From IMG/VR virus record IMGVR_UViG_3300021959_006010, positions 211,367 to 275,366 of that record: a DNA stretch of 64,000 bases. One strand, given 5' to 3'. This document shows, one piece after another, positions 1 to 64,000 of this stretch. Source of the stretch: a virus. The notes beneath the pieces are model-generated. The model worked only from the letters and a program-made list of their open reading frames with translations, did no database searches and had not been told where the DNA came from. Every line of letters starts with the position of its first letter. Within the stretch, counting starts at the first letter, position 1. Made by a program: the position numbers and the translations under genes.

Positions 1-59
1 CTTGCAGCATTACTTCTCGTAAACGGATTACATTACGCAGGTGTATTATAAGTATTGCT

Positions 60-242
60 ATGGCAAAACCTAATACAAAATTTAATCTAAACGTAAGAGA
101 CTTAGAGCTGATTGAGTCAGCTCTATTCCTATTTCAAACAAATGCAGATGATGCGAGCAAACGTGAGATACAAGAACTTCGAGCAAAACTGCATCATCAA
201 AAAGTTTGGTATAGACCAAAAAAAGATTATGTTAGTGGTTGA
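60..242 (+). CDS. hypothetical protein, 60 aa
   Basis: A 60-residue protein of unknown function, rich in Lys, Asn and Leu, with no membrane segment or recognised motif. The middle (about residues 12-45) looks helical. Its TGA stop lies inside the -35 box of the promoter for the next gene, an overlap also seen repeatedly in the early array. No clear ribosome-binding site is visible, so the start is provisional. Confidence 0.55.
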   Translation: MAKPNTKFNLNVRDLELIESALFLFQTNADDASKREIQELRAKLHHQKVWYRPKKDYVSG

Positions 243-267
243 CAAACACTAAATAATACGTTACATT
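239..267 (+). promoter_or_regulatory. sigma70-type early promoter
   Basis: -35 TTGACA (239-244), 17-nt spacer, -10 TACATT (262-267). It points at the 104-residue gene starting at 310. Confidence 0.65.
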
Positions 268-309
268 AATAATGTAGCCAACTACACACATACACAGAAG
301 GAGAATATT

Positions 310-624
310 ATGAGCGTAGAAACAAAGTACGGCGAAACTATCTTGAAACAAACACAAGAGATTGCAGATATGTTCAAGCAAGCAATGCCAAAAGTCACAA
401 CAAATAAAAATGGATACGAAATCCGCACCAAGGTGCTAGAAATGGCACAAAACAATGTATGGCAAGATTACCACGCCAAACTAGGTGCGTTTGAAACTGC
501 TGTTACTAAGGAAGGTGACGAAGTTGTAACTAAAGTGTCAATGCCAGAAGTACCAGGCGTTGATGCTGTAATGGAAGCAGCTGAGAAGTTTTACGATTTT
601 GTAAACGGCAAAACTAATAAATAA
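310..624 (+). CDS. hypothetical helical protein, 104 aa
   Basis: Unrecognised 104-residue soluble protein. It is mostly charged helix (QTQEIADMFKQAMPK near residues 14-28, then EAAEKFYDFV near the C-terminus), which vaguely resembles phasin-like helical proteins, but I would not assign that function. It has a good ribosome-binding site (AGAAGGAGAA) about 5 nt before ATG and its own promoter at 239-267. It converges on the - strand structural genes. Confidence 0.7.
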   Translation: MSVETKYGETILKQTQEIADMFKQAMPKVTTNKNGYEIRTKVLEMAQNNVWQDYHAKLGAFETAVTKEGDEVVTKVSMPEVPGVDAVMEAAEKFYDFVNGKTNK

Positions 625-651
625 AAGTACAATAATAACTATTACCTTTTT

Positions 652-719
652 AGGGCATAGCCCTTTATTATAATAATTTACAACAAGCAGCCCCTCGTTT
701 AGTTCTACTAGGCGGGGGG
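652..719. terminator. convergent-gene hairpins
   Basis: Between the convergent genes are a short hairpin (AGGGC ATA GCCCT, 652-664, followed by TT and an AT-rich stretch) and an imperfect CCCC/GGGG stem at about 690-717 with an inner TAGT/ACTA pairing. Both are weak, but their position suits termination from both sides. Confidence 0.4.
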
Positions 720-727
720 TTAATCTT

Positions 728-1489
728 TTAAGGGCCGAGATTGTTAAGTTGGGTTTGATTGTCTTTTTCGTGTAGGATGCCTTCACAAAACACACCAATA
801 AACTGTGTGCCTGCTGATCCTTTTAGTTGGAACTCAATGTCTGTGCATTCATCATATACAAACGGTAACTGTCTGTCAATGATCATCTGCTCAAGGAACT
901 CTGTTTGAGCAACACGAAGGACAACACCAGTCTTTAGTCTAGCAACATTGCGGAAGGCCAGTGTTCTATTGTTGAGTGAGGCGCTGGCACAGAACGCTGA
1001 TATACGAAGCAGAGCAAACTGATAGCCTCTTGGCACGGTGTAGATACTTGCTTGATTCTTGCCTGTGCCTGCTAACATTTTAGCATAGGTAACAGTGTTG
1101 CCTGCGTTGGTTAATGTAATGTCATTGTTTGGATCACCAAACGCTCCTCCTGGTGTAGCAATCGTAACCAAGTCATTTATTCTCAAGTATTGATTAGTTG
1201 TTGTCTGTGTCACAGGAGTTGCTGTTAGTGTGATAGTTTCTTGTATCTCATCATAGTTCTCATCCAACCCTTTGATGAGGACGGTGTAGCCTGCGTCTGC
1301 TGTGTTCCAGCGTAGCGTCATTGTTTCAGCGGCTGTGGGATAGGTGTAGGCTGTTGCGTTCTCCCAGGCTGGGATAAAGGTTGTGCCTATAGAAGCATTG
1401 TAACCAAAGATGTTGCGTACTGAATTACCTTTGCTTTTGCCTAATGCAACAGCACTGTGCCAATCTATATAATTACGATTACTTGCCAA
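728..1489 (-). CDS. putative virion structural protein, 253 aa
   Basis: Beta-rich, Thr/Asn/Gly-rich protein with the composition of a phage virion or fibre-associated protein (LTATPVTQTTTNQYLRIND in the middle, a more compact C-terminal half). I do not recognise a named family. The apparent start is TTG at 1489, three nt after the stop of the preceding LamG-like gene; the next in-frame Met is far inside the conserved-looking part, so the TTG start, probably translationally coupled, is preferred. It is the last gene of a four-gene late unit with 2558-2839, the 21-aa peptide and 1493-2482. Confidence 0.65.
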   Translation of the reverse strand: MASNRNYIDWHSAVALGKSKGNSVRNIFGYNASIGTTFIPAWENATAYTYPTAAETMTLRWNTADAGYTVLIKGLDENYDEIQETITLTATPVTQTTTNQYLRINDLVTIATPGGAFGDPNNDITLTNAGNTVTYAKMLAGTGKNQASIYTVPRGYQFALLRISAFCASASLNNRTLAFRNVARLKTGVVLRVAQTEFLEQMIIDRQLPFVYDECTDIEFQLKGSAGTQFIGVFCEGILHEKDNQTQLNNLGP

Positions 1490-1492
1490 AGG

Positions 1493-2482
1493 TTATAGCC
1501 CCCATTTGTTTGATAGATAGTTTTCAACGTTAGCATATTCTGTTGCACCAAGTACCCTACTAAACATGATAACTTCACCTACAAATCCTGTTAAGTTGCT
1601 TGTGCTTGGATCTCTTGCACCAATATAATAAGTGTCTGCTGTTGCTTGAGTTGATCCGCCTGCTACTGCTGTTGCTTCTTGCGTTTTATCTAATCTATAA
1701 GTTAAACTAGTATTAGCACCGTCGTATACTAGAGTATGGATGTGCCAGTTAGTATCAATCGGTGTCGTACCTGTAGCAGTGCCACCTGATACGTTTGCTG
1801 CAAAGTTAGTACCATTAGAGTAAATGCTTAACCCGCCTTCGTTAGTTGATCCAAAGTATTGTGTTCCTGTGGTTGTTACAAGAGCGCCTACAATAAAGAT
1901 TGTAAATGCGTCAGCACTTGTTATTGCTGTAAATGGATTGATGCTTAGATTGTCGTTGCCGTCAAACTCTAAATAGCCGTAGCCATTTTGCAGTACTGTA
2001 TTTTCGTAACTAGGTTTGGCACTGCCGCCATTAGGATTGGCATTGTGGGCAAAGTTTGATTTATCAGTCCATTGTGTAATCTGTCCTTCGTCTGTAGCAT
2101 TAGGTATATAGGTACTTAGGTCAGCACCGTCATACCAAATCTGTAGGTCAGCAATACTTCCACCGTCAACTGATTCTTCAATACTTGTAGGCTCTGCAAT
2201 AGCACCAACTGCAATCCAAGGACGCTTAGGTAGTAGTCCGCCTGTGTTTGGATTGTCATCTGCACCTGGAACATTTACATTATAGATATCCGGTAAACTT
2301 GTTATATCATATGTATTGTTTGGACGATATGCAATAGCAGTATCATCATCAATTCCATTGTCACTCCAAGTGCCGCCACCTTCAGTAATAACTCTGCCTT
2401 TGCGTTTTGCCGCAGCAAGATCGAGTTTAGCAAGTTGTCTTGCATCTTTAGTTGGGATTGTTGATATACCGTTGGCTGCCAT
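1493..2482 (-). CDS. LamG/concanavalin-like virion protein, 329 aa
   Basis: Probable virion surface protein. The first 110 residues are a Pro/Asp/Gly-rich extended region. From about residue 110 to the end it looks like a LamG/laminin-G jelly-roll lectin domain: LQIWYDGADLS, then YLEFDGNDNLS, FTIFIVGAL, HIHTLVYDGA, YIGARDPS and a final FVGEVIMFSRVLGATEYANV, the usual LamG ending. Known LamG-like domains in phage tails bind glycans or proteins, so cell-surface binding is the likely role (inference). A related LamG-type N-terminus occurs in the fibre protein at 59,013-62,720. Confidence 0.75.
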   Translation of the reverse strand: MAANGISTIPTKDARQLAKLDLAAAKRKGRVITEGGGTWSDNGIDDDTAIAYRPNNTYDITSLPDIYNVNVPGADDNPNTGGLLPKRPWIAVGAIAEPTSIEESVDGGSIADLQIWYDGADLSTYIPNATDEGQITQWTDKSNFAHNANPNGGSAKPSYENTVLQNGYGYLEFDGNDNLSINPFTAITSADAFTIFIVGALVTTTGTQYFGSTNEGGLSIYSNGTNFAANVSGGTATGTTPIDTNWHIHTLVYDGANTSLTYRLDKTQEATAVAGGSTQATADTYYIGARDPSTSNLTGFVGEVIMFSRVLGATEYANVENYLSNKWGL

Positions 2483-2492
2483 TGTCTATTCC

Positions 2493-2558
2493 TTAGCACT
2501 TGCAGTTTGAACCGCAGTTGCAATTTTCACATTTACAATTTGTGTTATTACATTTCAT
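2493..2558 (-). CDS. 21-aa cysteine-rich (metallothionein-like) peptide
   Basis: A tiny ORF encoding a 21-residue peptide with seven cysteines, at positions 3, 8, 10, 13, 15, 19 and 21 (C-x4-C-x-C-x2-C-x-C-x3-C-x-C), the rest being mostly Asn, Lys, Thr, Gly and Ser. The repeated C-x-C spacing is the hallmark of metallothioneins and suggests Zn/Cd/Cu binding. Its ATG overlaps the stop of the upstream 93-residue gene as TAATG, arguing for translational coupling and that the ORF is real. The gap it fills would otherwise be an unexplained 76 nt inside a tight operon. The function is inferred from composition only. Confidence 0.6.
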   Translation of the reverse strand: MKCNNTNCKCENCNCGSNCKC

Positions 2559-2839
2559 TATTCATATCCTCTCGGGTCTTTAATTCTAATATCTGCAGGG
2601 TCCTTAGGACCGTTTACTCCGCCGCCTGCAAGTGTTGTAACTGCGTCAACTGGAGCAACAACCTCATTTGGTGTGTTTGAATACTCGCCAAAACTATTTG
2701 CATCTAGCATTGCTAAGATTTGACGGAATCTATCGTTTGGTTCGTCATTTTGATGTATATGGACATCTGCCTTTACCTTTTGCTCATCTTCAGCATCAAG
2801 TATATCTAGAACAGCTCTTAATAGGTCTCTTGCACTCAT
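2558..2839 (-). CDS. hypothetical protein, 93 aa
   Basis: First gene of the late unit running left. The N-terminal 25 residues form a charged helix (RDLLRAVLDILDAEDE) and the C-terminal third is Gly/Pro/Asp-rich and probably disordered. No family recognised. It overlaps the cysteine-rich peptide by one base and is read from the late promoter at 2860-2867. Confidence 0.65.
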   Translation of the reverse strand: MSARDLLRAVLDILDAEDEQKVKADVHIHQNDEPNDRFRQILAMLDANSFGEYSNTPNEVVAPVDAVTTLAGGGVNGPKDPADIRIKDPRGYE

Positions 2840-2859
2840 ATGTTAAACTCCATTGTTAC

Positions 2860-2874
2860 GTATTTAGTTAAATA
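2860..2874. promoter_or_regulatory. back-to-back divergent late promoters
   Basis: Two T4-type late motifs abut: CTAAATAC on the - strand (2860-2867) for the 93-residue gene, and TTAAATA on the + strand (2868-2874) for hemA. On the + side only 5 nt separate TAAATA from the hemA ATG. Confidence 0.65.
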
Positions 2875-2879
2875 GGATT

Positions 2880-4079
2880 ATGATAGATAAAGAACCTTTT
2901 GAACAAGTAATAGAAACTCTAAAACAAGAAGGCAAATATCGAGTGTTTAACGATATACTTCGAGAAAGAGGAGATTTTCCAAAAAGTATATGGTATGGTC
3001 CGTATGCTATTAAAAATATTACTAATTGGTGTTCAAATGACTATCTCGGCATGGGTCAAAACAAAGTTGTTATTGATGCTATGCACACTGCACTTGACCA
3101 AACAGGAAGTGGGTCAGGTGGAACTAGAAACATTGGCGGCACATCACATTATCATGTAGCGTTGGAAAGAGAACTAGCGTCTTTGCATAGCAAGGATGGT
3201 GCGCTTTTATACTCGTCAGCGTATGTTGCCAATGAGTGGTCACTAATCGCTTTAAGCAAGATCATTCCCAACATTGTGTTCTTGAGTGATTCAAAAAATC
3301 ACGCAAGCCTCATACAGGGTATCCGGCACAGTGGTGCTGACAAGTTAATTTGGCAGCACAATGATATGAGCGATTTAGAGGAGAAATTGGTACAGGTTGC
3401 CGCCAGGAATCAAGTCCCCTGCATTGTATTCGAGTCCGTATATAGTATGGATGGCGATGTGAGTCCAATTTCTTCGATCTGCGATCTAGCAGACGCTTAT
3501 GGTGCTATAACCTATATTGACGAAGTCCACGCTGTAGGGTTGTATGGAACAGGTGGAGCAGGGTATCTAGAACATCTAGGTATTCAATCAAGAGTTGATA
3601 TAGTTAATGGTACATTAGGTAAGGCCTTTGGTGTTCAGGGCGGTTATATTGCAAGTAACGGGACCGTCGTAGACGCAATTCGCAGTATAGCAAGTGGATT
3701 TATTTTTACTACCAGTATGAGTCCTGTGATTTGTGCTGGCGCCCTAGCATCAATTAAATATTTACGAGACCATAACGAACTAAGAGAACAACACCAAGAA
3801 AGAGCAGCTACACTAACACGTATGTTAAAAGAAGCTGATATCGAAATACATGCAGATGCATGTACCCATATTGTTCCTGTTATGGTGCGTGATGCTGTAC
3901 GTTGTAAAGCCATGAGTGACTCGTTGCTTAACGACTATGGTATATACATACAACCGATCAACTATCCGACAGTTGCGGTTGGAGAAGAGCGTCTTCGCAT
4001 CGCGCCTACTCCGTTACATACTGATGCGATGATGAGCGACCTAGTTGTCGCACTAAGAAAGGTCTTTAATGCAAATTAA
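2880..4079 (+). CDS. hemA: 5-aminolevulinate synthase (C4/Shemin pathway)
   Basis: Condenses glycine and succinyl-CoA to 5-aminolevulinate, the first step of tetrapyrrole synthesis in Alphaproteobacteria; PLP-dependent, cytosolic. At 399 residues it has full family length. Visible hallmarks: SNDYLGMG (52-59), the glycine-rich [17 protein letters not shown] (76-92), [10 protein letters not shown] (184-193), [12 protein letters not shown] (212-223, cofactor Asp214 and His217), GTLGKAFG with PLP lysine K248, FIFTTSMSP, and QPINYPTV with the C-terminal RLRIAPTP. Nothing essential seems missing. The late-promoter motif ends 5 nt before ATG, so the mRNA may be leaderless. The stop overlaps the DUF454 gene by 11 nt. 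The rival family, 8-amino-7-oxononanoate synthase, is less likely because QPINYPTV and EVHAVGLYG are ALAS-type. Confidence 0.93.
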
Positions 4080-4485
4080 AAAATACGCTTACATTGCACT
4101 CGGTTTATTTTGTGTAGGGATGGCTTACGTAGGATTCGTAGTGCCTGGCATACCTTTTAGTATTTTCCTTGTTATTGCTGCTTGGGCATTTGCAAAGAGT
4201 TCTCCGAGACTACACGCATGGTTGTACAACCATCCTTGGTTTGGAGAGTTCCTTACAAACTGGACACACAAAAAAGTATTTCCTACCAAAGGAAAATACC
4301 TAATGCTGTTAGTAATGAGTAGCAGTTTAGCATTTCTTTGGTTCTCTACAGGCAACATCAAGGCTGTAGCATGGAGCGGCGGGTTTATGGTATTAGTTGC
4401 TATATGGGCTTGGCGTTACCCGGGTTCAGTTGAAGAACAAGAACGCAGAGTCAAAGAAGGTAAAAAAATTGCATGGCTCAAGTAA
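4069..4485 (+). CDS. DUF454 (YbaN-like) inner-membrane protein
   Basis: 138-residue DUF454/YbaN-family membrane protein. The N-terminal hydrophobic pair (about residues 6-38) contains the family pattern [23 protein letters not shown], followed by the conserved [14 protein letters not shown] (about 45-58). Two more membrane segments lie near 75-92 and 95-112, and the tail is basic. The biochemical role of the family is unknown; some bacterial members sit near heme genes (recollection, not checked). The 11-nt overlap with hemA means co-transcription and coupled translation, suggesting a shared role in tetrapyrrole or membrane physiology. Confidence 0.85.
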
Positions 4486-4990
4486 GCCATGTACTCCAAC
4501 TAGGATGTCTTATCTCAAATTCAATCTGCTTACGATTATTTGCTAATTCGTAATAGGTTGGACGATAAGGCATCATTTTTGGTCTTATGTTTGTTTTGTT
4601 ACCTTTTCGTGAGTTACAAGGGTTACAAGCACTGACAATATTTTCCCATGCAGTTTTTCCTCCCTTTGAAATAGGGTGTACATGATCAAGTGTTAGTTCT
4701 TTTTGGGAAAATTTAGAGTTGCAGTATTGGCAGACGAACATATCTCTTAGGTGGACGTTGTATTTGGAAAAACGTGGATTCCGTCGCCGCTTGTACATGT
4801 CTTTCAACATAATTACTGCGGGAACCCGTGTCTCCCAACTGCTACTTCGTACTATCCAATCATCGTACCATTCTAGTACGTGTACTTTCTCTAGCCAAAG
4901 ATATGTGATTGCTTCTTTCCACTGAATAGTGGAGGGTGGTAGTAGTGATACAGGCTGTCCGTCTGCATTGAGTACAAGTGTGTCTGCCAT
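4478..4990 (-). CDS. HNH endonuclease, 170 aa
   Basis: Free-standing HNH nuclease. The N-terminus (VLNADGQPVSLLPPSTIQWKE) is typical of the bacterial/phage HNH subfamily that opens with a beta hairpin. The catalytic module follows at about residues 85-135: CQYC zinc pair, LDHVHPISKGG with the catalytic His, WENIVSACNPCNSRKG with the second CxxC. These enzymes cut DNA and are often homing nucleases or packaging helpers in T4-like phages; which one this is cannot be told. Its 3' end overlaps the DUF454 gene by 8 nt, tail to tail. SD GAGGAT lies 5 nt before ATG. Confidence 0.9.
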   Translation of the reverse strand: MADTLVLNADGQPVSLLPPSTIQWKEAITYLWLEKVHVLEWYDDWIVRSSSWETRVPAVIMLKDMYKRRRNPRFSKYNVHLRDMFVCQYCNSKFSQKELTLDHVHPISKGGKTAWENIVSACNPCNSRKGNKTNIRPKMMPYRPTYYELANNRKQIEFEIRHPSWSTWLT

Positions 4991-5016
4991 TGTGATCCTC
5001 TTGCGCTTTATACTAT

Positions 5017-5024
5017 TATTTATA
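5017..5024 (-). promoter_or_regulatory. T4-type late promoter (TATAAATA)
   Basis: Exact TATAAATA on the - strand, about 27 nt upstream of the HNH gene start. It overlaps the stop codon of the 68-residue gene upstream. Confidence 0.7.
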
Positions 5025-5226
5025 AATCAATCGAATCGACTGGTATGCAAACGGCCTGTTGATTGGTGTGGAAGTATCCGTCGCCTCGTCCGACTTGTAA
5101 TGAAAGAGCTTCTCGTGCAGAAAAGCATTCGTACATATCTACAAAGGTAACTCCAGGACCCATAGCATTGATTGCTAGCGGTTCGTTTCCACTCACTATT
5201 ATATAAACCAACATCCATTTGATCAT
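5020..5226 (-). CDS. small exported/membrane-anchored protein, 68 aa
   Basis: 68-residue protein with a hydrophobic start (WMLVYIIV) and two cysteines (CFSAREALSLQ, QAVCIPVDS). It resembles in size and layout the neighbouring 5223-5477 product, so the two may be paralogues. It starts at the ATGA overlap with the preceding gene. A second reading frame over the same DNA (5027-5245) is a shadow. Function unknown. Confidence 0.65.
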   Translation of the reverse strand: MIKWMLVYIIVSGNEPLAINAMGPGVTFVDMYECFSAREALSLQVGRGDGYFHTNQQAVCIPVDSIDL

Positions 5227-5477
5227 GTTTCTTGCGCTCCGTCATTGAGCAACAAGAAACGTTTGAGTTTGTCTTCTCTCATGCAGTACACACGGTCAAT
5301 GGACTTTCCGCCAAATTGCACCATCATGTCACGACGAATTCCACTTGCATTAGATTGTACCCACGACTGACAAGTTTCTAAACTTTCGTGTGAGGGTTCA
5401 GTGTAAAGATAAGTGTCTTGTGTTCCGTCTGCATACAAACCTATGAGCAGTACAAACACATACCAGCTGCCTGTCAT
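5223..5477 (-). CDS. small exported protein, 84 aa
   Basis: Start chosen at 5477 (MTGSWYVFVLLIGLYADG), where ATG overlaps the TGA of the upstream gene; an in-frame upstream start at 5492 is less likely. Residues 4-13 form a short hydrophobic signal or anchor, followed by a soluble domain with two cysteines (LETCQSW, VYCMRE). It is similar in layout to the 68-residue gene downstream. Unknown function, probably acting at the cell envelope. Confidence 0.65.
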   Translation of the reverse strand: MTGSWYVFVLLIGLYADGTQDTYLYTEPSHESLETCQSWVQSNASGIRRDMMVQFGGKSIDRVYCMREDKLKRFLLLNDGAQET

Positions 5478-5845
5478 CTTTCCGGCTCCCACAGCATTGG
5501 ACCTGAGTAGGGTTCAAAACGATTTCCTACTGCTTGCATGCATGCTGTTCCGTCTGGGTATAGCACAACAAAACTAAAAGTGCCTGTGTCCGGATTAACA
5601 AACATCATACCACGTCCTTGAAACCATTCTCCACTCACATGCTGACTTATTACTGTGCTTTCGAACAAAGGATTTTCTGTGTACTTTGCAATGTTAGTCA
5701 TCAGTTGTTGAACACTGTCACACTGCTGTTGTACATAAAACAATCTAGGACCAGTCAAGGGCTGTTGGGGTTGTGGTTCTTCTTGGGCTGAGGCGGGCGC
5801 AACAATGCTGAGCAACACCAGACCAAGTGCAAGTTGCTTCCACAT
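5474..5845 (-). CDS. secreted/periplasmic protein, 123 aa
   Basis: Clear signal peptide: MWKQLALGLVLLSIVAPASA, with likely cleavage before QEE. The mature part is about 100 residues with two cysteines (QQCDSVQ, TACMQAV) that could form a disulfide, and a compact beta-like domain (MMFVNPDTGTFSFVVLYPDG). Start set at ATG 5845, which follows the SD AGGAG by 6 nt. First gene of the unit 5845-5020. Family unknown to me, though it looks like a conserved phage envelope protein. Confidence 0.75.
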   Translation of the reverse strand: MWKQLALGLVLLSIVAPASAQEEPQPQQPLTGPRLFYVQQQCDSVQQLMTNIAKYTENPLFESTVISQHVSGEWFQGRGMMFVNPDTGTFSFVVLYPDGTACMQAVGNRFEPYSGPMLWEPER

Positions 5846-5866
5846 TGTAATCTCCTGTTGTAACAA

Positions 5867-5875
5867 GTATTTATG
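5867..5875 (-). promoter_or_regulatory. late promoter (ATAAATAC)
   Basis: - strand CATAAATAC about 22 nt upstream of the secreted-protein gene at 5845. Confidence 0.6.
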
Positions 5876-5876
5876 T

Positions 5877-6434
5877 TTAGGCTAGATAATTGTCAAACAC
5901 TCTTGAGCTGTGAGTTTGTACTGCTGCGCTCCATTGACTGAGACTGTTGGTTTCAAACACTATACTGTCTGTGGCAGCTGTGGGCAACCAAAGTCCCATG
6001 TCTATTTCTTGTTCAAGTTGTCCTGGGCGCCAAGTTGCACAACCTATGATCATTTTCCAATACACAGGTTCTACTTGTGTGGCCATGCGTTCCAACATCC
6101 AACGATCCGAAGTTATCGAATAGTGTTCGCCAACTCGGCGTGTGTTTGCGCTTGACCATTCTGATGAGTGCAGTAGAAATGCTGCTCTAGGATTTGTTGG
6201 ACCTCCGCGATAGACCGATCGATTCTCCAGTAGATCAACAAACTCTCCTGGAAAGCCTTCGTGCAGTGTAGCATTAGGCAATGGTGCGTTTACTATGAGT
6301 CCTTGGGTGACATTTGGTGCGTGTTCGAATACGTATACACATGTTCTCGCAAACTCACTGCCGTCCAGTCGGGGTGTTGCAATAAGTGCAGTGTCAGCCC
6401 AGTCATTAACTCCAATCGGGAAGTGGTCCGCCAT
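5877..6434 (-). CDS. YqgE/AlgH-family (UPF0301) protein
   Basis: 185-residue member of the YqgE/AlgH family (DUF179). Family marks: ALIATPRLDGSEFARTCVYVFEHAPNVTQGLIVN-like opening (about 15-48, quoted in part: FARTCVYVFEH), VYRGGPTNPRAAFLLHSSEW (about 75-94), the serine-rich TSDRWML segment, GCATWRPGQLEQEI (about 131-144) and the final SIVFETNSLSQWSAAVQ. The family's biochemical activity is not established; AlgH was linked to alginate regulation in Pseudomonas. Its presence in a phage is unusual. Start set at ATG 6434 rather than the upstream 6461. Confidence 0.85.
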   Translation of the reverse strand: MADHFPIGVNDWADTALIATPRLDGSEFARTCVYVFEHAPNVTQGLIVNAPLPNATLHEGFPGEFVDLLENRSVYRGGPTNPRAAFLLHSSEWSSANTRRVGEHYSITSDRWMLERMATQVEPVYWKMIIGCATWRPGQLEQEIDMGLWLPTAATDSIVFETNSLSQWSAAVQTHSSRVFDNYLA

Positions 6435-6651
6435 ACTTCTTTCCCTTGATTTTCTTACCACCTACTTTGACACGTTTTTTGCCCAGTTTGTGACTTTTGT
6501 TTCCGTCACGTCGACGATAGCCTTGCGATTTGCATGATGCGAGTGCGCTGGCACCCAGCGCCGAGTCCGGCTTTGATGATGTGCAAAGGCTGCGGCTAGC
6601 TTGCCAATCCTCTAGATCTTGTTCGCTTGTGAATACTTCTTCTACTCTCAT
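6406..6651 (-). CDS. small basic protein, 81 aa
   Basis: The N-terminal half is acidic (VEEVFTSEQDLEDW). The C-terminal half is strongly basic (GYRRRDGNKSHKLGKKRV and following Lys/Gly repeats), suggesting nucleic-acid or ribosome contact, though no family is recognised. It overlaps the YqgE start by 29 nt. Its ATG lies 5 nt after a TAAATA late motif (6657-6662), so it may be translated from a leaderless mRNA. Confidence 0.65.
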   Translation of the reverse strand: MRVEEVFTSEQDLEDWQASRSLCTSSKPDSALGASALASCKSQGYRRRDGNKSHKLGKKRVKVGGKKIKGKKYGGPLPDWS

Positions 6652-6656
6652 ACAGT

Positions 6657-6662
6657 TATTTA
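6657..6662 (-). promoter_or_regulatory. late promoter abutting start codon
   Basis: ACTAAATAACTGTATG on the - strand: 5 nt separate TAAATA from the ATG of the 81-residue gene. Confidence 0.6.
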
Positions 6663-6665
6663 GTC

Positions 6666-6881
6666 TCAGCGATAGCGATCCGCAGGATTTTCCAACTGGT
6701 GATCATCATCCGAACTGAGACAGAATGTGAGTGCCTTTCTCGGACCCCTTGTGGTATTGATATTGATCTCCCCTGAACGCTCGTGAAATTCTATTTTGGT
6801 TATTTCTGCGGGCTCTCGATTCTTGCCTACAAGAATGGTTTGGCCTAGTTCTAGATTTAGGCTGATATTGCGTAATGTCAT
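6666..6881 (-). CDS. hypothetical protein, 71 aa
   Basis: Small beta-rich protein (ISLNLELGQTILVG, AEITKIEFHERS, EININTT) without a recognised family; possibly a small OB/SH3-like barrel. It has a strong SD (AAGGAGA) 6 nt before ATG 6881. An overlapping frame (6706-6918) is a shadow. Confidence 0.65.
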   Translation of the reverse strand: MTLRNISLNLELGQTILVGKNREPAEITKIEFHERSGEININTTRGPRKALTFCLSSDDDHQLENPADRYR

Positions 6882-6919
6882 GGGAGTTCTCCTTGATCAG
6901 TTTTTGAAACGTGTACAAA

Positions 6920-6927
6920 TATTTATA
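6920..6927 (-). promoter_or_regulatory. late promoter (TATAAATA)
   Basis: Exact TATAAATA on the - strand about 38 nt upstream of the 71-residue gene. Confidence 0.65.
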
Positions 6928-6933
6928 CTAAGT

Positions 6934-7251
6934 ATGAGTATGAATATGAAAAGCGAACCCACTGTGGGCAAACTAGAAACAGTCAACAAATACACACCCG
7001 AAACCATCACCTCAGGGCAATCATACGCATGTCTCTACTCAACACGCATACAGTTAACTGAAGATGGTCGCATACCAGAACCAGGCGAAGCTGCACCAAG
7101 ATCAGAACCTCTAACTGGCTTTGCTGTGATACATCAGAGAGATTTAAACAATCGTCGTCTTACAGTAGTAGATGTTAACCTTGCTATTGAACTAGTGGTA
7201 GATTTTGATGATGTGTGGGACATTGACGAAGCTGTATTCCAAGACGCCTGA
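6934..7251 (+). CDS. hypothetical protein, 105 aa
   Basis: The ORF is open further upstream, but the start is put at ATG 6934 or the closely following ATGs at 6940/6946, because upstream codons overlap the divergent gene. The protein is acidic toward the C-terminus (VDFDDVWDIDEAVFQ) with a beta-rich middle (GFAVIHQRDLNNRRLTVVDV). No family recognised. Confidence 0.6.
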   Translation: MSMNMKSEPTVGKLETVNKYTPETITSGQSYACLYSTRIQLTEDGRIPEPGEAAPRSEPLTGFAVIHQRDLNNRRLTVVDVNLAIELVVDFDDVWDIDEAVFQDA

Positions 7252-7289
7252 AAGGCTTTAGCCCAAAACAAAAGACCCCGCTGTACGTG

Positions 7290-7295
7290 TAAATA
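7290..7295 (+). promoter_or_regulatory. late promoter abutting start codon
   Basis: TGTAAATACTAGTATG: TAAATA ends 5 nt before the ATG of the 68-residue gene at 7301. Confidence 0.6.
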
Positions 7296-7300
7296 CTAGT

Positions 7301-7507
7301 ATGAAACTACTACTACACAGAGAACTCACATGGCGAGAAGAATGCTTTGTACACGCTCTTACAGGCGGTGACTATGACATCACACCTAGAGTTACTCATG
7401 ACGAAATCTCACAGTACGAAATGCACATACCAAGTGATGCGCTTAATAGTAGAGACACTACACTACTGTTATTAGCACTAAGTGAATGTGTTACACGTGG
7501 CGAGTAG
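7301..7507 (+). CDS. hypothetical protein, 68 aa
   Basis: Small protein with a helical N-terminus (TWREECFVHALTGG) and a hydrophobic C-terminal helix (TTLLLLALSECV). No recognised family. There is no Shine-Dalgarno sequence; the late promoter motif directly abuts the start, consistent with a leaderless transcript. Confidence 0.6.
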   Translation: MKLLLHRELTWREECFVHALTGGDYDITPRVTHDEISQYEMHIPSDALNSRDTTLLLLALSECVTRGE

Positions 7508-8080
7508 TAGAGGCCCCGCTGCTAATGCACGTATAAAGGAAGAAAGCTCAAACCAACCTGAGTCTTATAGTAGTAGTATAGCTATAGAGGCAGGTTGAAC
7601 ACTGTGTAGTAACCCGTTGATGTGTATAGAGAATATAGTAGAGAAATATGAAAAAGTATTTGAACTATGCCTCCATCGTCCTCAGCCAACGGTTTAGAAA
7701 TCCTATATAAATTCTTGAAAAAAGTGAAGAAAAACCATGAACTACCACAATAGGCCCCGCTGCTATGCGTGTGTAAGCGGTCTAAGACGCCATTTTACCA
7801 GGATGGGACTGATTCTGCCCAAAGATCAATGACTTATATAGAGAACCTCAACCAGCCCCGCAGGGGCCCCTACACTACTACTACGCATAGACTCTACTAC
7901 TACACTACTAACACTATAGATATCAATGACTTAGACTACTACACTACTATAGTAGTTCAACACTACACTATAAGTCATTGATATTACTACACTACTATAC
8001 ACTACACTACTACTATACAAATCAATCGCTTAGTGTAGGGTGTTCAAGTTCTGGCGTCTTTTGGTTTCTTTTAAAAAAAT
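7508..8080. repeat. gene-free block of direct repeats, inverted repeats and palindromes
   Basis: About 570 nt without a credible gene. It contains two copies of GGCCCCGCTGCTA (7512-7524, 7753-7765), a GCCCC-GCA-GGGGC hairpin (7855-7867) and several TACTACACTACTA direct repeats (about 7898, 7937, 7985, plus partial copies near 7870 and 8001). A 14-bp perfect inverted repeat of ATATCAATGACTTA (7920-7933 and 7971-7984) encloses the perfect palindrome ACTACTATAGTAGT (7943-7956). Two further direct copies of the core lie at 7825-7838 and, degenerate, 8021-8033. Iterated sites around a palindrome in AT-rich DNA resemble a replication origin or a multi-site operator. The short + frame at 7769-7981 reads through the repeats and is not a gene. 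Confidence 0.7.
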
Positions 8081-8082
8081 GG

Positions 8083-8111
8083 TTGACAGGTTGTGGTTTT
8101 GATCATATACT
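8083..8111 (+). promoter_or_regulatory. early promoter
   Basis: TTGACA (8083-8088), 17 nt, TATACT (8106-8111), then CAGTTAGGG and the ribosome-binding site GAGGGA. First promoter of the early array. Confidence 0.85.
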
Positions 8112-8148
8112 ATAAAGACAGTTAGGGTAACACACAGAGGGAAATCAC

Positions 8149-8433
8149 ATGTTGAAATATCAGAATCTTGCACAGGTAGGCGACCGTATCAGAGCGTATG
8201 ACTTCCGCGGTGGTCGTGACTACTACATAGAAGGGGTCGTTACTGCCAAAGGTCGTATTGAAACTCCTCGAGGGGTGTTGATGTATACAGGCTACACCGT
8301 TGACATAGATGTGGACACAATGCCTGGTGCTGGCCGTGTGGGAGATGTTGGTTATGTGCCGTTTGAAACAAGCTTGGACTACGATGAGAGAATTGAACTG
8401 GTGGACACGGAGTTTGCATACTGGGGCAGCTGA
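8149..8433 (+). CDS. hypothetical early protein, 94 aa
   Basis: Unrecognised beta-rich protein (VGDRIRAYDFRGGRDYYIEG, then YTGYTVDIDVDT), possibly a small barrel binding nucleic acid or protein. RBS GAGGGA 6 nt before ATG. It opens the early array, so it is probably made within minutes of infection, when phage proteins commonly redirect host functions. Confidence 0.7.
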   Translation: MLKYQNLAQVGDRIRAYDFRGGRDYYIEGVVTAKGRIETPRGVLMYTGYTVDIDVDTMPGAGRVGDVGYVPFETSLDYDERIELVDTEFAYWGS

Positions 8434-8469
8434 TGAAAAGAACACGCGAACACGAGAACAAAAAAACGG

Positions 8470-8498
8470 TTGACAGGCGTGTGTGTTGAGGCTATACT
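8470..8498 (+). promoter_or_regulatory. early promoter
   Basis: TTGACA (8470-8475), 17 nt, TATACT (8493-8498). A CTATAC/GTATAG inverted repeat spans 8492-8508. Confidence 0.85.
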
Positions 8499-8530
8499 GT
8501 GTGTATAGTTAAAAACATAGAGGGCACACT

Positions 8531-8698
8531 ATGCAAACGAACACAAACGAATGGACAACACAGCAGAAGCGCAGGTTAGCGGATGCAGTATTTGAAGCAA
8601 TTGCACTAGCAGAAGCACTGCGTTTAGACTACAGGGTGGATGCTGTAGCAGAATTTGCAGAGGACTTGTATGCTGCTGTAGAAGAAGACGCAGTATAA
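8531..8698 (+). CDS. hypothetical early protein, 55 aa
   Basis: Short gene found by reading from the GAGGGC ribosome-binding site: 55 residues starting MQTNTNEWTTQQ, Ala/Glu-rich and acidic, probably one or two helices (RRLADAVFEAIALAEAL). No family recognised. Begins ATGCAAAC, like many genes of the array. Confidence 0.7.
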   Translation: MQTNTNEWTTQQKRRLADAVFEAIALAEALRLDYRVDAVAEFAEDLYAAVEEDAV

Positions 8699-8715
8699 AA
8701 AGTTTAAAAAAACAC

Positions 8716-8755
8716 TTGACAGTGTGCGTGTACTGTGTTATAGTATACGCATACT
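8716..8755 (+). promoter_or_regulatory. early promoter inside a 14-bp inverted repeat
   Basis: TTGACA (8716-8721), 17 nt, TATAGT (8739-8744). Arms 8721-8734 and 8742-8755 pair over 14 bp as RNA with two G-U pairs, and the -10 lies across loop and right arm. Confidence 0.85.
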
Positions 8756-8782
8756 AAACATTGCAACAAAAGTGAGGGCTTT

Positions 8783-9232
8783 ATGCAAACAATTAACTAC
8801 AGCACTACAGTAGCGGACTACTACGAGCACTTAACAAATGAGTGTGCGGATGAGACACGTTTTACTATGGATGAACAGTGCTTTGTGCTTGAGTTTTTAG
8901 CAGACACACTAAACGCACTTACACAGCTAAACAGTGAAACACTACGTGAGGAGGGCAACTTTGCACGTATGCAAGACTGTGCGGAAGTAGCGGACAACTA
9001 CGTAATGCTATTAAACAAGTGCAACAGTGAGTATGATGGCGAGGACTGCTATACGTTTACGCTAGAAGATGCGGGTGCTGCTATTTGCAGTTATGACACA
9101 GAGTACAGGGAGTGCATATGCGAGCAGTTTGAAGATGCGCTAAACGAGTACTTTGCACTTGTACAGCAAAACAAACTGCAAAAACTTGACATTGCAAACT
9201 GTTTAGCATGGCGTGTGTTTAACAGTTACTAG
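8783..9232 (+). CDS. hypothetical early protein, 149 aa
   Basis: Acidic protein with many cysteines (about ten, e.g. NECADE, DCAEVADN, YRECICEQF) and alternating helices; no recognised motif. Codon choice is restricted (Ser only as AGC/AGT), like the genes up to about 11.5 kb. RBS GAGGGC 5 nt before ATG. Confidence 0.7.
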   Translation: MQTINYSTTVADYYEHLTNECADETRFTMDEQCFVLEFLADTLNALTQLNSETLREEGNFARMQDCAEVADNYVMLLNKCNSEYDGEDCYTFTLEDAGAAICSYDTEYRECICEQFEDALNEYFALVQQNKLQKLDIANCLAWRVFNSY

Positions 9233-9243
9233 AAACAAAACAC

Positions 9244-9278
9244 TTGACAAGTACTGTAGCACATGCTATAGTACTTGT
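9244..9278 (+). promoter_or_regulatory. early promoter inside a 15-bp inverted repeat
   Basis: TTGACA (9244-9249), 17 nt, TATAGT (9267-9272). Arms 9247-9261 and 9264-9278 (ACAAGTACTGTAGCA / TGCTATAGTACTTGT) match over 15 bp with one G-U pair. The arm sequence differs from those of other promoters, but self-complementarity is kept. Confidence 0.85.
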
Positions 9279-9306
9279 ACACATTAAATGCATTAGAGGG
9301 CAAACT

Positions 9307-9519
9307 ATGCAAGTACACATACTACAACTACAAGGCACTGGCGACGACGAGTACGCATGGGAAAACGCAAGCGTTTTTGCAAGCTGGGAAGAAGCACAGG
9401 AACGTGCTGCGCAAATGAGCAAAGAAGACATAGCGGAGTACGGCGAAGCGTTTTGGATAATGGGCGAGAACATGCGCATTGAAACGCACGACTTAGTAGA
9501 CAACAACTGGGGCTACTAA
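9307..9519 (+). CDS. hypothetical early protein, 70 aa
   Basis: Start set at ATG 9307, 5 nt after GAGGGC; the frame is open upstream across the promoter. The protein has a beta start (MQVHILQLQGTGDDEYAW) and a helix with EEAQERAAQMSKEDIAEYGE. It resembles small proteins with one beta-alpha-beta unit; no family assigned. Confidence 0.7.
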   Translation: MQVHILQLQGTGDDEYAWENASVFASWEEAQERAAQMSKEDIAEYGEAFWIMGENMRIETHDLVDNNWGY

Positions 9520-9525
9520 TACGCA

Positions 9526-9538
9526 GGCCCCGCTGCTA
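9526..9538 (+). repeat. GGCCCCGCTGCTA repeat copy
   Basis: Third exact copy of the 13-mer at 7512 and 7753. It lies directly after the stop of the 70-residue gene and before a small CTATACT/AGTATAG hairpin (about 9548-9563). Confidence 0.6.
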
Positions 9539-9575
9539 TAAGGGCTGCTATACTACAGTATAGGCAAACTATACA

Positions 9576-9612
9576 CAGTTGCACTTGCATTTTGGTGCAA
9601 CTGTGTTATATT
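9576..9612 (+). promoter_or_regulatory. early promoter with operator-like inverted repeat
   Basis: -35 TTGCAT (9585-9590), 16 nt, -10 TATATT (9607-9612). The perfect 9-bp arms CAGTTGCAC (9576-9584) and GTGCAACTG (9595-9603) enclose the -35 box, which would suit a repressor site or a read-through hairpin. Confidence 0.65.
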
Positions 9613-9643
9613 GTTAGCATAACGCATATAGGAGGGCAAACAT

Positions 9644-9958
9644 ATGCAAGCAACTGTAATTAAAACACTAGACAGTGCAGTGCGTGTAACACTAGTAGAA
9701 GATGACGCGGAGTGGCGTGCAGAGTTTGAAGAATACGGATACGACACAGACATGTGGGCTGCATACGGAGACGGAGATGTGTGGCGAGACAACGTACAAG
9801 TTACGCATACACTAAACGATGAAGAGTACGGCTTTATTTGCGGCAATAGTAGTGACAGACGTGTGTACGGCTTTACAGTAGATGTACACAGAGCAGAAGA
9901 AGCAGATGGCAACTTTAGCTTTTGGGTAACAGAAGAACAATACGAACAAATAGGATAA
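9644..9958 (+). CDS. hypothetical early protein, 104 aa
   Basis: Acidic protein (VEDDAEWRAEFEEYGYDTDMW) with a beta-rich second half; no recognised family. RBS GGAGGGC 6 nt before ATG. Possible DNA-mimic composition (many Asp/Glu), but no family supports that. Confidence 0.7.
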   Translation: MQATVIKTLDSAVRVTLVEDDAEWRAEFEEYGYDTDMWAAYGDGDVWRDNVQVTHTLNDEEYGFICGNSSDRRVYGFTVDVHRAEEADGNFSFWVTEEQYEQIG

Positions 9959-9965
9959 AAAGAGG

Positions 9966-10002
9966 TTGACAACGTGTGTATGCTATGCTATAGTGTACAC
10001 AC
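9966..10002 (+). promoter_or_regulatory. early promoter inside inverted repeat
   Basis: TTGACA (9966-9971), 17 nt, TATAGT (9989-9994). Arms 9974-9983 and 9993-10002 pair over 10 bp with two G-U pairs. Confidence 0.85.
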
Positions 10003-10029
10003 ACTAACACAGCATAGAGAGGGCTTTTT

Positions 10030-10299
10030 ATGCAAAACACAAATACAAAAACTGCACGTAGTATTGTACGCAACATCCTAAAGCAAAACAATGTTATGTA
10101 TTCCTCGCAAAGTTATACCGACAAATGTGCTAATCCTGCATTACGTAACTTGTGCTTCCTAACAAAAAACTTAACGCCTGCAGTTGTGCAACAAATTTCC
10201 TCTGCGCTTAACGTTACAAAAGTGCATGCAACAAAGCCTATGTTTTACAATGTGCATCCGGATGCACGTTATTTGCGCATAGTGCATTGCGCAAAATAA
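10030..10299 (+). CDS. hypothetical early protein, 89 aa
   Basis: Basic protein (MQNTNTKTARSIVRNILKQ start) with two cysteines near the middle and a C-terminal beta hairpin (YLRIVHCAK). Unlike its neighbours it is Lys/Arg-rich and could contact nucleic acid (inference). RBS GAGGGC. Confidence 0.65.
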   Translation: MQNTNTKTARSIVRNILKQNNVMYSSQSYTDKCANPALRNLCFLTKNLTPAVVQQISSALNVTKVHATKPMFYNVHPDARYLRIVHCAK

Positions 10300-10310
10300 A
10301 ACTCAATAAA

Positions 10311-10350
10311 AACAAGCACTTAGCAGAAAAATTATAAGTGCTTGTTTTTA
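10311..10350 (+). terminator. intrinsic terminator
   Basis: AACAAGCACTTA / TAAGTGCTTGTT stem (10311-10322, 10335-10346) with a T-rich 3' side. Closes the 10,030-10,299 gene. Confidence 0.75.
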
Positions 10351-10365
10351 AACAAAACTTTTTGC

Positions 10366-10394
10366 TTTACAAATGCATAAACTTGTAGTATATT
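10366..10394 (+). promoter_or_regulatory. early promoter
   Basis: TTTACA (10366-10371), 17 nt, TATATT (10389-10394); an AACTTGTA/TATAAGTT repeat with one G-U pair brackets the -10. Confidence 0.7.
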
Positions 10395-10435
10395 GTTTGT
10401 ATAAGTTAACAAGCATACATGCAGAGGAGCACATT

Positions 10436-10684
10436 ATGCAAAACACAAACTACGTATTTTTAAACGCACAAAACGCTGCAATTGTTGTAACAGTAAACAA
10501 TGTAGTTGTTGCTACAGACGTACAAACAGCAGACGCACTTGTACAAGTGTTTTTAACACACAACATTAATGTGCTTACAGACACTATTATGTGCAGCAGC
10601 AGCATAGATTTTGCTGAAGAGGAGGGCTTTGCTACAGACGCTTGTGCGCATAATATTATAGAGGACGCTTTAGCACAGTTGTAA
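10436..10684 (+). CDS. hypothetical early protein, 82 aa
   Basis: Start set at ATG 10436 behind GAGGAGC; the open frame upstream covers the promoter. Hydrophobic beta-rich first half (NAAIVVTVNNVVVATDV) and acidic C-terminal helix. Unrecognised. Confidence 0.65.
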   Translation: MQNTNYVFLNAQNAAIVVTVNNVVVATDVQTADALVQVFLTHNINVLTDTIMCSSSIDFAEEEGFATDACAHNIIEDALAQL

Positions 10685-10698
10685 TATACTAAAGTATT

Positions 10699-10732
10699 GC
10701 AAGCACTATACTACGTAGTGCTTGCTTTTTTT
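10699..10732 (+). terminator. intrinsic terminator overlapping the next -35
   Basis: GCAAGCACTA / TAGTGCTTGC stem (10699-10708, 10716-10725) followed by T7. The right arm and T-run include the TTGCTT used as -35 of the following promoter. Confidence 0.8.
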
Positions 10733-10749
10733 GTAACTTGTGTTATATT
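10722..10749 (+). promoter_or_regulatory. early promoter
   Basis: TTGCTT (10722-10727), 16 nt, TATATT (10744-10749), embedded in the 3' side of the preceding terminator. A GTTATA/TATAAC repeat brackets the -10. Confidence 0.65.
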
Positions 10750-10786
10750 GTTTGTATAACGTAACAGCAAATGCGAGGGCCGCAAC

Positions 10787-11137
10787 ATGCAAAACAACAT
10801 TAAGCGTAACAGCGTAGTAGTAGTAAACTATAAAAACACACAGCGTTTAGCACTTGTTAAAAGTGTACGTGCTAACAACATGCTAAACGTAACTATGTAT
10901 TTGTTTGCTAATGCAAGCATAGCTAGCGACTACTTAGTGCATGCAAGTACAGTAACGCTAACAAGTGTTAGTGCTAAACAGTTTACGCATTTAGCTAAAA
11001 GCTATCCCAACTATGCGTGTACTAGTGCTAACAGCAAACTATTGTTTAAGCTACAGCAACAAGCAGACGCAGCTTATCCGCAGTATGCAGCACTACGCAA
11101 CAACTATGCAAAGTATACTAGTGCGTTTGCTGCATAG
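10787..11137 (+). CDS. hypothetical early protein, 116 aa
   Basis: Basic, Asn/Ser/Ala-rich protein beginning MQNNIKRNSVVVVNY, beta-rich at first and helical at the end (AAYPQYAALRNNYAKY). No recognised family; the basic charge allows nucleic-acid binding. RBS GAGGGC. Confidence 0.65.
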   Translation: MQNNIKRNSVVVVNYKNTQRLALVKSVRANNMLNVTMYLFANASIASDYLVHASTVTLTSVSAKQFTHLAKSYPNYACTSANSKLLFKLQQQADAAYPQYAALRNNYAKYTSAFAA

Positions 11138-11153
11138 TACGCTTAAAAAACAC

Positions 11154-11194
11154 TTGACAACTGTGTGTATGTGTGCTACTATGTACACATACAC
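11154..11194 (+). promoter_or_regulatory. early promoter in a hairpin whose loop is the -10
   Basis: TTGACA (11154-11159), 17 nt, TACTAT (11177-11182). Arms 11165-11176 and 11183-11194 pair over 12 bp with one G-U; the 6-nt loop is exactly the -10 hexamer. Confidence 0.8.
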
Positions 11195-11217
11195 TAAAGC
11201 ATAACGGAGGGCAGTTT

Positions 11218-11466
11218 ATGCAAAACACACAGTACGAAAACGCAGTTATTGCTGCAATTGAAAATTTTGCAAACAGCATTGCAAATTGTGCGCACGACAG
11301 CGTAGTAGAAAACAACGACTACGCAATTACAGACAGCATAGACAGCATTAACTTTTTGTTTAGCAACTACACAAAATACGACAGTGTACAAGCACTTGCA
11401 AACGCTGCACTAGACAGCACACTAGACACTGTAGTACGTGAAAGCATACATGCACAATTAACGTAA
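11218..11466 (+). CDS. hypothetical early protein, 82 aa
   Basis: Start set at ATG 11218, after GGAGGGC. Acidic, largely helical protein (YENAVIAAIENFANSIANC). Unrecognised. Its N-terminus MQNTQYE resembles those of the 10,030 and 10,436 genes, as if the start region had been duplicated with the promoter cassette. Confidence 0.65.
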   Translation: MQNTQYENAVIAAIENFANSIANCAHDSVVENNDYAITDSIDSINFLFSNYTKYDSVQALANAALDSTLDTVVRESIHAQLT

Positions 11467-11474
11467 AAAAGTAG

Positions 11475-11514
11475 TTGACAACTGCGTGTACATATGCTAT
11501 AGTGTATGTACACG
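11475..11514 (+). promoter_or_regulatory. early promoter inside a 13-bp inverted repeat
   Basis: TTGACA (11475-11480), 17 nt, TATAGT (11498-11503). Arms 11485-11497 and 11502-11514 (CGTGTACATA... / ...TATGTACACG) pair over 13 bp, two of them G-U. Confidence 0.85.
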
Positions 11515-11537
11515 TTAACAATGTAAGAGGGCATCTT

Positions 11538-11870
11538 ATGTATTACATTTACGAGAACAGCACAACCTACATTATTGGCAAGCCGGACCGCAATGGTGTA
11601 GCCCGTCCGGATCATCGCCAGTCGTATAAGACTATGGCCGCAGCGAAAGCAGCACTCACACGCATCTGCAAGGCAGAAGGCTTGTTGCCAACCGATCCCA
11701 ACTATGCACTGTATCGCTATTCGATTGCAGAGGCCAGCTACTTCCACAGCATGATTGAAAAGAAAGTACTGCGTAAAGTACTAGAAGGCTTTGGTGGCAA
11801 GGAGTATTACGAACCTGTTAACACTCCTGCCTATATGTCACCTGCAAGCGAAACCTACTGGAGCATGTAA
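11538..11870 (+). CDS. hypothetical early protein, 110 aa
   Basis: Start at ATG 11538 after GAGGGC. Soluble protein with Tyr-rich ends, a basic helix (MAAAKAALTRICKAEG) and a C-terminal YYEPVNTPAYMSPASE stretch. Codon use changes here: GATC sites and CC/GG-rich codons reappear, unlike the 8.1-11.5 kb genes. No recognised family. Confidence 0.7.
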   Translation: MYYIYENSTTYIIGKPDRNGVARPDHRQSYKTMAAAKAALTRICKAEGLLPTDPNYALYRYSIAEASYFHSMIEKKVLRKVLEGFGGKEYYEPVNTPAYMSPASETYWSM

Positions 11871-11871
11871 G

Positions 11872-12060
11872 ATGGATCTACTCCAACGATACCCGAACGC
11901 ACTCGAGCAGCTAGAAATCCTCAAAAAAGATTATTTAGGGGTTGACAATTCTGTAGAGGAGTGCTATATTAGTAGTATAACAAATGGAGGGCAATCCAAT
12001 GCAAGTAGACCGCGAAAGACTGGAACGCATCGTCAAGATGGCAGAGAATCTCTACTCTGA
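11872..12060 (+). CDS. possible small protein, 62 aa
   Basis: ATG one base after the preceding stop. The first half (MDLLQRYPNALEQLEILKK) looks like a real helix; the second half runs through the promoter at 11,942-11,970 and overlaps the next gene by 62 nt, and looks less protein-like. Other genes of the array also end inside the next promoter, so this may be genuine but is uncertain. Confidence 0.35.
   Translation: MDLLQRYPNALEQLEILKKDYLGVDNSVEECYISSITNGGQSNASRPRKTGTHRQDGRESLL
11942..11970 (+). promoter_or_regulatory. early promoter
   Basis: TTGACA (11942-11947), 17 nt, TATATT (11965-11970), then GGAGGGC before the 54-residue gene. Confidence 0.85.
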
Positions 12061-12163
12061 CGGTGAGTACCGCGATATGGTGTTCGATATACTGCGCACA
12101 GAACCTGAGCGTAGTGACAGCGACATTGCAAATGAATTAGCTATGCGTTGGTACGCTCCGTAA
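11999..12163 (+). CDS. hypothetical early protein, 54 aa
   Basis: Short gene behind GGAGGGC. 54 residues, helical and charged (RERLERIVKMAENLYSDGEY, then SDIANELAMRWYAP). No recognised family. Confidence 0.7.
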   Translation: MQVDRERLERIVKMAENLYSDGEYRDMVFDILRTEPERSDSDIANELAMRWYAP

Positions 12164-12171
12164 AAAAGAGG

Positions 12172-12201
12172 TTGACACTGTAGCACTTCGGTGCTATAGT
12201 G
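12172..12201 (+). promoter_or_regulatory. early promoter coinciding with a UUCG hairpin
   Basis: TTGACA (12172-12177), 17 nt, TATAGT (12195-12200). CACTGTAGCAC (12176-12186), TTCG, GTGCTATAGTG (12191-12201) would fold as an 11-bp RNA stem with one G-U and a C(UUCG)G tetraloop in read-through RNA. Confidence 0.85.
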
Positions 12202-12231
12202 TATGTATAAGTTAACAAAGAGGGCTACACA

Positions 12232-12444
12232 ATGACAGATTATTTGTACAACACTGCTTACAAGCTAGGCTGTTACCAAGCTATTGCAGATATGATGCGC
12301 CGCGAGATCCGCAACCTTGACGCTGCACAAGCAGCAGACGACGAGTTTATGGCTGACTGGGCTATGCGCAACCTGCGCTCGCTTGCTACACAGCTTGACG
12401 AAGCAGAAGAAAAAATGAAAAAAGAGGTTGACACTGTAGCATAG
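12232..12444 (+). CDS. hypothetical early protein, 70 aa
   Basis: Acidic helical protein, probably a coiled coil at the end (RNLRSLATQLDEAEEKMKKE). Its last codons (EVDT-VA) are the -35 and spacer of the following promoter. RBS GAGGGC. Unrecognised. Confidence 0.7.
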   Translation: MTDYLYNTAYKLGCYQAIADMMRREIRNLDAAQAADDEFMADWAMRNLRSLATQLDEAEEKMKKEVDTVA

Positions 12445-12456
12445 TGGTGCTATAGT
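12428..12456 (+). promoter_or_regulatory. early promoter overlapping a gene end
   Basis: TTGACA (12428-12433), 17 nt, TATAGT (12451-12456), with ACTGTAGCA (12433-12441) / TGCTATAGT (12448-12456) pairing over 9 bp, one G-U. Confidence 0.85.
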
Positions 12457-12493
12457 ATATACATAACGTAACAAAAGCAAGAGGGCTTACAAA

Positions 12494-12937
12494 ATGGGTA
12501 CACGTTCAGCAATCGGTTACAAAACACCAGAAGGCAAAGTTCGCGCAAAATACAGCCACTACGATGGCTACCCTGCCTACACTGGCAAGATGCTGCAAGA
12601 GCACTACCAGGAGGCACGTAAGATTGCACAGATGGTAGAGCTAGGCGACCAGTCGTTTATCGCTCCAAACGTATTTCCAACAGACAAGTCGCACAGTTTT
12701 AACACGCCGCAAGAAGATGTGATTGTGTTTTACGGACGCGACAGAGGCGAGTCTAATGTAGACGCAAAAGACTTTGACACTGTGCAGGAGTTTGTAGACT
12801 ACTACGAAGGCGCAGGCTGCGAGTACTTCTACTTGCACACAGCAAACGGTTGGATCGTACACGACCGCTATGGCGTAGGCAACGATGCTAACGGCTATCC
12901 TGTGTTTGACATGCTAGAAAATAAATTGCCTGCATAG
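12494..12937 (+). CDS. conserved-looking early protein, 147 aa
   Basis: 147-residue protein beginning MGTRSAIGYKTPEGKVRAKY, a pattern I associate with widespread phage proteins of unknown function. Features include HYDGYPAYTGKML, a central acidic linker and a C-terminal WIVHDRYGVGN segment. RBS GAGGGC 8 nt before ATG. No biochemical role can be assigned. Confidence 0.75.
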   Translation: MGTRSAIGYKTPEGKVRAKYSHYDGYPAYTGKMLQEHYQEARKIAQMVELGDQSFIAPNVFPTDKSHSFNTPQEDVIVFYGRDRGESNVDAKDFDTVQEFVDYYEGAGCEYFYLHTANGWIVHDRYGVGNDANGYPVFDMLENKLPA

Positions 12938-12948
12938 GAAAAAAGATG

Positions 12949-12979
12949 TTGACAGTATGCGCTTTTGAGTGCATACTGT
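12949..12979 (+). promoter_or_regulatory. early promoter inside inverted repeat
   Basis: TTGACA (12949-12954), 17 nt, CATACT (12972-12977). Arms ACAGTATGC (12952-12960) and GCATACTGT (12971-12979) match perfectly over 9 bp. Confidence 0.75.
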
Positions 12980-13005
12980 TTATATAAGTTAGCAAAGAGG
13001 GAACA

Positions 13006-13179
13006 ATGAACGAACTGCTAGAAATGATTGAGGACTTGGAAACAATCCAAACACTCACTATGCACCCGGCGCTAGACGAGACTGTTGAGCGCATCCTTGC
13101 AAAATACGAAGAGCGCCGCGAAGCATGGGAAGCAGAGCTTGAGCGCCAATACGAAATGTTCAAAGAGGAACTTGTATAA
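13006..13179 (+). CDS. hypothetical early protein, 57 aa
   Basis: Short gene behind GAGGGA. 57 residues, almost entirely charged helix (ERILAKYEERREAWEAELE), probable coiled coil. It ends 7 nt before the tRNA cluster, with which it may be co-transcribed. Confidence 0.7.
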   Translation: MNELLEMIEDLETIQTLTMHPALDETVERILAKYEERREAWEAELERQYEMFKEELV

Positions 13180-13186
13180 ATGAATA

Positions 13187-13263
13187 GGGCCTTTAGCTCA
13201 ATCGGTTAGAGCACCGGACTCATAATCCGTAGGTTGCGAGTTCGAGTCTCGCAGGGCCCACCA
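13187..13263 (+). tRNA. tRNA with CAU anticodon (probably Ile2)
   Basis: 77-nt cloverleaf with encoded CCA. Acceptor GGGCCTT/AGGGCCC, D arm, anticodon CAT at 13221-13223 in loop CTCATAA, T arm GTTCGAG. The sequence is closer to tRNA-Ile2 (AUA reader after lysidine modification) than to elongator Met as I remember them, but Met cannot be excluded by eye. Confidence 0.9.
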
Positions 13264-13268
13264 AGTAA

Positions 13269-13345
13269 CTGCCCTTAGCTCAGCTGGATAGAGCAACAGC
13301 CTTCTAAGCTGTGGGTCGTAGGTTCGAATCCTACAGGGCAGGCCA
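13269..13345 (+). tRNA. tRNA-Arg(UCU)
   Basis: 77 nt, acceptor CTGCCCT/AGGGCAG pairs perfectly, anticodon TCT at 13303-13305, T arm GTAGGTTCGAATCCTAC, discriminator G and encoded CCA. Reads AGA/AGG codons. Confidence 0.93.
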
Positions 13346-13349
13346 ATTA

Positions 13350-13433
13350 GCCCGCGTGGTGGAATAGGTAGACACAAGGGACTTAAAATCCCTCGCTTAT
13401 GGCGTGCCAGTTCGAGTCTGGCCGCGGGCACCA
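13350..13433 (+). tRNA. tRNA-Leu(UAA)
   Basis: 84 nt, class II with a variable arm (CTCGCTTATGGCG). Acceptor GCCCGCG/CGCGGGC, anticodon TAA at 13384-13386, encoded CCA. Reads UUA/UUG, codons common in this phage. Confidence 0.93.
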
Positions 13434-13452
13434 AACAAAGAGGAACAGGACA

Positions 13453-13608
13453 ATGATGTGTCCAGAATGTAACATGTCGAAACCTTGGACAAGCTCACGC
13501 TGTCCTAACTGCAACCAGAGTGTTGGCATTGTGTTCGGACTATGGTGGAACACACTTCGAGTGGTACTGACTCTTGCACTGTTCGTTTTTATTGTAAGTT
13601 TATTTTAA
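13453..13608 (+). CDS. zinc-ribbon membrane protein, 51 aa
   Basis: Start at ATG 13453 after GAGGAACAGG. The N-terminus carries two CxxC pairs (MMCPEC, RCPNCN), a small zinc ribbon; the C-terminal 20 residues (VVLTLALFVFIVSLF) are a membrane span. It probably sits in the inner membrane with the ribbon in the cytosol. Function unknown. It follows the tRNAs directly. Confidence 0.75.
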   Translation: MMCPECNMSKPWTSSRCPNCNQSVGIVFGLWWNTLRVVLTLALFVFIVSLF

Positions 13609-13616
13609 AAAAGTGG

Positions 13617-13644
13617 TTGACAAAGGCAACAAAGGCTGTATACT
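13617..13644 (+). promoter_or_regulatory. early promoter
   Basis: TTGACA (13617-13622), 16 nt, TATACT (13639-13644), then CAGTTAG and GAGGGC for the AAA+ ATPase gene. Confidence 0.85.
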
Positions 13645-13680
13645 GTACACAGTTAGATAGAAAACACAGAGGGCAACTAG

Positions 13681-14679
13681 ATGAATATCACTATCGTAGA
13701 AGGCACATATAAAATTCGAGGCAACGACACTTCAGTAGCAGGTCAAACGTTTCCTCTAGTAGAAGAGTTTAGAATGGGTAAGAATGGCGGGTACGTAACT
13801 GTTGATGGATCAGCAGTAGCAGGCTTCCCGGATCGTAATATCAAGATCAAGGTTGTAAGCGCCGACAGTTACGTACCCGCGGGGGAAGGCCCCGCTGATA
13901 GACAGCGCGAAGAAAGCGATGAAGAGATCATCGAACGAATTCGCACTCGCTTTGACATGCTAAAAGAAATGACCAAGGCTGTCAAGAAGCAAGATGTCAA
14001 AGCAATGATCGTAAGTGGCCCTCCAGGTGTTGGTAAGAGCCACGGCGTAGAAGAAGTACTTGATCGCTATAACACTATGCAGATGTTAGGCGGAGGCAAG
14101 CAGTTCGAAGTTATCAAAGGTGCTATGTCGCCCATTGGTTTGTACTGCAAGCTTTTCAAGATGGCAGACAAAGGTAAGGTTGTAGTGTTTGACGACTGTG
14201 ACTCGATCTTCCAGGACGAGCTAAGCCTTAACATCCTAAAGGCTGCTCTGGATTCAAAGAAAGATCGTTGGATCCACTGGAACACTGATTCGTTCAAGTT
14301 GCGCAACGAAGGTGTGCCAGACAAGTTCAAGTTCGAAGCAAGTGCGATCTTTATCACGAACCTAAAGTTTGACAAAGTCAAAGGTAAGATGCGTGAGCAC
14401 TTGGAAGCACTAGAGTCACGCTGTCACTACATGGACCTTACCATTGACACAGAACGAGACAAGATGCTCAGAATCAAGCAGGTCATTCGTGACGGTATGC
14501 TAGATAGCTATAAGCTGAGTGATGAGATCAAAGAAGAGATTGTAGACTTCTGCGATATTAATAAGAAGCGACTACGTGAATTGTCCCTAAGAACAGTTTT
14601 GAAAGTCGCCGATTTGGCACTTGCCTTTCCAGATCGTTGGGAAGCATTTGCCGAAAATACCGTGATGCGTCGAGCCTAG
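13681..14679 (+). CDS. AAA+ ATPase, 332 aa
   Basis: P-loop ATPase. The N-terminal 95 residues are a separate beta-rich domain; residues about 110-117 hold Walker A GPPGVGKS and about 167-172 Walker B VVFDDCD. AIFITNLKF is a sensor-1-like strand, and the ESRCHYMDL/TERDKML region looks like the arginine-finger and lid part. The general type resembles phage MoxR/CbbQ-like or DnaA-like loaders, but its partner is unknown. Largest gene of the early array, RBS GAGGGC. Its 3'UTR is the four-hairpin RNA at 14,698-14,846. Confidence 0.85.
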   Translation: MNITIVEGTYKIRGNDTSVAGQTFPLVEEFRMGKNGGYVTVDGSAVAGFPDRNIKIKVVSADSYVPAGEGPADRQREESDEEIIERIRTRFDMLKEMTKAVKKQDVKAMIVSGPPGVGKSHGVEEVLDRYNTMQMLGGGKQFEVIKGAMSPIGLYCKLFKMADKGKVVVFDDCDSIFQDELSLNILKAALDSKKDRWIHWNTDSFKLRNEGVPDKFKFEASAIFITNLKFDKVKGKMREHLEALESRCHYMDLTIDTERDKMLRIKQVIRDGMLDSYKLSDEIKEEIVDFCDINKKRLRELSLRTVLKVADLALAFPDRWEAFAENTVMRRA

Positions 14680-14697
14680 CTCCGCTGATTGGTAGAC

Positions 14698-14846
14698 ACT
14701 GTGAGCGGGTCCGCCCTCAACTTGCTCACAGTACATTGTGGTTGGACCGCCCTCATCCAACTACAGTAGAGTAGACGAACGCCCTCACGCTCTACTCTAA
14801 TAGTGCCCTCGCAGTGTATGCCCTCACACTGCGGGGGCTTTTTTTT
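14698..14846 (+). ncRNA. candidate sRNA: four stem-loops, each loop exposing GCCCTC
   Basis: Four consecutive hairpins follow the AAA+ ATPase stop. H1: 14698-14706/14724-14732, 9 bp perfect. H2: 14737-14746/14756-14765, 10 bp with one G-U. H3: 14767-14775/14791-14799, 9 bp perfect. H4: 14805-14817/14826-14838, 13 bp with one G-U, followed by T8, a textbook intrinsic terminator. Each loop contains GCCCTC (14713, 14749, 14781, 14820), in three cases GCCCTCA. GCCCTC is the exact reverse complement of GAGGGC, the ribosome-binding site of about 19 genes of this array. No promoter is visible just upstream, so it would be released from the ATPase mRNA. Likely role (inference): antisense titration or repression of early-gene translation; a protein-binding RNA of CsrB type is an alternative. 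Confidence 0.75.
14805..14846 (+). terminator. strong intrinsic terminator (hairpin 4 of the sRNA)
   Basis: 13-bp GC-rich stem with an 8-nt loop ATGCCCTC and eight T residues. It ends the AAA+ ATPase/sRNA transcript 12 nt before the next promoter. Confidence 0.92.
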
Positions 14847-14857
14847 GAAAAAAATGG

Positions 14858-14886
14858 TTGACAAGCTATAGGTTCGGTGTTATATT
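14858..14886 (+). promoter_or_regulatory. early promoter
   Basis: TTGACA (14858-14863), 17 nt, TATATT (14881-14886), then AAGTTG and GAGGGC. Confidence 0.85.
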
Positions 14887-14923
14887 ATTAGTATAAGTTG
14901 AAACACTGTAAGAGGGCAAACAG

Positions 14924-15118
14924 ATGATTAAGGTACACAACAGAGGTTACGGAACTGGCGAAGCACGTTACATTCCGTTGAGCGAAGTAAACATCCACAC
15001 ACAAAAGATCTGTGAGTTTACAGGCGCTCCGTACATTATCTTCGAGCACAAAGACTATCCGTTGGGTTCTTTGAGTGCTACATTTGATGGCACCTACTGG
15101 GACTGTGATTTAGACTAA
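14924..15118 (+). CDS. hypothetical early protein, 64 aa
   Basis: Beta-rich small protein (MIKVHNRGYGTGEARYIPL, then YIIFEHKDYPLGSLSATFDG) with an acidic end. Unrecognised. RBS GAGGGC. Followed 11 nt later by the 56-residue gene, probably one transcript. Confidence 0.7.
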   Translation: MIKVHNRGYGTGEARYIPLSEVNIHTQKICEFTGAPYIIFEHKDYPLGSLSATFDGTYWDCDLD

Positions 15119-15129
15119 GGGAGAATACG

Positions 15130-15300
15130 ATGTACGAAGATGAGAACGAAGATTTGATCATTGCTGTACTGGAGCAGATCCGCGAGGATGTCAGCAACGG
15201 AGACCTCACAGCAATCGAACAGTTGATTGAAATGCAGGCACCTTACGCACTGCTGAACTTCCTACCTGAAGAGAAACAGAAACAATTTATGGAAGATTAG
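15130..15300 (+). CDS. hypothetical protein, 56 aa
   Basis: Short gene with SD GGGAGAA. 56 residues, acidic and helical (LIIAVLEQIREDVSNGD, then QLIEMQAPYALLNFLPEE). It looks like a conserved small phage protein, but I cannot name it. Its stop touches the structured element at 15,301. Confidence 0.65.
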   Translation: MYEDENEDLIIAVLEQIREDVSNGDLTAIEQLIEMQAPYALLNFLPEEKQKQFMED

Positions 15301-15444
15301 GAGACTATTTTCCGGATGCGTCCGTGTAGAGGACCCGGCCGGCTAAAAGCACCATTGTTAGTTTCAGTCAAGCTAGAGCGGCAACGTCAATAAGGCCGTG
15401 CGGTGCGATTGGAGATACTAGGGGCGTATTCGGAAAATAGTTTC
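15301..15444 (+). ncRNA. structured RNA or MITE-like element with 20-bp closing helix
   Basis: The ends 15301-15320 and 15425-15444 can pair over all 20 positions, three of them G-U, enclosing 104 nt with further complementary pieces: TCC/GGA at 15321-15333, CGGCC 15336-15340 with GGCCG 15394-15398, ATTG 15354-15357 with CAAT 15388-15391, CACC with GGTG. It has no ORF. The G-U pairs favour an RNA; the short ATTAGG sequences just outside both ends leave a small transposon (MITE) possible. I could not match it to a known riboswitch or ribozyme. Confidence 0.6.
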
Positions 15445-15454
15445 AAATTAGGGG

Positions 15455-15483
15455 TTGACAAATCCCACAGTAGATCATATACT
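15455..15483 (+). promoter_or_regulatory. early promoter
   Basis: TTGACA (15455-15460), 17 nt, TATACT (15478-15483), then CAGTTAGG and GAGGGC. Confidence 0.87.
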
Positions 15484-15519
15484 GTATATAACAGTTAGGA
15501 AATAGCAAGAGGGCAAATC

Positions 15520-15828
15520 ATGCAATTCGTAATTACTACACAGTTCCTGGAAAACTACGGCGCACACTGCGAGGACGGTAAGTTCAAGTCCGGCAATGCA
15601 TATTGGAAGATGAAGGGAGGCACAGACTACTGTGTGTCAGGTCTTGATCGCATCCAAGATGCGGTTGCGTTCGTGGCAGCCAAGGAGATGCATAATAGCA
15701 TCGGCGCTAAGGAGTTTCCAGTAGAGTGGAAGACCTATGCAGAGTGGGAGCGTGATCTTCCGGAAGACGAGGACTACAGAGAGTTCTTGCTCGAGCAACT
15801 GAAACACGTAGACCCGAGGGAGGTGTAA
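15520..15828 (+). CDS. hypothetical early protein, 102 aa
   Basis: Soluble protein starting MQFVITTQFLENYGAH, with Trp/Tyr-rich acidic C-terminus (WERDLPEDEDYREFLLEQL). The opening strand plus YWKMKGG resembles small phage proteins of unknown function. RBS GAGGGC. Co-transcribed with the 53-residue gene starting 1 nt after its stop. Confidence 0.72.
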   Translation: MQFVITTQFLENYGAHCEDGKFKSGNAYWKMKGGTDYCVSGLDRIQDAVAFVAAKEMHNSIGAKEFPVEWKTYAEWERDLPEDEDYREFLLEQLKHVDPREV

Positions 15829-15829
15829 T

Positions 15830-15991
15830 ATGTTTCGTCAATATTTCGTATACTACGATGGTCGGTTCCAAGGAACTGTAATGGCACTTTCAGAACAGAG
15901 TGCGCTGGACAAAGGTTGCCAGATGGTAGGTGTGAGTGCTAGTGCCTACTCGGGTCGAGCACGCCGTTTGGTAGAAGTAATTCGCAAATAG
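15830..15991 (+). CDS. hypothetical protein, 53 aa
   Basis: Short gene behind GGGAGGTGTAAT. 53 residues, basic, beta-alpha-beta pattern (QYFVYYDGRFQGTVMALS, then EQSALDKGCQMVGVS). Similar small proteins occur in marine T4-like phages as I recall; function unknown. Confidence 0.7.
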   Translation: MFRQYFVYYDGRFQGTVMALSEQSALDKGCQMVGVSASAYSGRARRLVEVIRK

Positions 15992-15994
15992 AGG

Positions 15995-16023
15995 TTGACA
16001 AACCGTCAATCCTTTGTTATAGT
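15995..16023 (+). promoter_or_regulatory. early promoter
   Basis: TTGACA (15995-16000), 17 nt, TATAGT (16018-16023), starting 3 nt after the preceding stop. Confidence 0.87.
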
Positions 16024-16056
16024 GTATGTATAAGTTAAACAAACGAGGGCAAAGAT

Positions 16057-16284
16057 ATGTTTAATGCACGAGACGAAGCACTAGAATTGGTAGAGAACGG
16101 CGTAGTGTCAGCAGAGTATTTGCTAACAGCCTGCCTCAAGTATATGTCAACAGACGATGTTGCAGACATGCTAGATGCTAACGAACTTTCCGATCGCTTC
16201 CTAGAAGATGACGAGCCAGACGTAGACGAGGCTCAGGAGTGGGAAGACTTTGGCGAAGTTGGTTACGAACCGGAGTATATCTAA
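16057..16284 (+). CDS. hypothetical early protein, 75 aa
   Basis: Very acidic helical protein (YMSTDDVADMLDANELSDRF, then EDDEPDVDEAQEWEDF). RBS GAGGGC. Its TAA overlaps the next ATG (TAATG). Unknown function; the acidity could suit a nucleic-acid mimic, without further support. Confidence 0.72.
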   Translation: MFNARDEALELVENGVVSAEYLLTACLKYMSTDDVADMLDANELSDRFLEDDEPDVDEAQEWEDFGEVGYEPEYI

Positions 16285-16445
16285 TGGCAGGAGCAGACAA
16301 CACTCGTCGCATTTACATCACAGTCGCGCTGGAGATACTGCGTGACGCAAACGAACAGGAAGTAATCGCAGAGTGCGATTACACCTTTGAACATCCCGAC
16401 ATTGTCGATACGGAAATTATGGGAGAGGACGAATACTATGCCTAA
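16284..16445 (+). CDS. hypothetical protein, 53 aa
   Basis: Start set at ATG 16284, overlapping the preceding stop. 53 residues: a strand-helix opening (RRIYITVALEILRDANEQEV) and an acidic end. Overlaps the next gene by 8 nt. Unrecognised. Confidence 0.65.
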   Translation: MAGADNTRRIYITVALEILRDANEQEVIAECDYTFEHPDIVDTEIMGEDEYYA

Positions 16446-16989
16446 TTGGTGCAATAACTCATTTTCAATCACCGGCTCTACTGAGTCAATCAAAGAACTG
16501 TGGGACACAGCACAGACTGCCGACAACGGTGAATTCGGCTTGCTCAATGCTATTATGCCAATGCCCAAAGAGCTAGAAGGCACAACGGCTCCTAGCGAAG
16601 GTGGCGACAACTGGTATAACTGGCGAGTAGAGAACTGGGGCACCAAGTGGGAGGTCTCAGACGAAGGACTCGAGTATACGGATCACGGAGATGGCACTGC
16701 ATCAATCGATGGTTGGTTTGACAGTGCATGGGCTCCACCCATTGGTGTGTATGAGCAATTGGCTGCCGACTTTGACTCGTGTGTGATCGAGTGCTCTTAC
16801 TACGAGCCCGGCATGGACTTCGGAGGCTTTTGGTCAAGTGAGAAAGGAGACATCTACTTTGAAAGCCTAGACGATATGCTAAAAGAAGATCCGGACACTT
16901 GGAGCGACGAGTTCCGAGAATTTGAAGCAGAGTATGATCTGCTGTCAGAAGAGTGGCGCTTCGAAGACGAAGAAGTAGAATTAGATTAA
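16438..16989 (+). CDS. Api92/YubB-like ferredoxin-fold protein (DUF1281)
   Basis: 183 residues. Start at ATG 16438, giving the family-typical MPNWCNNSFSITG. Further family marks: the WYNWRVENWGTKWEV segment (about residues 60-74), GWFDSAWAPPIGVYEQL (about 97-113) and YYEPGMDFGGFW (about 125-136). Such proteins occur on plasmids and phages (YubB of F-like plasmids, Api92 of phage APSE); the fold is ferredoxin-like, the biochemical role unknown. The acidic tail is extra. Third gene of the 16,057 operon. Confidence 0.85.
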   Translation: MPNWCNNSFSITGSTESIKELWDTAQTADNGEFGLLNAIMPMPKELEGTTAPSEGGDNWYNWRVENWGTKWEVSDEGLEYTDHGDGTASIDGWFDSAWAPPIGVYEQLAADFDSCVIECSYYEPGMDFGGFWSSEKGDIYFESLDDMLKEDPDTWSDEFREFEAEYDLLSEEWRFEDEEVELD

Positions 16990-16998
16990 AAAAAGAGG

Positions 16999-17027
16999 TT
17001 GACACAGTGAGCCATTGGTGCTATAGT
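16999..17027 (+). promoter_or_regulatory. early promoter
   Basis: TTGACA (16999-17004), 17 nt, TATAGT (17022-17027), then CAGTTAGGAGGGC directly. Confidence 0.87.
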
Positions 17028-17052
17028 ATAGATAACAGTTAGGAGGGCACCT

Positions 17053-17313
17053 ATGGCTTACTGGACACACACCGTCAAACCAATTGGTTGTTTCGTAGAG
17101 AAAGAGGTAGGCAACTACTTCGAGTATAGCGTCAACGACGATCCACTCACAGGCTTCAACGAAGACTTCCCACACAAGATTTGGGTAGGAGACGGCTACC
17201 GTTATGGAAATGTCAAGAAGACGGTTGCTGTGATCTGTGTAGACGAAGACGAATACGGCTTGCCTGTAGTAGAGAAGTGGTTCTTGAAAAAGAATACAGC
17301 TTATGCAAATTAG
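17053..17313 (+). CDS. hypothetical early protein, 86 aa
   Basis: Beta-rich acidic protein (CFVEKEVGNYFEYSVNDDPL, then TVAVICVDEDEYGLPVVEKW), possibly a small barrel. RBS GGAGGGC. Unrecognised. Confidence 0.7.
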   Translation: MAYWTHTVKPIGCFVEKEVGNYFEYSVNDDPLTGFNEDFPHKIWVGDGYRYGNVKKTVAVICVDEDEYGLPVVEKWFLKKNTAYAN

Positions 17314-17316
17314 GGG

Positions 17317-17345
17317 TTGACAAAACACTAGACTGAGTGCATACT
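17317..17345 (+). promoter_or_regulatory. early promoter
   Basis: TTGACA (17317-17322), 17 nt, CATACT (17340-17345), then TAGTTAG and GGAGGGC. Confidence 0.8.
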
Positions 17346-17379
17346 GTATATATAGTTAGAAATTAGGAGGGCTCCTACA

Positions 17380-17595
17380 ATGGCAACAGAATTAAAAAGC
17401 ACAACAGAAGATGTTAGCTTGACACGCTTTTGGGGCGGCGAAGCTCGCGGCACTTGTGTACAGGTTACAACAACCTACACAGCAGATCCAAAAGACTTCT
17501 TTAAGCATATAAGTTTGACACGCGAAGAGGCTGCAAGTGTAGCAGCCGACTTGATGAAGTTTGCACAAGGCACAGAAGAGGAGCACTGGGCATGA
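17380..17595 (+). CDS. hypothetical early protein, 71 aa
   Basis: Compact protein: beta strands (SLTRFWGGEARGTCVQVTT) and a C-terminal helix (LTREEAASVAADLMKFA). Reminiscent of small conserved proteins of marine myophages, without a known role. Stop overlaps the next gene as ATGA. Confidence 0.72.
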   Translation: MATELKSTTEDVSLTRFWGGEARGTCVQVTTTYTADPKDFFKHISLTREEAASVAADLMKFAQGTEEEHWA

Positions 17596-17798
17596 TTAAG
17601 TCACTATTGGTTGGATTGTTTGTAGGCGGCGCATTGTTTGTTCTTGCAGACTATGCGCTTTCGATTCCAGACGTAAAGATGAGCTATGCTACAAACACCT
17701 GCGTAGAAGTTATCAATTATCCTAGTACGCTGTTTGGCACTACCAACTTCAGCTGTGAGTTGATGCCAACAAAATTTAATCACATTTGGGTAAAATAG
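17592..17798 (+). CDS. small membrane/exported protein, 68 aa
   Basis: N-terminal hydrophobic segment (LLVGLFVGGALFVLADYAL, residues 4-22) serves as signal anchor; the rest carries two cysteines (NTCVEVI, SCELMP) that could form a disulfide outside the cytoplasm. Translationally coupled to the preceding gene. Function unknown. Confidence 0.7.
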   Translation: MIKSLLVGLFVGGALFVLADYALSIPDVKMSYATNTCVEVINYPSTLFGTTNFSCELMPTKFNHIWVK

Positions 17799-17801
17799 GG
17801 G

Positions 17802-17830
17802 TTGACAAAACCCCTAGCTGGTGGTATACT
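17802..17830 (+). promoter_or_regulatory. early promoter
   Basis: TTGACA (17802-17807), 17 nt, TATACT (17825-17830), then CAGTTAGG and GAGGGT. Confidence 0.87.
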
Positions 17831-17862
17831 GTATATAACAGTTAGGAAACGAGGGTTAGAAA

Positions 17863-18213
17863 ATGAAAAAATTCGCAATCAACACAGCAAGCAATCTAAT
17901 GTCAGCAGCCGTAATTGGCGGCGTATTGTTGTTCGCGGCGGCACCAGCACACGCTTGGGGCGAACGTGAGCAAGGCATTCTTACTGGAGTGATTGGCACA
18001 CTGATCATCCAAGACATCAATCGTGGCAACAACGGTCACACCACACACGGTCATCAGCATCCGCAACAGCCTGTAGTCATCCAGCACACCACTCGCAACT
18101 GCGGCGTTGAAGTTCGCACAGTATACACAGACGGTGGCACACGTTCGATTACCGATACTGTTGATGCGTGTACTGGTCGATTGATTCAACGTGTAGAACG
18201 CAAGAGCTGGTAA
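17863..18213 (+). CDS. secreted protein with signal peptide, 116 aa
   Basis: Signal peptide: basic start MKKFAINTASN, hydrophobic core VIGGVLLFAAA, cleavage after AHA. The mature part has a His-rich segment (GHTTHGHQHPQQP, possible metal binding) and two cysteines (RNCGVEV, DACTGRL). Probably periplasmic; early synthesis suggests an envelope role such as superinfection exclusion, which is inference. RBS GAGGGT. Confidence 0.75.
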   Translation: MKKFAINTASNLMSAAVIGGVLLFAAAPAHAWGEREQGILTGVIGTLIIQDINRGNNGHTTHGHQHPQQPVVIQHTTRNCGVEVRTVYTDGGTRSITDTVDACTGRLIQRVERKSW

Positions 18214-18214
18214 T

Positions 18215-18394
18215 ATGTATATAGTCGAAGACAACGACGGTCGTACGATTGCAATATGCAGTCGGCTAGAAGATGCTCGTGCATACACGGCAACCAACCT
18301 TGATAATGTAACCTATACCATAAAGGAAAACACATGCAATTCTTCGAAGCAACAGAACAGCAACGAAAGCTCGCAGACATCGGCCGACAAATGA
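18215..18394 (+). CDS. hypothetical protein, 59 aa
   Basis: Short gene one nt after the previous stop: MYIVEDNDGRTIAICSRLED opening, a strand-turn-strand-helix pattern typical of small phage proteins. The last 20 residues overlap the next gene by 61 nt and look less constrained. Unrecognised. Confidence 0.5.
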   Translation: MYIVEDNDGRTIAICSRLEDARAYTATNLDNVTYTIKENTCNSSKQQNSNESSQTSADK

Positions 18395-18603
18395 TGGACT
18401 GGAGCGAGAACTACGGTCGCACCCAAGGCCTACGAGACGTAACGGACAACGGCCTGCGAACACTGAACGAAATGAGTCACGTGGGCAACATGCTCACTCA
18501 CTACGGTGCTCCTTATGGAACTAGTTCCAAAGACTTCTCAGAAGCAGACCGCAAATTAATTGCTCAGTTCCTACAGAAAGAGGTTGACATCGAGCGCAAG
18601 TGA
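18334..18603 (+). CDS. hypothetical protein, 89 aa
   Basis: Helical soluble protein (QQRKLADIGRQMMDWSENYG, then DFSEADRKLIAQFLQKE). SD AAAGGAAA 5 nt before ATG. Its last codons (EVDIERK) contain the -35 box and spacer of the next promoter. Unrecognised. Confidence 0.7.
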   Translation: MQFFEATEQQRKLADIGRQMMDWSENYGRTQGLRDVTDNGLRTLNEMSHVGNMLTHYGAPYGTSSKDFSEADRKLIAQFLQKEVDIERK

Positions 18604-18612
18604 TGGTATACT
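18584..18612 (+). promoter_or_regulatory. early promoter overlapping a gene end
   Basis: TTGACA (18584-18589), 17 nt, TATACT (18607-18612); the -35 lies in the coding end of the 89-residue gene. Confidence 0.87.
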
Positions 18613-18645
18613 GTATATAACAGTTAAGCAATAGAGGGCAAAACT

Positions 18646-18921
18646 ATGCGTAAACTACAGCAATTCGTCGACGATCAGAACGTGTGGAGATCACTCTTCA
18701 ACACTGCAGAGATCACTTTCCCACTAAGCCAAGCACATGTAAACGACTTAGGCAAGAGCATTGACTCAAAGCTTTCGCCAGAAAACCTACATCAAGACGG
18801 AGAGCGCGACTACAAAGAAGCGATCCGCATTGGCAACTACCTTAACGATGTACTGGACGAGCTGAATGCATACTGCAAACAGAACAGTCTAGTAGAACCA
18901 ACTGTATGGGAGGCATGGTAA
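18646..18921 (+). CDS. hypothetical early protein, 91 aa
   Basis: Mostly helical protein (MRKLQQFVDDQNVWRSLF, YKEAIRIGNYLNDVLDELN). RBS GAGGGC. Stop overlaps the next start as TAATG. Unrecognised. Confidence 0.7.
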   Translation: MRKLQQFVDDQNVWRSLFNTAEITFPLSQAHVNDLGKSIDSKLSPENLHQDGERDYKEAIRIGNYLNDVLDELNAYCKQNSLVEPTVWEAW

Positions 18922-19166
18922 TGAACCTAGCACAAACATTCTTCCAGGCTGTTAACAAACCTGAGAACTGGTACAAAGAAGACGGCATGAGCCGCATCAA
19001 TTGGAACTTCGTAGACGCTGACTGCTACATGGCATGCGGCAGAGAGTATCCAACAACAGATGCATTCTACGACGAGTGGAACGCATTGTGCGACATCTAT
19101 GTTGCAAGCTATAACAGCCACAGTCTACAAATGAACCAAATACTGGTTGACACAGTACCGGCTTGA
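18921..19166 (+). CDS. hypothetical protein, 81 aa
   Basis: Start set at ATG 18921. Soluble helical protein with three cysteines (ADCYMACGRE, LCDIYVA). Its C-terminal VDTVPA codons contain the next -35 box. Unrecognised. Confidence 0.68.
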   Translation: MNLAQTFFQAVNKPENWYKEDGMSRINWNFVDADCYMACGREYPTTDAFYDEWNALCDIYVASYNSHSLQMNQILVDTVPA

Positions 19167-19175
19167 AGCTATACT
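19147..19175 (+). promoter_or_regulatory. early promoter overlapping a gene end
   Basis: TTGACA (19147-19152), 17 nt, TATACT (19170-19175), then AAGTTAAAC and GAGGGC. Last cassette of the array. Confidence 0.87.
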
Positions 19176-19211
19176 GTAAGAGTAAGTTAAACAAAGCAAG
19201 AGGGCATTGCA

Positions 19212-19556
19212 ATGAACTACACTGTAAACGAAATCCAAAACATCCTAGCAGAAGCAACTGAAGCAGCCTACACTGCCGCGGACGCATTTGAACAGGAATA
19301 CTTTCCGGACAACGGCTGGGGAGCATGTGGCTTTGCTTGGGTAGACATATTCGGCATTAAAGGCAACACCAAGCTGGGCCGTGCGCTTAAGGCAGCAGGC
19401 ATTACTAAGAGCTACAACGGCGCACACCAAATATGGAACCCGTCAAAGTATCCTACACAGAATGTAGACACACTAGAAGCAGGTGCACGAGCGGCAGCAG
19501 ATGTGTTCCGCAAGTATGGCTTTGACAAAACATACGCAGGCAGTCGACTAGACTAA
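19212..19556 (+). CDS. hypothetical early protein, 114 aa
   Basis: Soluble alpha-rich protein: an acidic N-terminal helix (EIQNILAEATEAAYTAADAF), an aromatic segment (GWGACGFAWVDIFGI) and a basic C-terminal helix (AAADVFRKYGFDKTY). The GWGACGFAWV.. segment recalls small phage proteins of unknown function. RBS GAGGGC. Last gene of the array; ends before the terminator at 19,583. Confidence 0.72.
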   Translation: MNYTVNEIQNILAEATEAAYTAADAFEQEYFPDNGWGACGFAWVDIFGIKGNTKLGRALKAAGITKSYNGAHQIWNPSKYPTQNVDTLEAGARAAADVFRKYGFDKTYAGSRLD

Positions 19557-19582
19557 TACGATCAAACAGTAGAGAGACTAGG

Positions 19583-19609
19583 GGCAAGTTCTAACGCTTG
19601 CCTTTTTTC
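19583..19609 (+). terminator. intrinsic terminator of the early array
   Basis: GGCAAG (19583-19588) / CTTGCC (19597-19602) followed by T6. Confidence 0.75.
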
Positions 19610-20055
19610 TTTTCAAAATAAAAAAATAAAAAAATTTTTTCTCGAGGGGGGCCGGGGCTTATATAAAAAGTCTTGTAAAAACAAGCACTTAGCTTAATGA
19701 GCAGTTTTAAAAATGGTGTGATGCAAAATCACCACCTCACTTCTATAAGTACTCCACCACAATTTTTTGCGCAGCAGATTTTTTTACCCTGTAGACCCAT
19801 TTCGGACAATGTATATAAAAGCCTCTACACAATAAGCGTATACTCGCGCAACACAATAAGCGTAGGGAGCTCTTGTGTAACAAAGCGAGCTCTGCGTAAC
19901 ACACACGTGAGTGCAAGAGTCGCTTCCTGAAAGGAAAGACTCTCCAACGAGCGTGTTAGTTGTCGCTTTGCGAAGCAAAAGACGACTTTGAGTTTGCTCA
20001 TATATAGCGTGTACTACAGAACCTCTACAGTGTGCGCTATACAGTGATAAGTAAT
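19610..20055. other. hairpin-rich spacer, left part
   Basis: No credible gene. A run of local stem-loops: GAGCTC-TTGT/ACAA-GAGCTC (about 19870-19895), AGAGTC/GACTCT enclosing TTCC/GGAA (about 19916-19945), and GTC-CTTTGC/GCAAAAGAC (about 19960-19985). A 17-nt copy of AAAAACAAGCACTTAGC (19677-19693) matches the left side of the terminator at 10,308. It may encode small RNAs or stacked terminators; a 77-codon + frame (19,697-19,930) crosses all hairpins and is not accepted. Confidence 0.5.
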
Positions 20056-20277
20056 ATGGACATTATGTACGAAATAAAACTTATATATACTCCTGAGCCA
20101 TACTCGCTAACTCTAAAAGAGTCAATCACATACTGTGCTACAGTAGAGTTATTCTTGCGCGGCATACACACATCACAGTGCAGTGCCAGTAGAATAGCTT
20201 TTGAGTCAGATAGAGATCGCATGCTAGGTTTGCTTATACTATCAGAGAGTACAAGCTTTACTCCTGTAATTATATAG
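20056..20277 (+). CDS. possible small protein, 73 aa
   Basis: ATG at 20056; product starts MDIMYEIKLIYTPEPYSL and has a plausible helix (SRIAFESDRDRMLGLLILS). There is no strong ribosome-binding site or promoter and it is isolated within a hairpin-rich spacer, so it may be real or chance. Confidence 0.4.
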   Translation: MDIMYEIKLIYTPEPYSLTLKESITYCATVELFLRGIHTSQCSASRIAFESDRDRMLGLLILSESTSFTPVII

Positions 20278-20339
20278 GTGTCTGTGCGCTAATATAAGCG
20301 TCATACAGCAGGTTTAGGATTGTTTGGCATCGTGTGCAA

Positions 20340-20440
20340 CTAAACGCTGATTTTCTTGCGCAAAAGCGTTTACCGCTTCGCGGCTTGTAGGTTTACCGCA
20401 GCGGCTTCGCCGTTTTTTGGGCTTAAACGCTTCGCGCTTG
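20340..20440. terminator. bidirectional terminator cluster
   Basis: Several stems: AAACGC/GCGTTT (about 20343-20371), CCGCTTCGCGG, CGGC-TTC-GCCG followed by T6 on the + strand (about 20402-20418), and TAAAC/GTTTA (about 20423-20443), which follows the stop of the - strand gene at 20,442. It separates the + early array from the - replication block. CGCTTCGCG-like pieces recur. Confidence 0.6.
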
Positions 20441-20441
20441 T

Positions 20442-20879
20442 TTAGAACTTGTACTCGAAGTTTTGGCAGGTCTTGCCCTTGCGTAGCAACTGTGCTCCGT
20501 TGCGTGTGTGGAAACGTTCTGCCATTTCTGTTAGGGGACTCAGTGTGCAGTAGCGTTGTATGTGTGGATGATCACGCTGTATAACTTCTGCTGTAGAGAA
20601 TATGATGTCTCGTCCTGCGCCTCGCGCATAACTCCATACTGTATAGAACATTGCAGTGTCGGGCCGGGTGTTGTGCGCAAGTTCTTCTTCAGTTAGTGCC
20701 GTGCCCTGTGTATATGCTACACACAGTACAGCAGCTACCACACCGTCCCATTCCAGCGCATATACTTCTCTGCCGTCTCGAAGTCTCCATTCTAGATCAA
20801 TGTGTGGACGAACAGGATCGTCCAGTATATAACTCTTTTTCCAATCTCTAGTGTCAAACTGTACCAGTTGCGTTTCCAT
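20442..20879 (-). CDS. GNAT-like protein, 145 aa
   Basis: 145 residues. The opening ILDDPVRPHIDLEWRL and the closing TLSPLTEMAERFHTRNGAQLL suggest an acyl-CoA N-acyltransferase-like fold; the TLSP motif is also seen in malonyl-CoA decarboxylase-type GNAT domains. I believe related proteins are common in marine T4-like phages near gp41, but no substrate is known. SD AGGAG 5 nt before ATG. It follows gp41 directly and is probably co-transcribed. Confidence 0.65.
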   Translation of the reverse strand: METQLVQFDTRDWKKSYILDDPVRPHIDLEWRLRDGREVYALEWDGVVAAVLCVAYTQGTALTEEELAHNTRPDTAMFYTVWSYARGAGRDIIFSTAEVIQRDHPHIQRYCTLSPLTEMAERFHTRNGAQLLRKGKTCQNFEYKF

Positions 20880-22292
20880 TTATTCTCCTAGGTTATTAAG
20901 AAATGCTTTGAGTTTTGAACTGTCTGTTTCAGCTCGTATCTTTCCTACACTTGCGCCTTCGCTTGGATCTTCCTGCGGCTGTGCTTGTGTGCGTTTGATG
21001 TTTGCTACAATTGAACTTGCAGTTGTGTTGCCTGTGCTGGTAGCAGCTTCGTCATCTTCTCCAATGTCAAATATGCGCAGTGTGTCTACATCAAAACCTA
21101 GATCTACTTTTTGTCCTACGCCCGAACTTGATCGTGTCTTCATCAGCTGTATTTGATAGCGTCCACGCTCACGCATTGCTCTACTAGTAAAGATACCAAT
21201 TAGATTGTCTGCTGTGTTAATCTTTGAAATACCACCCGAGATGTGGCTGTGATCAAACTCAATCTCTTCAACACTAGAACGATTCAACTGACTTGCTGTT
21301 ACAAAGATACAGTTTAGTTCCATTGCCAAGTTGCGTAGTTCTTCTGACACATACTTGTCTTTAACAAACAAGTTCTCTGCTGAAATCTTTTGTCCAATTG
21401 GATGCATAAGATCTAGATAGTCTATGAGCAGTACATCCACTTTGCGTCCTGTCTTGATCTCATACTCCTTGAGGTACGCTCTAACATCGTTTGCGTTCTT
21501 GCCTGTGGGCATGTACTTGACTTGAAACGCACCACTCTTCTTGCCAATCATCTTGACTTTCATTTCAACATCATCAAGACTCTTAAAGATATCACGACTT
21601 GGAATCTCTGAAGTCATAGCATCAAGACGCATGCTCACTAGATTCTCTGAAAGCTCAAATGTCAAGTACATCACGTTCATGCCTGCAAGACACCAGTTAA
21701 CACCTAGGTTAGCCATAAACAAACTCTTGCCCGAACCCGAACCACCTGCAAAGATGTTAAGCTCGCCTCTGTTGAATCCGCCAAACAGTTTCTTGTCTAG
21801 TGCGGGCCAGCCTGTGCTTACTTGTCCGTTCTTGTCTTTGATTGCTTCTAGTCGACTGCGCGGATCAGCAAAGTAGTCTGTGCCTAGATCCTTTTGCAGT
21901 CCAATCTGTACTGCTCGCTTAACCAAATCCTCAACCGGGCCGTACTCGCCTTTCTCAAGCAAGTCTGCTGAGTCAAGTATTGCTTTCTCAAGTGCCTTGT
22001 GTCTACTGAACGTTTCGAACTCCTGTAGCAGCCAGTCATAGTGATTCTCCTGTAGGTCACCTGGATCTTTTAGTTGTGCGTCTGTAGCTGCATTGATCAT
22101 ATCAAATGTAGGCAATGCATTATGTTCTTCTACATAGTCCTTTAAAAACTTTGCTGGTTCTACCAAACGTCTGTCAAATGTCTTTGGATCAAACACACCC
22201 TGACAGCGTACAAAGCTCTCAGCGTCTGTCATAAACATTTCTAAATATACTTTTTGGATATCATATCCATAGTCGGTGTTTTGTCTTGTCAT
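20880..22292 (-). CDS. 41: replicative DNA helicase (T4 gp41/DnaB-like)
   Basis: 470 residues, hexameric 5'-3' helicase of the replisome that works with the gp61 primase. The N-terminal helical domain (1-140) is followed by the RecA-like core: TGWPALDKKLFGGFNRGEL, Walker A GGSGSGKS (183-190), YLTFELSE, Walker B VDVLLIDYLDLM, the SQLNRS motif after IFVTA, and the DHSHISGGISK region contacting DNA. Close to T4 gp41 length (475). The poorly conserved C-terminal tail (TSTGNTTASSIVANIK) may bind partners. It has its own early-type promoter at 22,353-22,380. Confidence 0.95.
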   Translation of the reverse strand: MTRQNTDYGYDIQKVYLEMFMTDAESFVRCQGVFDPKTFDRRLVEPAKFLKDYVEEHNALPTFDMINAATDAQLKDPGDLQENHYDWLLQEFETFSRHKALEKAILDSADLLEKGEYGPVEDLVKRAVQIGLQKDLGTDYFADPRSRLEAIKDKNGQVSTGWPALDKKLFGGFNRGELNIFAGGSGSGKSLFMANLGVNWCLAGMNVMYLTFELSENLVSMRLDAMTSEIPSRDIFKSLDDVEMKVKMIGKKSGAFQVKYMPTGKNANDVRAYLKEYEIKTGRKVDVLLIDYLDLMHPIGQKISAENLFVKDKYVSEELRNLAMELNCIFVTASQLNRSSVEEIEFDHSHISGGISKINTADNLIGIFTSRAMRERGRYQIQLMKTRSSSGVGQKVDLGFDVDTLRIFDIGEDDEAATSTGNTTASSIVANIKRTQAQPQEDPSEGASVGKIRAETDSSKLKAFLNNLGE

Positions 22293-22352
22293 TCTTTTGT
22301 GTGCCTTACGTTAGTTCTTGCTTTTACACTACCACAGTTTTTACAATAAACT

Positions 22353-22380
22353 ATTGTAACATAAAATTTATGTTTGTCAA
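22353..22380 (-). promoter_or_regulatory. early-type promoter for gp41
   Basis: - strand TTGACA (22380-22375), 16 nt, TACAAT (22358-22353), in the 118-nt gap between the carbamoyltransferase and gp41. Confidence 0.65.
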
Positions 22381-22410
22381 CTTCAAGAGTCTGATTGTGT
22401 TCTGTTATTT

Positions 22411-23880
22411 CTACTTGTTTGCAGCAGCCGTCCAAACCTTAACTCCATATTGTTTTTCAAATGCTTGTGCATCTTCTACAGTGTTAACAATGGGTTTACC
22501 CTTGATGTTAAGTGAGGTATTTAGTAGCACAGGACAGCCTGTAGCTTCGTACCAACGTTCTAGCAGTTTTCTAAAGCCCACGCTTTGCGTTGAAGAAACT
22601 GTCTGTACCCGAGAGGTGCCGTCCCTGTGCGTGATTGCAGGTAGTCCAGGATCCTTGCAAGTTGCAGTGTATTGCATGTAGGGGTTTGCATATCCGTCGA
22701 AATAGGTAGACGCATGTTCCTCCAATACTGCTGGCGCAAAAGGTCTAAACTTCTGTCGTTGTTTGATTTCGTTAACTCTATCTTTAATGTCTGGCCTTCT
22801 GGGGTCTGCAAGGAGGGAGCGGTGTCCAAAAGCTCTGGGCCCGAACTCTGCCCTGCCGTTGGCCACGCCAACAATACCAGTAGTAAGCAACTCGTTAAGT
22901 ACTTCTTCAACAGGATAATCTCCTTCTATGTTATAACCTGTGTACACATGATCCATTTCCATGTGTTGTTTTTTATGGGCTAGTACACAACCTATTGCAC
23001 TGCCTGCATCACCCGGGTTAGGCATGATCCATACGTTATCGAAAAACTTGTATGCTAAATGGTTAGCACTGCAATTTAACGCACATCCTCCCATTAACAC
23101 AAGGTTTTTGCTAGGCGCCATTATGCGGGCTACATTCAAAATACCTTGAAAAATCTTTTCATACAGGTTCTGGGCTGCTGCCGCTATGTCAAAATAGTCT
23201 TGTTCAGTGGTCAAATCCTTGCGCCAGTCTAAGCACCCTCTATGTAAATTGCGTTTAAAAGTAATAGGGTGTCCATAAGGGTCAACAAAATCTTCAACCA
23301 TAGCTTGGTACAAACGATCTGGGTCACCGTATGCAGCCATACCCATAAGAATGTATTCGTCTTCTTGAGGTTTTAATCCAACCCTTTGCGTGATTGCCGA
23401 GTACCATAGTCCCACGGAATGTGGATATTTTTGGGAATAGACCTTTTTGAGTCTTCCTTCTTTACCATGCCAGATAGTAAGTGTATCAAACTCTCCAATG
23501 CTGTCGATACTAATAACGCAGGCTTCTGTAAAAGGACTAGTATAATAACCGGCAGCAGCATGGGAAAGATGATGATCAGTATACCTAATAGGAGCATGTA
23601 TCCCATAAGATCCAAGATACTTACGAATATTGTTTTCACCCAACCGTATTCCTTGCCCTGCTCTAAATTGTCTAACAGTTTTGACAAGGGGTCTTTCATA
23701 CCAAATAATTTCATCTGGTTCTCCCCATTTCCTTGCATATTCAATTAACTCGTTATTTAAGTCGGGGTCGTTTTTTATACCGCTAAAACGTTCGCTATGA
23801 CTCGCAAACTCTAGTCCGTCTTCTGAAAAAACAGCTAGAGCAGCATCATGACTGTTAGCACTTATACCCCATGTAATCAT
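22411..23880 (-). CDS. NodU/CmcH-family carbamoyltransferase
   Basis: 489 residues. Transfers a carbamoyl group from carbamoyl phosphate to a hydroxyl via carbamoyl-AMP. N-terminal Kae1/HSP70-like domain: GISANSHDAALAVF start, TDHHLSHAAAGYYTSPF (about 101-117, metal-binding His pair), SIDSIGEFDTLTIWHG, ILMGMAAYGDPDRLY, LVLMGGCALNCSANH. C-terminal domain: NGRAEFGPRAFGHRSLLADPR (residues about 345-365), FRPFAPAVLEEH, LLNTSLNIKGKPIV. All key motifs look intact. T4-like marine phages often carry this gene; the acceptor, perhaps a sugar on the virion or a DNA base, is not known. Read with the primase upstream through the 23,877 overlap. Confidence 0.93.
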   Translation of the reverse strand: MITWGISANSHDAALAVFSEDGLEFASHSERFSGIKNDPDLNNELIEYARKWGEPDEIIWYERPLVKTVRQFRAGQGIRLGENNIRKYLGSYGIHAPIRYTDHHLSHAAAGYYTSPFTEACVISIDSIGEFDTLTIWHGKEGRLKKVYSQKYPHSVGLWYSAITQRVGLKPQEDEYILMGMAAYGDPDRLYQAMVEDFVDPYGHPITFKRNLHRGCLDWRKDLTTEQDYFDIAAAAQNLYEKIFQGILNVARIMAPSKNLVLMGGCALNCSANHLAYKFFDNVWIMPNPGDAGSAIGCVLAHKKQHMEMDHVYTGYNIEGDYPVEEVLNELLTTGIVGVANGRAEFGPRAFGHRSLLADPRRPDIKDRVNEIKQRQKFRPFAPAVLEEHASTYFDGYANPYMQYTATCKDPGLPAITHRDGTSRVQTVSSTQSVGFRKLLERWYEATGCPVLLNTSLNIKGKPIVNTVEDAQAFEKQYGVKVWTAAANK

Positions 23881-24089
23881 ACAGTTATATCTACTTTACT
23901 TCCTTGCTGTACAGGATACACAACTTCTCCTTTTGCATTATAAGTTGTATAAACTACTTCGGATATTTTTGACGAGCCGCCGTCTTTTTGTGTATGTTGA
24001 ACGTGCGTTACAGTTTCAACAGGTCCAGATGTTTGAACTCTAGTATAAGCACTTATTACGTTAATTGGGCTAATAGGATCGATACTCAT
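23877..24089 (-). CDS. hypothetical protein, 70 aa
   Basis: Beta-rich Thr/Val-rich protein (VQTSGPVETVTHVQHTQ, then VVYTTYNAKGEVVYPV); unrecognised. ATGA overlaps on both sides place it inside one translational unit: primase, 40-aa gene, this gene, carbamoyltransferase. Confidence 0.7.
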   Translation of the reverse strand: MSIDPISPINVISAYTRVQTSGPVETVTHVQHTQKDGGSSKISEVVYTTYNAKGEVVYPVQQGSKVDITV

Positions 24090-24208
24090 TTGTAAATAAA
24101 AGGGTCCTTTTCTCTAAGTTCTTTTAATCGTTTCCTTATTTTAATTTCTTCTTTAATTTTATCATATGGCCAGCGTATCCAAGACCAAATCGTTTTTAAC
24201 CAAACCAT
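24086..24208 (-). CDS. small basic protein, 40 aa
   Basis: Short gene: 40 residues, starting MVWLKTIWSWIRWPYDKIKE and ending in ELREKDPFIYK, amphipathic and strongly basic. Similar mini-proteins ending KDPFIYK occur in marine T4-like phages as I recall. It overlaps the primase end by 13 nt and the next gene by ATGA, so it is a link in the operon. Role unknown. Confidence 0.65.
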   Translation of the reverse strand: MVWLKTIWSWIRWPYDKIKEEIKIRKRLKELREKDPFIYK

Positions 24209-25179
24209 TTTTTTGCTCCTAGTCTAATTTTAAGAGGTGACTCTTCTGCACTTGTTGCAATACTATGCAATGTGTATAGTCTACCGTACTTATCTACTGC
24301 ATCACCTATGTCATTAATGTCTTGTGTCCAGTTTGGCATACTAACGCTAAATCCTAGTTCAATTGCACGTTCAACAAGTTTGCTACCAGCCTTGTCTCTA
24401 TCTGGTACAACAATAATCTGCTTCTGCAATCTATTCAACAGCATTGCTTGTTGATCGCTTATTTCTGATCCGCCTAATGCACAACCTTCTACATGTATAG
24501 CATCAATCTGTCCTTCGCACACAATAGCAAATACTTTGTTATAACCTTGTTCGTCTAATCCGTATACAAAGCCAGGCTGTACTTCTGTAAGGTATTTTGG
24601 CTTTTTATCTGGTACAACACTTCGAGCAGTCCAGCCTACGATGCGTCCTTCAAAGTAGAAGGGAATAATAAGACGATCACGATAACCTAAACTAGGTGAC
24701 CAGTAGTAGTCTGTATCATCTACGTTTAGATTACGTGACGCCATATATTCAAGTACAGACATACTAAACTTGTTAAAATCTGTAATGTCTGTAATTTTAA
24801 CAGCATCATCTGGTAACGGAACAGTATTGAAGGTAGGCAACTCTGCTATGCGAGTTTTAGCCTCAACACCCTCGTTTTCTCTCATTACTTCTAGTGCTAC
24901 CTTGTTGATTATATCGTCAGGTGCTCCTGTCCACTGTAAGAGCTTACGCAGTTTATGAGAAAAGTTTCTGCCCGGTTGCCAGGATGCTTTGAAGCCGCAG
25001 TTAAAGCAATGATAACTTACGCCTCCATCGGGGTTGCTTATTAAGCCACCGCGTCCACGAGTGTCTGCCGTATGTCCATTATGATGGCAACACGGCGCAT
25101 TAAAGGATAGCCAGCCACTAGGAGTTTGTTTCCTTTTAGCAGGCAAGTATGTCAGAACTGTATCGTTAACTACACTCAT
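24196..25179 (-). CDS. 61: DNA primase (T4 gp61/DnaG-like)
   Basis: 327 residues. Makes RNA primers for lagging-strand synthesis with gp41. N-terminal zinc-binding part: SFNAPCCHHNGH and YHCFNCGFKASW (about residues 28-66). The TOPRIM domain follows: RDRLIIPFYFEGRIVGWTAR, AIVCEGQIDAIHVEG (catalytic Glu), IIVVPDRDKAG (Asp-x-Asp). Close to T4 gp61 length (342). A perfect early promoter lies upstream with the predicted start at or next to the ATG, so the mRNA may be leaderless. Confidence 0.93.
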   Translation of the reverse strand: MSVVNDTVLTYLPAKRKQTPSGWLSFNAPCCHHNGHTADTRGRGGLISNPDGGVSYHCFNCGFKASWQPGRNFSHKLRKLLQWTGAPDDIINKVALEVMRENEGVEAKTRIAELPTFNTVPLPDDAVKITDITDFNKFSMSVLEYMASRNLNVDDTDYYWSPSLGYRDRLIIPFYFEGRIVGWTARSVVPDKKPKYLTEVQPGFVYGLDEQGYNKVFAIVCEGQIDAIHVEGCALGGSEISDQQAMLLNRLQKQIIVVPDRDKAGSKLVERAIELGFSVSMPNWTQDINDIGDAVDKYGRLYTLHSIATSAEESPLKIRLGAKKWFG

Positions 25180-25185
25180 ACTATT

Positions 25186-25214
25186 ATTATAGCGTGGTTA
25201 GTTTAAAATGTCAA
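25186..25214 (-). promoter_or_regulatory. strong early promoter for primase operon
   Basis: - strand TTGACA (25214-25209), 17 nt, TATAAT (25191-25186); ATG of the primase begins 7 nt after the -10. Confidence 0.88.
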
Positions 25215-25991
25215 TCAGTTTCTAACTAAAATTTTCTCAATTGTGTTAACAGGAGTTACACTTGTTCTAAATCTCAAGTAACTAAAAACACCATTAAAGT
25301 TTACAGCAACTGGTTCAGTTTCTGCACCAGTAAATGTTACAGTACTAATGTCAGTCCAAATGTCTGTATTATTTCCTGTTATTTGATTTTGTAACGTTGC
25401 TTGTACTGTAACCGTTCCTGCGTAACCACTAGAATAAATGGCAGCAGTATGTAGTGCTTCGTTTCCATTAATACCGGGCTGTGCTTCAAGTGTTTCTGAA
25501 ATAAATTCAGGTTCGTTAATTGTTTCTCTTTGAAATTGCGATACTTGATATGTATCTCTAGGTCCAGGAAATGCTTCGCTGCTAACAAATATCGATCCTG
25601 AATTTCCATAATGTACATCTGTGTATGTTAACTTTTTATCATTGTTACTGTCAACTAGATAAATGTTATAACTAAGATACTGTTGTTTTACATTTAGTAA
25701 ATCATTATCTCCAACAATTACTTTACAAAGACCTTTATTAGAAATAAGAACTTCAGCGTCCTTTTCTAAAATAAGATTTTTATCTTCGTCGAACGCAATA
25801 AACTTAATTTCGTATCCACTAAGACTTACAGGTTTTTGATCTCTATTTAATATTTGAAATTCAAGGTCATTATCAATGCCTTTATAAACGGAAATTGTTC
25901 TTTTATACACAGGTCTATACTCCACGGCGAAACCAACATCATTAGCAATGATGGCAGTTCTGTTTGAGACTAAATATCTAGCAGTTAACAT
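25215..25991 (-). CDS. virion structural protein, 258 aa
   Basis: Beta-sandwich-rich protein. The first 100 residues (RTISVYKGIDNDLEFQILN, KPVSLSGYEIKFIAFDED) resemble the BppU-like N-terminal Ig-type domain of phage baseplate/receptor-binding proteins. The C-terminal part (VTVQATLQNQITGNN, FSYLRFRTSV) looks like a carbohydrate-binding beta sandwich. Probably a minor virion component; in marine T4-like phages such a gene lies near the replication genes. Late promoter at 26,000-26,005. Confidence 0.65.
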   Translation of the reverse strand: MLTARYLVSNRTAIIANDVGFAVEYRPVYKRTISVYKGIDNDLEFQILNRDQKPVSLSGYEIKFIAFDEDKNLILEKDAEVLISNKGLCKVIVGDNDLLNVKQQYLSYNIYLVDSNNDKKLTYTDVHYGNSGSIFVSSEAFPGPRDTYQVSQFQRETINEPEFISETLEAQPGINGNEALHTAAIYSSGYAGTVTVQATLQNQITGNNTDIWTDISTVTFTGAETEPVAVNFNGVFSYLRFRTSVTPVNTIEKILVRN

Positions 25992-25999
25992 AGTAATTG

Positions 26000-26021
26000 T
26001 ATTTATTGGATTTATTAAATA
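26000..26021. promoter_or_regulatory. divergent late promoters
   Basis: - strand AATAAATAC (TAAATA 26005-26000, 8 nt before ATG 25991) and + strand TTAAATA (TAAATA 26016-26021, 4 nt before ATG 26026). Confidence 0.6.
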
Positions 26022-26025
26022 AAAA

Positions 26026-26397
26026 ATGTTATTAAAAGATATACAAGAGAACTTTCCTTTTATTAGTGTTATAAGTTACGGCGGCGCAGAGTATGTCGGG
26101 ATTATAATTAATCAAGACCAATGGGTAACTTCTATGTACATCTATACAGATTTGAGATCCGAAATCGATAAGATCGAATTTTTAGAACTAGGAGATGTAT
26201 GGTGGTGGGAGTCAAATAGGATGTTACCTATTAATATTTTTCTTAAAGAAGAAATGGAAAAATTTGTTTATGCAATTACAACAATGAACTCAAAAAACGT
26301 AGTTGTAAAAGCAGGGCCGTGTGTTAATTTAAACAATCTTAACATTAAGAGAGTTAAAAGAAAAAATGTACAACTTGTAAGAAAGCCTAAGGACTAA
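26026..26397 (+). CDS. hypothetical protein, 123 aa
   Basis: Isolated + strand gene within the - strand block. Beta-rich N-terminus (SYGGAEYVGIIINQDQWVTS), a Trp-rich GDVWWWESNRMLPI segment, and a basic tail (RVKRKNVQLVRKPKD). The pattern is familiar from marine T4-like phages as a conserved protein, without known function. No SD; TAAATA abuts the start. Converges with the DnaE-like gene, overlapping by 11 nt. Confidence 0.7.
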   Translation: MLLKDIQENFPFISVISYGGAEYVGIIINQDQWVTSMYIYTDLRSEIDKIEFLELGDVWWWESNRMLPINIFLKEEMEKFVYAITTMNSKNVVVKAGPCVNLNNLNIKRVKRKNVQLVRKPKD

Positions 26398-26947
26398 ACT
26401 GTTCGCATAGTAAGTTTATATGTACTACTACTGCGAAAGCATAACTCATAGCATGTGCTTTTTTAAAGTAGTACTCATCACCTTCGGGTTTTAACCAAAC
26501 TTCTTTTTCTATCGTTTGCCAAGTTTCGTTGACAAGATGCCTCTTTGCAGGCCGTATTATCGCCAGTACTGCTGCTAACTGCTCCACTGACTTTGGCTGC
26601 AACTTCCGCAATATGTCTCCATGTCCGCTGACGTGGAATAGTAAGTTGCTGAAGTCTTCGTGCTCCAATAGTTCCCATTGTGGTTCCCTTTCCATTAGTT
26701 GTTGTAGGTGAGCTTCGTCTTTAACATCTTTATAGATACTTACATTAAGAAAATCTAATTTAAAATATCCTCTGTCTTCTGCTGTTTTGTGATCAATAGT
26801 AGATAGGTTATCTATTGGGTTATGAGGTATTTCAGTTGTGTAAACTCCAGTATTATGTTTTTTGCCCGTTTCGAGTTTAGCTACACGATGCCGTAACTTT
26901 GACAAAAGAATATCTCGATCTGCAAAATCTATATCAATATCAGGCAT
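26387..26947 (-). CDS. miniature DnaE-like protein (family C polymerase palm fragment)
   Basis: 186 residues with motifs of the bacterial DNA polymerase III alpha subunit in the right order. MPDIDIDFADR (1-11) corresponds to the palm strand with two catalytic Asp. RGYFKLDFLNVSIYK (about 59-73) corresponds to the LxFDxLGL region. QLAAVLAIIRPAKRH (about 125-139) matches the RPG helix. FKKAHAMSYAFAVVVH (about 163-178) matches the KSHxxxYA helix. The PHP, most finger and C-terminal domains of the usual about 1160-residue protein are absent, and the third catalytic Asp is not obvious. Probably not a full polymerase; possible decoy, nuclease or repair role. End of the large 33.3-26.4 kb operon. Confidence 0.7.
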   Translation of the reverse strand: MPDIDIDFADRDILLSKLRHRVAKLETGKKHNTGVYTTEIPHNPIDNLSTIDHKTAEDRGYFKLDFLNVSIYKDVKDEAHLQQLMEREPQWELLEHEDFSNLLFHVSGHGDILRKLQPKSVEQLAAVLAIIRPAKRHLVNETWQTIEKEVWLKPEGDEYYFKKAHAMSYAFAVVVHINLLCEQFSP

Positions 26948-27345
26948 TACAGTTTACCTTCTTCTCTCATTTTTGCTCTAATCTTAGTTGCACTAATGTC
27001 GTGTACATCTTCGCCTAGGTCATGCTCAGTAAAAGTATACCCGACACCCCTACCATAACTAATGTCCACAATGTTAGGCACTTCCAAAATAATATATTTC
27101 TCGCCATATAAAAATCCCTCTCTAAACAGTGCTACTCTAATATTCTTCTTTACTTCGTATACATCAAACGGATTATCATTATTGCCCATGCCTGCGTCAA
27201 CACCCTGAACGTCACGTATCATTATACATACTTGTCCAGTTTCTGCAAGTGCCTTTTTAAATAATGCAGTGTGGCCATCATGCCACGGTTGCCACCGTCC
27301 TAGCATTTGTGCTGTAGGTTTTTTTGAATCAAACTTTATTTCCAT
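26947..27345 (-). CDS. nucleotidylyltransferase (NadM/cytidylyltransferase-like)
   Basis: 132 residues, HxGH superfamily. MLGRWQPWHDGHTALFKKAL (14-33) contains WHDGH, the ATP/CTP-binding signature; VCIMIRDVQG follows, and VHDISATKIRAKM (about 115-127) is the C-terminal ISxTxIR motif. Such enzymes transfer a nucleotide to NMN, FMN, phosphocholine or similar; the substrate cannot be read here. Overlaps both neighbours by one base (TAATG). Confidence 0.85.
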   Translation of the reverse strand: MEIKFDSKKPTAQMLGRWQPWHDGHTALFKKALAETGQVCIMIRDVQGVDAGMGNNDNPFDVYEVKKNIRVALFREGFLYGEKYIILEVPNIVDISYGRGVGYTFTEHDLGEDVHDISATKIRAKMREEGKL

Positions 27346-27602
27346 TATTCGAATCCTAATGATGATAAAAACAAAATAACTAATACTACTATTATTTTTG
27401 TTAATAACATTTTTCCTGCTTCTTTGCCAACTTCTTTAGGTGCAGGTTTCCAAGTTTCCCACTTACCTAGTTTGGCCCATTCTTCTTTACTTGTCCACAA
27501 ACTGCCAACATGTTTTAACCATTCTTTAAAAGATTTGTCACTATGACGTTTACGTTCTCTTCGCCATTCTGATAATATATCAAATATATCTTTAAACGTC
27601 AT
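27345..27602 (-). CDS. small membrane protein, 85 aa
   Basis: Start set at ATG 27602 (MTFKDIFDILSEWRRER), which overlaps the kinase stop. Basic cytosolic part (HSDKSFKEWLKHVGSLW), then a single C-terminal membrane span (LLTKIIVVLVILFLSSLGF). Tail-anchored inner-membrane topology; function unknown. Confidence 0.7.
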   Translation of the reverse strand: MTFKDIFDILSEWRRERKRHSDKSFKEWLKHVGSLWTSKEEWAKLGKWETWKPAPKEVGKEAGKMLLTKIIVVLVILFLSSLGFE

Positions 27603-28026
27603 CTTTAAATTCCATATAGCGTTGTACAACTTTAAACAATTGCTGGTGTGTATCATCAAACCACTGTGCTACATGATAATTAACATATGCCTTATAAGGA
27701 CGTTCAAATATTTTATTTGTATCATCATACTCGCTTTTGTTAACAGTATCCATCCAGATAGCAAAATCAGCATCAAATACTTTGCGTATTTCGTCCGTTG
27801 GTGCTACAAAGTCTGCTATGGCAATTTTGCCTGCCATAGTAACACCGTCGGCTAAATGCCGCATTCGTTCTGCTTGACGCATTCGCCCGGACGGGCTAAA
27901 ATCCCAATCGTTATATTGTTCTCTTATATTGTCAGCATTAAGATGCACTCCGCCAAGTAACTCTGCAAACGGTTTAGCAAGAGTTGTTTTTCCTGATCCT
28001 GGCAATCCAAAAATTAATATTCTCAT
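27592..28026 (-). CDS. adenylylsulfate-kinase-like P-loop kinase
   Basis: 144 residues. Walker A GLPGSGKTT (7-15), then VHLNADNIREQYNDWDFSPS (about 27-46), which matches the CysC substrate region DxDNxR..L..DLGFS, the RMRQAERMRHLADG helix, and IAIADFVAPTDEIRK. Together these indicate an APS-kinase/zeta-toxin-like phosphotransferase. Whether it phosphorylates APS, a sugar or a nucleotide is open; the loop between strands 4 and 5 is shorter than in CysC. Overlaps both neighbours. Confidence 0.75.
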   Translation of the reverse strand: MRILIFGLPGSGKTTLAKPFAELLGGVHLNADNIREQYNDWDFSPSGRMRQAERMRHLADGVTMAGKIAIADFVAPTDEIRKVFDADFAIWMDTVNKSEYDDTNKIFERPYKAYVNYHVAQWFDDTHQQLFKVVQRYMEFKDDV

Positions 28027-28721
28027 AGTTTAGATTCCTTTGCAACTTCTTTAACTAGTTGCACATCGCTCGTTTGTCTATTAAAACGCATTGCCCAGTG
28101 TTGAGGATTAATAACATGATACACCATACTCAACTGCTCGTCGTTAAACTTGCCTAACATTTCTTTACCAGACTTACAATTAAGAATGAGCCAAGGACTA
28201 ATCTTTCCATCTTTAATATCCCATACTGCTCGATTAAGACTTACATAAAGAAAGTAATGATTCCACGGAGCACTTTTATCTTCTGCCCAACTAACCATAT
28301 TATTAATACTACGTTCTAATGCTGTATGCACATCTTCTTTAAGAATTAATTCTAATGCATACTTTTCGTACAATTCTTCTTTGCACCAGTGGTCTAGTTT
28401 AACTCCGCTAGTAACTACATAGTCGATATATTTTTCTGGGTATAAAGGTTTAACATTGCTAAGAAAACTACCAAACTTTACAAAAGCATTATAATATTGA
28501 CTGTTACAAAAATCTTCGTAGGTCTTTTCCTTTTTAGTGCCTGCACTTAATTTGTAAAATCTTTGGAATGCATAAAAGCCATGCCGTACACGTTTTTCGT
28601 CTTTTTGTAATGCTCTACGTTTTTTCTCACACATATGAGCAGCAAGAGTTTTTTCTCTTACATAACCACTACCACAGTATTCGCAAACATATGGTTTATT
28701 AGAGTTTGACGTCGACGCCAT
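28023..28721 (-). CDS. C2H2 zinc-finger phage protein, 232 aa
   Basis: Start set at ATG 28721; an upstream TTG would add 16 residues overlapping the previous gene. The N-terminus has a C2H2-type finger: YVCEYCGSGYVREKTLAAHM (C..C..12..H, the last ligand in HMC), followed by a basic stretch and an all-alpha domain with Tyr/Trp (HGFYAFQRFYKL, WNHYFLYVSLNRAVWDIKDG). Homologues with the finger are familiar from marine T4-like phages, role unknown; DNA binding is likely. Confidence 0.7.
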   Translation of the reverse strand: MASTSNSNKPYVCEYCGSGYVREKTLAAHMCEKKRRALQKDEKRVRHGFYAFQRFYKLSAGTKKEKTYEDFCNSQYYNAFVKFGSFLSNVKPLYPEKYIDYVVTSGVKLDHWCKEELYEKYALELILKEDVHTALERSINNMVSWAEDKSAPWNHYFLYVSLNRAVWDIKDGKISPWLILNCKSGKEMLGKFNDEQLSMVYHVINPQHWAMRFNRQTSDVQLVKEVAKESKL

Positions 28722-29163
28722 GTTCTTCAGCCAATTCTCTGAGTTCTTTTTTTGTAGATAATCTAGCAAGTAACTCTACCTCGTCTTGTTTCATATTCGG
28801 ATAAACTTCTTGTAAAAGCTTAATTGCTTTTGAATTAGAATCACCTTTTTTCTTAAATCCTATATATGGGTGGAATTCTATTTTACCTGTATTACTACTC
28901 ATACATAAAAGTTGCCACATCAGTTCTTGATGTCCGTTTTCTTTGCCGACACCAATAGTATTGAAATGTTTATTGTAATATTCGTTAGTTTTAAAAACAG
29001 CAAGTTCTTGTTTTTCTCTCGATCCTTGAACATTACTAACATACCTATTTAGTAACCAAAAGCCGACTTGCTTTTTTTGGTCAGAACTAAGTTCTTTCCA
29101 AACACTCTTTGCTCCCATATCTACAGCAGCTAATATATCTTTAAGTGGAATTTTATCTGTCAT
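28699..29163 (-). CDS. conserved phage protein, 154 aa
   Basis: Alpha-rich protein starting MTDKIPLKDILAAVDMGAKS, with GFWLLNRYVSNVQGSREKQE (about 53-72) and ending in a helix-turn (KKELRELAEEHGVD) that looks like a small DNA-binding or subunit-contact motif. I considered the gp62 clamp-loader subunit, but its usual KRxRFxKW signature is missing. Part of the uvsW operon. Confidence 0.65.
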   Translation of the reverse strand: MTDKIPLKDILAAVDMGAKSVWKELSSDQKKQVGFWLLNRYVSNVQGSREKQELAVFKTNEYYNKHFNTIGVGKENGHQELMWQLLCMSSNTGKIEFHPYIGFKKKGDSNSKAIKLLQEVYPNMKQDEVELLARLSTKKELRELAEEHGVDVKL

Positions 29164-29428
29164 CTTTAATAATATAATATGTTTGAACTAATCTGTCAAG
29201 TTGTTTTTTAAGAGTAGAGTTAACTTGTGCAAGTTCGCATAATGTCTTCCACTCTCCGTAATCGAGTAATTCGCCTTGTGCTCTTGCTACACTAGCCGGG
29301 TCCCCGCCTATTATCCATCTTGGTTTACTACTATGCGGAGGATCTCGATAACGAGCATAAACAACACCATCGCTACGTTCGTATATTAATGCTTCGCCTG
29401 GAATAAGTTTATCTTGCATCTGTTTCAT
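29153..29428 (-). CDS. hypothetical protein, 91 aa
   Basis: N-terminal beta domain (GEALIYERSDGVVYARYRDP, then RWIIGGDPAS) and C-terminal helix (LKKQLDRLVQTYYIIKDD). Starts immediately after the previous stop. Looks like a conserved small phage protein; function unknown. Confidence 0.68.
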   Translation of the reverse strand: MKQMQDKLIPGEALIYERSDGVVYARYRDPPHSSKPRWIIGGDPASVARAQGELLDYGEWKTLCELAQVNSTLKKQLDRLVQTYYIIKDDR

Positions 29429-30040
29429 TTAGATTACCTTTAAATTTCCTGATACCGACAAACGTGTAGTATCTGTTTTGAATGGATTAGTGTAATGATC
29501 TAAATTAGCTGGAAAAATTATAAAATCTCTATTAGACGGATAATATGCTAGATAATCTGTTGACTTAAAAATATCCTTGTGTTGGTCTGTACTAAAATAT
29601 CTAAACACAATATTTCCCGGACAATATTGCATGTCTACATCTTTTAAATTATTAATTTCTTTAGATAGATCAGGAATGTCAAGATAAAGTACAAACGAAG
29701 CATCGCAATCACTATGATAGTGGGGCGGTCTCCATTCGTTTTGTTTTTGTATATTAATCCATGCATTAACTAATGTTAATTTTTTGTTGCCGATATTATT
29801 AGAACTCCAGTTTCTTTCGTATACATTAACATACATATCAAAATAAGGCTGAAGTGCAGTTTTTAAAAAATTTACACTGTCGTCATCAAAATTATACTCT
29901 TCTTCAAGATTTGATAATCTATGATCTAACGGTTGATTAAGACCTTTAGATCTTTCTAATATATTCAATCTTAAATCTTCCGTTATTTCTGTTTTTAACA
30001 GCAACGGTCCCCATTGGGCAAGTGTATAATTTAAATTCAT
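29429..30040 (-). CDS. 2-oxoglutarate/Fe(II)-dependent oxygenase
   Basis: 203 residues, cupin-type dioxygenase of the TIGR02466-like group. The Fe ligands appear as HYHSDCD (H..D, about residues 108-114) and the distal His in LDHYTNPF (about 181-188), with the 2OG-binding Arg in TTRLSVSGN (about 192-200). WINIQKQNEWRPPHYH is the typical approach. Such enzymes are common in marine phages; suggested substrates include proteins and DNA bases, not determined here. Confidence 0.85.
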   Translation of the reverse strand: MNLNYTLAQWGPLLLKTEITEDLRLNILERSKGLNQPLDHRLSNLEEEYNFDDDSVNFLKTALQPYFDMYVNVYERNWSSNNIGNKKLTLVNAWINIQKQNEWRPPHYHSDCDASFVLYLDIPDLSKEINNLKDVDMQYCPGNIVFRYFSTDQHKDIFKSTDYLAYYPSNRDFIIFPANLDHYTNPFKTDTTRLSVSGNLKVI

Positions 30041-30547
30041 TTACAACAACTTATCATATTCTATAACTTCGCATTGTCTGCTGATATCTTTTACAAAGTA
30101 AGCACACAACGGTTTTTCACCTTCTGTAATAGGAACACTTAACAACTGTCCGTTTTTCATTTTAGGAAAATACCATTTGACATCATTGTAAAAATTAACA
30201 ATCTCAATATCAGCAAATTCAGTCTTATAACTACTCAAAGGATTAAACAAAAATGCTTCGAAGCCTCTATTGTTTAAACTTGTAAGTGGAAGTATTTCTA
30301 AGTCGTTTCCGCTTTCAGAACAACCTACTGCAATACTCCAATCAACCGGCATTGTAATCTCATGCCCACCTATTCTTAAAACCATTGCCGGAGCACTAAA
30401 GGATTCTAAAAAAATTAAAGGTATAAAAAAGAAATCTGGTTCTTTTGGGTCACTATTGTCTAATACGCTAAATCGTATATCTTCGTCTATTTCTTCAGGC
30501 AATTTATCTAATAAAAAGCACTCATTATCTAATGTTAATATTCTCAT
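30041..30547 (-). CDS. hypothetical protein, 168 aa
   Basis: Mixed alpha/beta protein (FFFIPLIFLESFSAPAMVLR, then IEIVNFYNDVKWYFPKMKNG). Follows uvsW directly and precedes the oxygenase. I recall similar proteins in marine T4-like phages, without assigned function. Confidence 0.65.
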   Translation of the reverse strand: MRILTLDNECFLLDKLPEEIDEDIRFSVLDNSDPKEPDFFFIPLIFLESFSAPAMVLRIGGHEITMPVDWSIAVGCSESGNDLEILPLTSLNNRGFEAFLFNPLSSYKTEFADIEIVNFYNDVKWYFPKMKNGQLLSVPITEGEKPLCAYFVKDISRQCEVIEYDKLL

Positions 30548-32011
30548 TTATTTCCAATCCACTTTTTCTATTGTAAAGGGATATTGGGCTTCCTTGTAAA
30601 ATTTCTTTCTTTGGGTAAGGTGCCGCTTCGCAAACTTACAAGTACTTGTAAGATCCCATATTTGAACGAAGTCTTTGTCCTTTGCCTTTCTTACGCCTCT
30701 ACCAATACTTTGAATAACCCTAACAAAAGACTTGCCAGGCTCAATAAGAACAAGATTAAAGATACGCGGTATATTAATCCCAACGGCTGCGACTCCATAG
30801 GTTGCGATAACAACATGATTAGTCCCTTCATTAATTTCATCGTAAGCTTCCTTCCTGTCTTTTAATTTAACATCGCCTTTGACAAAGGTCGATCCTGGTA
30901 TAAGTTCTTGTAGCATTTCGCCTGCACTAATACGGTCTACAAGTATTAGAGTATTGCCTGATTCTTTTACATTGTTTAATATTTTGCCTAAGTATTCTAC
31001 TCGTTCTTTATTTGTAACTAGATATTTTAATTCTTCTTGATAATTAGTATGTGCTACTGTATCCATTAACTGTACAATATTAACATGGCATTGAGATAAC
31101 ACACCTTTGTCTTGTAATTCCTTAGCACTAATCTGTCCTATAACAGGACCTAAACTAGCATGTATACTTTCAAATTCAAACTTTTCTTTAGGTACTGTGC
31201 CAGTTAGTCCCCAACGTATAGGAGCGTTGCGTAGGTTGCGTGTAAGCAGATTCTTTAGCACCTCTGCCTTTGCTTGGTGTACTTCGTCGACAATAATAGT
31301 GCTGACACCGTCTAAGAACTCTGCGAGACTTAGTACTGCACTGCCGTCTTTGAACTTCTTGTCTAGAATGTTCAAGCTCTGCCATGTACAGATAGTGTGA
31401 GTCTTACCTAACTCTTTTCTGTCTCCGAAGTACACCCCTACGTCTAACCCACAATTGATGTAGTCTTCTTCTGTTTGTGTAACAAGTGACTTGTTAGGCA
31501 CAATTACAAGACTACGTCCGTACGGCTCACTTATGTGTGACAGTGTGGCTGTGGTAATTGTTTTACCTGCACCTGTTGCAATCTCTTGCAAGCTCTGTGG
31601 GTTTTGTAAAAAGTTGTTGATTGCTGTAACTTGATAGTCACGCAACATGATCAGTTCACCCTCTGCCGGGTGTCCTTTGGGCCAACGCACATCCATGTCA
31701 GCCCAATAGCTTTCTGTAATAGGCTGAAAGTCTAATTTAATAGGATGTCGTCTGTCTTCAATGTCTACAATATTTACTTTGTTCTTTTCAAGAACATCAA
31801 CAATGACATCAAGATGATTAACGTAGCCTGTGCCGCCAATACCAAAGAAAGCAACTTTACCGTCCCATCTTCCCAATTTATACTGGGGCATGTATCGAGC
31901 ATAAGGCACTTCAAACTTAAGAGCATTGGAGAGTTTTCGTCTGACATCTACATCTAATCCTTCTAGTTTGATGTTTACTTCATCTTCGATTATTAGTTTG
32001 CAACTACTCAT
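30548..32011 (-). CDS. uvsW: UvsW RNA-DNA/DNA helicase
   Basis: 487 residues, SF2 helicase that unwinds R-loops and branched DNA and drives the switch from origin- to recombination-dependent replication in T4. The N-terminal domain (1-110) is UvsW-specific (RYMPQYKLGRWDGKVAFF). Core motifs: Q-like RDYQVTA (124-130), Walker A ATGAGKT (145-151), DEVH (about 238-241), GLTGT (about 272-276), and motif VI QSIGRGVRK near residue 440. Shorter than T4 UvsW (587) at the C-terminus. Confidence 0.93.
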   Translation of the reverse strand: MSSCKLIIEDEVNIKLEGLDVDVRRKLSNALKFEVPYARYMPQYKLGRWDGKVAFFGIGGTGYVNHLDVIVDVLEKNKVNIVDIEDRRHPIKLDFQPITESYWADMDVRWPKGHPAEGELIMLRDYQVTAINNFLQNPQSLQEIATGAGKTITTATLSHISEPYGRSLVIVPNKSLVTQTEEDYINCGLDVGVYFGDRKELGKTHTICTWQSLNILDKKFKDGSAVLSLAEFLDGVSTIIVDEVHQAKAEVLKNLLTRNLRNAPIRWGLTGTVPKEKFEFESIHASLGPVIGQISAKELQDKGVLSQCHVNIVQLMDTVAHTNYQEELKYLVTNKERVEYLGKILNNVKESGNTLILVDRISAGEMLQELIPGSTFVKGDVKLKDRKEAYDEINEGTNHVVIATYGVAAVGINIPRIFNLVLIEPGKSFVRVIQSIGRGVRKAKDKDFVQIWDLTSTCKFAKRHLTQRKKFYKEAQYPFTIEKVDWK

Positions 32012-33282
32012 ACAATTTTATCCATTGAATAATATGGCTTTCTTAAAAAAGAAAAATTTGATTCTTTTTCGTCGTGTATCAAAACTAAGTCAGTTCCTTC
32101 TAGCCAAGATTCAAATTTCGAACTAGTTCTATAACTCGAAAGTAATAATACAGACTTAAAATTCCAGTCTGCTTTTAAAAGAGGCTTTGACATTTTACTT
32201 TTACTAGTATAAACTACTTTAGTATTTTTGTCAACATAATTGTTTAATTGCTTGTCTTTAACATAATAATTAAAATCGGTTTCGCCGTCTAATCTAAACA
32301 TTACGCTTATTTCTTGAGACATTAGTCTATTACGTAATATCTCGTAAGTGTTTAATAATTGAGATTCTGCTTGATACTCATCGCATACTATTAAAAGAGG
32401 AAACCGTTCTAATTCAAAAAACGAATCTAATACTGATTGTAAATTTCTAGAATTACGATCAACAAACACAGAACCTGTTGATCTATTTGCGATTCTAACT
32501 GAAAGGTCACTAAACTTTTTAGAACTTTTGTTTAAGGCGTCTTCGTCAAAATATCGAAGTCCATACATTAAACTCCTGTCTTTATAAAGTAGTAAATTAT
32601 CTTCGTCTGGTTTTCCTAATTCAGAATTTAATGTGTTATTTGCATTTTCTGAAATGTTACATAAATTATAATTATAAACTCCGGGTATGTACGAATCTCT
32701 ATTATCGTTAAAAGTTTCTATTTCTTTGTAAATGTCTAATACTTCTTGAGAAATTACAAAGTTAGAATTAGAAAATAGTTTAACTAAATTATAAAGATTA
32801 TTTTCTTTTAATAAAAAGAAATGTTCATGAGATCCTTTTTCGTGATGATAGGACCTATCCATTCTTGCTTTATTCACTATGATTTGTAATTTAGATATAT
32901 CCTTTTTCGAGAACGGAAAACGAACTTTAATCCATTTCCAATTTTGCTTGTATGATTCGTATACGTTGTTAGGACCTACCATTTCTGCATGACTAACAAT
33001 TTTAATATATTTGCTACGATCTATTTCTCGCAATGGCTGTCTTAGATTATCGATTGCTGAATCAAAATCATAACCGTTTTCGATAAATTGATCGCGATAA
33101 TCTAAAAGCTTTGATTGCATTAACGCATGTTGTCTATCAGTTAATGCTGTGCCTCTAAACGATTGCCTTGCTATGCTTTGCATAATAGTTGCATCGTTTT
33201 GATTAAGTTTTAGATTGTTGCTTCTATGCAATCCAGCAATTAATTCTAAGAGATCTTCAATTGTAGTAATATCATTTTTCAT
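32008..33282 (-). CDS. unrecognised protein upstream of uvsW, 424 aa
   Basis: Large soluble protein without a motif I know. The N-terminal 100 residues are helical (LTDRQHALMQSKLLDYRDQF), the middle has KWIKVRFPFSKKDISKLQII, and the C-terminal half alternates strands and helices like a Rossmann or helicase-type core (ERFPLLIVCDEYQAESQLL, SVLLLSSYRTSS, DLVLIHDEKES) but lacks a Walker A. VCDEYQ could be a remnant DExx box. It overlaps uvsW by ATGA, so a role with UvsW is likely. Early promoter at 33,289-33,317 with the predicted start at the ATG. Confidence 0.7.
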   Translation of the reverse strand: MKNDITTIEDLLELIAGLHRSNNLKLNQNDATIMQSIARQSFRGTALTDRQHALMQSKLLDYRDQFIENGYDFDSAIDNLRQPLREIDRSKYIKIVSHAEMVGPNNVYESYKQNWKWIKVRFPFSKKDISKLQIIVNKARMDRSYHHEKGSHEHFFLLKENNLYNLVKLFSNSNFVISQEVLDIYKEIETFNDNRDSYIPGVYNYNLCNISENANNTLNSELGKPDEDNLLLYKDRSLMYGLRYFDEDALNKSSKKFSDLSVRIANRSTGSVFVDRNSRNLQSVLDSFFELERFPLLIVCDEYQAESQLLNTYEILRNRLMSQEISVMFRLDGETDFNYYVKDKQLNNYVDKNTKVVYTSKSKMSKPLLKADWNFKSVLLLSSYRTSSKFESWLEGTDLVLIHDEKESNFSFLRKPYYSMDKIV

Positions 33283-33288
33283 AAGTTA

Positions 33289-33317
33289 ATTATAACTTAA
33301 GATTAAGAAAAAGTCAA
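33289..33317 (-). promoter_or_regulatory. early promoter for the uvsW operon
   Basis: - strand TTGACT (33317-33312), 17 nt, TATAAT (33294-33289). The -35 overlaps the stop of the nucleotidylyltransferase-cupin gene. ATG 33282 lies 7 nt past the -10. Confidence 0.85.
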
Positions 33318-34072
33318 GATCTTTCTATATCTTCTTCAGTGCAGTCAGTACCATATTGAATTTCTACTAACTTTAAAGGTTCAGAAGATTCGTTAGCAAG
33401 CTGATGCCATGTGTTTGCAGGAATATGCAAATTTTGGTGCTTTGTGTAAACGCCGTAAAGTTCTACATCAGTTGCAGTATTTAAAGTATAAACTGTTGCA
33501 GTTCCTTGATCAACAAACCAGTGCTCGCTTCGTTTTTGATGGCGTTGCATTGATAGATGTTGTCCTGGTTCTACTGTTAATTCTTTCACTTTTACTTCCT
33601 TTCCTGATCTATGCAAGACTCGATAATATCCCCACGGCCTTTCAGTCTTGTCAGTTTTCCAGTCTTCTAATAACCAACTGCTTGAATTCTTTTTATTTTC
33701 GCCGCCGACGCCAAACACAAACTCTACATCTGTAAATTTCATTTCCGGTATATTAGAGCGTGATCGATCACCGCCATTTGCGAATACAACTTTTGTCCGA
33801 CTGCCCTTTGTAGATAGTACTTGAAATATTGCATTATTAGCAGTATCATCTTCGTCTCGAAAACCAATAACTTCGTCTACACATGCAAGTTCTTTTATAA
33901 TTGCACAACGTTCTTCAAAGGGCATAAAAGGCCTGCCTTTTTTACGAGCAAGCCATTCGTCTGAATTAACACCTACCACAAGATGATCGCCTAATTCTTT
34001 TGCTGATTTAAAATATTCTATATGTCCACTATGCAGTGGATCAAAACCACCAGTAACTAAAACTACCTTCAT
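33314..34072 (-). CDS. fusion: nucleotidylyltransferase + ManC-type cupin
   Basis: 252 residues, two domains. 1-135: cytidylyl/adenylyltransferase of the RfaE/TagD type, GGFDPLHSGHIEYFKSAKEL (8-27) with the HxGH signature and the family's GRPFMPFEERCAII. 140-252: cupin like the C-terminal isomerase domain of ManC/AlgA (type II phosphomannose isomerase), ERPWGYYRVL, VKELTVEPGQHLSMQRHQKR and SEHWFVDQGTA, with metal ligands H178 and H184. The pairing suggests making and activating a sugar for glycosylation. The HxGH domain is not the usual ManC nucleotidyltransferase, so the fusion is unusual. Confidence 0.88.
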   Translation of the reverse strand: MKVVLVTGGFDPLHSGHIEYFKSAKELGDHLVVGVNSDEWLARKKGRPFMPFEERCAIIKELACVDEVIGFRDEDDTANNAIFQVLSTKGSRTKVVFANGGDRSRSNIPEMKFTDVEFVFGVGGENKKNSSSWLLEDWKTDKTERPWGYYRVLHRSGKEVKVKELTVEPGQHLSMQRHQKRSEHWFVDQGTATVYTLNTATDVELYGVYTKHQNLHIPANTWHQLANESSEPLKLVEIQYGTDCTEEDIERS

Positions 34073-34527
34073 TATAGAGTTGCATCTTCCATTCCTGCTA
34101 CACGTAGTTTAACTACGTTAGTAATTTGCCATTGTTTTTGATCAAGTGCTTTGAGTACACCTAACCATTTGTTACGCATTAGTGCAAATTCGTTGATAAT
34201 CTTTTCATAGTCAACAACGTCTGCCTCACCGTCGACATATTTTTCAACGTCACGGCTTGACAGAGCTCGTTGATAATTTTCAAGATATTTTTTGAAATAC
34301 GAGCTACGCAATCTACGTAGCTCGATATTTAGATAATTTAGGATTGCTTCAATTTCTTGAAGCTGATTAAATCGATGTTCGACAATACCAGGCATAGCGG
34401 CTGCACTTTTTTCAACATTGCCCACAAGTTTGCATTCTGCTTTAGCTTGTGTAAGTTCAGTTTCGTAATATGCAACAGCTTGTGGTATTTTACTAACATC
34501 ACGAGAAATCTCGCTATACCAGCCCAT
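34072..34527 (-). CDS. uvsY: UvsY recombination mediator
   Basis: 151 residues. UvsY loads UvsX on gp32-coated single-stranded DNA. Helical hexamer-forming protein; recognised by its length (T4: 137), its helical pattern (IVEHRFNQLQEIEAILNYLN, YFKKYLENYQRAL, AEADVVDYEKIINEF-like) and its place between uvsX and the uvsW operon. It shares the uvsX transcript. Confidence 0.85.
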   Translation of the reverse strand: MGWYSEISRDVSKIPQAVAYYETELTQAKAECKLVGNVEKSAAAMPGIVEHRFNQLQEIEAILNYLNIELRRLRSSYFKKYLENYQRALSSRDVEKYVDGEADVVDYEKIINEFALMRNKWLGVLKALDQKQWQITNVVKLRVAGMEDATL

Positions 34528-34769
34528 TACTCATCCCATTCGTTATAATCATCGTCGCTTTCGTCATCCATATAAGATCCAACATCTAGATAATAATTAA
34601 TTGCTACATCTAAAAATGCATCGTGACCGAGTAAACTTAAAAATGTTTCGTCGTCAACACCATAGTCAGCAAGCAAATCAATATATTTTTCAGTAATTAT
34701 ATCAATTTGCTTTTTATCTAAATATTCTTTAAAAAGACTCCATACATCCAGGATTTGTTCTTCATTCAT
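34527..34769 (-). CDS. acidic protein between uvsX and uvsY, 80 aa
   Basis: Very acidic protein ending in a run of Asp/Glu (DDESDDDYNEWDE), with two helices before it (LDVWSLFKEYLDKKQIDI, DAFLDVAINYYLDVG). A small acidic gene in this position is common in marine T4-like phages as I recall. It might modulate UvsX/UvsY loading or bind a basic partner. Confidence 0.72.
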   Translation of the reverse strand: MNEEQILDVWSLFKEYLDKKQIDIITEKYIDLLADYGVDDETFLSLLGHDAFLDVAINYYLDVGSYMDDESDDDYNEWDE

Positions 34770-35853
34770 TAGTTAGTGCTTCCTCAACAAAGGTATCAGT
34801 TGCTTCTTCGTCAACTTCAGGGGTATTTACCACAGAAGCTTCTCTAATTAAGTAATCTGACATTACCTTGTCAAGTAAATCACCATTCCAATTTTTACGG
34901 TATTCAAGTAGTTCTTCGCCTTCTACAGTTTCATACTTTAGACGATTGCCTTGCTTAACAATAACGCCTTTTGCTTCAAACAGTTCGAGCAAGCCGCTAT
35001 ATGGATTCATACCTGTTTCATATGGAATCTTAACTTGTACACCTTCAAACGGTTTAGCATAACGTGTTTTCATAACCTTACAGGCTGCACGAATACCACG
35101 TACTTCACTAATCTTGTTACCGTCTTCATCTTCTTTTAGTTTCAACTTCTTCATTGCAACTACAATAGATGATGCATAGATAAAGCCTTGACCGCCGCTA
35201 ATCTTATCGTCTGGGTCAAACATATCTTGCGATGCATAAGTGTGGTTAGTTGCTACAAGTCCTACATTATGCGAACCAAACATATTAACAGTGTTACGAA
35301 CAAGTGATGTTAGTGCTTTAGGCTTACGACCCATATCACCTTTCATATCACCCTTGTTAAACTGGTCTACGTCTGTAGGTGTTAGTAACATACCTAGTGA
35401 GTCAACTACAAACAGTACCTTAGGGCGATCTTCTTCCGCCATTACTTTGTAGTCTGCCATAAACGTACTAATAGTCTTAGCAACATCATCAATCATTGAC
35501 ATATTAAGTTTTAGTAGTTTATCTTCTGATGTATCTACATCAAGTGCTTGTAGCCAAGCTTCGTCAAGTGCGTTCTCTGAGTCAATAAGAACTACAAAGA
35601 TACCTTGGTCTTGTGCTGACTTTACAATGTTACCAGAACAGATATATGATTTACCTGCACCTGATTCGCCAGCAAACACACTAACTTTACCTAGTGGAAT
35701 ACCTTTATTCCAATCACCTGAAATAAGATAGTTGAGTGCATAATTGCCTGTACTAATCCAATCAGTGGGATCATTAAATCCTGCACTCATACCTGAAATA
35801 GATTTAGTTAAAGAAGTTCGAAACTTAGTAGGATCGAATGCTTTATTAGCCAT
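34762..35853 (-). CDS. uvsX: UvsX RecA-like recombinase
   Basis: 363 residues. Strand-exchange protein of T4-like phages. Walker A GESGAGKS (62-69), IFVVLIDSENALDEAWLQAL (about 83-102), Walker B VLFVVDSLGMLLTP, NHVG-ATNHTY (KTYA-like) segment, SGGQGFIYASSIVV (L2 loop region) and the C-terminal acidic tail. Near T4 length (391). The start ATG follows AGGAG by 6 nt; a terminator separates it from gp32. Confidence 0.95.
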   Translation of the reverse strand: MANKAFDPTKFRTSLTKSISGMSAGFNDPTDWISTGNYALNYLISGDWNKGIPLGKVSVFAGESGAGKSYICSGNIVKSAQDQGIFVVLIDSENALDEAWLQALDVDTSEDKLLKLNMSMIDDVAKTISTFMADYKVMAEEDRPKVLFVVDSLGMLLTPTDVDQFNKGDMKGDMGRKPKALTSLVRNTVNMFGSHNVGLVATNHTYASQDMFDPDDKISGGQGFIYASSIVVAMKKLKLKEDEDGNKISEVRGIRAACKVMKTRYAKPFEGVQVKIPYETGMNPYSGLLELFEAKGVIVKQGNRLKYETVEGEELLEYRKNWNGDLLDKVMSDYLIREASVVNTPEVDEEATDTFVEEALTNE

Positions 35854-35880
35854 ATTAATCTCCTAATCTAAAAAGCAAAA

Positions 35881-35908
35881 TGGGTTGCAATCTTCAGACT
35901 GCAACCCT
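35881..35908 (-). terminator. terminator between gp32 and uvsX
   Basis: GGGTTGCA / TGCAACCC (35882-35889, 35900-35907) stem with a 10-nt loop; on the - strand it is followed by ATTTTGCTTTTT. Probably partial, since uvsX has no obvious own promoter. Confidence 0.75.
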
Positions 35909-35915
35909 TTTAGTA

Positions 35916-36893
35916 TTACTGTCCTTGACGAGCACGGATCATTGCAAGAATGTCTTGTGCGCCGCCTGCATCACCTGCTGGTGCAGATTCTTGCGCAGGC
36001 GCTGCTACTGGAGCAGGTTCTTGCGCAACTTCCTGCGCAGGTGCGCTCTGGCTAGTAGCAGTTGCTTGTGCGCTAGGTGCTGTGTTTGGATCACCTGTAC
36101 GTGCTTGCATACCTGCTGGACGGAAGTAATTACTCCAACGATCTGCATCATATGCTTCGCCGTCTACTGACGCTTCAAACATTTCCTGCATCACCTTAAC
36201 AGCCGTTTCGTCTGGCTTTTTAGGTAGGAAGTCATTTAGATTAAACAATCCATGTGTGTTGACTGCATTCATCTCTGCATCACCGAGTGGACGATCTCTA
36301 CGTGCCCAGTTAGATGTTGAATAGTCTGCATATCCGCCTTTTGAAGTTTTATTAAGACGGAAGTCTACACCTGCTGTGTAATCTGTTGGCAATTCTTCCA
36401 TATCGGGATCCATAAGAGCCTGTTTAATGATCTGGAAGATTTGAGGACCAATAATAAATCTACGGATTGGATTTTCCGGAGTAGTGTCCTCTGCTAGTGG
36501 ATTATCCACAACAAAGCCTTGGAAGATATACGAACGCTTTTTCCAATACTTACGACCCATATCTTCTAGACTTGGATCTTTAAACCAGCCACGTACTTCG
36601 TTAAGAATGTTACATGTCTCGCCGTACATTTCCATACACGGAATTTGTACTTGTACTGGACGTGAGTCAGTTTCACCTTTGATGCCAGCAAATGGAAGTT
36701 TAATAACAAGACGCTCTGTCCAGAAAAAAGTATTGTCTGGATTGCCGTCAGGAAGGAAACGAAGTGTTGCACTTTCGCCTTCTTTCATATTCCAAAATGG
36801 GTAAATTCCGTTATCGCCACCGCCGCTATTGTTGCCGCTTGTACGATTTTCTTGTTCTTTGAGCTTTGCTCGGATTTCTGCTAATGATGCCAT
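35916..36893 (-). CDS. 32: gp32 single-stranded DNA-binding protein
   Basis: 325 residues. Coats ssDNA and organises replication and recombination. N-terminal basic B domain (LAEIRAKLKEQENR), a core OB fold with the zinc-site region CMEMYGETCNILNEV (about 86-100), FWTERLVIKLPF, DFRLNKTSKGGYADYSTSNW (about 176-195), and an Ala/Pro/Gln-rich acidic-poor linker ending in ILAMIRARQGQ instead of the strongly acidic T4 tail. The zinc ligands are fewer than in T4. Dual promoter at 36,956-36,984. Confidence 0.93.
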   Translation of the reverse strand: MASLAEIRAKLKEQENRTSGNNSGGGDNGIYPFWNMKEGESATLRFLPDGNPDNTFFWTERLVIKLPFAGIKGETDSRPVQVQIPCMEMYGETCNILNEVRGWFKDPSLEDMGRKYWKKRSYIFQGFVVDNPLAEDTTPENPIRRFIIGPQIFQIIKQALMDPDMEELPTDYTAGVDFRLNKTSKGGYADYSTSNWARRDRPLGDAEMNAVNTHGLFNLNDFLPKKPDETAVKVMQEMFEASVDGEAYDADRWSNYFRPAGMQARTGDPNTAPSAQATATSQSAPAQEVAQEPAPVAAPAQESAPAGDAGGAQDILAMIRARQGQ

Positions 36894-36955
36894 AGTTAGT
36901 GCCTCCTAAATGTTATGCCTATGTGCTTGTGCCTAATTCGTATAGCACAGTTAAT

Positions 36956-36984
36956 ACTATACGATAGTATTTATCAAAAGTCAA
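36956..36984 (-). promoter_or_regulatory. nested early and late promoters of gp32
   Basis: - strand TTGACT (36984-36979), 17 nt, TATAGT (36961-36956). Inside the spacer lies the late motif GATAAATAC (36975-36967). gp32 could thus be read from the same place early and late. Confidence 0.8.
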
Positions 36985-37020
36985 CCACTTTTTAATAAAT
37001 TTTTTCAAAGAATTAGCGGA

Positions 37021-38748
37021 TTATCTTAAACCCGCTAACTCTCTCATTCTGTTGTATTCAAAGTCTTGTTCTGGTTCTTTATAACCAAATTTTTCTGAGA
37101 CTAGGTTATTAATTTGTTCAATAAACGCCTTAGCTGGTTCTATAAACTCTTCGCCATAATCTTTCTCTACCATGGTAAGAACTGCTGTTTCTCCCTTAGG
37201 GAATTGTCCGGTGTGCCTATCAAAGTAACTTAGTATAAACTCGCCTAATGGAGTCTTTTGATCCTTTTCTAGTGTAATTTCATCACCGTCTGGACCTTGT
37301 ACCTTGTCGCCTTTTTTCTTGCCATCCATTTTAGCCTTGCGTATTGCGTGTGCATATGCATTGCCTTCACCCATGCCGTAATCGTCTATAATGTGGTCGT
37401 GCATACGTTGTTCGATTTCGTCGTGATCATCATCTGGATGCCATCCATTATCAACGGCTACATCATCATACATATCTTGTAGATAGTTTTGTATGTCCGG
37501 ACCCATTTTGCCTCTTAATGCATCTGATAGAAGCTCTCCACTGTCATCAGCTGCAATCTTTTCCATTGCTTGGATAAGCTGATCTTTCATTGAGCCTTCA
37601 GCAAACTGTCCTAATGATTGATCAAATAGCTCTTCTAAATCATCTTCTTCTTTTACACATGAGCCTTTTTCGCCACGCTTTTTACCAGGAACTTTTTTGT
37701 ATCCATCCCAGCACTTGTCATACATTTTATCGTTACCGTGACGTTCGCCTTCGTCTACTAAATCCTCTGGACCTAGTTCTTTTGCTTTATTTGCTTCGCC
37801 TACTAGATTGTAAATGTATGGAAATACATCTTTTAATTCTTCGTTAAACTGACGAATTGTAAGTTGGTCAACCCAAGAATCTTGTATGTCTTGTGGTACG
37901 TCTTCAAATACTGGAGATTCAAAATTTGCAATAGCATCTTCATAAAAACTTTTCTTTTGGAGACTTTCAATAGTTTTCTTTACAGTGCTAATGCGTTCTT
38001 TAACTACATCCATATATTCGCTTAGACTTTCTGCCATTACAGCAGAACGACCCATATAAGTTTTAAACTTACGTAGTTTGCTCATTTCTTCTGACATGCT
38101 TACAATATGTTTGCCAAAATCATCGTAAGCATTTCCGCCTTCGCTTACATGACGAGCCATTGCTCTTGCACCACTTAAATGTTTAAACGGATATTTAAAA
38201 CGTTCACCTTCGGCACTTTCGATGTAAATAGCGCCTACTTTTTGTGTACGTCCAGTAGCACTTTCTTGGTTAATATTTTCTGTGTGCTTAATAATTAAAC
38301 GTGCATTGTCTATATCTTGATAACTTACACGGCCTGTTCCGTATAGCTTCGACTCGTTCATTTGTTCGTCTCCAAAAGTATTTTTTGCAAGGTATTGATA
38401 ATCTCTTTTTTCTAAATTTGATTTATTAATATTTCTTGTATTAAAATTTAACATACGTTTTTTACTAAATTTACGCAATTCTTTTAAGAAGTTATACCAA
38501 TCTTTTTTTGATAATTCAGTTTCTCCTTCAACAACGTCGGTGGAGTACATAACTGTAATACCATTTTTTTCATCTAAACTTACACTAATTTTTCCTAAGT
38601 CAGCATCTTTGCCTTTATAAGGAAATTCAAAAAAACGAGCTTCAGTTGGTTCTGTAGTTACGTTGCCTTGCTCGTTGCCGATTGTAACTTCAGGAAACCT
38701 TCCTCGTATTTTTGAAAATAATTCTTCTGCTATGTTATTTAGATCCAT
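37021..38748 (-). CDS. large acidic virion/head-associated protein, 575 aa
   Basis: Start at ATG 38748 (or the adjacent ATG 38751). Acidic protein with helices, a central DEGERHGNDKMYDKCWDGYK segment, long Asp/Glu-rich stretches (EEDDLEELFDQSLGQFAEGS, WHPDDDHDEIEQRMHDH) and a compact C-terminal domain (TPLGEFILSYFDRHTGQFPK). Next to gp17 it is probably an internal head or portal-associated protein; I know no family name. The TAAATA late motif (38,756-38,761) overlaps the gp17 end and abuts the start codons. Confidence 0.65.
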   Translation of the reverse strand: MDLNNIAEELFSKIRGRFPEVTIGNEQGNVTTEPTEARFFEFPYKGKDADLGKISVSLDEKNGITVMYSTDVVEGETELSKKDWYNFLKELRKFSKKRMLNFNTRNINKSNLEKRDYQYLAKNTFGDEQMNESKLYGTGRVSYQDIDNARLIIKHTENINQESATGRTQKVGAIYIESAEGERFKYPFKHLSGARAMARHVSEGGNAYDDFGKHIVSMSEEMSKLRKFKTYMGRSAVMAESLSEYMDVVKERISTVKKTIESLQKKSFYEDAIANFESPVFEDVPQDIQDSWVDQLTIRQFNEELKDVFPYIYNLVGEANKAKELGPEDLVDEGERHGNDKMYDKCWDGYKKVPGKKRGEKGSCVKEEDDLEELFDQSLGQFAEGSMKDQLIQAMEKIAADDSGELLSDALRGKMGPDIQNYLQDMYDDVAVDNGWHPDDDHDEIEQRMHDHIIDDYGMGEGNAYAHAIRKAKMDGKKKGDKVQGPDGDEITLEKDQKTPLGEFILSYFDRHTGQFPKGETAVLTMVEKDYGEEFIEPAKAFIEQINNLVSEKFGYKEPEQDFEYNRMRELAGLR

Positions 38749-38755
38749 CATAATG

Positions 38756-38761
38756 TATTTA
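38756..38761 (-). promoter_or_regulatory. late promoter abutting start codon
   Basis: GATAAATACATTATGATGG on the - strand: 4 nt from TAAATA to the first ATG (38751), 7 to the second (38748). Confidence 0.6.
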
Positions 38762-40342
38762 TCAATAGTTGCTGCTAACGAAGATAGGCATAGGTGCCTC
38801 ATAATCTTCTAAATCTTCTGCTTGATTAAATGTATTATAAACTCTAGGATCCCAGTCCTTTAATACATCCATCATTCTAATTGCTAAAAGTGTTGCACTA
38901 ACTAAATCGTCAGTTAATCCAGGCTTTGCCTGATAACTAGATCCAGTTGCTACAAATCCTTTTAATTCTGATATAAAAGGTTTTGAGTGTATAACCATTT
39001 TATCGTTTTCTACCATAGTCTTTAATCGACTGCATGCTGTAACTTTAGTGCTATGCGTTGTATTAAATCCTTTACGGAACTTACGCACATGTCCTTTTCG
39101 AATAGGTTCAGACACAAATAGTCCTGGTATATTCTCTTCCCCAAAATCGTTTATAACGATTAAGCATGCTTCTCCTATGCCGTTATTTTCTACACTCCAA
39201 TATATGCCTGTAGGATTACGTGTTTCTTGTTCTATATATTTGCATATATCTGCAAGTACACGTATCTGTCCAGGTATAGCAGTTTGATTGTGTTGCCATT
39301 CTGCTACTTGTTCGTATGTAGGCAATTCAAATACTTGTATAGCAGCATAATCACCGCCTGTACCCATACTAGGATCTAAAGCAATAGCATATGTGTATTG
39401 GCTGGTAGGTTTTTTATACCAACGTGTTTGACCCATATTTAATGTAGGTGAGTCGCCTTCCATTGCTGCTAGTTTGATACTGTTAATAAGTGTTTCGTCG
39501 AATACTAGGAACTCGCATCCATATTCACGACGGAATTTTTCTTCACCAATACGTCCAATCTCTGCTGCTTTCCATTCTTCATCACGGTCTGGATGTTCGT
39601 CCCACTTTGATACAAACGATCTAAATCCATTGACACCTAGATCGTTTTCGTTTCCGTGATCATCAAAACGTTGTTCTGCTTGTTTCCAAATAGTAGCAAA
39701 TGTATCTTCGTCTGAGTTAGGTGTGCTAGTAATAATTGCTTGACCACCTGTTGCTAGTGTAGGTGATATTGAAGTCCAAAACTCTTCCGCAATGTTAGGC
39801 TGCACAAATGCAAACTCGTCACAGTATAGTAGCGAGATAGACAAACCACGTCCTGTGTTGCCTGTTGTTGTTTGACTTATAATACGCGAACCGTTTTCAA
39901 ACTCAATGCTGCCCTTGTTGTAACTTGTAACACCTGCTCTAATATGGTCTGGACAAGTTTCGTATACATAACGAATACGTGCCATAATCTCTTGCGCACC
40001 TGTGTATTTGTGTGCAGCAACAAGAATAGTCTGATCTGGATTAAACATTGCATACCAAGCAAGATAGATAGCAGCACAAGTAGTTTTACCTGTCTGTCTT
40101 GGCATCATATTAATATTAAATCGATATTTGTGATATGTTTCCATTAAACCTAACTGATACTCGTAAGGTTCAAAAAGTAATTTACCTTTTACTGGGTGTT
40201 GAATGTATGCAAAGTTTTTAGCAAAATACAAATAGCCGTCATTAGGATCCATGCAAGCAGCAAGTTCTTCAATTTGTGCATTTGTATATGTTTCTTTAGT
40301 ATTAGCTTTTTTAGTTAATACGCCATCTAATGATTTCGACAT
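38762..40342 (-). CDS. 17: terminase large subunit gp17
   Basis: 526 residues. Packaging ATPase and headful nuclease. Start at ATG 40342 (MSKSLDGVLTKK), not the in-frame TTG farther up that overlaps the late promoter. Q-motif-like FEPYEYQLGLMETY, Walker A PRQTGKTT (81-88), Walker B LLYCDEFAF, coupling motif ITSTPN, then the RNase-H-like nuclease with IALDPSMGTGGDYAAI, SVENNGIGEACLIVI and GLTDDLVSATLLAI carrying the Asp/Glu cluster. T4 gp17 is 610 residues; the C-terminal part is shorter. Confidence 0.95.
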   Translation of the reverse strand: MSKSLDGVLTKKANTKETYTNAQIEELAACMDPNDGYLYFAKNFAYIQHPVKGKLLFEPYEYQLGLMETYHKYRFNINMMPRQTGKTTCAAIYLAWYAMFNPDQTILVAAHKYTGAQEIMARIRYVYETCPDHIRAGVTSYNKGSIEFENGSRIISQTTTGNTGRGLSISLLYCDEFAFVQPNIAEEFWTSISPTLATGGQAIITSTPNSDEDTFATIWKQAEQRFDDHGNENDLGVNGFRSFVSKWDEHPDRDEEWKAAEIGRIGEEKFRREYGCEFLVFDETLINSIKLAAMEGDSPTLNMGQTRWYKKPTSQYTYAIALDPSMGTGGDYAAIQVFELPTYEQVAEWQHNQTAIPGQIRVLADICKYIEQETRNPTGIYWSVENNGIGEACLIVINDFGEENIPGLFVSEPIRKGHVRKFRKGFNTTHSTKVTACSRLKTMVENDKMVIHSKPFISELKGFVATGSSYQAKPGLTDDLVSATLLAIRMMDVLKDWDPRVYNTFNQAEDLEDYEAPMPIFVSSNY

Positions 40343-40346
40343 ATTG

Positions 40347-40352
40347 TATTTA
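40347..40352 (-). promoter_or_regulatory. late promoter abutting gp17 start
   Basis: AGTAAATACAATATG on the - strand, 4 nt from TAAATA to the gp17 ATG. It starts within the T-run of the upstream terminator. Confidence 0.6.
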
Positions 40353-40355
40353 CTC

Positions 40356-40382
40356 AAAAAAATAGCGTCCGAAGACGCTATT
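40356..40382 (-). terminator. UUCG terminator before gp17
   Basis: On the - strand AATAGCGTC-TTCG-GACGCTATT followed by a run of T. Closes the 41,020 gene and precedes the gp17 late promoter. Confidence 0.85.
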
Positions 40383-40402
40383 GAATCATCTGGGGGGATG
40401 TA

Positions 40403-41020
40403 TTATTTTTTAAACTGTGGAGGTACTTCACCTTTTTTAGGCTTGCTACCTTTTTTCTTACCTGCGTGATCGTCTTCGCCTGGCTTCTTGTCTGCCCAGT
40501 CTGGAACACCGTCACCGTCTGCATCTGGTTTTTTCTTTTCTGCTAGTGCAGCATAAAGCTCTTTTGCGATAGCTTCTACAGCCATTGCATTGTCGCCATC
40601 TTGTGCTTTTGCATATGCTTTCTTTTCTCTATTAAGGCCGCCACTTAGATCTTTTGTCATTAGTTTATGATCTGAATATTCTTCTTCTGGTTCGTTTTCG
40701 TATTCTTCAAGATCGTCTTCGGCTGCATCGGCATATACTTCGTCTGCTTCCATTTCTGGCTCGTCTACAATATCACGTAGTCTTTCCATGTCCATACGCA
40801 TTGGCATCATCTCAGCAGACGCAGGTTTTGCATCTCCTAATCCTGCTTGTTGCATCATACGCATTAGATCTGCAACGTGTTCTTTACCACTTGCGTTCAT
40901 GCTTACATTTACTGTTACAGGATTACCTTGATCCATTGGTGCCGGAGCAGCCATAGGACCTTCATCCATTCCGCACTCTTCAATGTAGTCCATTGATTCG
41001 ATTAGTTTCTTCATTTCCAT
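40403..41020 (-). CDS. internal head protein candidate, 205 aa
   Basis: N-terminus MEMKKLIESMDYIEE resembles the capsid-targeting sequence of T4 internal proteins. The middle is Met/Pro/Ala-rich, followed by acidic EDDLEEYENEPEEEYSD and a C-terminal DADGDGVPDWADKKPGEDD, a thrombospondin-type-3-like calcium-binding motif, then Lys-rich end. Probably packaged in the prohead (inference). Read from the operon starting at 41,582 or 42,772. Confidence 0.6.
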   Translation of the reverse strand: MEMKKLIESMDYIEECGMDEGPMAAPAPMDQGNPVTVNVSMNASGKEHVADLMRMMQQAGLGDAKPASAEMMPMRMDMERLRDIVDEPEMEADEVYADAAEDDLEEYENEPEEEYSDHKLMTKDLSGGLNREKKAYAKAQDGDNAMAVEAIAKELYAALAEKKKPDADGDGVPDWADKKPGEDDHAGKKKGSKPKKGEVPPQFKK

Positions 41021-41024
41021 AGTA

Positions 41025-41582
41025 TTAACCTCCTACTACCGCTTTTGAGTTTTCGCTAGCGTCAATATCCTTGCTCTCACCAGTCGGTGCTGCGGCAGCG
41101 GGATCGTGCTCATTTTCTTTTCTAGCTTTTTCTAATTCTTTAAGAAGCTCCATAACTCTGTTACCAGCTACTGATTCTTGCGCACTCTCATCTTTTAACT
41201 CTTCAGTAGTTAGCATTGCTTCGTATGGTTGATCGTCTTTAGCTTCTTGATATTCTTCTTGTGGTTCGTTTGGACTTCTTACAATAATGTGTGACTGATC
41301 AACTAAACAACATTTACCTACATATTCTTGTAATACTTGAGTTGTTGTTGGATAGTTTAATTCAAACTCAAAATATGTTACTTCCATATTTTGTAACTGT
41401 GGAAAGTCTAACGGACGTTCTTGTATAGGAGTCTTTTTACCAGCAGTTATATTAGACACTTTATATTTTTCTAAGCATGTTTTAAGATGCTCTTGAAAAT
41501 TTTCTGGTAATTCTCCTGCTACACCTACTTTGAATGGGTAGGTTTTCTTTGATTCTGTTATGTATTCTTTTAAAGATTTCAT
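41025..41582 (-). CDS. internal head protein candidate, 185 aa
   Basis: N-terminus MKSLKEYITESK is very like the T4 internal-protein (IPI/IPIII) capsid-targeting sequence, which ends at a gp21 protease site. A folded middle (TYPFKVGVAGELPENFQEHL ... MEVTYFEFELNYPT) is followed by an acidic, disordered tail. Two cysteines adjoin (KCCLVD). Probably enters the prohead with the DNA-packaging proteins. Late promoter at 41,609-41,614. Confidence 0.65.
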   Translation of the reverse strand: MKSLKEYITESKKTYPFKVGVAGELPENFQEHLKTCLEKYKVSNITAGKKTPIQERPLDFPQLQNMEVTYFEFELNYPTTTQVLQEYVGKCCLVDQSHIIVRSPNEPQEEYQEAKDDQPYEAMLTTEELKDESAQESVAGNRVMELLKELEKARKENEHDPAAAAPTGESKDIDASENSKAVVGG

Positions 41583-41607
41583 TGCGCAATTATCCTGATC
41601 TTATATA

Positions 41608-42279
41608 CTATTTATCTTTATCAATAATGTTTTCTTTCAAATATTTATATATTATACGGTGTGCATCCCTGTTAGGATGATAACCGTCTTCTTTAAAATA
41701 GTCTGATGCTTGTATAGATTCCCATATTTTGTTTTGTTCCCACATCCAATTTACTGTTTCTTTGTCTATAGTTAAAGGATATTTATTTCCTAAATGGAAG
41801 AAAAACTCGTACTCTTTTGCTATATCCGGAAGTAGTAATTTTAAAATACTTGGTATTGCAACACATAAATTATCATAATTAATTACAGGAATGTTTGACA
41901 AGCCGCCTAATAGATATATTTTTTTATCAAGTGTATTAAGTTTAGTAAAAAAATTATTAAGAATATCGGTGTGTCTTTGTATAATGGTTTCTTTACAAAA
42001 AGGCGATAGGTTAAAAAAATTTTCTTGTTGTGTATATTTGTTAGTTACAGACCTATTAGTACAGGTTACAAATACAAAAATAAAATCGTAAAAATCTAAA
42101 TTTTCTTTTTTTATATTCTCTAATATTTCTTCTAAAGATCCGCCTGCTTTTGAAATGTTTTTTACATTACTTCCTGAATCGTCTAAATATTGTTCTAAGC
42201 CGTAATGTGTAACTTCTAGCTTTTTATTCCACTCTCCTCTTCCCCAACTATCGCCGGCAATAAGAATGTTATGAGCCAT
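41608..42279 (-). CDS. SGNH/GDSL-type hydrolase
   Basis: 223 residues. Block I GDSWGRG (about 8-14, nucleophile Ser), a middle with GGSLEEILENI, and block V DGYHPNRDAHR near the end (Asp and His of the catalytic triad) support an esterase/acetylhydrolase fold. Block III Asn may be in FVTCTNRSV. SGNH enzymes deacetylate polysaccharides or lipids; here it sits between the terminase small subunit and head proteins, so it may ride on the virion. Its neighbours are packaging genes, making it a cargo (moron) insertion candidate. Confidence 0.78.
   Translation of the reverse strand: MAHNILIAGDSWGRGEWNKKLEVTHYGLEQYLDDSGSNVKNISKAGGSLEEILENIKKENLDFYDFIFVFVTCTNRSVTNKYTQQENFFNLSPFCKETIIQRHTDILNNFFTKLNTLDKKIYLLGGLSNIPVINYDNLCVAIPSILKLLLPDIAKEYEFFFHLGNKYPLTIDKETVNWMWEQNKIWESIQASDYFKEDGYHPNRDAHRIIYKYLKENIIDKDK
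41609..41614 (-). promoter_or_regulatory. late promoter
   Basis: - strand GATAAATAG, about 26 nt before ATG 41582, with an SD (AGGAT) in between. It overlaps the end of the SGNH gene. Confidence 0.55.
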
Positions 42280-42772
42280 CACCTTTTAAACCTTTAAGTT
42301 TTTCTAAAAGGCTATTACGGTCAGTAACAACGTATCCTTCTCCGTTTACTATACCATTATCAGATGTAGCGTTGTCGTTGTCTAATTTTTCTTTTTTAAG
42401 TTGCAGTTCTACCATTTTAAGTTTTTTGTCTAGTTTAGCAACTTTGGCATCTAAGTTAGTTTTTAGCATATTGCCAGCTACTTCAAACACACGCCCGGAA
42501 TATCGACTTTCAACATTCATACCGAGGTCCATTAAATCTTCGTATGCTGCCATAGCTTTATCGGCAACCTCATTTAATTCTTTATCAGCTAATTCACCTA
42601 AGCCTTTTACTTGCGGAAGTGCAGCATTAATTTTATCTAACTCTGCAATATCTCGAAATGCTTCTGCACGTTCTAGATCATGTTTTTCTTGTTCAGCTTC
42701 TTGTGCTTCGGCTTGTTCTATAATTTCTTTAGAATCAGGTAGGTTTAATAAATCTTCTAATTTTTTAGTCAT
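42269..42772 (-). CDS. 16: terminase small subunit gp16 (probable)
   Basis: 167 residues, T4 gp16 164. Almost wholly helical and charged, with a central coiled coil (FEVAGNMLKTNLDAKVAKLD, then KLKMVELQLKKEKL). Identified by length, helical pattern and position in the packaging group with gp17 and the gp4-like gene; sequence identity to T4 is not obvious. gp16 recognises DNA and stimulates gp17. Confidence 0.65.
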   Translation of the reverse strand: MTKKLEDLLNLPDSKEIIEQAEAQEAEQEKHDLERAEAFRDIAELDKINAALPQVKGLGELADKELNEVADKAMAAYEDLMDLGMNVESRYSGRVFEVAGNMLKTNLDAKVAKLDKKLKMVELQLKKEKLDNDNATSDNGIVNGEGYVVTDRNSLLEKLKGLKGDGS

Positions 42773-42798
42773 AGTAGCTTTCCATTATATGCTACTAT

Positions 42799-42804
42799 TA
42801 TTTA
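42799..42804 (-). promoter_or_regulatory. late promoter
   Basis: - strand GATAAATAATA about 27 nt before ATG 42772, overlapping the end of the gp4-like gene. Confidence 0.55.
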
Positions 42805-43239
42805 TCTACGTTTACCTTGATGGAATATATCTCCTTCAGTTACGATACGAAAGAATATTCCTTTTTGTTTGCACCAGGCTCTTGCTGCTTCCCATTTTGC
42901 TTGGTTAACAACCCAGTGTGCTTGATTTGCTCTACTTCGGCCTAGTTTTTCTTTTACTGTTTGATTAGTTGGTTTAACTTCTATAAGTTCTACTCTCTGT
43001 TTTCCGTTTTTATCACTATATGCAATAAAAAAATCAGGAACATAAATTGTTTGCTTTCCGCTTAGTGGATTTCTATATGGTATTCGTATTGCTTCTGACG
43101 CCCACTGACTAACACTGGGATGCTCGTCACAAAAGCGCATAAAGGCAAATTCCCAACTAGATCGATAAGTCGGTGTTTTATTACCTATATATTTTTCTGG
43201 ATTTTTAAAATTAAATTTACCACTAGCAAATCTTGACAT
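42802..43239 (-). CDS. 4: gp4-like head-completion protein (TnsA-like nuclease fold)
   Basis: 145 residues, T4 gp4 150. Pattern of the head-completion/TnsA-like nuclease: TYRSSWEFAFMRFCDEHPSV (about 24-43), IRIPYRNPLSGKQTIYVPDFF (PD of the PD-ExK core), VELIEVKP (E-x-K) near residue 83-90. The basic C-terminus (AARAWCKQKGIFFRIVTE) completes the fold. It probably trims or protects packaged DNA ends before neck attachment. Overlaps its neighbour by TAATG. Confidence 0.85.
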   Translation of the reverse strand: MSRFASGKFNFKNPEKYIGNKTPTYRSSWEFAFMRFCDEHPSVSQWASEAIRIPYRNPLSGKQTIYVPDFFIAYSDKNGKQRVELIEVKPTNQTVKEKLGRSRANQAHWVVNQAKWEAARAWCKQKGIFFRIVTEGDIFHQGKRR

Positions 43240-43595
43240 TAAACTGCAATATTCCGTGCTTCGTAGACTGCTTGACTTTCGTCTACTCTATATCCTACTG
43301 CACTAATTTTTTCTCTGTTTACATTAAGTATTTCAGTAACTAATGCACTTAATTTTATTTCGTCTAAACCTTCTAAAGTATCCAACACTTCGAATACCTT
43401 TAATCCGTCTCGTTTTGCTTGTTCTAATATAATTGTGCTTACACTAGTTGATCCGCTTAAATCAAAACCTCTTTTTTCAAAAAATTGTAAGACTGCATCT
43501 ACTTCATTAGAAGTAAATTCTAGTTTTTTGTCGTAATAACTTTGAAAAAATTGTCTAGTGTTATTAGAACTATTTGATTTTGGTAAGTTTCCCAT
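43239..43595 (-). CDS. conserved helical protein, 118 aa
   Basis: Helical protein (NTRQFFQSYYDKKLEFTSNE, then AVLQFFEKRGFDLSG), in the tail/packaging operon between the tube-like protein and the gp4-like gene. One-base TAATG overlaps on both sides. No T4 counterpart recognised. Confidence 0.68.
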   Translation of the reverse strand: MGNLPKSNSSNNTRQFFQSYYDKKLEFTSNEVDAVLQFFEKRGFDLSGSTSVSTIILEQAKRDGLKVFEVLDTLEGLDEIKLSALVTEILNVNREKISAVGYRVDESQAVYEARNIAV

Positions 43596-44635
43596 TATAC
43601 ATTGACTCCTGTTTGTGCAACAAATGCATCAACTAAAGCAGAAGGTACGTTTGCTCCTGATGCAATTGCCGTAGCAATTATGTCTGTATCTTGCTCTGAT
43701 AGAGAAACACCTGGTACAAGTTCTGGCAAATTCGCTGCTGCGGCTTGTGTTATATTCTGTACTGTTGACAGTTGTGGTCCGCCTGCTGCTGTTGCTGTTG
43801 TTACTAGTGTGTTTATTGTAGGAGTAAATGCTCCTGACGGAGAAGTGGTTAAGTTCGGATTAAATGCTGTTGGAGTATTATCTACCGGTGCACCAATAAC
43901 ATTCCATGCTTCTGATACGCTAAATCCGGAATATTCGTTGCCGCCTAGTGGGCTATCAACTACGTCATATCTTCTAGTAGCAAATGTTGCAGGATTATCT
44001 ACATCAATAGTGCCTCTTGAATAGAATACACTTTCGTAGTTAATTTCTAAGTTGTTTTCAACTATTCCAGTCCCGTCTGACTGATCCATAGTGTCATGTC
44101 CCCATCTTTCTATTACAGGATTAACTAATGTAAATTCTGTAAACTGTTGACGAGAAAGTTGAAATAACTTTATATTTTCAAAAAACGGTTCTTTAATAGG
44201 ACTTTCTAAACCATAAGTTTTTCCGTCATCGCCTTTATAAACGTTATCTTTTCTAAAAGCAGTTGGATCTCCAGCATGTAATCCGTCTCTAAAATAAAAT
44301 TTATAGTAAGATTCTAACAATAGTGTTGTTACTCCTAAATTATCATCGTGCATTGATATTTTTACTGGAGTATAAGTTATTTTTGTTTGTGTAATTTTCT
44401 TTCGATTGTATTGATTTTTAACCTGTAGTTCTGCATTATACTGCGGAAGATCTACAGTTTTACATAGCATGTTAATTTCTGCTTGATACTTATTAGCTAA
44501 TTCCGGAGCAAGTTGTCTTGCCGAATTTGAAAGATTAAAATTCACAAAATAGAGAAATTTATTCTTAGGAGCCAATGCATATGCATTGTCTATATAAAGT
44601 CGTGCAGCGTGTTGAAAATCTCTTAATACAGTCAT
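43595..44635 (-). CDS. tail-tube-family protein (gp19/gp54-like), 346 aa
   Basis: The first 230 residues share the layout of myovirus tube proteins: KFLYFVNFNLSNSARQL, LCKTVDLPQYNAELQVKNQY and KITYTPVKISMHDDNLGVTT correspond to the strands that form the tube ring. The C-terminal 110 residues are Thr/Ala/Pro-rich and extra. Its place right after gp19 suggests the baseplate tube initiator gp54/gp48 type, but this is by context. Late promoter (44,641-44,646) abuts the start. Confidence 0.6.
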   Translation of the reverse strand: MTVLRDFQHAARLYIDNAYALAPKNKFLYFVNFNLSNSARQLAPELANKYQAEINMLCKTVDLPQYNAELQVKNQYNRKKITQTKITYTPVKISMHDDNLGVTTLLLESYYKFYFRDGLHAGDPTAFRKDNVYKGDDGKTYGLESPIKEPFFENIKLFQLSRQQFTEFTLVNPVIERWGHDTMDQSDGTGIVENNLEINYESVFYSRGTIDVDNPATFATRRYDVVDSPLGGNEYSGFSVSEAWNVIGAPVDNTPTAFNPNLTTSPSGAFTPTINTLVTTATAAGGPQLSTVQNITQAAAANLPELVPGVSLSEQDTDIIATAIASGANVPSALVDAFVAQTGVNV

Positions 44636-44640
44636 ACTAA

Positions 44641-44646
44641 TATTTA
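44641..44646 (-). promoter_or_regulatory. late promoter abutting start codon
   Basis: GATAAATATTAGTATG on the - strand, 5 nt from TAAATA to ATG 44635. Confidence 0.6.
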
Positions 44647-44673
44647 TCTGTTACTATTAACTGCGTATATAAT

Positions 44674-44700
44674 TAAAAAGGCCGCAGAGCGACCTTTTTA
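44674..44700 (-). terminator. terminator after gp19
   Basis: AAAAAGGTCGC-TCT-GCGGCCTTTTT stem on the - strand, symmetric with A- and T-runs. Confidence 0.8.
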
Positions 44701-44721
44701 GTATCTTATAAATTAAGATTA

Positions 44722-45363
44722 TTAACCAGTTACCTGATCTGTATCTCTTAACTGTACTCCGTTAGGATCACCAACGCCTTCGTTGTTACCAATTCCGCCA
44801 TTGCCAAACTGGATGGCGTTATCGTAACGAATGCTTAGTGTAACTGTTGCTGGATCATTAGTTGCATATGCTAAACTGTTGTAGTTAGCATTTTCAACGT
44901 AGCAACCGTAAACTTCCCATGCTTCAAGTACAGTTGGTGCATTTGTTCCGTTACCGCCGTCTAGCATTTCGATAATTGTTCTAAACTTATAGTCTGCACC
45001 TGATGCTGCACTTGCTTGCTCCATAAAGTCGAATTGCTTTTGTAGCTGCTCGCCAACTTTACGTTGCACATTGTTGTTAACATCGTCGCGCATTGTTAGT
45101 GTAATTGGTTCCCAAGTATGTTTACCTGCTAGGTAACTTCTTGAGTTATAAACATCTAATGTAATTTGCTCAAAAGTTACATTAGGTCTAGTAACATCCA
45201 CTACCTGCTTAGTTAATTCAACAAGCTCAGTGCCCCCTGTTCCAAAACCGTCTAGTGTCACTCTAAAGCGATACTGTAGTTTTGGCATCAACAGACCCTG
45301 GCTAGAAGAACTTTGATCGCTAGCTAGTGGAACTGTGATTTTTGATAATGATGAGATTGACAT
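44722..45363 (-). CDS. 19: gp19 tail tube protein
   Basis: 213 residues, T4 gp19 163. Polymerises into the inner tail tube. Recognised by PKLQYRFRVTLDGFGTGGTE, VTFEQITLDVYNSRSYLAGK and WEPITLTMRDDVNNNVQRKV (about residues 25-110), typical of the family. Late promoter and SD upstream, terminator downstream: a highly expressed single-gene unit, as expected for a major tail protein. Confidence 0.93.
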   Translation of the reverse strand: MSISSLSKITVPLASDQSSSSQGLLMPKLQYRFRVTLDGFGTGGTELVELTKQVVDVTRPNVTFEQITLDVYNSRSYLAGKHTWEPITLTMRDDVNNNVQRKVGEQLQKQFDFMEQASAASGADYKFRTIIEMLDGGNGTNAPTVLEAWEVYGCYVENANYNSLAYATNDPATVTLSIRYDNAIQFGNGGIGNNEGVGDPNGVQLRDTDQVTG

Positions 45364-45386
45364 TTAATTTTTCTCCTGCTCACTAG

Positions 45387-45392
45387 TATTTA
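45387..45392 (-). promoter_or_regulatory. late promoter of gp19
   Basis: - strand GATAAATACTAG, 23 nt before ATG 45363, with SD AGGAG between. Confidence 0.7.
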
Positions 45393-45397
45393 TCAAT

Positions 45398-45423
45398 GTG
45401 TGGGCCTTCGAAAAGACCCACAC
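45398..45423 (-). terminator. hairpin after gp18
   Basis: GTGTGGG / CCCACAC stem (45398-45404, 45417-45423) between gp18 and gp19. It lacks a T-run, so termination is uncertain. Confidence 0.45.
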
Positions 45424-45432
45424 TATAATACA

Positions 45433-48400
45433 TTATAAACTAGCTATTTCTCCTGTGTTTTTAATACGTAGTGGTATGTAGATAAATTCAATTGCCTTAA
45501 CTGGCTCAATCGCAATATCTAAATACAACTCGTTACGATCAATTCTAGCAGGTGTGTTGTTTGATTCGTCACATACTACTAAGAAATCGTATAAAGCACG
45601 TTGTCCAACAAGTTCTAAACATAGTGCTTCGGCTGCTGTTTTGATTTGATCACGTGTGATCTTATCATTTGGCTCAAATAGATATGGACGAGCTAGTGCA
45701 TCCAATCTACCACGCATGTACACAATCAAACGTGCAACATTTACACGATCTAGAGCACTTGCATTTCTAGCACGAGTTTTCTGTCCAAATACAACTAGCC
45801 CTGCTCCGTTTAGGAATGTAATTGGGTTAATTTTGTTTTCGTACAGTGTATCACGCTGTCCTTCGTTTAATGCTACTGCAACAAATTCGCCTTCGTTATT
45901 TACATAACCTGAGCTAGTTGCGTTTGTAACACCGCCACGTCTTGTACCTGCTGGTGCAAACCATGGGTAAGCAACTTGGTCATTTAGTGCAATAGTACGT
46001 AGCGCCATATGACTTGGTGGAACAACAACATTGTTTCCTGCGTTGTCGCTTGTAAAGCCCCATGGGTAATACATACCTACATATTCGTCAAAGCTTACTG
46101 CTCCAACATCGTTATCTTCTACTGCTCCACGGACGTTAGTTGCCCAATCGTTTAAGCTAGTTGCATCAGGTGTTAGTCTTGCAGGTGTATCTGCAACAAC
46201 AAATGCACTTAACTTACGATCGTAGTTCAAGCTAATCATTTCTCCAATTAGTTCTGGATAACCTGGTGTTGCCATTAAGTTAAACACTCTTGACTCATCA
46301 TCGCGGATTTCGTCATTGTTATTAACTGCTGCTTGAAGTTGCTTAACAACAACTGAACGCTGTGCTAGTCTACCAAAGCTGCCTTTACCGTCTGGCTGGT
46401 TCGGTGAGTCAGTAACCCAACGGTGTGGATAATATGCATCCATTGCTTCGTCGTTTTGACGAATATTATCACCATTTACGTCAATGTAGTTACGCTCAAA
46501 ACGCTTAACGTTAAATCCGCTTCTACGTAGGTTCCATAGTAGCATACCTTTTGGATATAGTGCTGGATCTGGAGCATCTGGATCTAAGTAATCGCTTTCA
46601 GCTAGTTCAGCAATGCTACCTGCTTCATCACTATTTGCGCCTGCTGTGTTGTAACGTGCATCTGCAAATAATACCCCGTTTGGTGTAGTTTGATCAGTTG
46701 CATCACGTAGTTTCCAACCAGCTGCTGCTGTACCTGCGTTTTCATAAACATATACAGTTGGATAGTTTTCAAGATCTGAAGTATCAATCCAAATGTCACC
46801 GTCTACAAGTGGTGTTCCATCTGTTTGTTGTGTAGGTGCACCGCTTGCAACCATTGGTCCTGCTGTGTTTGTATCAGGATTTACTACTCTATAGCCTTTC
46901 CAATCAGTACCGTTATGTACCATCATGTCTACTTCGTCAACGATTGAGTTGTACCATAGTTCGCCTTGTGCTGCTAGTGTACCTGGCTCATCGTCTGCTG
47001 CTGTATACTCTAGTGCTTTCCAAAGTGTAGCAACATATGTATTTGCTGCTGTTGGATGAGCATATAAGTTTACAGTTGAAGCTGCAATGTTTGGATCATA
47101 AGCTTGGAAACCAATTTGTGCTAAGATAGTGCTTGCACCGTCATCTACTAATTGGATTTCGCCGCCTTGGCTATGGCTAATAACAACTCTGTTTTGGCTG
47201 TCAACATCTGCTGTTACATTTTGTAGCCCTGCACTTGCAATTGCTCCTGCAATTGTTTCTGCATCATTAACACTTGAGTCAGTAGTAAATGTAACACTTA
47301 CTGGTGTGCTCATTGTGTCACTGCCGTTATCTGATTCAGATATTGTAATTGTATGACTACCGACTGTTGCTGTGTTTAGTATAATTTTAGCACTAGTTAC
47401 AGTAGTTGCTCCTGTAGTAACACGGCTGTAAAGTCTAAATCCTGCTGTTGCTGGACTATTACCTTCTGTATTCCATTGTACATATACTGAGTTAGTTGTT
47501 AAGTTTGCGCCGCCGCCTGCTCTATCTAAGTTGTACAATGCTTTTACATTGCTTTCGTATAGACTAATTTCTTTAGTATTCCAAAGTTTAGTTGAATCAT
47601 TCCACTGCTTTAGTCTATAATCAGCACCTGAGTTTGGTGTAGTTGTTTTGATCCAAATTGAGCCAGTTGGTGCATCTAAATCATCTGGACCAAACTCTGG
47701 AACTGCTGTATGTGGTGCAATTACTAGACTTGGTGCATTATATGTTCCTGGTACTATACCTAAACGTGCTGCAAAATCGCCGCCGCCTTCATTGATAGTT
47801 ACAACACCACCGTTTGAGTAAATTTCAACAATGCCATTAACTAGTGCTGCGCTTACGCCGTCTGCTGCTAATAATGTGTTAAATGCTGCAACTTGATCAG
47901 CTGCTGTTCCTACTACTTCTGCAACTGGTACTGCTGCGCCACCGTCAATTGAAACACTAAAGTCTTCGCCCGATGCAGTAAATGATGCATCTGGTCCTGA
48001 ACCTGTGTGTGCTGGCCAACTTGCTTTCCAGTTTTCAGAACCTACTTCTACCCACTGTCCTGCTGTTAAACCTGCTGCGTTTCCTGCTGATTTGTAGTAT
48101 AATCTAATTACATTAGAAACAGCAACAACTGCATAATCGCCTACTGATCCTACACTTGCTTTTGGTGTATATGGTGCAGAACCAATTGTTTTAGTTTCGT
48201 CTGTAATTACAATTGGGGCCTGTAATCCAAATGTTTGTCCGCCTGTAGTTGTTACAGGTGCTGCATTCCATTCAAATGCACCCCATTTTGTTACTTGTGT
48301 ATCTAACCAGTATGCTCCGTTTGCTGGATCATCTTGTGGAGCTTCTGATTGTGGATTTAACTTGCTTAGGTCAACATCAGCACGTACAACCCATGCTCGG

Positions 48401-48714
48401 TTGCTTACACCTAAGAATGAGTATGCTGCTTGAAGTCCGTATTCGTTAAGTTCGCCTGCGTTAATTGGGTTATTATTAGCATCAGTATAAAATACCGGAT
48501 CGCCAAATAAGTCTGCCAAATCACGCTGTGAGGTAAGTAGATATGGCTTACCTGCATTAGCTTTTATTGTACCTGCTGCGGTACCTGTTCCGCTACCGTT
48601 TGTTTTATTTTCGGCAGACGCAACAAAAATCATTGGTACGGTGCCTGGGGCCGCTGGTGTATAGAACGATTCGTCTATTACATTAACCTCAACACCTGGT
48701 GATACTAGTGCCAT
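45433..48714 (-). CDS. 18: gp18 tail sheath protein with large insertions
   Basis: 1093 residues, far longer than T4 gp18 (659). Contractile sheath subunit. The ends are sheath-like: MALVSPGVEVNVIDESFYTP at the start and the C-terminal half from about residue 720 (LLWNLRRSGFNVKRFERNYI, YPWFAPAGTRRGGV, NINPITFLNGAGLVVFGQKT-type, IEPVKAIEFIYIPLRI at the end). Between about 150 and 690 lie extra domains including three short copies of a pattern such as GSIWIKTTTPNSGADYRLKQ, GELWYNSIVDEVDMMVHNGT and GDIWIDTSDLENYPTVYVYE, probably displayed on the outside of the tail. Late promoter 48,752-48,757. Confidence 0.93.
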   Translation of the reverse strand: MALVSPGVEVNVIDESFYTPAAPGTVPMIFVASAENKTNGSGTGTAAGTIKANAGKPYLLTSQRDLADLFGDPVFYTDANNNPINAGELNEYGLQAAYSFLGVSNRAWVVRADVDLSKLNPQSEAPQDDPANGAYWLDTQVTKWGAFEWNAAPVTTTGGQTFGLQAPIVITDETKTIGSAPYTPKASVGSVGDYAVVAVSNVIRLYYKSAGNAAGLTAGQWVEVGSENWKASWPAHTGSGPDASFTASGEDFSVSIDGGAAVPVAEVVGTAADQVAAFNTLLAADGVSAALVNGIVEIYSNGGVVTINEGGGDFAARLGIVPGTYNAPSLVIAPHTAVPEFGPDDLDAPTGSIWIKTTTPNSGADYRLKQWNDSTKLWNTKEISLYESNVKALYNLDRAGGGANLTTNSVYVQWNTEGNSPATAGFRLYSRVTTGATTVTSAKIILNTATVGSHTITISESDNGSDTMSTPVSVTFTTDSSVNDAETIAGAIASAGLQNVTADVDSQNRVVISHSQGGEIQLVDDGASTILAQIGFQAYDPNIAASTVNLYAHPTAANTYVATLWKALEYTAADDEPGTLAAQGELWYNSIVDEVDMMVHNGTDWKGYRVVNPDTNTAGPMVASGAPTQQTDGTPLVDGDIWIDTSDLENYPTVYVYENAGTAAAGWKLRDATDQTTPNGVLFADARYNTAGANSDEAGSIAELAESDYLDPDAPDPALYPKGMLLWNLRRSGFNVKRFERNYIDVNGDNIRQNDEAMDAYYPHRWVTDSPNQPDGKGSFGRLAQRSVVVKQLQAAVNNNDEIRDDESRVFNLMATPGYPELIGEMISLNYDRKLSAFVVADTPARLTPDATSLNDWATNVRGAVEDNDVGAVSFDEYVGMYYPWGFTSDNAGNNVVVPPSHMALRTIALNDQVAYPWFAPAGTRRGGVTNATSSGYVNNEGEFVAVALNEGQRDTLYENKINPITFLNGAGLVVFGQKTRARNASALDRVNVARLIVYMRGRLDALARPYLFEPNDKITRDQIKTAAEALCLELVGQRALYDFLVVCDESNNTPARIDRNELYLDIAIEPVKAIEFIYIPLRIKNTGEIASL

Positions 48715-48751
48715 GTTTTCTTTCTCCTATCGAGTTGGTCTTTGTTAGTAG

Positions 48752-48757
48752 TATTTA
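48752..48757 (-). promoter_or_regulatory. late promoter of gp18
   Basis: - strand GCTAAATACTA, about 37 nt upstream of ATG 48714 with SD AGGAG between. Confidence 0.65.
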
Positions 48758-48816
48758 GCGTATATAGATAAAAATGCATAGGTAAACAGCTATAAAAAGG
48801 GACCGAAAAGGGCAGC

Positions 48817-48822
48817 TAAATA
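48817..48822 (+). promoter_or_regulatory. late promoter abutting start codon
   Basis: GCTAAATATAACTATG: 5 nt from TAAATA to ATG 48828, diverging from the gp18 promoter. Confidence 0.6.
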
Positions 48823-48827
48823 TAACT

Positions 48828-49169
48828 ATGAGACCACTATGTGTAAATTGCAGACAAAAACCAGCTGCTATAAATTATTATAAACAAGGCAAGCCTTATT
48901 ACCGAAAGAAATGCGAATCTTGCACTAGATACGGAGGCAAAGGAAAGCAGCCTCCTAAGTGGCATTTGTATGGTTACACAAAAAAATCACATTGCGAAAA
49001 GTGTGGATTTGATTCAAAACATCTTGAACAGTTTGATGTTTATCATGTAGACGGAGATTTAAATAATTGTCGTCCGAGCAATCTTAAAACTATTTGTGCT
49101 AATTGTCAAAGATTAATACAAAAAGAAGGTTATAAATGGAGACAAGGAAATTTAATTCCTGATATGTAA
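48828..49169 (+). CDS. HNH-like zinc-ribbon nuclease, 113 aa
   Basis: Two zinc pairs in the N-terminal half (CVNCRQ, CESC), then CEKCGF, the core FDVYHVDGDLNNCRPSNLKT (about 72-91, H and N of HNH) and CANCQ. Compact HNH endonuclease, likely nicking or cutting DNA; in T4-like phages such genes are often mobile intergenic nucleases. It lies alone on the + strand between - strand tail genes, consistent with an insertion. Overlaps the kinase-like gene tail to tail by 18 nt. Confidence 0.8.
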   Translation: MRPLCVNCRQKPAAINYYKQGKPYYRKKCESCTRYGGKGKQPPKWHLYGYTKKSHCEKCGFDSKHLEQFDVYHVDGDLNNCRPSNLKTICANCQRLIQKEGYKWRQGNLIPDM

Positions 49170-49685
49170 ACTTCTTTTTGCCATTGAATTTCTAAAAATA
49201 GTATGCATTAAAATGTCTACGTTTCTTCTTAATCTGTTTAAATCAGCATTATTATCAATAGTGTAATCACACATCCATTGTTCAATACTCATTGAGCTTG
49301 GATCTTCTGTAGGTAAATGATCTGAACGATCTACCCAAATAGCATAATCAAAGATTTCTTCGTTTTGCATTGCAAAAAACTCACGTTTATTTCGCAACCC
49401 ACAATATATATCATGCTCGGCAAATAAGTTACGGCCTAATTTTGCTAAATCATCTTTGCAATAATCGTGTATCATATTGTACCATTCGGTGCGATGATTA
49501 TGACGATCATTATAACATTCTTCTTCGTTAGTATAACCGTACTTGTCTTTTAATTCTTCGAAGATAAAAAGCTCTGAACAAAATTTAGAACTAGATTGGA
49601 ATTTGTAACCATAGTCTTGTAGTATTTCGCAAACAGTATCTTTGCCGTGACGGCCGTGTCCAACAACAAGTAACTTTGGTAACAT
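49152..49685 (-). CDS. P-loop dNMP-kinase-like protein
   Basis: 177 residues. The N-terminal VVGHGRHGKDTVCEIL (about 7-22) is a P-loop of the GxxxxGKD type seen in T4 gp1-like deoxynucleoside monophosphate kinases. DLAKLGRNLFAEHDIYCGLRN and FDYAIWVDRSDHLPTEDPSS follow the NMP-kinase pattern. Probably phosphorylates dNMPs for replication. It has its own early promoter, unlike the tail genes around it. Confidence 0.72.
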   Translation of the reverse strand: MLPKLLVVGHGRHGKDTVCEILQDYGYKFQSSSKFCSELFIFEELKDKYGYTNEEECYNDRHNHRTEWYNMIHDYCKDDLAKLGRNLFAEHDIYCGLRNKREFFAMQNEEIFDYAIWVDRSDHLPTEDPSSMSIEQWMCDYTIDNNADLNRLRRNVDILMHTIFRNSMAKRSLHIRN

Positions 49686-49712
49686 ATATTAATCTCCGTA
49701 AAATATTCTTAT

Positions 49713-49741
49713 ATTATACGAGAAAAATGTATTGTTGTCAA
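49713..49741 (-). promoter_or_regulatory. strong early promoter
   Basis: - strand TTGACA (49741-49736), 17 nt, TATAAT (49718-49713), then GGAGATT before ATG 49685. The only early-type promoter in the tail region. Confidence 0.88.
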
Positions 49742-49744
49742 CCG

Positions 49745-49993
49745 TTAATCGTAATGTCCGCCTAAAATAGCAACTTTTTCTATTTCTTCGTTAAACATTT
49801 CAGCTTCTCTAACTTTCCATGCTTGTTCGAAACCTTGCTCGTGCAAATAGTTTTCGTTATTGCCCCAAAGTCTTTTTATGTATGAGTTATAAGTTGCTTC
49901 GACATCTCTGTCGCTCCAGGATTTATCAATAAGTTTACCTTTGACAATCCAATTTAACCGATTGGCTTCTTTACGTACAAATGGGCTACACAC
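49745..49993 (-). CDS. hypothetical protein with GTG start, 82 aa
   Basis: Start set at GTG 49993, 6 nt after a perfect SD AGGAGG; an in-frame upstream start would include the SD. Basic N-terminus (SPFVRKEANRLNWIVKGKL), Trp-rich helices (SYIKRLWGNNENYLHEQG). Function unknown, but it lies next to gp13. Confidence 0.68.
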   Translation of the reverse strand: MCSPFVRKEANRLNWIVKGKLIDKSWSDRDVEATYNSYIKRLWGNNENYLHEQGFEQAWKVREAEMFNEEIEKVAILGGHYD

Positions 49994-50024
49994 TGTGAAC
50001 CTCCTATACTGCAATTTGTAATTG

Positions 50025-50030
50025 TATTTA
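50025..50030 (-). promoter_or_regulatory. late promoter
   Basis: - strand TGTAAATACAAT, 31 nt before GTG 49993. Confidence 0.55.
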
Positions 50031-50057
50031 CAGTATAGTTAATTTATAGCGTTAACA

Positions 50058-50840
50058 TTAACCTATTAGGAATCCGTAGCCTGTACCGCCTGCTACTGCC
50101 ATTGAAACATCTTGCTCAAGTTTTTCCATTTCAGATTGTGCTTCAGCTTTTAACGTGTCGCCATTTAAACTAGTACCACCTTGAGGGCCTGCAATAGTAG
50201 CAAACTTTGAACGTGCTTCGCCTAGCATATATTTACAACTTGCAAGTGTATAATCTTTAATCCACTGGCTTGCAAGATAATCATCAAGTAACTGCAATGT
50301 AGGACGATAGTTATAAGCAAAAATTAAAATTTCTTCGTCGCCTCGAGGTCTTTGCAAAATTGTTAATTTTTTGTTAGTGTTGTTCCAGGTAAATTCCATA
50401 AAGCTACCAAACATACGTCCTACAAGTTCTTGATATCCTGCAAACATATCATATGTTGCTAATCCGCCCATTTGTGTAGATCCTGCTAAAAGGTATGTAT
50501 TAGTAAATGCTAAATTGAATGGTTCAAAAAGAGATCCGCCACCGCCGTTGCCAGTACGAGATCCAATTGATCTTCTGTATAATTTTCTTACTTCGATAAC
50601 TTCGTTTGGAAGTATATATTCGTTTTGATCTTCTATCATAGATAAAAACAAATAACTTTCTTCAACAGAGTGATCTGATCTCTGTCGATATTTTGAAAGT
50701 GCTTTGTTAAGTGCAGTTTCGTAATGTACAGGGTCAAGTTCGACATCTATCATGCCGCCGCCTAGAAATGCATTAACATAATCATAGACTTCTTGTTTCT
50801 TAGTTATTAGCTGTTGTTTTTGTAGTTCAATATCTGACAT
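50058..50840 (-). CDS. 13: gp13 neck protein
   Basis: 260 residues, T4 gp13 309. Joins the portal to the tail. Start at ATG 50840 (MSDIELQKQQ) after SD GGAGAA. Features: KQEVYDYVNAFLGGGMIDVE, HYETALNKALSKYRQRS, ESYLFLSMIEDQNEYILPNE, and the C-terminal EILIFAYNYRPTLQLLDDYL and YMLGEARSKFATIAGPQGGT, the last typical for gp13 of marine T4-like phages. Confidence 0.85.
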   Translation of the reverse strand: MSDIELQKQQLITKKQEVYDYVNAFLGGGMIDVELDPVHYETALNKALSKYRQRSDHSVEESYLFLSMIEDQNEYILPNEVIEVRKLYRRSIGSRTGNGGGGSLFEPFNLAFTNTYLLAGSTQMGGLATYDMFAGYQELVGRMFGSFMEFTWNNTNKKLTILQRPRGDEEILIFAYNYRPTLQLLDDYLASQWIKDYTLASCKYMLGEARSKFATIAGPQGGTSLNGDTLKAEAQSEMEKLEQDVSMAVAGGTGYGFLIG

Positions 50841-50859
50841 ATAGAAGTTCTCCGTATAG

Positions 50860-50876
50860 TATTTATCGAATAAATA
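50860..50876. promoter_or_regulatory. divergent late promoters of gp13 and gp14
   Basis: - strand GATAAATACTAT (TAAATA 50865-50860) for gp13 and + strand AATAAATATG (TAAATA 50871-50876) for gp14, 5 bp apart. On the + side 5 nt lead to ATG 50882. Confidence 0.7.
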
Positions 50877-50881
50877 TGTAT

Positions 50882-52141
50882 ATGCCAAGACTTAGTTTAT
50901 ACAGACCAGAAAAAGGCAACGATTACGATTTTATAGATAAGCAAATCTATGAGATGTTTTCTGTTGGCGGAACAGATTTATACATCCACAAGTACATCGG
51001 TACTGACGACGGAACAACCGTCAAGGATGAGACACAAATTCAAGATCTAATGTTTCTTGAAAATAGAGACAGAAAATACGATCCTGACATTTATACAATA
51101 CGAGGTGTGTATAATGTACAAGACATTGATTTTGATCTAAGTCAATTTGGATTGTTTTTAAGCAATGACACACTTTTTCTTACTGTGCATATTAATAGCA
51201 GTGTAAAAAGTATCGGAAGAAAAATTATGTCAGGAGATGTAATTGAACTTCCTCATTTAAAAGACGAGTATGCATTAAATGATTTCGGAAGTGCATTAAA
51301 AAGATTTTATGTAGTTGAGGATATAAATCGTGCAGCAGAAGGTTTTAGTCCTACTTGGTATCCTCATTTGTATAGATTAAAACTTAAACAAATTGTTGAT
51401 AGTCAAGAATTTGCCGATATTTTAGAAAGACCAGAGAACGAAGATAATTTCGAAGGCGATTATGATCCTGCAACAACATATGCTGTTGGCCAAGTAGTTA
51501 AATATAAAGGCGATCTGTACGAAGTTACTAACGAAACTACTGGTAATTTACCTACAGATACTAACTTTTGGAAACCGTTTGAAGAAAACACATTAAGAGA
51601 TTTGTTAAGTACATACGAAAAAGAAATGCAAATAAACAATGCAGTTGTATCTGAGGCAGAAGCTGCGGCTTCTAAGTCAGGTTACGATGTTAGTCATTTT
51701 TACACTGTAGCAGTTGACGAAGACGGTCAAGTCGAATTACAAACAGTAGACGAGACAGAAATAGATGCTAGTGCAAGCACTTATTTTGCCGACGGCGTAT
51801 ATGGAAGACCGGATAGACACGGCTACGATGGCTATTTAATTGGTGATAATAATGCACCAAACGGAGAATTATTTGGCAGCGGAATACAATTTCCTATGGA
51901 CAATATGCCAGGAGATTATTTTTTAAGAACAGATTTTTTACCGAATAGATTATTTAAATTTGATGGGAATAGATGGGTGAAGGTACATGACGCAGTAAGA
52001 CACAATATGTCTAATACTGATACTAGACAAACGCAAAAAACATCGTTTATCAATAATACTAATACTAATACAATCGGCGGCGAAACTGTGGAAGAACGTC
52101 AGAGCTTGTCAAAAGCACTTAGACCAAAGGCGGATAATTAA
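50882..52141 (+). CDS. 14: gp14 neck protein
   Basis: 419 residues, T4 gp14 256. Start at ATG 50882 (MPRLSLYRPEKGNDYDFIDK), because the in-frame ATG at 50876 overlaps the promoter. The N-terminal 180 residues are gp14-like (QIYEMFSVGGTDLYIHKY, SGDVIELPHLKDEYAL). An insert (about 197-230, DPATTYAVGQVVKYKGDLYE, FWKPF) resembles a chitin/carbohydrate-binding (CBM5/12-like) module. The C-terminal region is extended and Asn/Thr-rich. Followed by gp15 with a one-base overlap. Confidence 0.85.
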   Translation: MPRLSLYRPEKGNDYDFIDKQIYEMFSVGGTDLYIHKYIGTDDGTTVKDETQIQDLMFLENRDRKYDPDIYTIRGVYNVQDIDFDLSQFGLFLSNDTLFLTVHINSSVKSIGRKIMSGDVIELPHLKDEYALNDFGSALKRFYVVEDINRAAEGFSPTWYPHLYRLKLKQIVDSQEFADILERPENEDNFEGDYDPATTYAVGQVVKYKGDLYEVTNETTGNLPTDTNFWKPFEENTLRDLLSTYEKEMQINNAVVSEAEAAASKSGYDVSHFYTVAVDEDGQVELQTVDETEIDASASTYFADGVYGRPDRHGYDGYLIGDNNAPNGELFGSGIQFPMDNMPGDYFLRTDFLPNRLFKFDGNRWVKVHDAVRHNMSNTDTRQTQKTSFINNTNTNTIGGETVEERQSLSKALRPKADN

Positions 52142-53607
52142 TGCAACATTTTTATGACGCACAGATAAGAAGATATATCACTCAAATGATTCGCATGATG
52201 AGTGGTTTTAGTTATAAAGACGGACAAGGTCGGCTTAAAACTGTTCCAGTAATGTATGGAGATCTTACAAGACAGGCTGCAAATATTATTCGAGATAACT
52301 CTGAAAATAAAATTCCAAGTGCTCCTAGAATGAGCGTATACATTACAGGCCTTGAGATGGATAGAACTAGGACTGGTGACAGCACACTAGTTAGCAAAAT
52401 GCACATTAGAGAACGTGCATACGATGCTAACGGTCAAGAATATCTAAACGAAGAAGGAAAGAACTACACTGTAGAGCGTTTAATGCCTAGTCCTTATATA
52501 TTAAGAATGAATGTAGATATTTGGGCTTCAAATACTGACCAAAAACTTCAAATAGTGGAACAAATATTAACATTGTTTAATCCAAGTCTTGAAATACAAA
52601 CAACTGATAACTATATTGATTGGACAAGTTTAAGTGTAGTTGACCTTGACGGGATTACATGGAGTACTAGAAGTATTCCAGTAGGTGTTGATTCAGAAAT
52701 AGACGTAGCACAACTTCAGTTTAGTACTCCAATATACATTAGTCCTCCAGTAAAAGTAAAAAGACTTGGCGTAATTACAAATATTATTACTAGAGTGTTT
52801 GACGAACGCACAGGTGATATTAATTTAGGTCTAAGTGGTCCAGAAATGTTAGCATATAGCGAAAATCAATTACCTATGGATTTTGAAACAGAAACACAAG
52901 TAAATGAAAACGGAGAGATTGATATAGTTACTAAAAACACAATAGATTATACTTTTGCAAATCAATCTAACCTGTCGACTACATTCCGAGACTACGGTGT
53001 TTATGTGTTAGGAAACGAGGCGCAAATTATATACGACGGTAAAGTAGGCGAAGTTGACTGGGACAGAGTTATACTGGCTTATCCAGGAACATATCAAGCA
53101 GGATTAAGTAAAATAGTTCTTAAAAACAGTTCTGATCCTGATAGTAATATTATAGGATATATTACAGTTAATTCTTTAGATAACACGAAAGTCCTTGTTA
53201 GTTGGGATCAAGACACTCTACCAAGTGACACTATTATACAAGGTCCAATAAGAAATAACGGTAGCATTGATTATATCATTGATACTACTAGATTTGATCC
53301 ATCACAGGATAAAACAGCAGGTGTTAGATTACTTCTTATTACAAGCATAGGCGACACTGTTAATATAGACGGTCCAGATGCATGGAAAAATAACGACGTT
53401 ACTGACTTTGTTGCAGACGAAAATGATATAGTCGAATGGGATGGAGCAAATTGGAATATTATTTTTGATGCATCAGAAACTACTGATGTAACATATGTTA
53501 GTAATCTTAACACAGGAGTTCAATACAAATGGACTGGCTCTCTCTGGATACAATCTTACGAAGGTGAGTATTCAGAAGGTGCTTGGATGCTATATCTCGA
53601 AAGCTAA
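52141..53607 (+). CDS. 15: gp15 tail terminator / sheath stabiliser with extension
   Basis: 488 residues; T4 gp15 272. Caps the tail tube and sheath below the neck. The first 240 residues are gp15-like (MQHFYDAQIRRYITQMIRM, VPVMYGDLTRQAANIIRDN, YILRMNVDIWASNTDQKLQI, PVKVKRLGVITNII). The other half (from about 270) is a Thr/Asn/Asp-rich beta region ending in YKWTGSLWIQSYEGEYSEG, similar to the display-type inserts of gp18. ATG overlaps the gp14 stop. Confidence 0.88.
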   Translation: MQHFYDAQIRRYITQMIRMMSGFSYKDGQGRLKTVPVMYGDLTRQAANIIRDNSENKIPSAPRMSVYITGLEMDRTRTGDSTLVSKMHIRERAYDANGQEYLNEEGKNYTVERLMPSPYILRMNVDIWASNTDQKLQIVEQILTLFNPSLEIQTTDNYIDWTSLSVVDLDGITWSTRSIPVGVDSEIDVAQLQFSTPIYISPPVKVKRLGVITNIITRVFDERTGDINLGLSGPEMLAYSENQLPMDFETETQVNENGEIDIVTKNTIDYTFANQSNLSTTFRDYGVYVLGNEAQIIYDGKVGEVDWDRVILAYPGTYQAGLSKIVLKNSSDPDSNIIGYITVNSLDNTKVLVSWDQDTLPSDTIIQGPIRNNGSIDYIIDTTRFDPSQDKTAGVRLLLITSIGDTVNIDGPDAWKNNDVTDFVADENDIVEWDGANWNIIFDASETTDVTYVSNLNTGVQYKWTGSLWIQSYEGEYSEGAWMLYLES

Positions 53608-53615
53608 TTATTAGT

Positions 53616-54050
53616 ATGGAAGATGTAATAGTATGTAGTGGTGCTTTATTCTATTCTAGAAAATCTAATAGAATTTTGTTAATTCAGAAAGCAGAAGGAA
53701 AACACAAAAATACTTGGGGTCTTGTTGGCGGAACTACTGAAAACGGCGAAACTCCTTGGCAGGGGTTACAAAGAGAAATTAAAGAAGAAATAGGATTTTT
53801 GCCAACAATTATAAAAACACTTCCTTTAGAAAGTTTTGTAAGTAATGATCATAAGTTTAACTTTTACACATATCTTTGTGTTATTGAAGAAGAGTTTATT
53901 CCAAAATTAAGTAAAGAACATAAAGGTTGGGCATGGTGTGTTATAGAAAATTGTCCTAAACCTTTGCATCAAGGGTTGCGTAGTAGTTTTGGTAATCGAT
54001 CAATTAGAAATAAACTTAATACAGTATTCGAAATTATGGATTTATTATAA
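53616..54050 (+). CDS. Nudix hydrolase
   Basis: 144 residues, start at ATG 53616, 8 nt after gp15. The Nudix box is complete: G-TTENG-E-TPWQGLQ-REIKEEIGF (residues about 40-62). Hydrolyses nucleoside diphosphates linked to another group, for example oxidised dNTPs, ADP-ribose or capped RNA; T4 also has a Nudix enzyme (NudE). Which substrate applies is not visible. Co-transcribed with gp14/gp15. Confidence 0.9.
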   Translation: MEDVIVCSGALFYSRKSNRILLIQKAEGKHKNTWGLVGGTTENGETPWQGLQREIKEEIGFLPTIIKTLPLESFVSNDHKFNFYTYLCVIEEEFIPKLSKEHKGWAWCVIENCPKPLHQGLRSSFGNRSIRNKLNTVFEIMDLL

Positions 54051-54298
54051 TGGATGACTTAGTAATGTTAGGAAATAATCTAGACAGTAGTTTAGAAGAA
54101 GAAATTGTAAAAATTATATTTAAGGGTGATATTAAAAGAGAGTGTATATACACTCGTAGTAAAGATCTAACTCCTGAGATGGATATTGAAGAAGAAAATA
54201 TTCCCAACACAGTAATAGCTTACAACCTAATAAGGCAACGTTGGGAATATTTAAATTTAGCTAACATCGAAACCGCTGAAGCAATTATTAACGATTAG
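54050..54298 (+). CDS. hypothetical protein, 82 aa
   Basis: Acidic protein (DLVMLGNNLDSSLEEEIVKI, then DIEEENIPNTVIAYNLIRQR). TAATG overlap with the Nudix gene. Looks conserved among marine T4-like phages near the neck genes; function unknown. Tail-to-tail 4-nt overlap with the next gene. Confidence 0.68.
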   Translation: MDDLVMLGNNLDSSLEEEIVKIIFKGDIKRECIYTRSKDLTPEMDIEEENIPNTVIAYNLIRQRWEYLNLANIETAEAIIND

Positions 54299-54543
54299 CT
54301 ATTTTCAGAAATAATTGCTTCTATAGCAGCTTTAGTTTCAACAAAATTTTCTTGTATTTCAGTTAAATCAATACCACGTTCTTCTCTTCTAGCTGCTTTT
54401 AAAGACAAGTTGTGATATTCAGCTGCGTACTGCCTTAAATTACTAATATGTGTCCACATTTCTTCTGACCCAAGTTCGTCTGCTTTTGTCATAAAATCGT
54501 CTACCATAGTGTAAAATTCTTTTGTTTTGTACCATATTGCCAT
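54295..54543 (-). CDS. small helical protein, 82 aa
   Basis: Start set at ATG 54543 (MAIWYKTKEFYTMVDDFMTK) after SD AAGGAAAA. Entirely helical, probably a small coiled coil (SLKAARREERGIDLTEIQEN). Follows the 1300-residue tail protein and may act as its chaperone or companion. Confidence 0.65.
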   Translation of the reverse strand: MAIWYKTKEFYTMVDDFMTKADELGSEEMWTHISNLRQYAAEYHNLSLKAARREERGIDLTEIQENFVETKAAIEAIISENS

Positions 54544-54553
54544 AATATTTTCC

Positions 54554-57500
54554 TTAACCCTGACTTTCTGTCCAGCTAATACGTGCAAGAACTTGTTCGT
54601 TTCTAGTACCTAGGTTACGTGCATTAATAGTTAGGATGTCTGGTCCATCTGGATAAACGTTTCCGCCACCTAAAATACTATTACCTAGTTCTCGAATCTG
54701 GGTAATGTTTTTCTCTGTAACGGAGAATTTACTATCACCCTGTTCAGTATAGAATGTAAGCACAGTATCACCTGCATCCGGTGCTGGTGATGTACCAACA
54801 ATTGAGTGATCTAGATATTGACTAATACTACCGTTACCTACTGGTTCCCAGTTAGCGTCGCTATTAAAAAGAGTCGTTTCTGAGTTAATTTTAACTGTAA
54901 TTTCAAAAATACCAGTTGTAACAACCCCGATTTCTTTCAAGATAATCGCTGATCTGTTAATTAGATTACGTACACCGAACGGACGTCCAATACCGTTGTC
55001 CACTGATGGTGCAAGTCTAATACTAACTAGAGGCGCACTTCCTGACTGCGAAACAGTTAACGATGAGTTATTTGAACCTGTAAATAGGTATGATTTGTCT
55101 TCGTCAAATCTACCATCCATAATAACCGAAACACCCCAGTGGCTAAGTGACGGACCACAGTTGTTATTAAAACTAAACACTGTATCACCAGCATCCGCTG
55201 TTGCATTCGAAGTTCTGCCGTATTCGTTTCTTTGGTCGATATCAAATGTTGTATTGCCGCCTGATTGAATACCTTTAGTATATTTTATAACTTCGTAGTT
55301 TATCATTACTCGACCCTTTGCTGGGAATTTTGCAGCATCTTCGTTTGTCATTTCAAAGGTAGTAGCTGTGCTACCCATGTTTGCTGTAAGAAGACCTTGC
55401 TTAGGAGTAGTTGCAATTTCAAATCTACCAGGTAAGTTACCTGAACGCATATACGCTTCGGTGTTTACGTTGTTGTTTGGCAGTTCGTGACAGTAAATAA
55501 TAGTACCATCTAATCCACGCATACCCCAACGAATTTTACCCGCACCATACCATGAGTAATCAATAAAGATCATCTGCATTCTATTAGGGTTAAACACAAA
55601 GCCGCTTGGGCCGCTGCCGTCCATAGGATCGATTAAGAAGTCGTCAATTGCTGTAATAGTATCTTCAACTTTGTTAAATTTAATATTTGTTTCAGTTTCT
55701 GTTCTAATGTCCGGTTGTACAGTCATACTAGTATTACTGTTAATGGCTGTGACTTTATACGTACAACCTTTAATAGATATATAGTTACCAACTGCAATTT
55801 GTGTTAAAAACTTAGTGTTTGTTCCAGTAACTGCCGAACTGTCTTGTGTTACGTTGATTGTACCTGTTAGCTGCTGTGTACTTGCACGTTTAACTGCATA
55901 CAATGTAGTGCCGTCATATTCATAAAAAATACCGTTTTGATCGTCAAACATACCATCTCGAACAACAGCATCTCTATAATTAATTACACCTACTTTTCCT
56001 AGGCCGCCTGGAGCAAAGTCTGTTATAGTAGGATCTATTTGGATTGCAAAGCCTTTAGGACCTACTACTTGTTTTACCCTGTAAATACCGTTGTATAAAT
56101 CAGGTCCTGATGCAGCAGATAATCCGCTAATTTCGATTAAGGCACCTTCTCTATATTCATCCGGTTGTGCAAAGCCGTGGTCAGTTTCACAAACTATGTT
56201 TAGATCATAGTAAGGATAGTTTACTGGGTCATACACGTTTGTTGTAACACTTAGACTTAAGATTTCGTAAGTCGGACTAAACAGAACACCAGTGGAGAAC
56301 TGGATACCTTTACCTGACTGATAACGGAAGTATTTACGTGTCTGTCTAATAATTTGTGTGTTAGGCGCTGTTGTACCTGGCCTAATTTGAACACCACCGT
56401 CTACATATCTATGTAGACCAACTGCTTCTGAACGAACAAAAACGTTTGTTGTAGCTGTACTCAATGTAGTAGTTGATGTATACAATGTATCGGCAGTTGT
56501 TCTGTACTCAACTGCTGTTTCTGATTGAATAGCAACAACCTCAAAAGAACCGATGTGATCTTGTCCGCTTTGGTTGTCATCAACTACATAAAGTCTTTGT
56601 CCTGGGAAGAAACTGTGTGGACTTGTAAAGTTAATTACAGCATTAGTTGTTCCATTTACTGACTGAATAGAGTTGATCGGAATAGCCGCGCCTGTAAAGA
56701 ATCCGCCTGTATATATTGTTGTATACTGCGTATTATACGATTGTCCTGTTTGTACTTCTTGACTTGCAGTAACAATAACAGTTTGCACGTCTTCTACTGT
56801 TTTTACAAGGAAAGAACCATCAACGATTGAGTTAAAGCTTTCTCTAATAACAACAGGTTGTCCAACATAAAATGGTACAAGCGGAGTTGAGCTAACAGCA
56901 ATTCTAATGTCTCTTGACGCACCAGTTGAAGTAATAACTCTAAATGCTTCTCCCGTCTGGGGATTAGATCCTTCTGAAGCAACATATGCATTGTTTGTAC
57001 CGTCACCTAGTACAGGTGCGCTACTTCCACTAACAGTACCTGTTACTTGTACATAGTGTATGTCGATAATATTACTGTTAGATCTAAAGTGTGCTTCTAC
57101 AATATGTTCTGTGATAGTTCTGTTTGCATATGTACTACCTTCCCAACGTATAATAAAAATGTTTCCTACTGTACCAGTATACAATCTTCTCAACATTCTG
57201 TCGCCTGGTAAAAAGTTAATGTGCGGGAACGGCGGGTTGTTACCGTCTAAACTAGAATACGTACTTGATCCGCCTCCAAATGTAAGATAACCGTTTGTAC
57301 CTACATATACACTAGAATAAAACTGTCCTAAGAATTCAATATTAAACGGCAAGTTAACAATATAGTTAGAGTCATCTGAGTTACTATTAAAATCTCTATC
57401 TAGTGTTAGACCACTTGTACCATTTGGGTTATATGTGAGTGTGCTAATACTACCTGTAGCTTGTCCTCCACTAACTGGAGTAATGTTACTAATTTCGTCT

Positions 57501-58456
57501 GCTGTAAATGCAGGTTCGTTTGCTTTAGAATACACACTTGGAATGTTGTTAATAAGTTCTACAGTTTCCCATTTAGTACCTTGTAACGAGTATTCAAAGT
57601 CAGTATCAATAAGTGCTTGTGGTTGCGATACACGCATTTTTTCAACTGGATCCTGATAAGTTGGATGCGGTTGTACGTAAATGTTATCATCTTCCCAGAA
57701 TATTTGAATCTTGTCAGTCGGGTTCATTCTGGTTGTATCGTAATCTAACTTAATTGTAGTTTTGTCTACTGGCTGCTGCTGATAGATAACTTTAATAGTT
57801 TTAGATGTATCAGCAAATGTATATAAAATCTCACCACGTGTTTGGTTTGTAATAACCAAAAGCTTTTTAGCATCATAGTTACCAGTAACTTCAAGTTTAC
57901 CTTTATAACCTTGTGGCGCAACTTCTGCTGGAAGTGCTGTTAACCCGCCGTCGATAACATCAGTTAAGTTTGTTAACAGTGCAGTAATACGAGAATCAGC
58001 GCCAGCTTCTGCTGCAAATCCTACAATTTTAACTTGTGCGATTTCAGTTTGATAAACCGGAGTAACTGTAGTATTAGTAAAAATATAATTGTTTATAAGA
58101 CTAGTAACATAGTTATAAACTGCTACTTCAGGCGCTCTATCGCCGTCAACTTGCGGTACGTTTCCTACCCAATAAAAACTAGAAATCTGTCTAATATTTG
58201 GATTTCCGCCATATCTTACATCGTCAATTAATGCATCTAAAACATAACCAGCATCTCTTTCACACTTGTTTGAATTATATGTATAGTTCTGGAATGGTGC
58301 AATGTTATTTGCAACTTGGTTTGCTATATAACCTACTATGTTTTTTCGAATATATTCTTTGTTTTGGAGTAATAATTCTACAGCATTTGGATATGCATTA
58401 TAATCTTGATTTACTCCTGGTGTAAATGTGTACTTAAATATCTGTTTCTTTGCCAT
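54554..58456 (-). CDS. large tail/baseplate structural protein, 1300 aa
   Basis: Starts MAKKQIFKYTFTPGVNQDYN, then VELLLQNKEYIRKNIVGYIA and NYTYNSNKCERDAGYVLDAL, a repeat-type motif familiar from marine T4-like virion proteins. The rest is Thr/Asn/Ser-rich beta structure (a PSI/NIDO-like stretch NLPFNIEFLGQFYSSVYVGT, GNIFIIRWEGSTY and FRSNSNIIDIHYVQV, about 375-475) and a C-terminal STWYGAGKIRWGMRG-like region (FIDYSWYGAGKIRWGMRG). Probably a baseplate wedge or fibre-base component; no exact T4 counterpart. Confidence 0.8.
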   Translation of the reverse strand: MAKKQIFKYTFTPGVNQDYNAYPNAVELLLQNKEYIRKNIVGYIANQVANNIAPFQNYTYNSNKCERDAGYVLDALIDDVRYGGNPNIRQISSFYWVGNVPQVDGDRAPEVAVYNYVTSLINNYIFTNTTVTPVYQTEIAQVKIVGFAAEAGADSRITALLTNLTDVIDGGLTALPAEVAPQGYKGKLEVTGNYDAKKLLVITNQTRGEILYTFADTSKTIKVIYQQQPVDKTTIKLDYDTTRMNPTDKIQIFWEDDNIYVQPHPTYQDPVEKMRVSQPQALIDTDFEYSLQGTKWETVELINNIPSVYSKANEPAFTADEISNITPVSGGQATGSISTLTYNPNGTSGLTLDRDFNSNSDDSNYIVNLPFNIEFLGQFYSSVYVGTNGYLTFGGGSSTYSSLDGNNPPFPHINFLPGDRMLRRLYTGTVGNIFIIRWEGSTYANRTITEHIVEAHFRSNSNIIDIHYVQVTGTVSGSSAPVLGDGTNNAYVASEGSNPQTGEAFRVITSTGASRDIRIAVSSTPLVPFYVGQPVVIRESFNSIVDGSFLVKTVEDVQTVIVTASQEVQTGQSYNTQYTTIYTGGFFTGAAIPINSIQSVNGTTNAVINFTSPHSFFPGQRLYVVDDNQSGQDHIGSFEVVAIQSETAVEYRTTADTLYTSTTTLSTATTNVFVRSEAVGLHRYVDGGVQIRPGTTAPNTQIIRQTRKYFRYQSGKGIQFSTGVLFSPTYEILSLSVTTNVYDPVNYPYYDLNIVCETDHGFAQPDEYREGALIEISGLSAASGPDLYNGIYRVKQVVGPKGFAIQIDPTITDFAPGGLGKVGVINYRDAVVRDGMFDDQNGIFYEYDGTTLYAVKRASTQQLTGTINVTQDSSAVTGTNTKFLTQIAVGNYISIKGCTYKVTAINSNTSMTVQPDIRTETETNIKFNKVEDTITAIDDFLIDPMDGSGPSGFVFNPNRMQMIFIDYSWYGAGKIRWGMRGLDGTIIYCHELPNNNVNTEAYMRSGNLPGRFEIATTPKQGLLTANMGSTATTFEMTNEDAAKFPAKGRVMINYEVIKYTKGIQSGGNTTFDIDQRNEYGRTSNATADAGDTVFSFNNNCGPSLSHWGVSVIMDGRFDEDKSYLFTGSNNSSLTVSQSGSAPLVSIRLAPSVDNGIGRPFGVRNLINRSAIILKEIGVVTTGIFEITVKINSETTLFNSDANWEPVGNGSISQYLDHSIVGTSPAPDAGDTVLTFYTEQGDSKFSVTEKNITQIRELGNSILGGGNVYPDGPDILTINARNLGTRNEQVLARISWTESQG

Positions 58457-58466
58457 TTATAATTCC

Positions 58467-58979
58467 TTACGCTCCAAATGCAACTGCAAATACTATAGCT
58501 GCATTTGTTGCGCCGCCTGCGCCTGCAACTAGCTCTCCGTTTGAGTATAGATCGCCAGCATAAACATCACCTGAGATACCTACGCCGCCTCTTACTACAA
58601 GTGTTCCTGATACTTGGCTTATTGCAGCAACATTACCGTTAACCTGTAGCGTACTTGATTCATTATCAACTCCGGCTCCCATGATAGCTCTACCACCGTA
58701 TTCTACAATTCTAACATTGCCGTCTGCATCAACTTCTAATTTTGGAATACCTGCAATATCGTTTACTGTAAAAATTGTATTCGATGTATCGTTAGTTACA
58801 CTTAACAATTGCCCTGACGATGCTTCAAAGCTTACAGTACCCGATTCAAAAGGATATGCACTAAGACTTACATCTCGGGCAGTAGTAGCTGAATCTGCTC
58901 CGCTAAAAACAATTTTAGGGTCGTCAGTTGAACTACCTACGTTAGGTGTGATAACAATATTTTTATCAGAATTAGCCAT
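58467..58979 (-). CDS. short tail-fibre-like protein, 170 aa
   Basis: Beta-helical fibre composition with repeats such as TLQVNGNVAAISQVSGTLVV and GGVGISGDVYAGDLYSNGE, a pattern seen in trimeric phage fibres. The extreme C-terminus is Ala/Gly-rich (GATNAAIVFAVAFGA). Probably attaches to the neighbouring 1300-residue protein. Late promoter 59,003-59,008, SD AGGAAA. Confidence 0.75.
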   Translation of the reverse strand: MANSDKNIVITPNVGSSTDDPKIVFSGADSATTARDVSLSAYPFESGTVSFEASSGQLLSVTNDTSNTIFTVNDIAGIPKLEVDADGNVRIVEYGGRAIMGAGVDNESSTLQVNGNVAAISQVSGTLVVRGGVGISGDVYAGDLYSNGELVAGAGGATNAAIVFAVAFGA

Positions 58980-59002
58980 TATGATTTCCTATTATATACA
59001 TC

Positions 59003-59008
59003 TATTTA
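59003..59008 (-). promoter_or_regulatory. late promoter
   Basis: - strand GATAAATAGATG, 23 nt before ATG 58979. Confidence 0.6.
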
Positions 59009-59012
59009 TCAT

Positions 59013-62000
59013 TTATATGTTACGTATTCTAATATAGCCGAAATCGTTACTAATGTTCTGCGATAAGGTTACAGTTGCGTTAGCATCAGCATAACTGCCT
59101 CCGCCACCTCCGTGACCTCCGCAACCATTTGTATATCCGCCAGTTCCGCCGCCTGAGTATCCACCAGCGCCTCCGCCGTATCCGCAGTTGTTGGCACCAC
59201 CGCCACCGCCGCCAAAGCCTCCGGTACCAGTGCCGCCTTGATTAAGTCCTCCAGTTGCGCCGTTTACAAATCCTAAGCCGTTTGATCCTCCTGAACGAAT
59301 AGTAGTACCAAACTGACCATCACCAAAGAAGCCACCGCCGTTCCATGCAGCAATATTAACCCCGTCGTTAGGGTTAGCAATTCCACCAAATCCTACAGGC
59401 CAACCTGGATCTGCGTTGTAACCAGATCTATCGCCTGCTCTACCAGGTTGGTTAAGGTTTGCATATCCTCTAGCGTTGTCTTGTCCGTTGCGGTTTTGAC
59501 ACGATCCGCCGCCGCCACCTGCAATTACTAGTGGTTGAGCTGTAGCTACGCTAGAACCTGTAGCTACAAATGTTCCGCCTCCGCCGCCGGCACCATTGCT
59601 GTCGCTAGTTACAGTGTCAACAGATTGTCCTGCTAGTAATATTAAATCAGTTCCTTGTGCAAGTTCTAATTCTGCTACAATTTCTGCTCCAAAATTTTCC
59701 GGAGTAAAGTTATTACCGTTATCGTGTCCTCCACTACAACCTCTAACAGTTATTTCGTATAATGCAGTAGCAGGTACTGTTATTTTATAATACCCAGTAA
59801 AATCATGGTCTGCTACATAATTTGAACTAGTATATACATCTGTAACAGCAAATGTACCTGCGTTTTGTCCTTTTGATTGTGCTTCAAGTGTAAAATCTAA
59901 CGGCGAACCTTGTTGAGTTACACTTAGAGTAAACGTATTACTTGCAGTTGCATTTGTAATATCAGTTATAGTTACAGTATATTGCGCTATTGCTACTTCA
60001 ACCGCAGACGAACCAGTTATAAAGCCGGTGCTTGTATCAAAACTAAATCCTGCAGGTAAGCTAGGAGAAATACTATAAGTAACGCCGCCGAAGCCGCCTG
60101 TACGAGTTACTGGTTTAATATTAATAGCAGTGTTAGGCTCTACATCAATCGAAGGCTCAGATGTAACTGCACCTAAGGGCTGAATACTAACTTCTAGTGC
60201 AAATTGTCCTGTTTCTACTTGATTAGTTGGTGACAATTGATCTGTAACTGTTACAGTATGTTCTACAGGACCATATGGAATATTCGGTGTTCCTGTAATT
60301 TGTCCTGTACTAGTGTTAAATGTAAGACTATCCGGTACTGCTTGCACCGAAATTATACCTGACATATCTGGTTCAAATTCCGAAATATAATAATAAGTTC
60401 CTGGAGTAACACTAGAAGTATCCCATGTTATTGTTCCAAAATCTGTACCATTGTTTGTTATTCCAGTAGTTACAGCGTTACCAGTTCCGTCTACTCGTAC
60501 AGTCTTAATCCAAAACGGATGTCCTTGAGCTGAAGATGTTATATCTTGAGTATTAGTCGAAGGAAAGCTTCTTCCTGCTCCCCAGATAATACGGACGCCG
60601 CCATCAGCACCGTTTCCGCCGAATGAGCCACTACTAGTATCGTGGCCAGATCCGCCGCCACCGCCAGGCCAGCCTCCTACGCCGCCGCGCCCAGTTGTAG
60701 ATTCTTGTGCTAAGTTACCACGGCTTCCGCCTGAACCGCCGCCTCCAGCAACGTTTGTGCTAACCTGCGTTGTAGTTCCTGTACTAGTGTCATTAGTACC
60801 AGCAACACCATTACTACCTTCGCCTAATAATCCGGTGCCGCCGCCACCGGCGCCACCATAAGAGTTACCTGTTGTTACACCACGGCCGCCTGCGCCGCCG
60901 CCGGCACCGCCTGCGCCTGCTGTAGCATTGACAATTGTATTAAATCCGCCAGTTGATCCTGCTCCAGTGCCTCCATTGCCCGAATAACCGCCAGCACCAC
61001 CGCCGCCTGACGATAGATAAGGTTGGCCACCACTAGAATAGTTACCTACACAAGGTCCGCCATTTCCGCCGCCATCAAATGTGCCTGCTGGGGAACCACC
61101 TTGTTGGTTTTGGAATCCACCGCTATAACTTAATCCGCCGCCGTGTTGTCCGCCAGTAGCAGTAACAGTTATTGTTCCGTTACTAAAAGACGAGTCTCCG
61201 CCATTACAACTTGCAATAGTGCCGGGTGCAGCAGTATTTGCACTATTTGTTGTATAACCTGTTCCTACGCCGCCTGCGCCAACAGTTACGTTATAACTTT
61301 GTCCTGGTGTAACTGATATTGCGTTTTTATAAGCTAAGCCACCGCCTGCCCCTGCTTGTCCGAAATATGCTGCACCTGCTCCTCCAGCGCCTACACATAC
61401 AACACTTACCTCAGTTACACCGACAGGAGCAGTCCATTGATAAGATCCTGCGGTGTTATAAACTTGTTGACCACTTTGGAGACCTTGAGCATCTACATTA
61501 AATTCTAATGTAGTTCCTTGTATAACCGAAATATTAATATTATTTCCACTAGTAGGACCCGAAAATATATAACGTTGATCGTTATCGTCGATTACAGAAT
61601 AAGAAAACGTGTCGTTTGGTTGAGAGTTTGTTGGCAATGCAGGACTAATAGAATAAGATATAGTTCCAAATCCGCCGGAGCCGGCTACTGGTATTCCGCT
61701 AAATGGAGAATTTATCGGTCCTGTAAAGTTGGGTATATTAACGCTCGCCACTAACGGTTCTGCACTAATATTTAGAGTAAAGCTAGCCGAAGCTAATTGA
61801 TTTAACTGATCTCTTACTTCAATAGTATAATTGTTAGATCCTATAGAATTTACAATACCTGTTATTTCTCCTGTAGCATCGTTTATTGTGACGCCGGGCG
61901 GGGCTGATGTAAAGCTGTAAAAATACTCTCCATTGCCTCCTGATCCACTAACTGGAGTTGCTGTAATATTTCTGCCTACAATTCCTTCGACAAATGTATT

Positions 62001-62720
62001 GTTTAAAATAGCAGTTAGTGTTCTAGCAACTACAGGAGTATATGTTCGCTGTCTAAATGCTATATAGTTTGATCTTATTTCTTCGTCGCTTAGAGCATTA
62101 TCATAAACTCTTACAGCTCTAATTTTACACGGAGCATAATTACCACTACCTCCGTTGCGTATGTTTAATACATCATCACCAATAAAATTGTTTGTAAAGC
62201 CGGTTTTTGTTCCTACTAATAATCCATCTTTATATGCATAGAACACACTATTTAATCGTTTAAACGCAATACAATTCCATTGATTTAATGTTAAATCCCA
62301 ATTTGTAATGTCTGCTGCTGTATTAAATGATCCGGCATTTACTGATATTTCGCCACTTGTATTAGCACGTAAATCAAGTGTGCTTGAATCAGGAAAACTA
62401 GTCATATGTAATGTAGTACTAAAACTAGTAGGATAAACCCAAATTTCTACAGTAAAATCGCTAGTTAAAAATCCAGCATCGGGTCCAGTATTAGTATCAT
62501 AAATTCCCGGAACATTAACACTTTCAGCTTGTCCATTTGCAAAAGAAATATCACCGTCAACATTACTAATTGTAGGAGTACCTAACAAATAACCAGTATT
62601 TTCTCTGCCACTTAGGTCATACCATTCTTGGCGTCCGATATTCCAAGAATCATTTTTCATAATGTCTAAGTTAACTAATAAACCTGTTATCTTTAGTTTT
62701 GGTCCATTATATGCTGCCAT
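59013..62720 (-). CDS. tail fibre/adhesin with LamG, Ig-like and glycine-rich domains, 1235 aa
   Basis: Modular surface protein. 1-215: LamG-type lectin domain (RQEWYDLSGRENTGYLLGTP, FTVEIWVYPTSFSTTLHM, IRAVRVYDNALSDEEIRSNY). About 230-360 and 770-960: Ig-like putative cell-wall (He_PIG-type) repeats (GEYFYSFTSAPPGVTINDAT, DTSTGFITGSSAVEVA). About 420-720: glycine-rich domain 1 (TAGSYQWTAPVGVTEVSVVC, then dense GGAGGG). About 985-1235: glycine-rich domain 2 resembling the ALK/LTK receptor GRD (GAGGGGGTFVATG, PLVIAGGGGGSCQ, GGFGGGGGGANNCGYGGG). Likely receptor binding through polyglycine helices, as in gp38-type adhesins. Confidence 0.85.
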   Translation of the reverse strand: MAAYNGPKLKITGLLVNLDIMKNDSWNIGRQEWYDLSGRENTGYLLGTPTISNVDGDISFANGQAESVNVPGIYDTNTGPDAGFLTSDFTVEIWVYPTSFSTTLHMTSFPDSSTLDLRANTSGEISVNAGSFNTAADITNWDLTLNQWNCIAFKRLNSVFYAYKDGLLVGTKTGFTNNFIGDDVLNIRNGGSGNYAPCKIRAVRVYDNALSDEEIRSNYIAFRQRTYTPVVARTLTAILNNTFVEGIVGRNITATPVSGSGGNGEYFYSFTSAPPGVTINDATGEITGIVNSIGSNNYTIEVRDQLNQLASASFTLNISAEPLVASVNIPNFTGPINSPFSGIPVAGSGGFGTISYSISPALPTNSQPNDTFSYSVIDDNDQRYIFSGPTSGNNINISVIQGTTLEFNVDAQGLQSGQQVYNTAGSYQWTAPVGVTEVSVVCVGAGGAGAAYFGQAGAGGGLAYKNAISVTPGQSYNVTVGAGGVGTGYTTNSANTAAPGTIASCNGGDSSFSNGTITVTATGGQHGGGLSYSGGFQNQQGGSPAGTFDGGGNGGPCVGNYSSGGQPYLSSGGGGAGGYSGNGGTGAGSTGGFNTIVNATAGAGGAGGGAGGRGVTTGNSYGGAGGGGTGLLGEGSNGVAGTNDTSTGTTTQVSTNVAGGGGSGGSRGNLAQESTTGRGGVGGWPGGGGGSGHDTSSGSFGGNGADGGVRIIWGAGRSFPSTNTQDITSSAQGHPFWIKTVRVDGTGNAVTTGITNNGTDFGTITWDTSSVTPGTYYYISEFEPDMSGIISVQAVPDSLTFNTSTGQITGTPNIPYGPVEHTVTVTDQLSPTNQVETGQFALEVSIQPLGAVTSEPSIDVEPNTAINIKPVTRTGGFGGVTYSISPSLPAGFSFDTSTGFITGSSAVEVAIAQYTVTITDITNATASNTFTLSVTQQGSPLDFTLEAQSKGQNAGTFAVTDVYTSSNYVADHDFTGYYKITVPATALYEITVRGCSGGHDNGNNFTPENFGAEIVAELELAQGTDLILLAGQSVDTVTSDSNGAGGGGGTFVATGSSVATAQPLVIAGGGGGSCQNRNGQDNARGYANLNQPGRAGDRSGYNADPGWPVGFGGIANPNDGVNIAAWNGGGFFGDGQFGTTIRSGGSNGLGFVNGATGGLNQGGTGTGGFGGGGGGANNCGYGGGAGGYSGGGTGGYTNGCGGHGGGGGSYADANATVTLSQNISNDFGYIRIRNI

Positions 62721-62737
62721 TTATAACCCTTTTAATT

Positions 62738-62745
62738 TATTTATA
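62738..62745 (-). promoter_or_regulatory. late promoter (TATAAATA)
   Basis: Exact TATAAATA on the - strand 18 nt before ATG 62720, overlapping the stop codon of the upstream fibre gene. Confidence 0.65.
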
Positions 62746-64000
62746 ATTTCTCTATAAGTAGAGATCCATTTCGTGTATCTGCATAGTTAATACCACTTGC
62801 ACCTACTGTTATTGTAGTATTTTGAGCGCCAGTAGCTTGTACTATTGATCCGCCGCCTGCGCCTGCACCCCAAGAAGTACCTGTTCCAGGGTTTGTATAG
62901 CCGTCGCCAGCGCCACCACCAGTGTATCCGCCACCGCCACCAGCTGCGTTACCGTTACCACCAGCGCCGCCGCCACCGCCAAAGCCGCCTGCCATTGCAA
63001 CTCCGTCTTCTGATGATCCACCTACCCAACGTGTTCCACCTTGGCCGTTGCTTGGGTGGCTGTCTCCATCTGAGAACCAGCCTGCACCACCACCTGAACC
63101 GTTATATTGTTGTGTGTTACCACCTGTTGAAGTAGACTTACCACCTTGTCCTAAGCCGTTATTACCGCATGATCTGTTAGCTGCTCTAGTGTTTACTCCA
63201 AATGTTTCGCCTGCTGTTGCTTCGTTACTTGTAGCTTGATCACTACCGCCTTTGCCGTTGCCGCCTGTTGAGCTGTTACTTCCGTGGCCTGTTCCGCCAC
63301 CACCTCCGGCTACTAGTATTAATCCTGTTCCTCCTATAGTACCTTCGTATACCCAAGTACCTCCGCCACCACCAGCGCCATTACCGCTGCTAGATGTAAT
63401 AGAGCTTGGTTTTTGTCCGACTACAATATTTAGAACTTGTCCTGAAGTTAAAGGAATCTCAGATACAACAGTAGCACCTGCTCCAGGGAATGCAGGGTTA
63501 AAAGATCCACCATGGATGCCACCTGTTGCACCTAATGCAGTAAATCTATATGTTCCTGTTGCTGGAACAGTCCATTGCTGAACACCTTGTGTTACTACAT
63601 TAAAGTAGTTAGTGTCAAGTAACCAAGGATTGCTAGCAGTATCATAACTGTTTGTTAATTCAGTTAATGTTGGACCAGACGGACCGTTAATAGGAGAAGT
63701 AAATTCAAAACTATTAAATGCATATAGTGCTGGTGTACCACCGCCTCCACCGCCACCAGTAATTGAAGTTTGGGTGATTGTAACATAACCGTCAGCATTA
63801 CTGTTGTACGCACTTAGATTTTCAACAGTTCCTGTATATGCAGTGTGTGGTTCGGTGCCTGTTATAGTAAATGATCCGTCACTTGTTTTAGCAGTGCCTG
63901 CTTCAGCTGTGTCAGATATAAAGCCGCCGCCGCCACCTGAGTAGTTACCATTAGAACAGTTACCGCCACCCGAGTAGCCACCACCGCCTCCAGAGCCGCC
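62741..64000 (-). CDS. glycine-rich adhesin/tail fibre, partial (N-terminus outside window)
   Basis: The - strand frame is open from 64,000 to the stop at 62,741, about 419 codons with no stop, so the gene starts beyond the window. A first glycine-rich patch at the window edge (GGSGGGGGYSGGG) is followed by beta repeats, then QQWTVPATGTYRFTALGATG and a full ALK/LTK-type glycine-rich domain: GAGGGGTWVYEGT, LILVAGGGGGTGHG, GGFGGGGGAGGNG, GGGGGYTGGGAG, ending NTTITVGASGINYADTRNGS. Similar to the C-terminal domain of the next fibre protein; probably a duplicated adhesin. + strand proline-rich frames over it are shadows. Confidence 0.82.
   Translation of the reverse strand, partial: GGSGGGGGYSGGGNCSNGNYSGGGGGFISDTAEAGTAKTSDGSFTITGTEPHTAYTGTVENLSAYNSNADGYVTITQTSITGGGGGGGTPALYAFNSFEFTSPINGPSGPTLTELTNSYDTASNPWLLDTNYFNVVTQGVQQWTVPATGTYRFTALGATGGIHGGSFNPAFPGAGATVVSEIPLTSGQVLNIVVGQKPSSITSSSGNGAGGGGGTWVYEGTIGGTGLILVAGGGGGTGHGSNSSTGGNGKGGSDQATSNEATAGETFGVNTRAANRSCGNNGLGQGGKSTSTGGNTQQYNGSGGGAGWFSDGDSHPSNGQGGTRWVGGSSEDGVAMAGGFGGGGGAGGNGNAAGGGGGYTGGGAGDGYTNPGTGTSWGAGAGGGSIVQATGAQNTTITVGASGINYADTRNGSLLIEKL

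Follow-up and report, generated by a model that had tools for sequence, protein, structure and literature searches.

Two adjacent genes of a marine jumbo phage related to PA5oct, which we call P1 and P2, each begin with a short leader of the kind found on T4 prohead proteins, the capsid-targeting sequence (CTS). We favour, with moderate confidence, the reading that both gene products belong to the prohead core (inner head) of a T4-superfamily jumbo phage, that the T4-type leader docks them there, and that in this phage a gp21-type protease trims them. We would class P1 as a conserved protein of the inner head and P2 as an acidic protein of the core type whose cassettes are exchangeable. The leader sequences are conserved among relatives, the gene slot is fixed, relatives encode a gp21-family protease and carry leader-type sites on head proteins, and homologues of P1 occur in virions. 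From this we infer that P1 and P2 are targeted and cleaved, that they lie inside the head, and that they serve in assembling the core or in filling the head.

Gene order around P1 and P2

The window analysed here (64,000 nucleotides) covers positions 211367-275366, the right-hand end, of a linear virus record of 275,366 bases whose large terminase is nearest to that of the PA5oct group. Read along the coding strand, the genes run tail sheath, two tail tube proteins, an unknown, head closure, small terminase, an SGNH-like protein, P1, P2 and large terminase, which places P1 and P2 between the two terminase genes (Table 1). The head closure gene upstream of the small terminase is gp4-like with a TnsA-like fold. 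P2 starts 4 bases past the P1 stop, and a ribosome-binding-like site precedes both ATGs (score 4 for P1 and 6, a strong site, for P2).

The SGNH-hydrolase-like gene (window 41608-42282, minus strand; family name from sequence reading) is inserted between the small terminase and P1, had no Pfam match, and had no tblastn match in any of 152 P1-related loci. Elsewhere in the window, two ORFs of 144 and 132 aa (26947-28026, minus strand) match the N- and C-terminal parts of kinase family phrog_10255 and represent either a split gene or a frameshift.

Table 1. Coordinates of the genes and protein segments discussed, counted from the first base of the window.
Feature	Position	Strand	Description and basis
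Terminase small subunit	42269..42772	minus	phrog_445, E 5e-4; phrog_16202, E 6e-13
P1	41025..41582	minus	185 aa; conserved virion/head structural protein with CTS-like leader; ORF list, phrog_14802
P1 leader MKSLKEYITE, residues 1-10	41553..41582	minus	proposed cut after E10; T4 ipIII/ipII alignment, L8/E10 conservation, AF2 helix
P1 folded domain, residues 15-102	41277..41540	minus	ferredoxin-like strand-helix-strand; AF2 blocks mostly pLDDT 71-91
P2	40403..41020	minus	205 aa; acidic, mostly disordered, mosaic, with CTS-like leader; ORF list
P2 leader MEMKKLIE, residues 1-8	40997..41020	minus	proposed cut after E8; leader-type site in 52/53 distinct P2s
P2 conserved core, residues 34-61 (PVTVNVSMNASGKEHVADLMRMMQQAGL)	40838..40921	minus	invariant alignment columns; helix 46-61, low confidence
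P2 L-A-E161/K junction	40538..40546	minus	possible second gp21-type site, ending helix 145-161; A-A-L-x-E-K-type junction in 50/53
P2 Lys-rich C-terminal cassette	40406..40537	minus	net +4, exchanged between relatives; comparison of C-termini
Terminase large subunit	38762..40357	minus	family match; 54% identity to PA5oct group

The leader and body of P1

A first-pass annotation had singled out these genes for T4-like N-termini and suggested looking for a cleavage site near the gp21 consensus. The ORF list confirmed both minus-strand reading frames and the N-termini quoted for them, and the resemblance to T4 held up, with P1 of the ipIII type and P2 more like gp67 than like the internal proteins. 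The sites are ITE/S in P1 and LIE/S in P2 (slashes mark proposed cuts), which fit the gp21 rule L/I-X-E (PMC9026906). P1 starts MKSLKEYITE/SKK (full start MKSLKEYITESKKTYPF), carrying L4, Y7, I8 and E10, and aligns with the T4 ipIII leader over its full 10 residues without gaps. It ranked second among the 364 gene starts of the record for similarity to ipIII residues 1-10 (BLOSUM62), and none of 1414 internal-Met 10-mers from the same record reached its score. The gene in first place (MKKYEEIIAR, record 75134-75817) does not have the E, so at least one probable false positive arises when similarity is the only criterion. In the T4 genome the corresponding leaders read MKTYQEFIAE/AR (ipII), MKTYQEFIAE/AS (ipIII), MKTFKEF...ITE/AT (ipI), MEGLIE/AI (gp67) and MAKINELLRE/ST (gp24). 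The T4 CTS takes up the N-terminal 10-19 residues, with hydrophobic or aromatic residues at 4 and 7. P1 shares with it (IPI, IPII and IPIII, and the leaders of Alt, gp22, gp24 and gp67) its length, hydrophobic positions 4 and 7, an L/I-x-E end and a small residue after the cut.

Leader conservation was counted on distinct sequences, as the 152 P1 loci contain contigs fetched twice. L8 and E10 were present in all 57 distinct P1 homologues (55 marine, 121Q and GAP32), which are mutually related and so do not amount to 57 independent observations. Position 9 was T in 48, N in 7 and L in 2, and position 11 was S in 52, A in 3, K in 1 and L in 1. We also read the leader in 14 reference phages, 13 of them from the tblastn records described below plus Phosso, which is absent from that list. 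Position 4 was L or F and position 7 was I, Y or F in 14/14, and position 8 was L in 13/14, while position 10 was E in 5, D in 5, A in 2 and S in 2. The first 34 residues of the CBB and XbC2 proteins are identical except for E10/D10. The window's P1 has a cleavable I-T-E, which the PA5oct and RaK2 homologues lack. The RaK2 and Phosso leaders were read from an internal ATG (the RaK2 annotation begins 24 residues upstream, and its relative Muenster is annotated at this ATG), and that of Atu_ph07, MKTLQDYLTE/SKK, from an ATG upstream of the annotated start.

According to PMC9026906, residues 1-10 of IPIII are enough for targeting, residues 4 and 7 affect targeting and residues 8 and 10 processing, and D10 blocks processing while targeting is kept. 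Since E10 is absent in 9 of the 14 reference phages, cleavage is not a conserved property of P1. Constant targeting positions alongside a free trimming position fit a targeting signal with optional removal, and argue against P1 as cargo that needs release; the pattern is also compatible with a plain conserved helix. The switch at position 10 (E to D, A or S, with 4 and 7 kept) offers a clear test of whether targeting and trimming separate in nature.

By profile, P1 falls in phrog_14802, a head and packaging family named 'virion structural protein' (E 1.5e-13, residues 1-143). P1 shows both marks of that family, the profile match over the domain and the same gene slot. Homologues were found by tblastn in 54 phage records, nearly all of jumbo size, with two Klebsiella phage records (86 and 110 kb) as exceptions; in one of the 54, SD-1_S14, the alignment starts only at residue 37. 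They follow gp4 and a small-terminase-like gene in PA5oct, RaK2, GAP32, Vibrio 2.275 and 121Q, and the phrog_14802 relatives among them include PA5oct gp282, CBB_210, RaK2 ORF047, GAP32 gp204 and 121Q gp557, all in that slot. PA5oct gp282 is marked in its record as found in virions by ESI-MS/MS. For CBB_210, Table 4 of PMC5259590 gives 13 unique peptides and 60.5% coverage in virion mass spectrometry; we equated this protein (record NC_041878 gp210) with P1 from the order of the genes, CBB_208 being gp4. Whole-virion mass spectrometry cannot separate head from tail location.

P1 is acidic (pI 4.8), and its body has a median identity of 69% over 150 full-coverage loci (loci counted, repeated contigs included). 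In the AF2 model (53 sequences, mean pLDDT 68), the leader forms a separate helix at 4-10 (block pLDDT 62), followed by the ferredoxin-like domain, disorder and a helix at 135-158. Fold matches (Foldseek, VIA-align 2) were only ferredoxin/ACT/S6-like, with Z 7-7.7 (best 7.7), which indicates a common arrangement. Matches in a viral structure library were uncharacterised phage proteins, a sequence search for solved structures returned none, and the 'internal head protein' family phrog_2667 reached only E 0.042. P1 is a known but unexplained structural protein.

The leader and mosaic body of P2

P2 begins MEMKKLIE/SMD (full start MEMKKLIESMDYIEECG). Its LIE/S fits the L/I-x-E rule in a shorter register than in P1, nearer that of T4 gp67 than that of the T4 internal proteins, and positions 4 and 7 are not directly comparable. 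Relatives of P2 follow P1 in marine contigs. Keeping only loci where the core motif was present and an ATG lay close to the P1 stop left 108 of 150 complete P1 loci with 52 distinct P2s, or 53 with that of the window; a P2 type with a different N-terminus (L067) was excluded. [LI]xE[ASGN] lay within the first 36 residues in 52/53, against a shuffle mean of 6.8 and maximum of 14 (500 shuffles). Most P2s have LIES, LLES or ILEN at residues 6-10. A variant starting M.MK.LIQQM has L[NT]E[AS] or INEA instead, ending near residue 23-26, and the single exception, L172, reads LTE/D.

Between its conserved marks P2 is a mosaic, with relatives ranging from 200 to 633 residues that gain and lose glycine-zipper stretches, CxxC segments, DGDG segments, GRGRGK repeats and several Lys-rich tails. 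Among 24 locus pairs with P1 at least 95% identical, 10 differed by at least 40 gap columns in P2. Glycine-zipper-like stretches (GALAGGALGSAAGAATGA) occur mid-P2 in L008, L010, L041, L055 and L073 and are absent from the window's P2. P2 is acidic (pI 4.5) and mostly disordered (AF2 mean pLDDT 53), and holds four L/I-x-E sites. Beyond the leader, an L-x-E in the junction A-A-L-x-E-K recurs in 50/53 with a changing middle residue, and the preceding helix stops there in the low-confidence AF2 model. Searches of the phage collection by tblastn and of PHROGs gave no match, and neither P2 nor P1 matched a defence-related family in Pfam or PHROGs. By eye, the start of P2 resembles GAP32 gp208 and RaK2 gp051 (KLMES-D-I) and its middle resembles GAP32 gp207; hhalign probabilities for gp207 and gp208 were only 38 and 13, so we dropped homology and keep the resemblance as a lead. 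RaK2 gp051, with its P2-like leader, was found in virions by mass spectrometry (PMC3622015).

The acidic composition, low order, several L/I-x-E sites and gp67-like LIE start recall T4 gp22, gp67 and gp68, whose fragments mostly leave the head after core proteins are cut (PMC9026906). It is possible, though we lean against it, that P2 is a scaffold or core filler of this kind, largely chopped up and lost, and that P1 alone stays in the virion. The disorder, the four sites and the junction kept in 50/53 would all suit such a role. P2 differs from the T4 proteins, however, in showing no sequence match to them and in its gene place, relatives already hold scaffold, 67-like and 68-like genes beside portal and protease, and PA5oct gp281, the positional counterpart of P2, was found in virions.

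Under the prohead-core reading that we prefer for both proteins, each short helical leader (residues 1-10 of P1, 1-8 of P2) would dock its protein onto the prohead core through a hydrophobic face (L4 and Y7 in P1). A gp21-family protease would then cut after E10 in P1 and E8 in P2, with a possible further cut in P2 at LAE161/K. The products would be an acidic ferredoxin-like P1* and P2 fragments, in or out of the mature head, and relatives with D, A or S at position 10 would have a P1 that is targeted and left untrimmed.

Head genes, competing readings and leader-like starts elsewhere

Profile searches with PF03420 (gp21) and PF07068 (Gp23) found no match in the phage's own 275 kb record, probably because its head cluster lies beyond the contig end, and tblastn of the PA5oct portal, protease, scaffold and capsid against pieces of the record found none. 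A ClpP-like protein with a 67% match in the record (gp212, annotated 'head maturation protease') was considered and set aside, as it reads as not of the gp21 type. PA5oct encodes both families (gp331, PF03420, E 5e-24; gp329, PF07068, E 1e-96). A capsid gene was also present in 4 of 20 marine records carrying P1, where the head cluster runs portal, 67-like, 68-like, gp21, scaffold, capsid. The gp21 homologue was seen in three of the four, the stretch read in the other covering scaffold and capsid only, and the labels 67-like and 68-like reflect where the genes lie and their homology to PA5oct gp333 and gp332, not a match to T4. L/I-x-E-type sites lie near the capsid start (MSELLE/SRW...YLSE/TATAG) and the scaffold start of these marine relatives. 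Giant phages of the phiKZ/SPN3US type likewise have head proteins cut after glutamate by a prohead protease, but for SPN3US PMC10052503 describes A-x-E and mostly long propeptides, in contrast to the short leaders with L/I-x-E here.

At their C-termini, scaffolds of marine relatives and of PA5oct, like Phosso gp412, finish with RRLAG[IL]; similarly, a 593-aa ORF of the phrog_13484 virion-protein family (window 37021-38802, minus strand) ends in RMRELAGLR. A C-terminal motif shared by core proteins is possible; a search for it gave one match in each of three gene sets, and we dropped it.

A T4-type signal is the likely reading of the leaders, yet an N-terminal amphipathic helix could look alike without targeting anything. 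The leader could be a normal helix at the N-terminus of a structural protein (head, neck or packaging-linked), making contact with a neighbour in the virion without serving as a targeting signal or being cut. The variation at P1 position 10 among E, D, A and S would agree with this, as would the place of P1 among neck, tail and terminase genes, away from portal and protease, and the presence in virions of PA5oct gp282, which reads YYDAS. We nevertheless judge it unlikely, given that L/I-x-E/S or A is nearly always kept in the 57 distinct P1s (E10 in 57, S/A11 in 55), that the P2 site persists despite moving from LIES at 8 to L[NT]E[AS] at 23-26, that the T4 targeting positions 4 and 7 are the constant ones, and that similar leaders occur on unrelated proteins.

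The first-pass annotation had gone further, taking both proteins for anti-defence candidates injected with the DNA. The signal half of its interpretation is supported, with a T4-type leader and gp21-type site on both proteins, a gp21-family protease in relatives and P1 homologues in virions, while the anti-defence step is unsupported by anything that we found. That P1 or P2 is an injected effector blocking host defences, as T4 IPI blocks GmrSD, is very improbable: the leader type, the injection of T4 IPI and IPIII with IPI acting against restriction (PMC3012670, PMC9391042) and the fast turnover of P2 cassettes would suit it, but P1 has a conserved body in a fixed, syntenic slot across jumbo genera, for which we rejected this as its main reading, both proteins are acidic, and P2, although variable, is mostly disordered with no defence-related match. 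Several P1 relatives moreover have D, A or S at the position that must be E for cleavage, so conservation does not extend to release as injectable cargo. The T4 internal proteins are by contrast basic (PMC9026906), with highly diverse bodies and conservation limited to the leader (likewise PMC3012670). P1 thus carries on a conserved acidic structural protein what T4 carries on variable basic cargo, its position 10 varies among relatives, and neither P1 nor P2 showed body homology to IPI, IPII or IPIII in the family searches; P2 does vary, by cassettes.

If the prohead-core reading of P1 and P2 is right, the T4 head-loading signal would have a range reaching well past the T4-like phages that infect enteric hosts, taking in abundant marine jumbo phages, and would be readable from sequence. 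Among the open-access papers that our searches covered, with limited search terms, we found no description of a CTS in RaK2-like, PA5oct-like or marine T4-superfamily jumbo phages.

Leader-like starts elsewhere were assessed on our own greedy gene calls. The loose pattern ^M.{1,8}[LI].E[ASG] matched 14/364 genes of the record (shuffle mean 5.1, maximum 12; 200 shuffles), a second pattern matched 2/364 (mean 0.4, maximum 3), and a third matched 10/364 against a mean of 8.0, with no excess. Compared with internal Met positions of the record, a strict IPIII-type pattern (A) was not enriched at gene starts (2/364 vs. 4/1414, P = 0.36), pattern B was (10/364 vs. 6/1414, P = 3e-4), and so was an MK-type start (14/364 vs. 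5/1414, P = 8e-7), a pattern shaped after its matches had been seen. Pattern A matched 3/438 genes in PA5oct and 2/201 in G001, and B matched 2/438 and 4/201. Two of the three PA5oct proteins with the strict pattern, MKINDIITE/G and MKIKDILVE/S, are in virions. For four leader patterns in PA5oct, with 87 of 93 listed MS genes matched to a gene call, frequencies in MS and non-MS genes were 9/87 vs. 17/351 (P = 0.05), 4/87 vs. 3/351 (P = 0.03), 6/87 vs. 5/351 (P = 0.01) and 4/87 vs. 12/351 (P = 0.40), uncorrected for four tests. Several patterns were tried, some without enrichment, and the wider set of apparent leaders provides leads, not proof.

More speculatively, the T4-type leader may serve this lineage as a transferable tag that addresses an entire inner-head payload, made up of P1, P2, an apparent enzyme pair, very basic small proteins and several unknowns. 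The head would then carry the enzymes and deliver them together with the DNA, and P1 would represent a natural set of variants, all targeted but some trimmed and others not (E10/D10), that repeats the T4 mutant result. We hold this extension only tentatively and think it doubtful as a whole; a reliable leader would name candidate injected enzymes in cyanophages and jumbo phages that are otherwise 'hypothetical'. Loose-pattern genes of the record form one group at 92-99 kb and another at 204-207 kb. Among them, or next to them and starting in a similar way, are genes for a DUF6267 protein (E 6e-25), a cytidylyltransferase-like protein (PF01467, E 1e-4) and a virion structural protein of phrog_11854. 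Two small, very basic proteins encoded side by side (record G000 203890-204503, L097:13890-14503, minus strand) have leader-like starts (MRASEFEIEE/G), which their Salicola SCTP-2 homologue lacks. The DUF6267 and cytidylyltransferase-like proteins are adjacent (record G000 96577-98565, L092:1577-3565, minus strand) and both have leader-like starts (MRFSEFRPILTE/A and MLLRELFE/G, respectively). The pair also occurs in cyanophages, where the DUF6267 protein had a leader in none of the four phages read and the cytidyltransferase had none in S-CAM4 and MED4-213 and one in the other two, S-WAM1 (MRFRQFIIE/A) and P-TIM40 (MRFLDFIKE/A).
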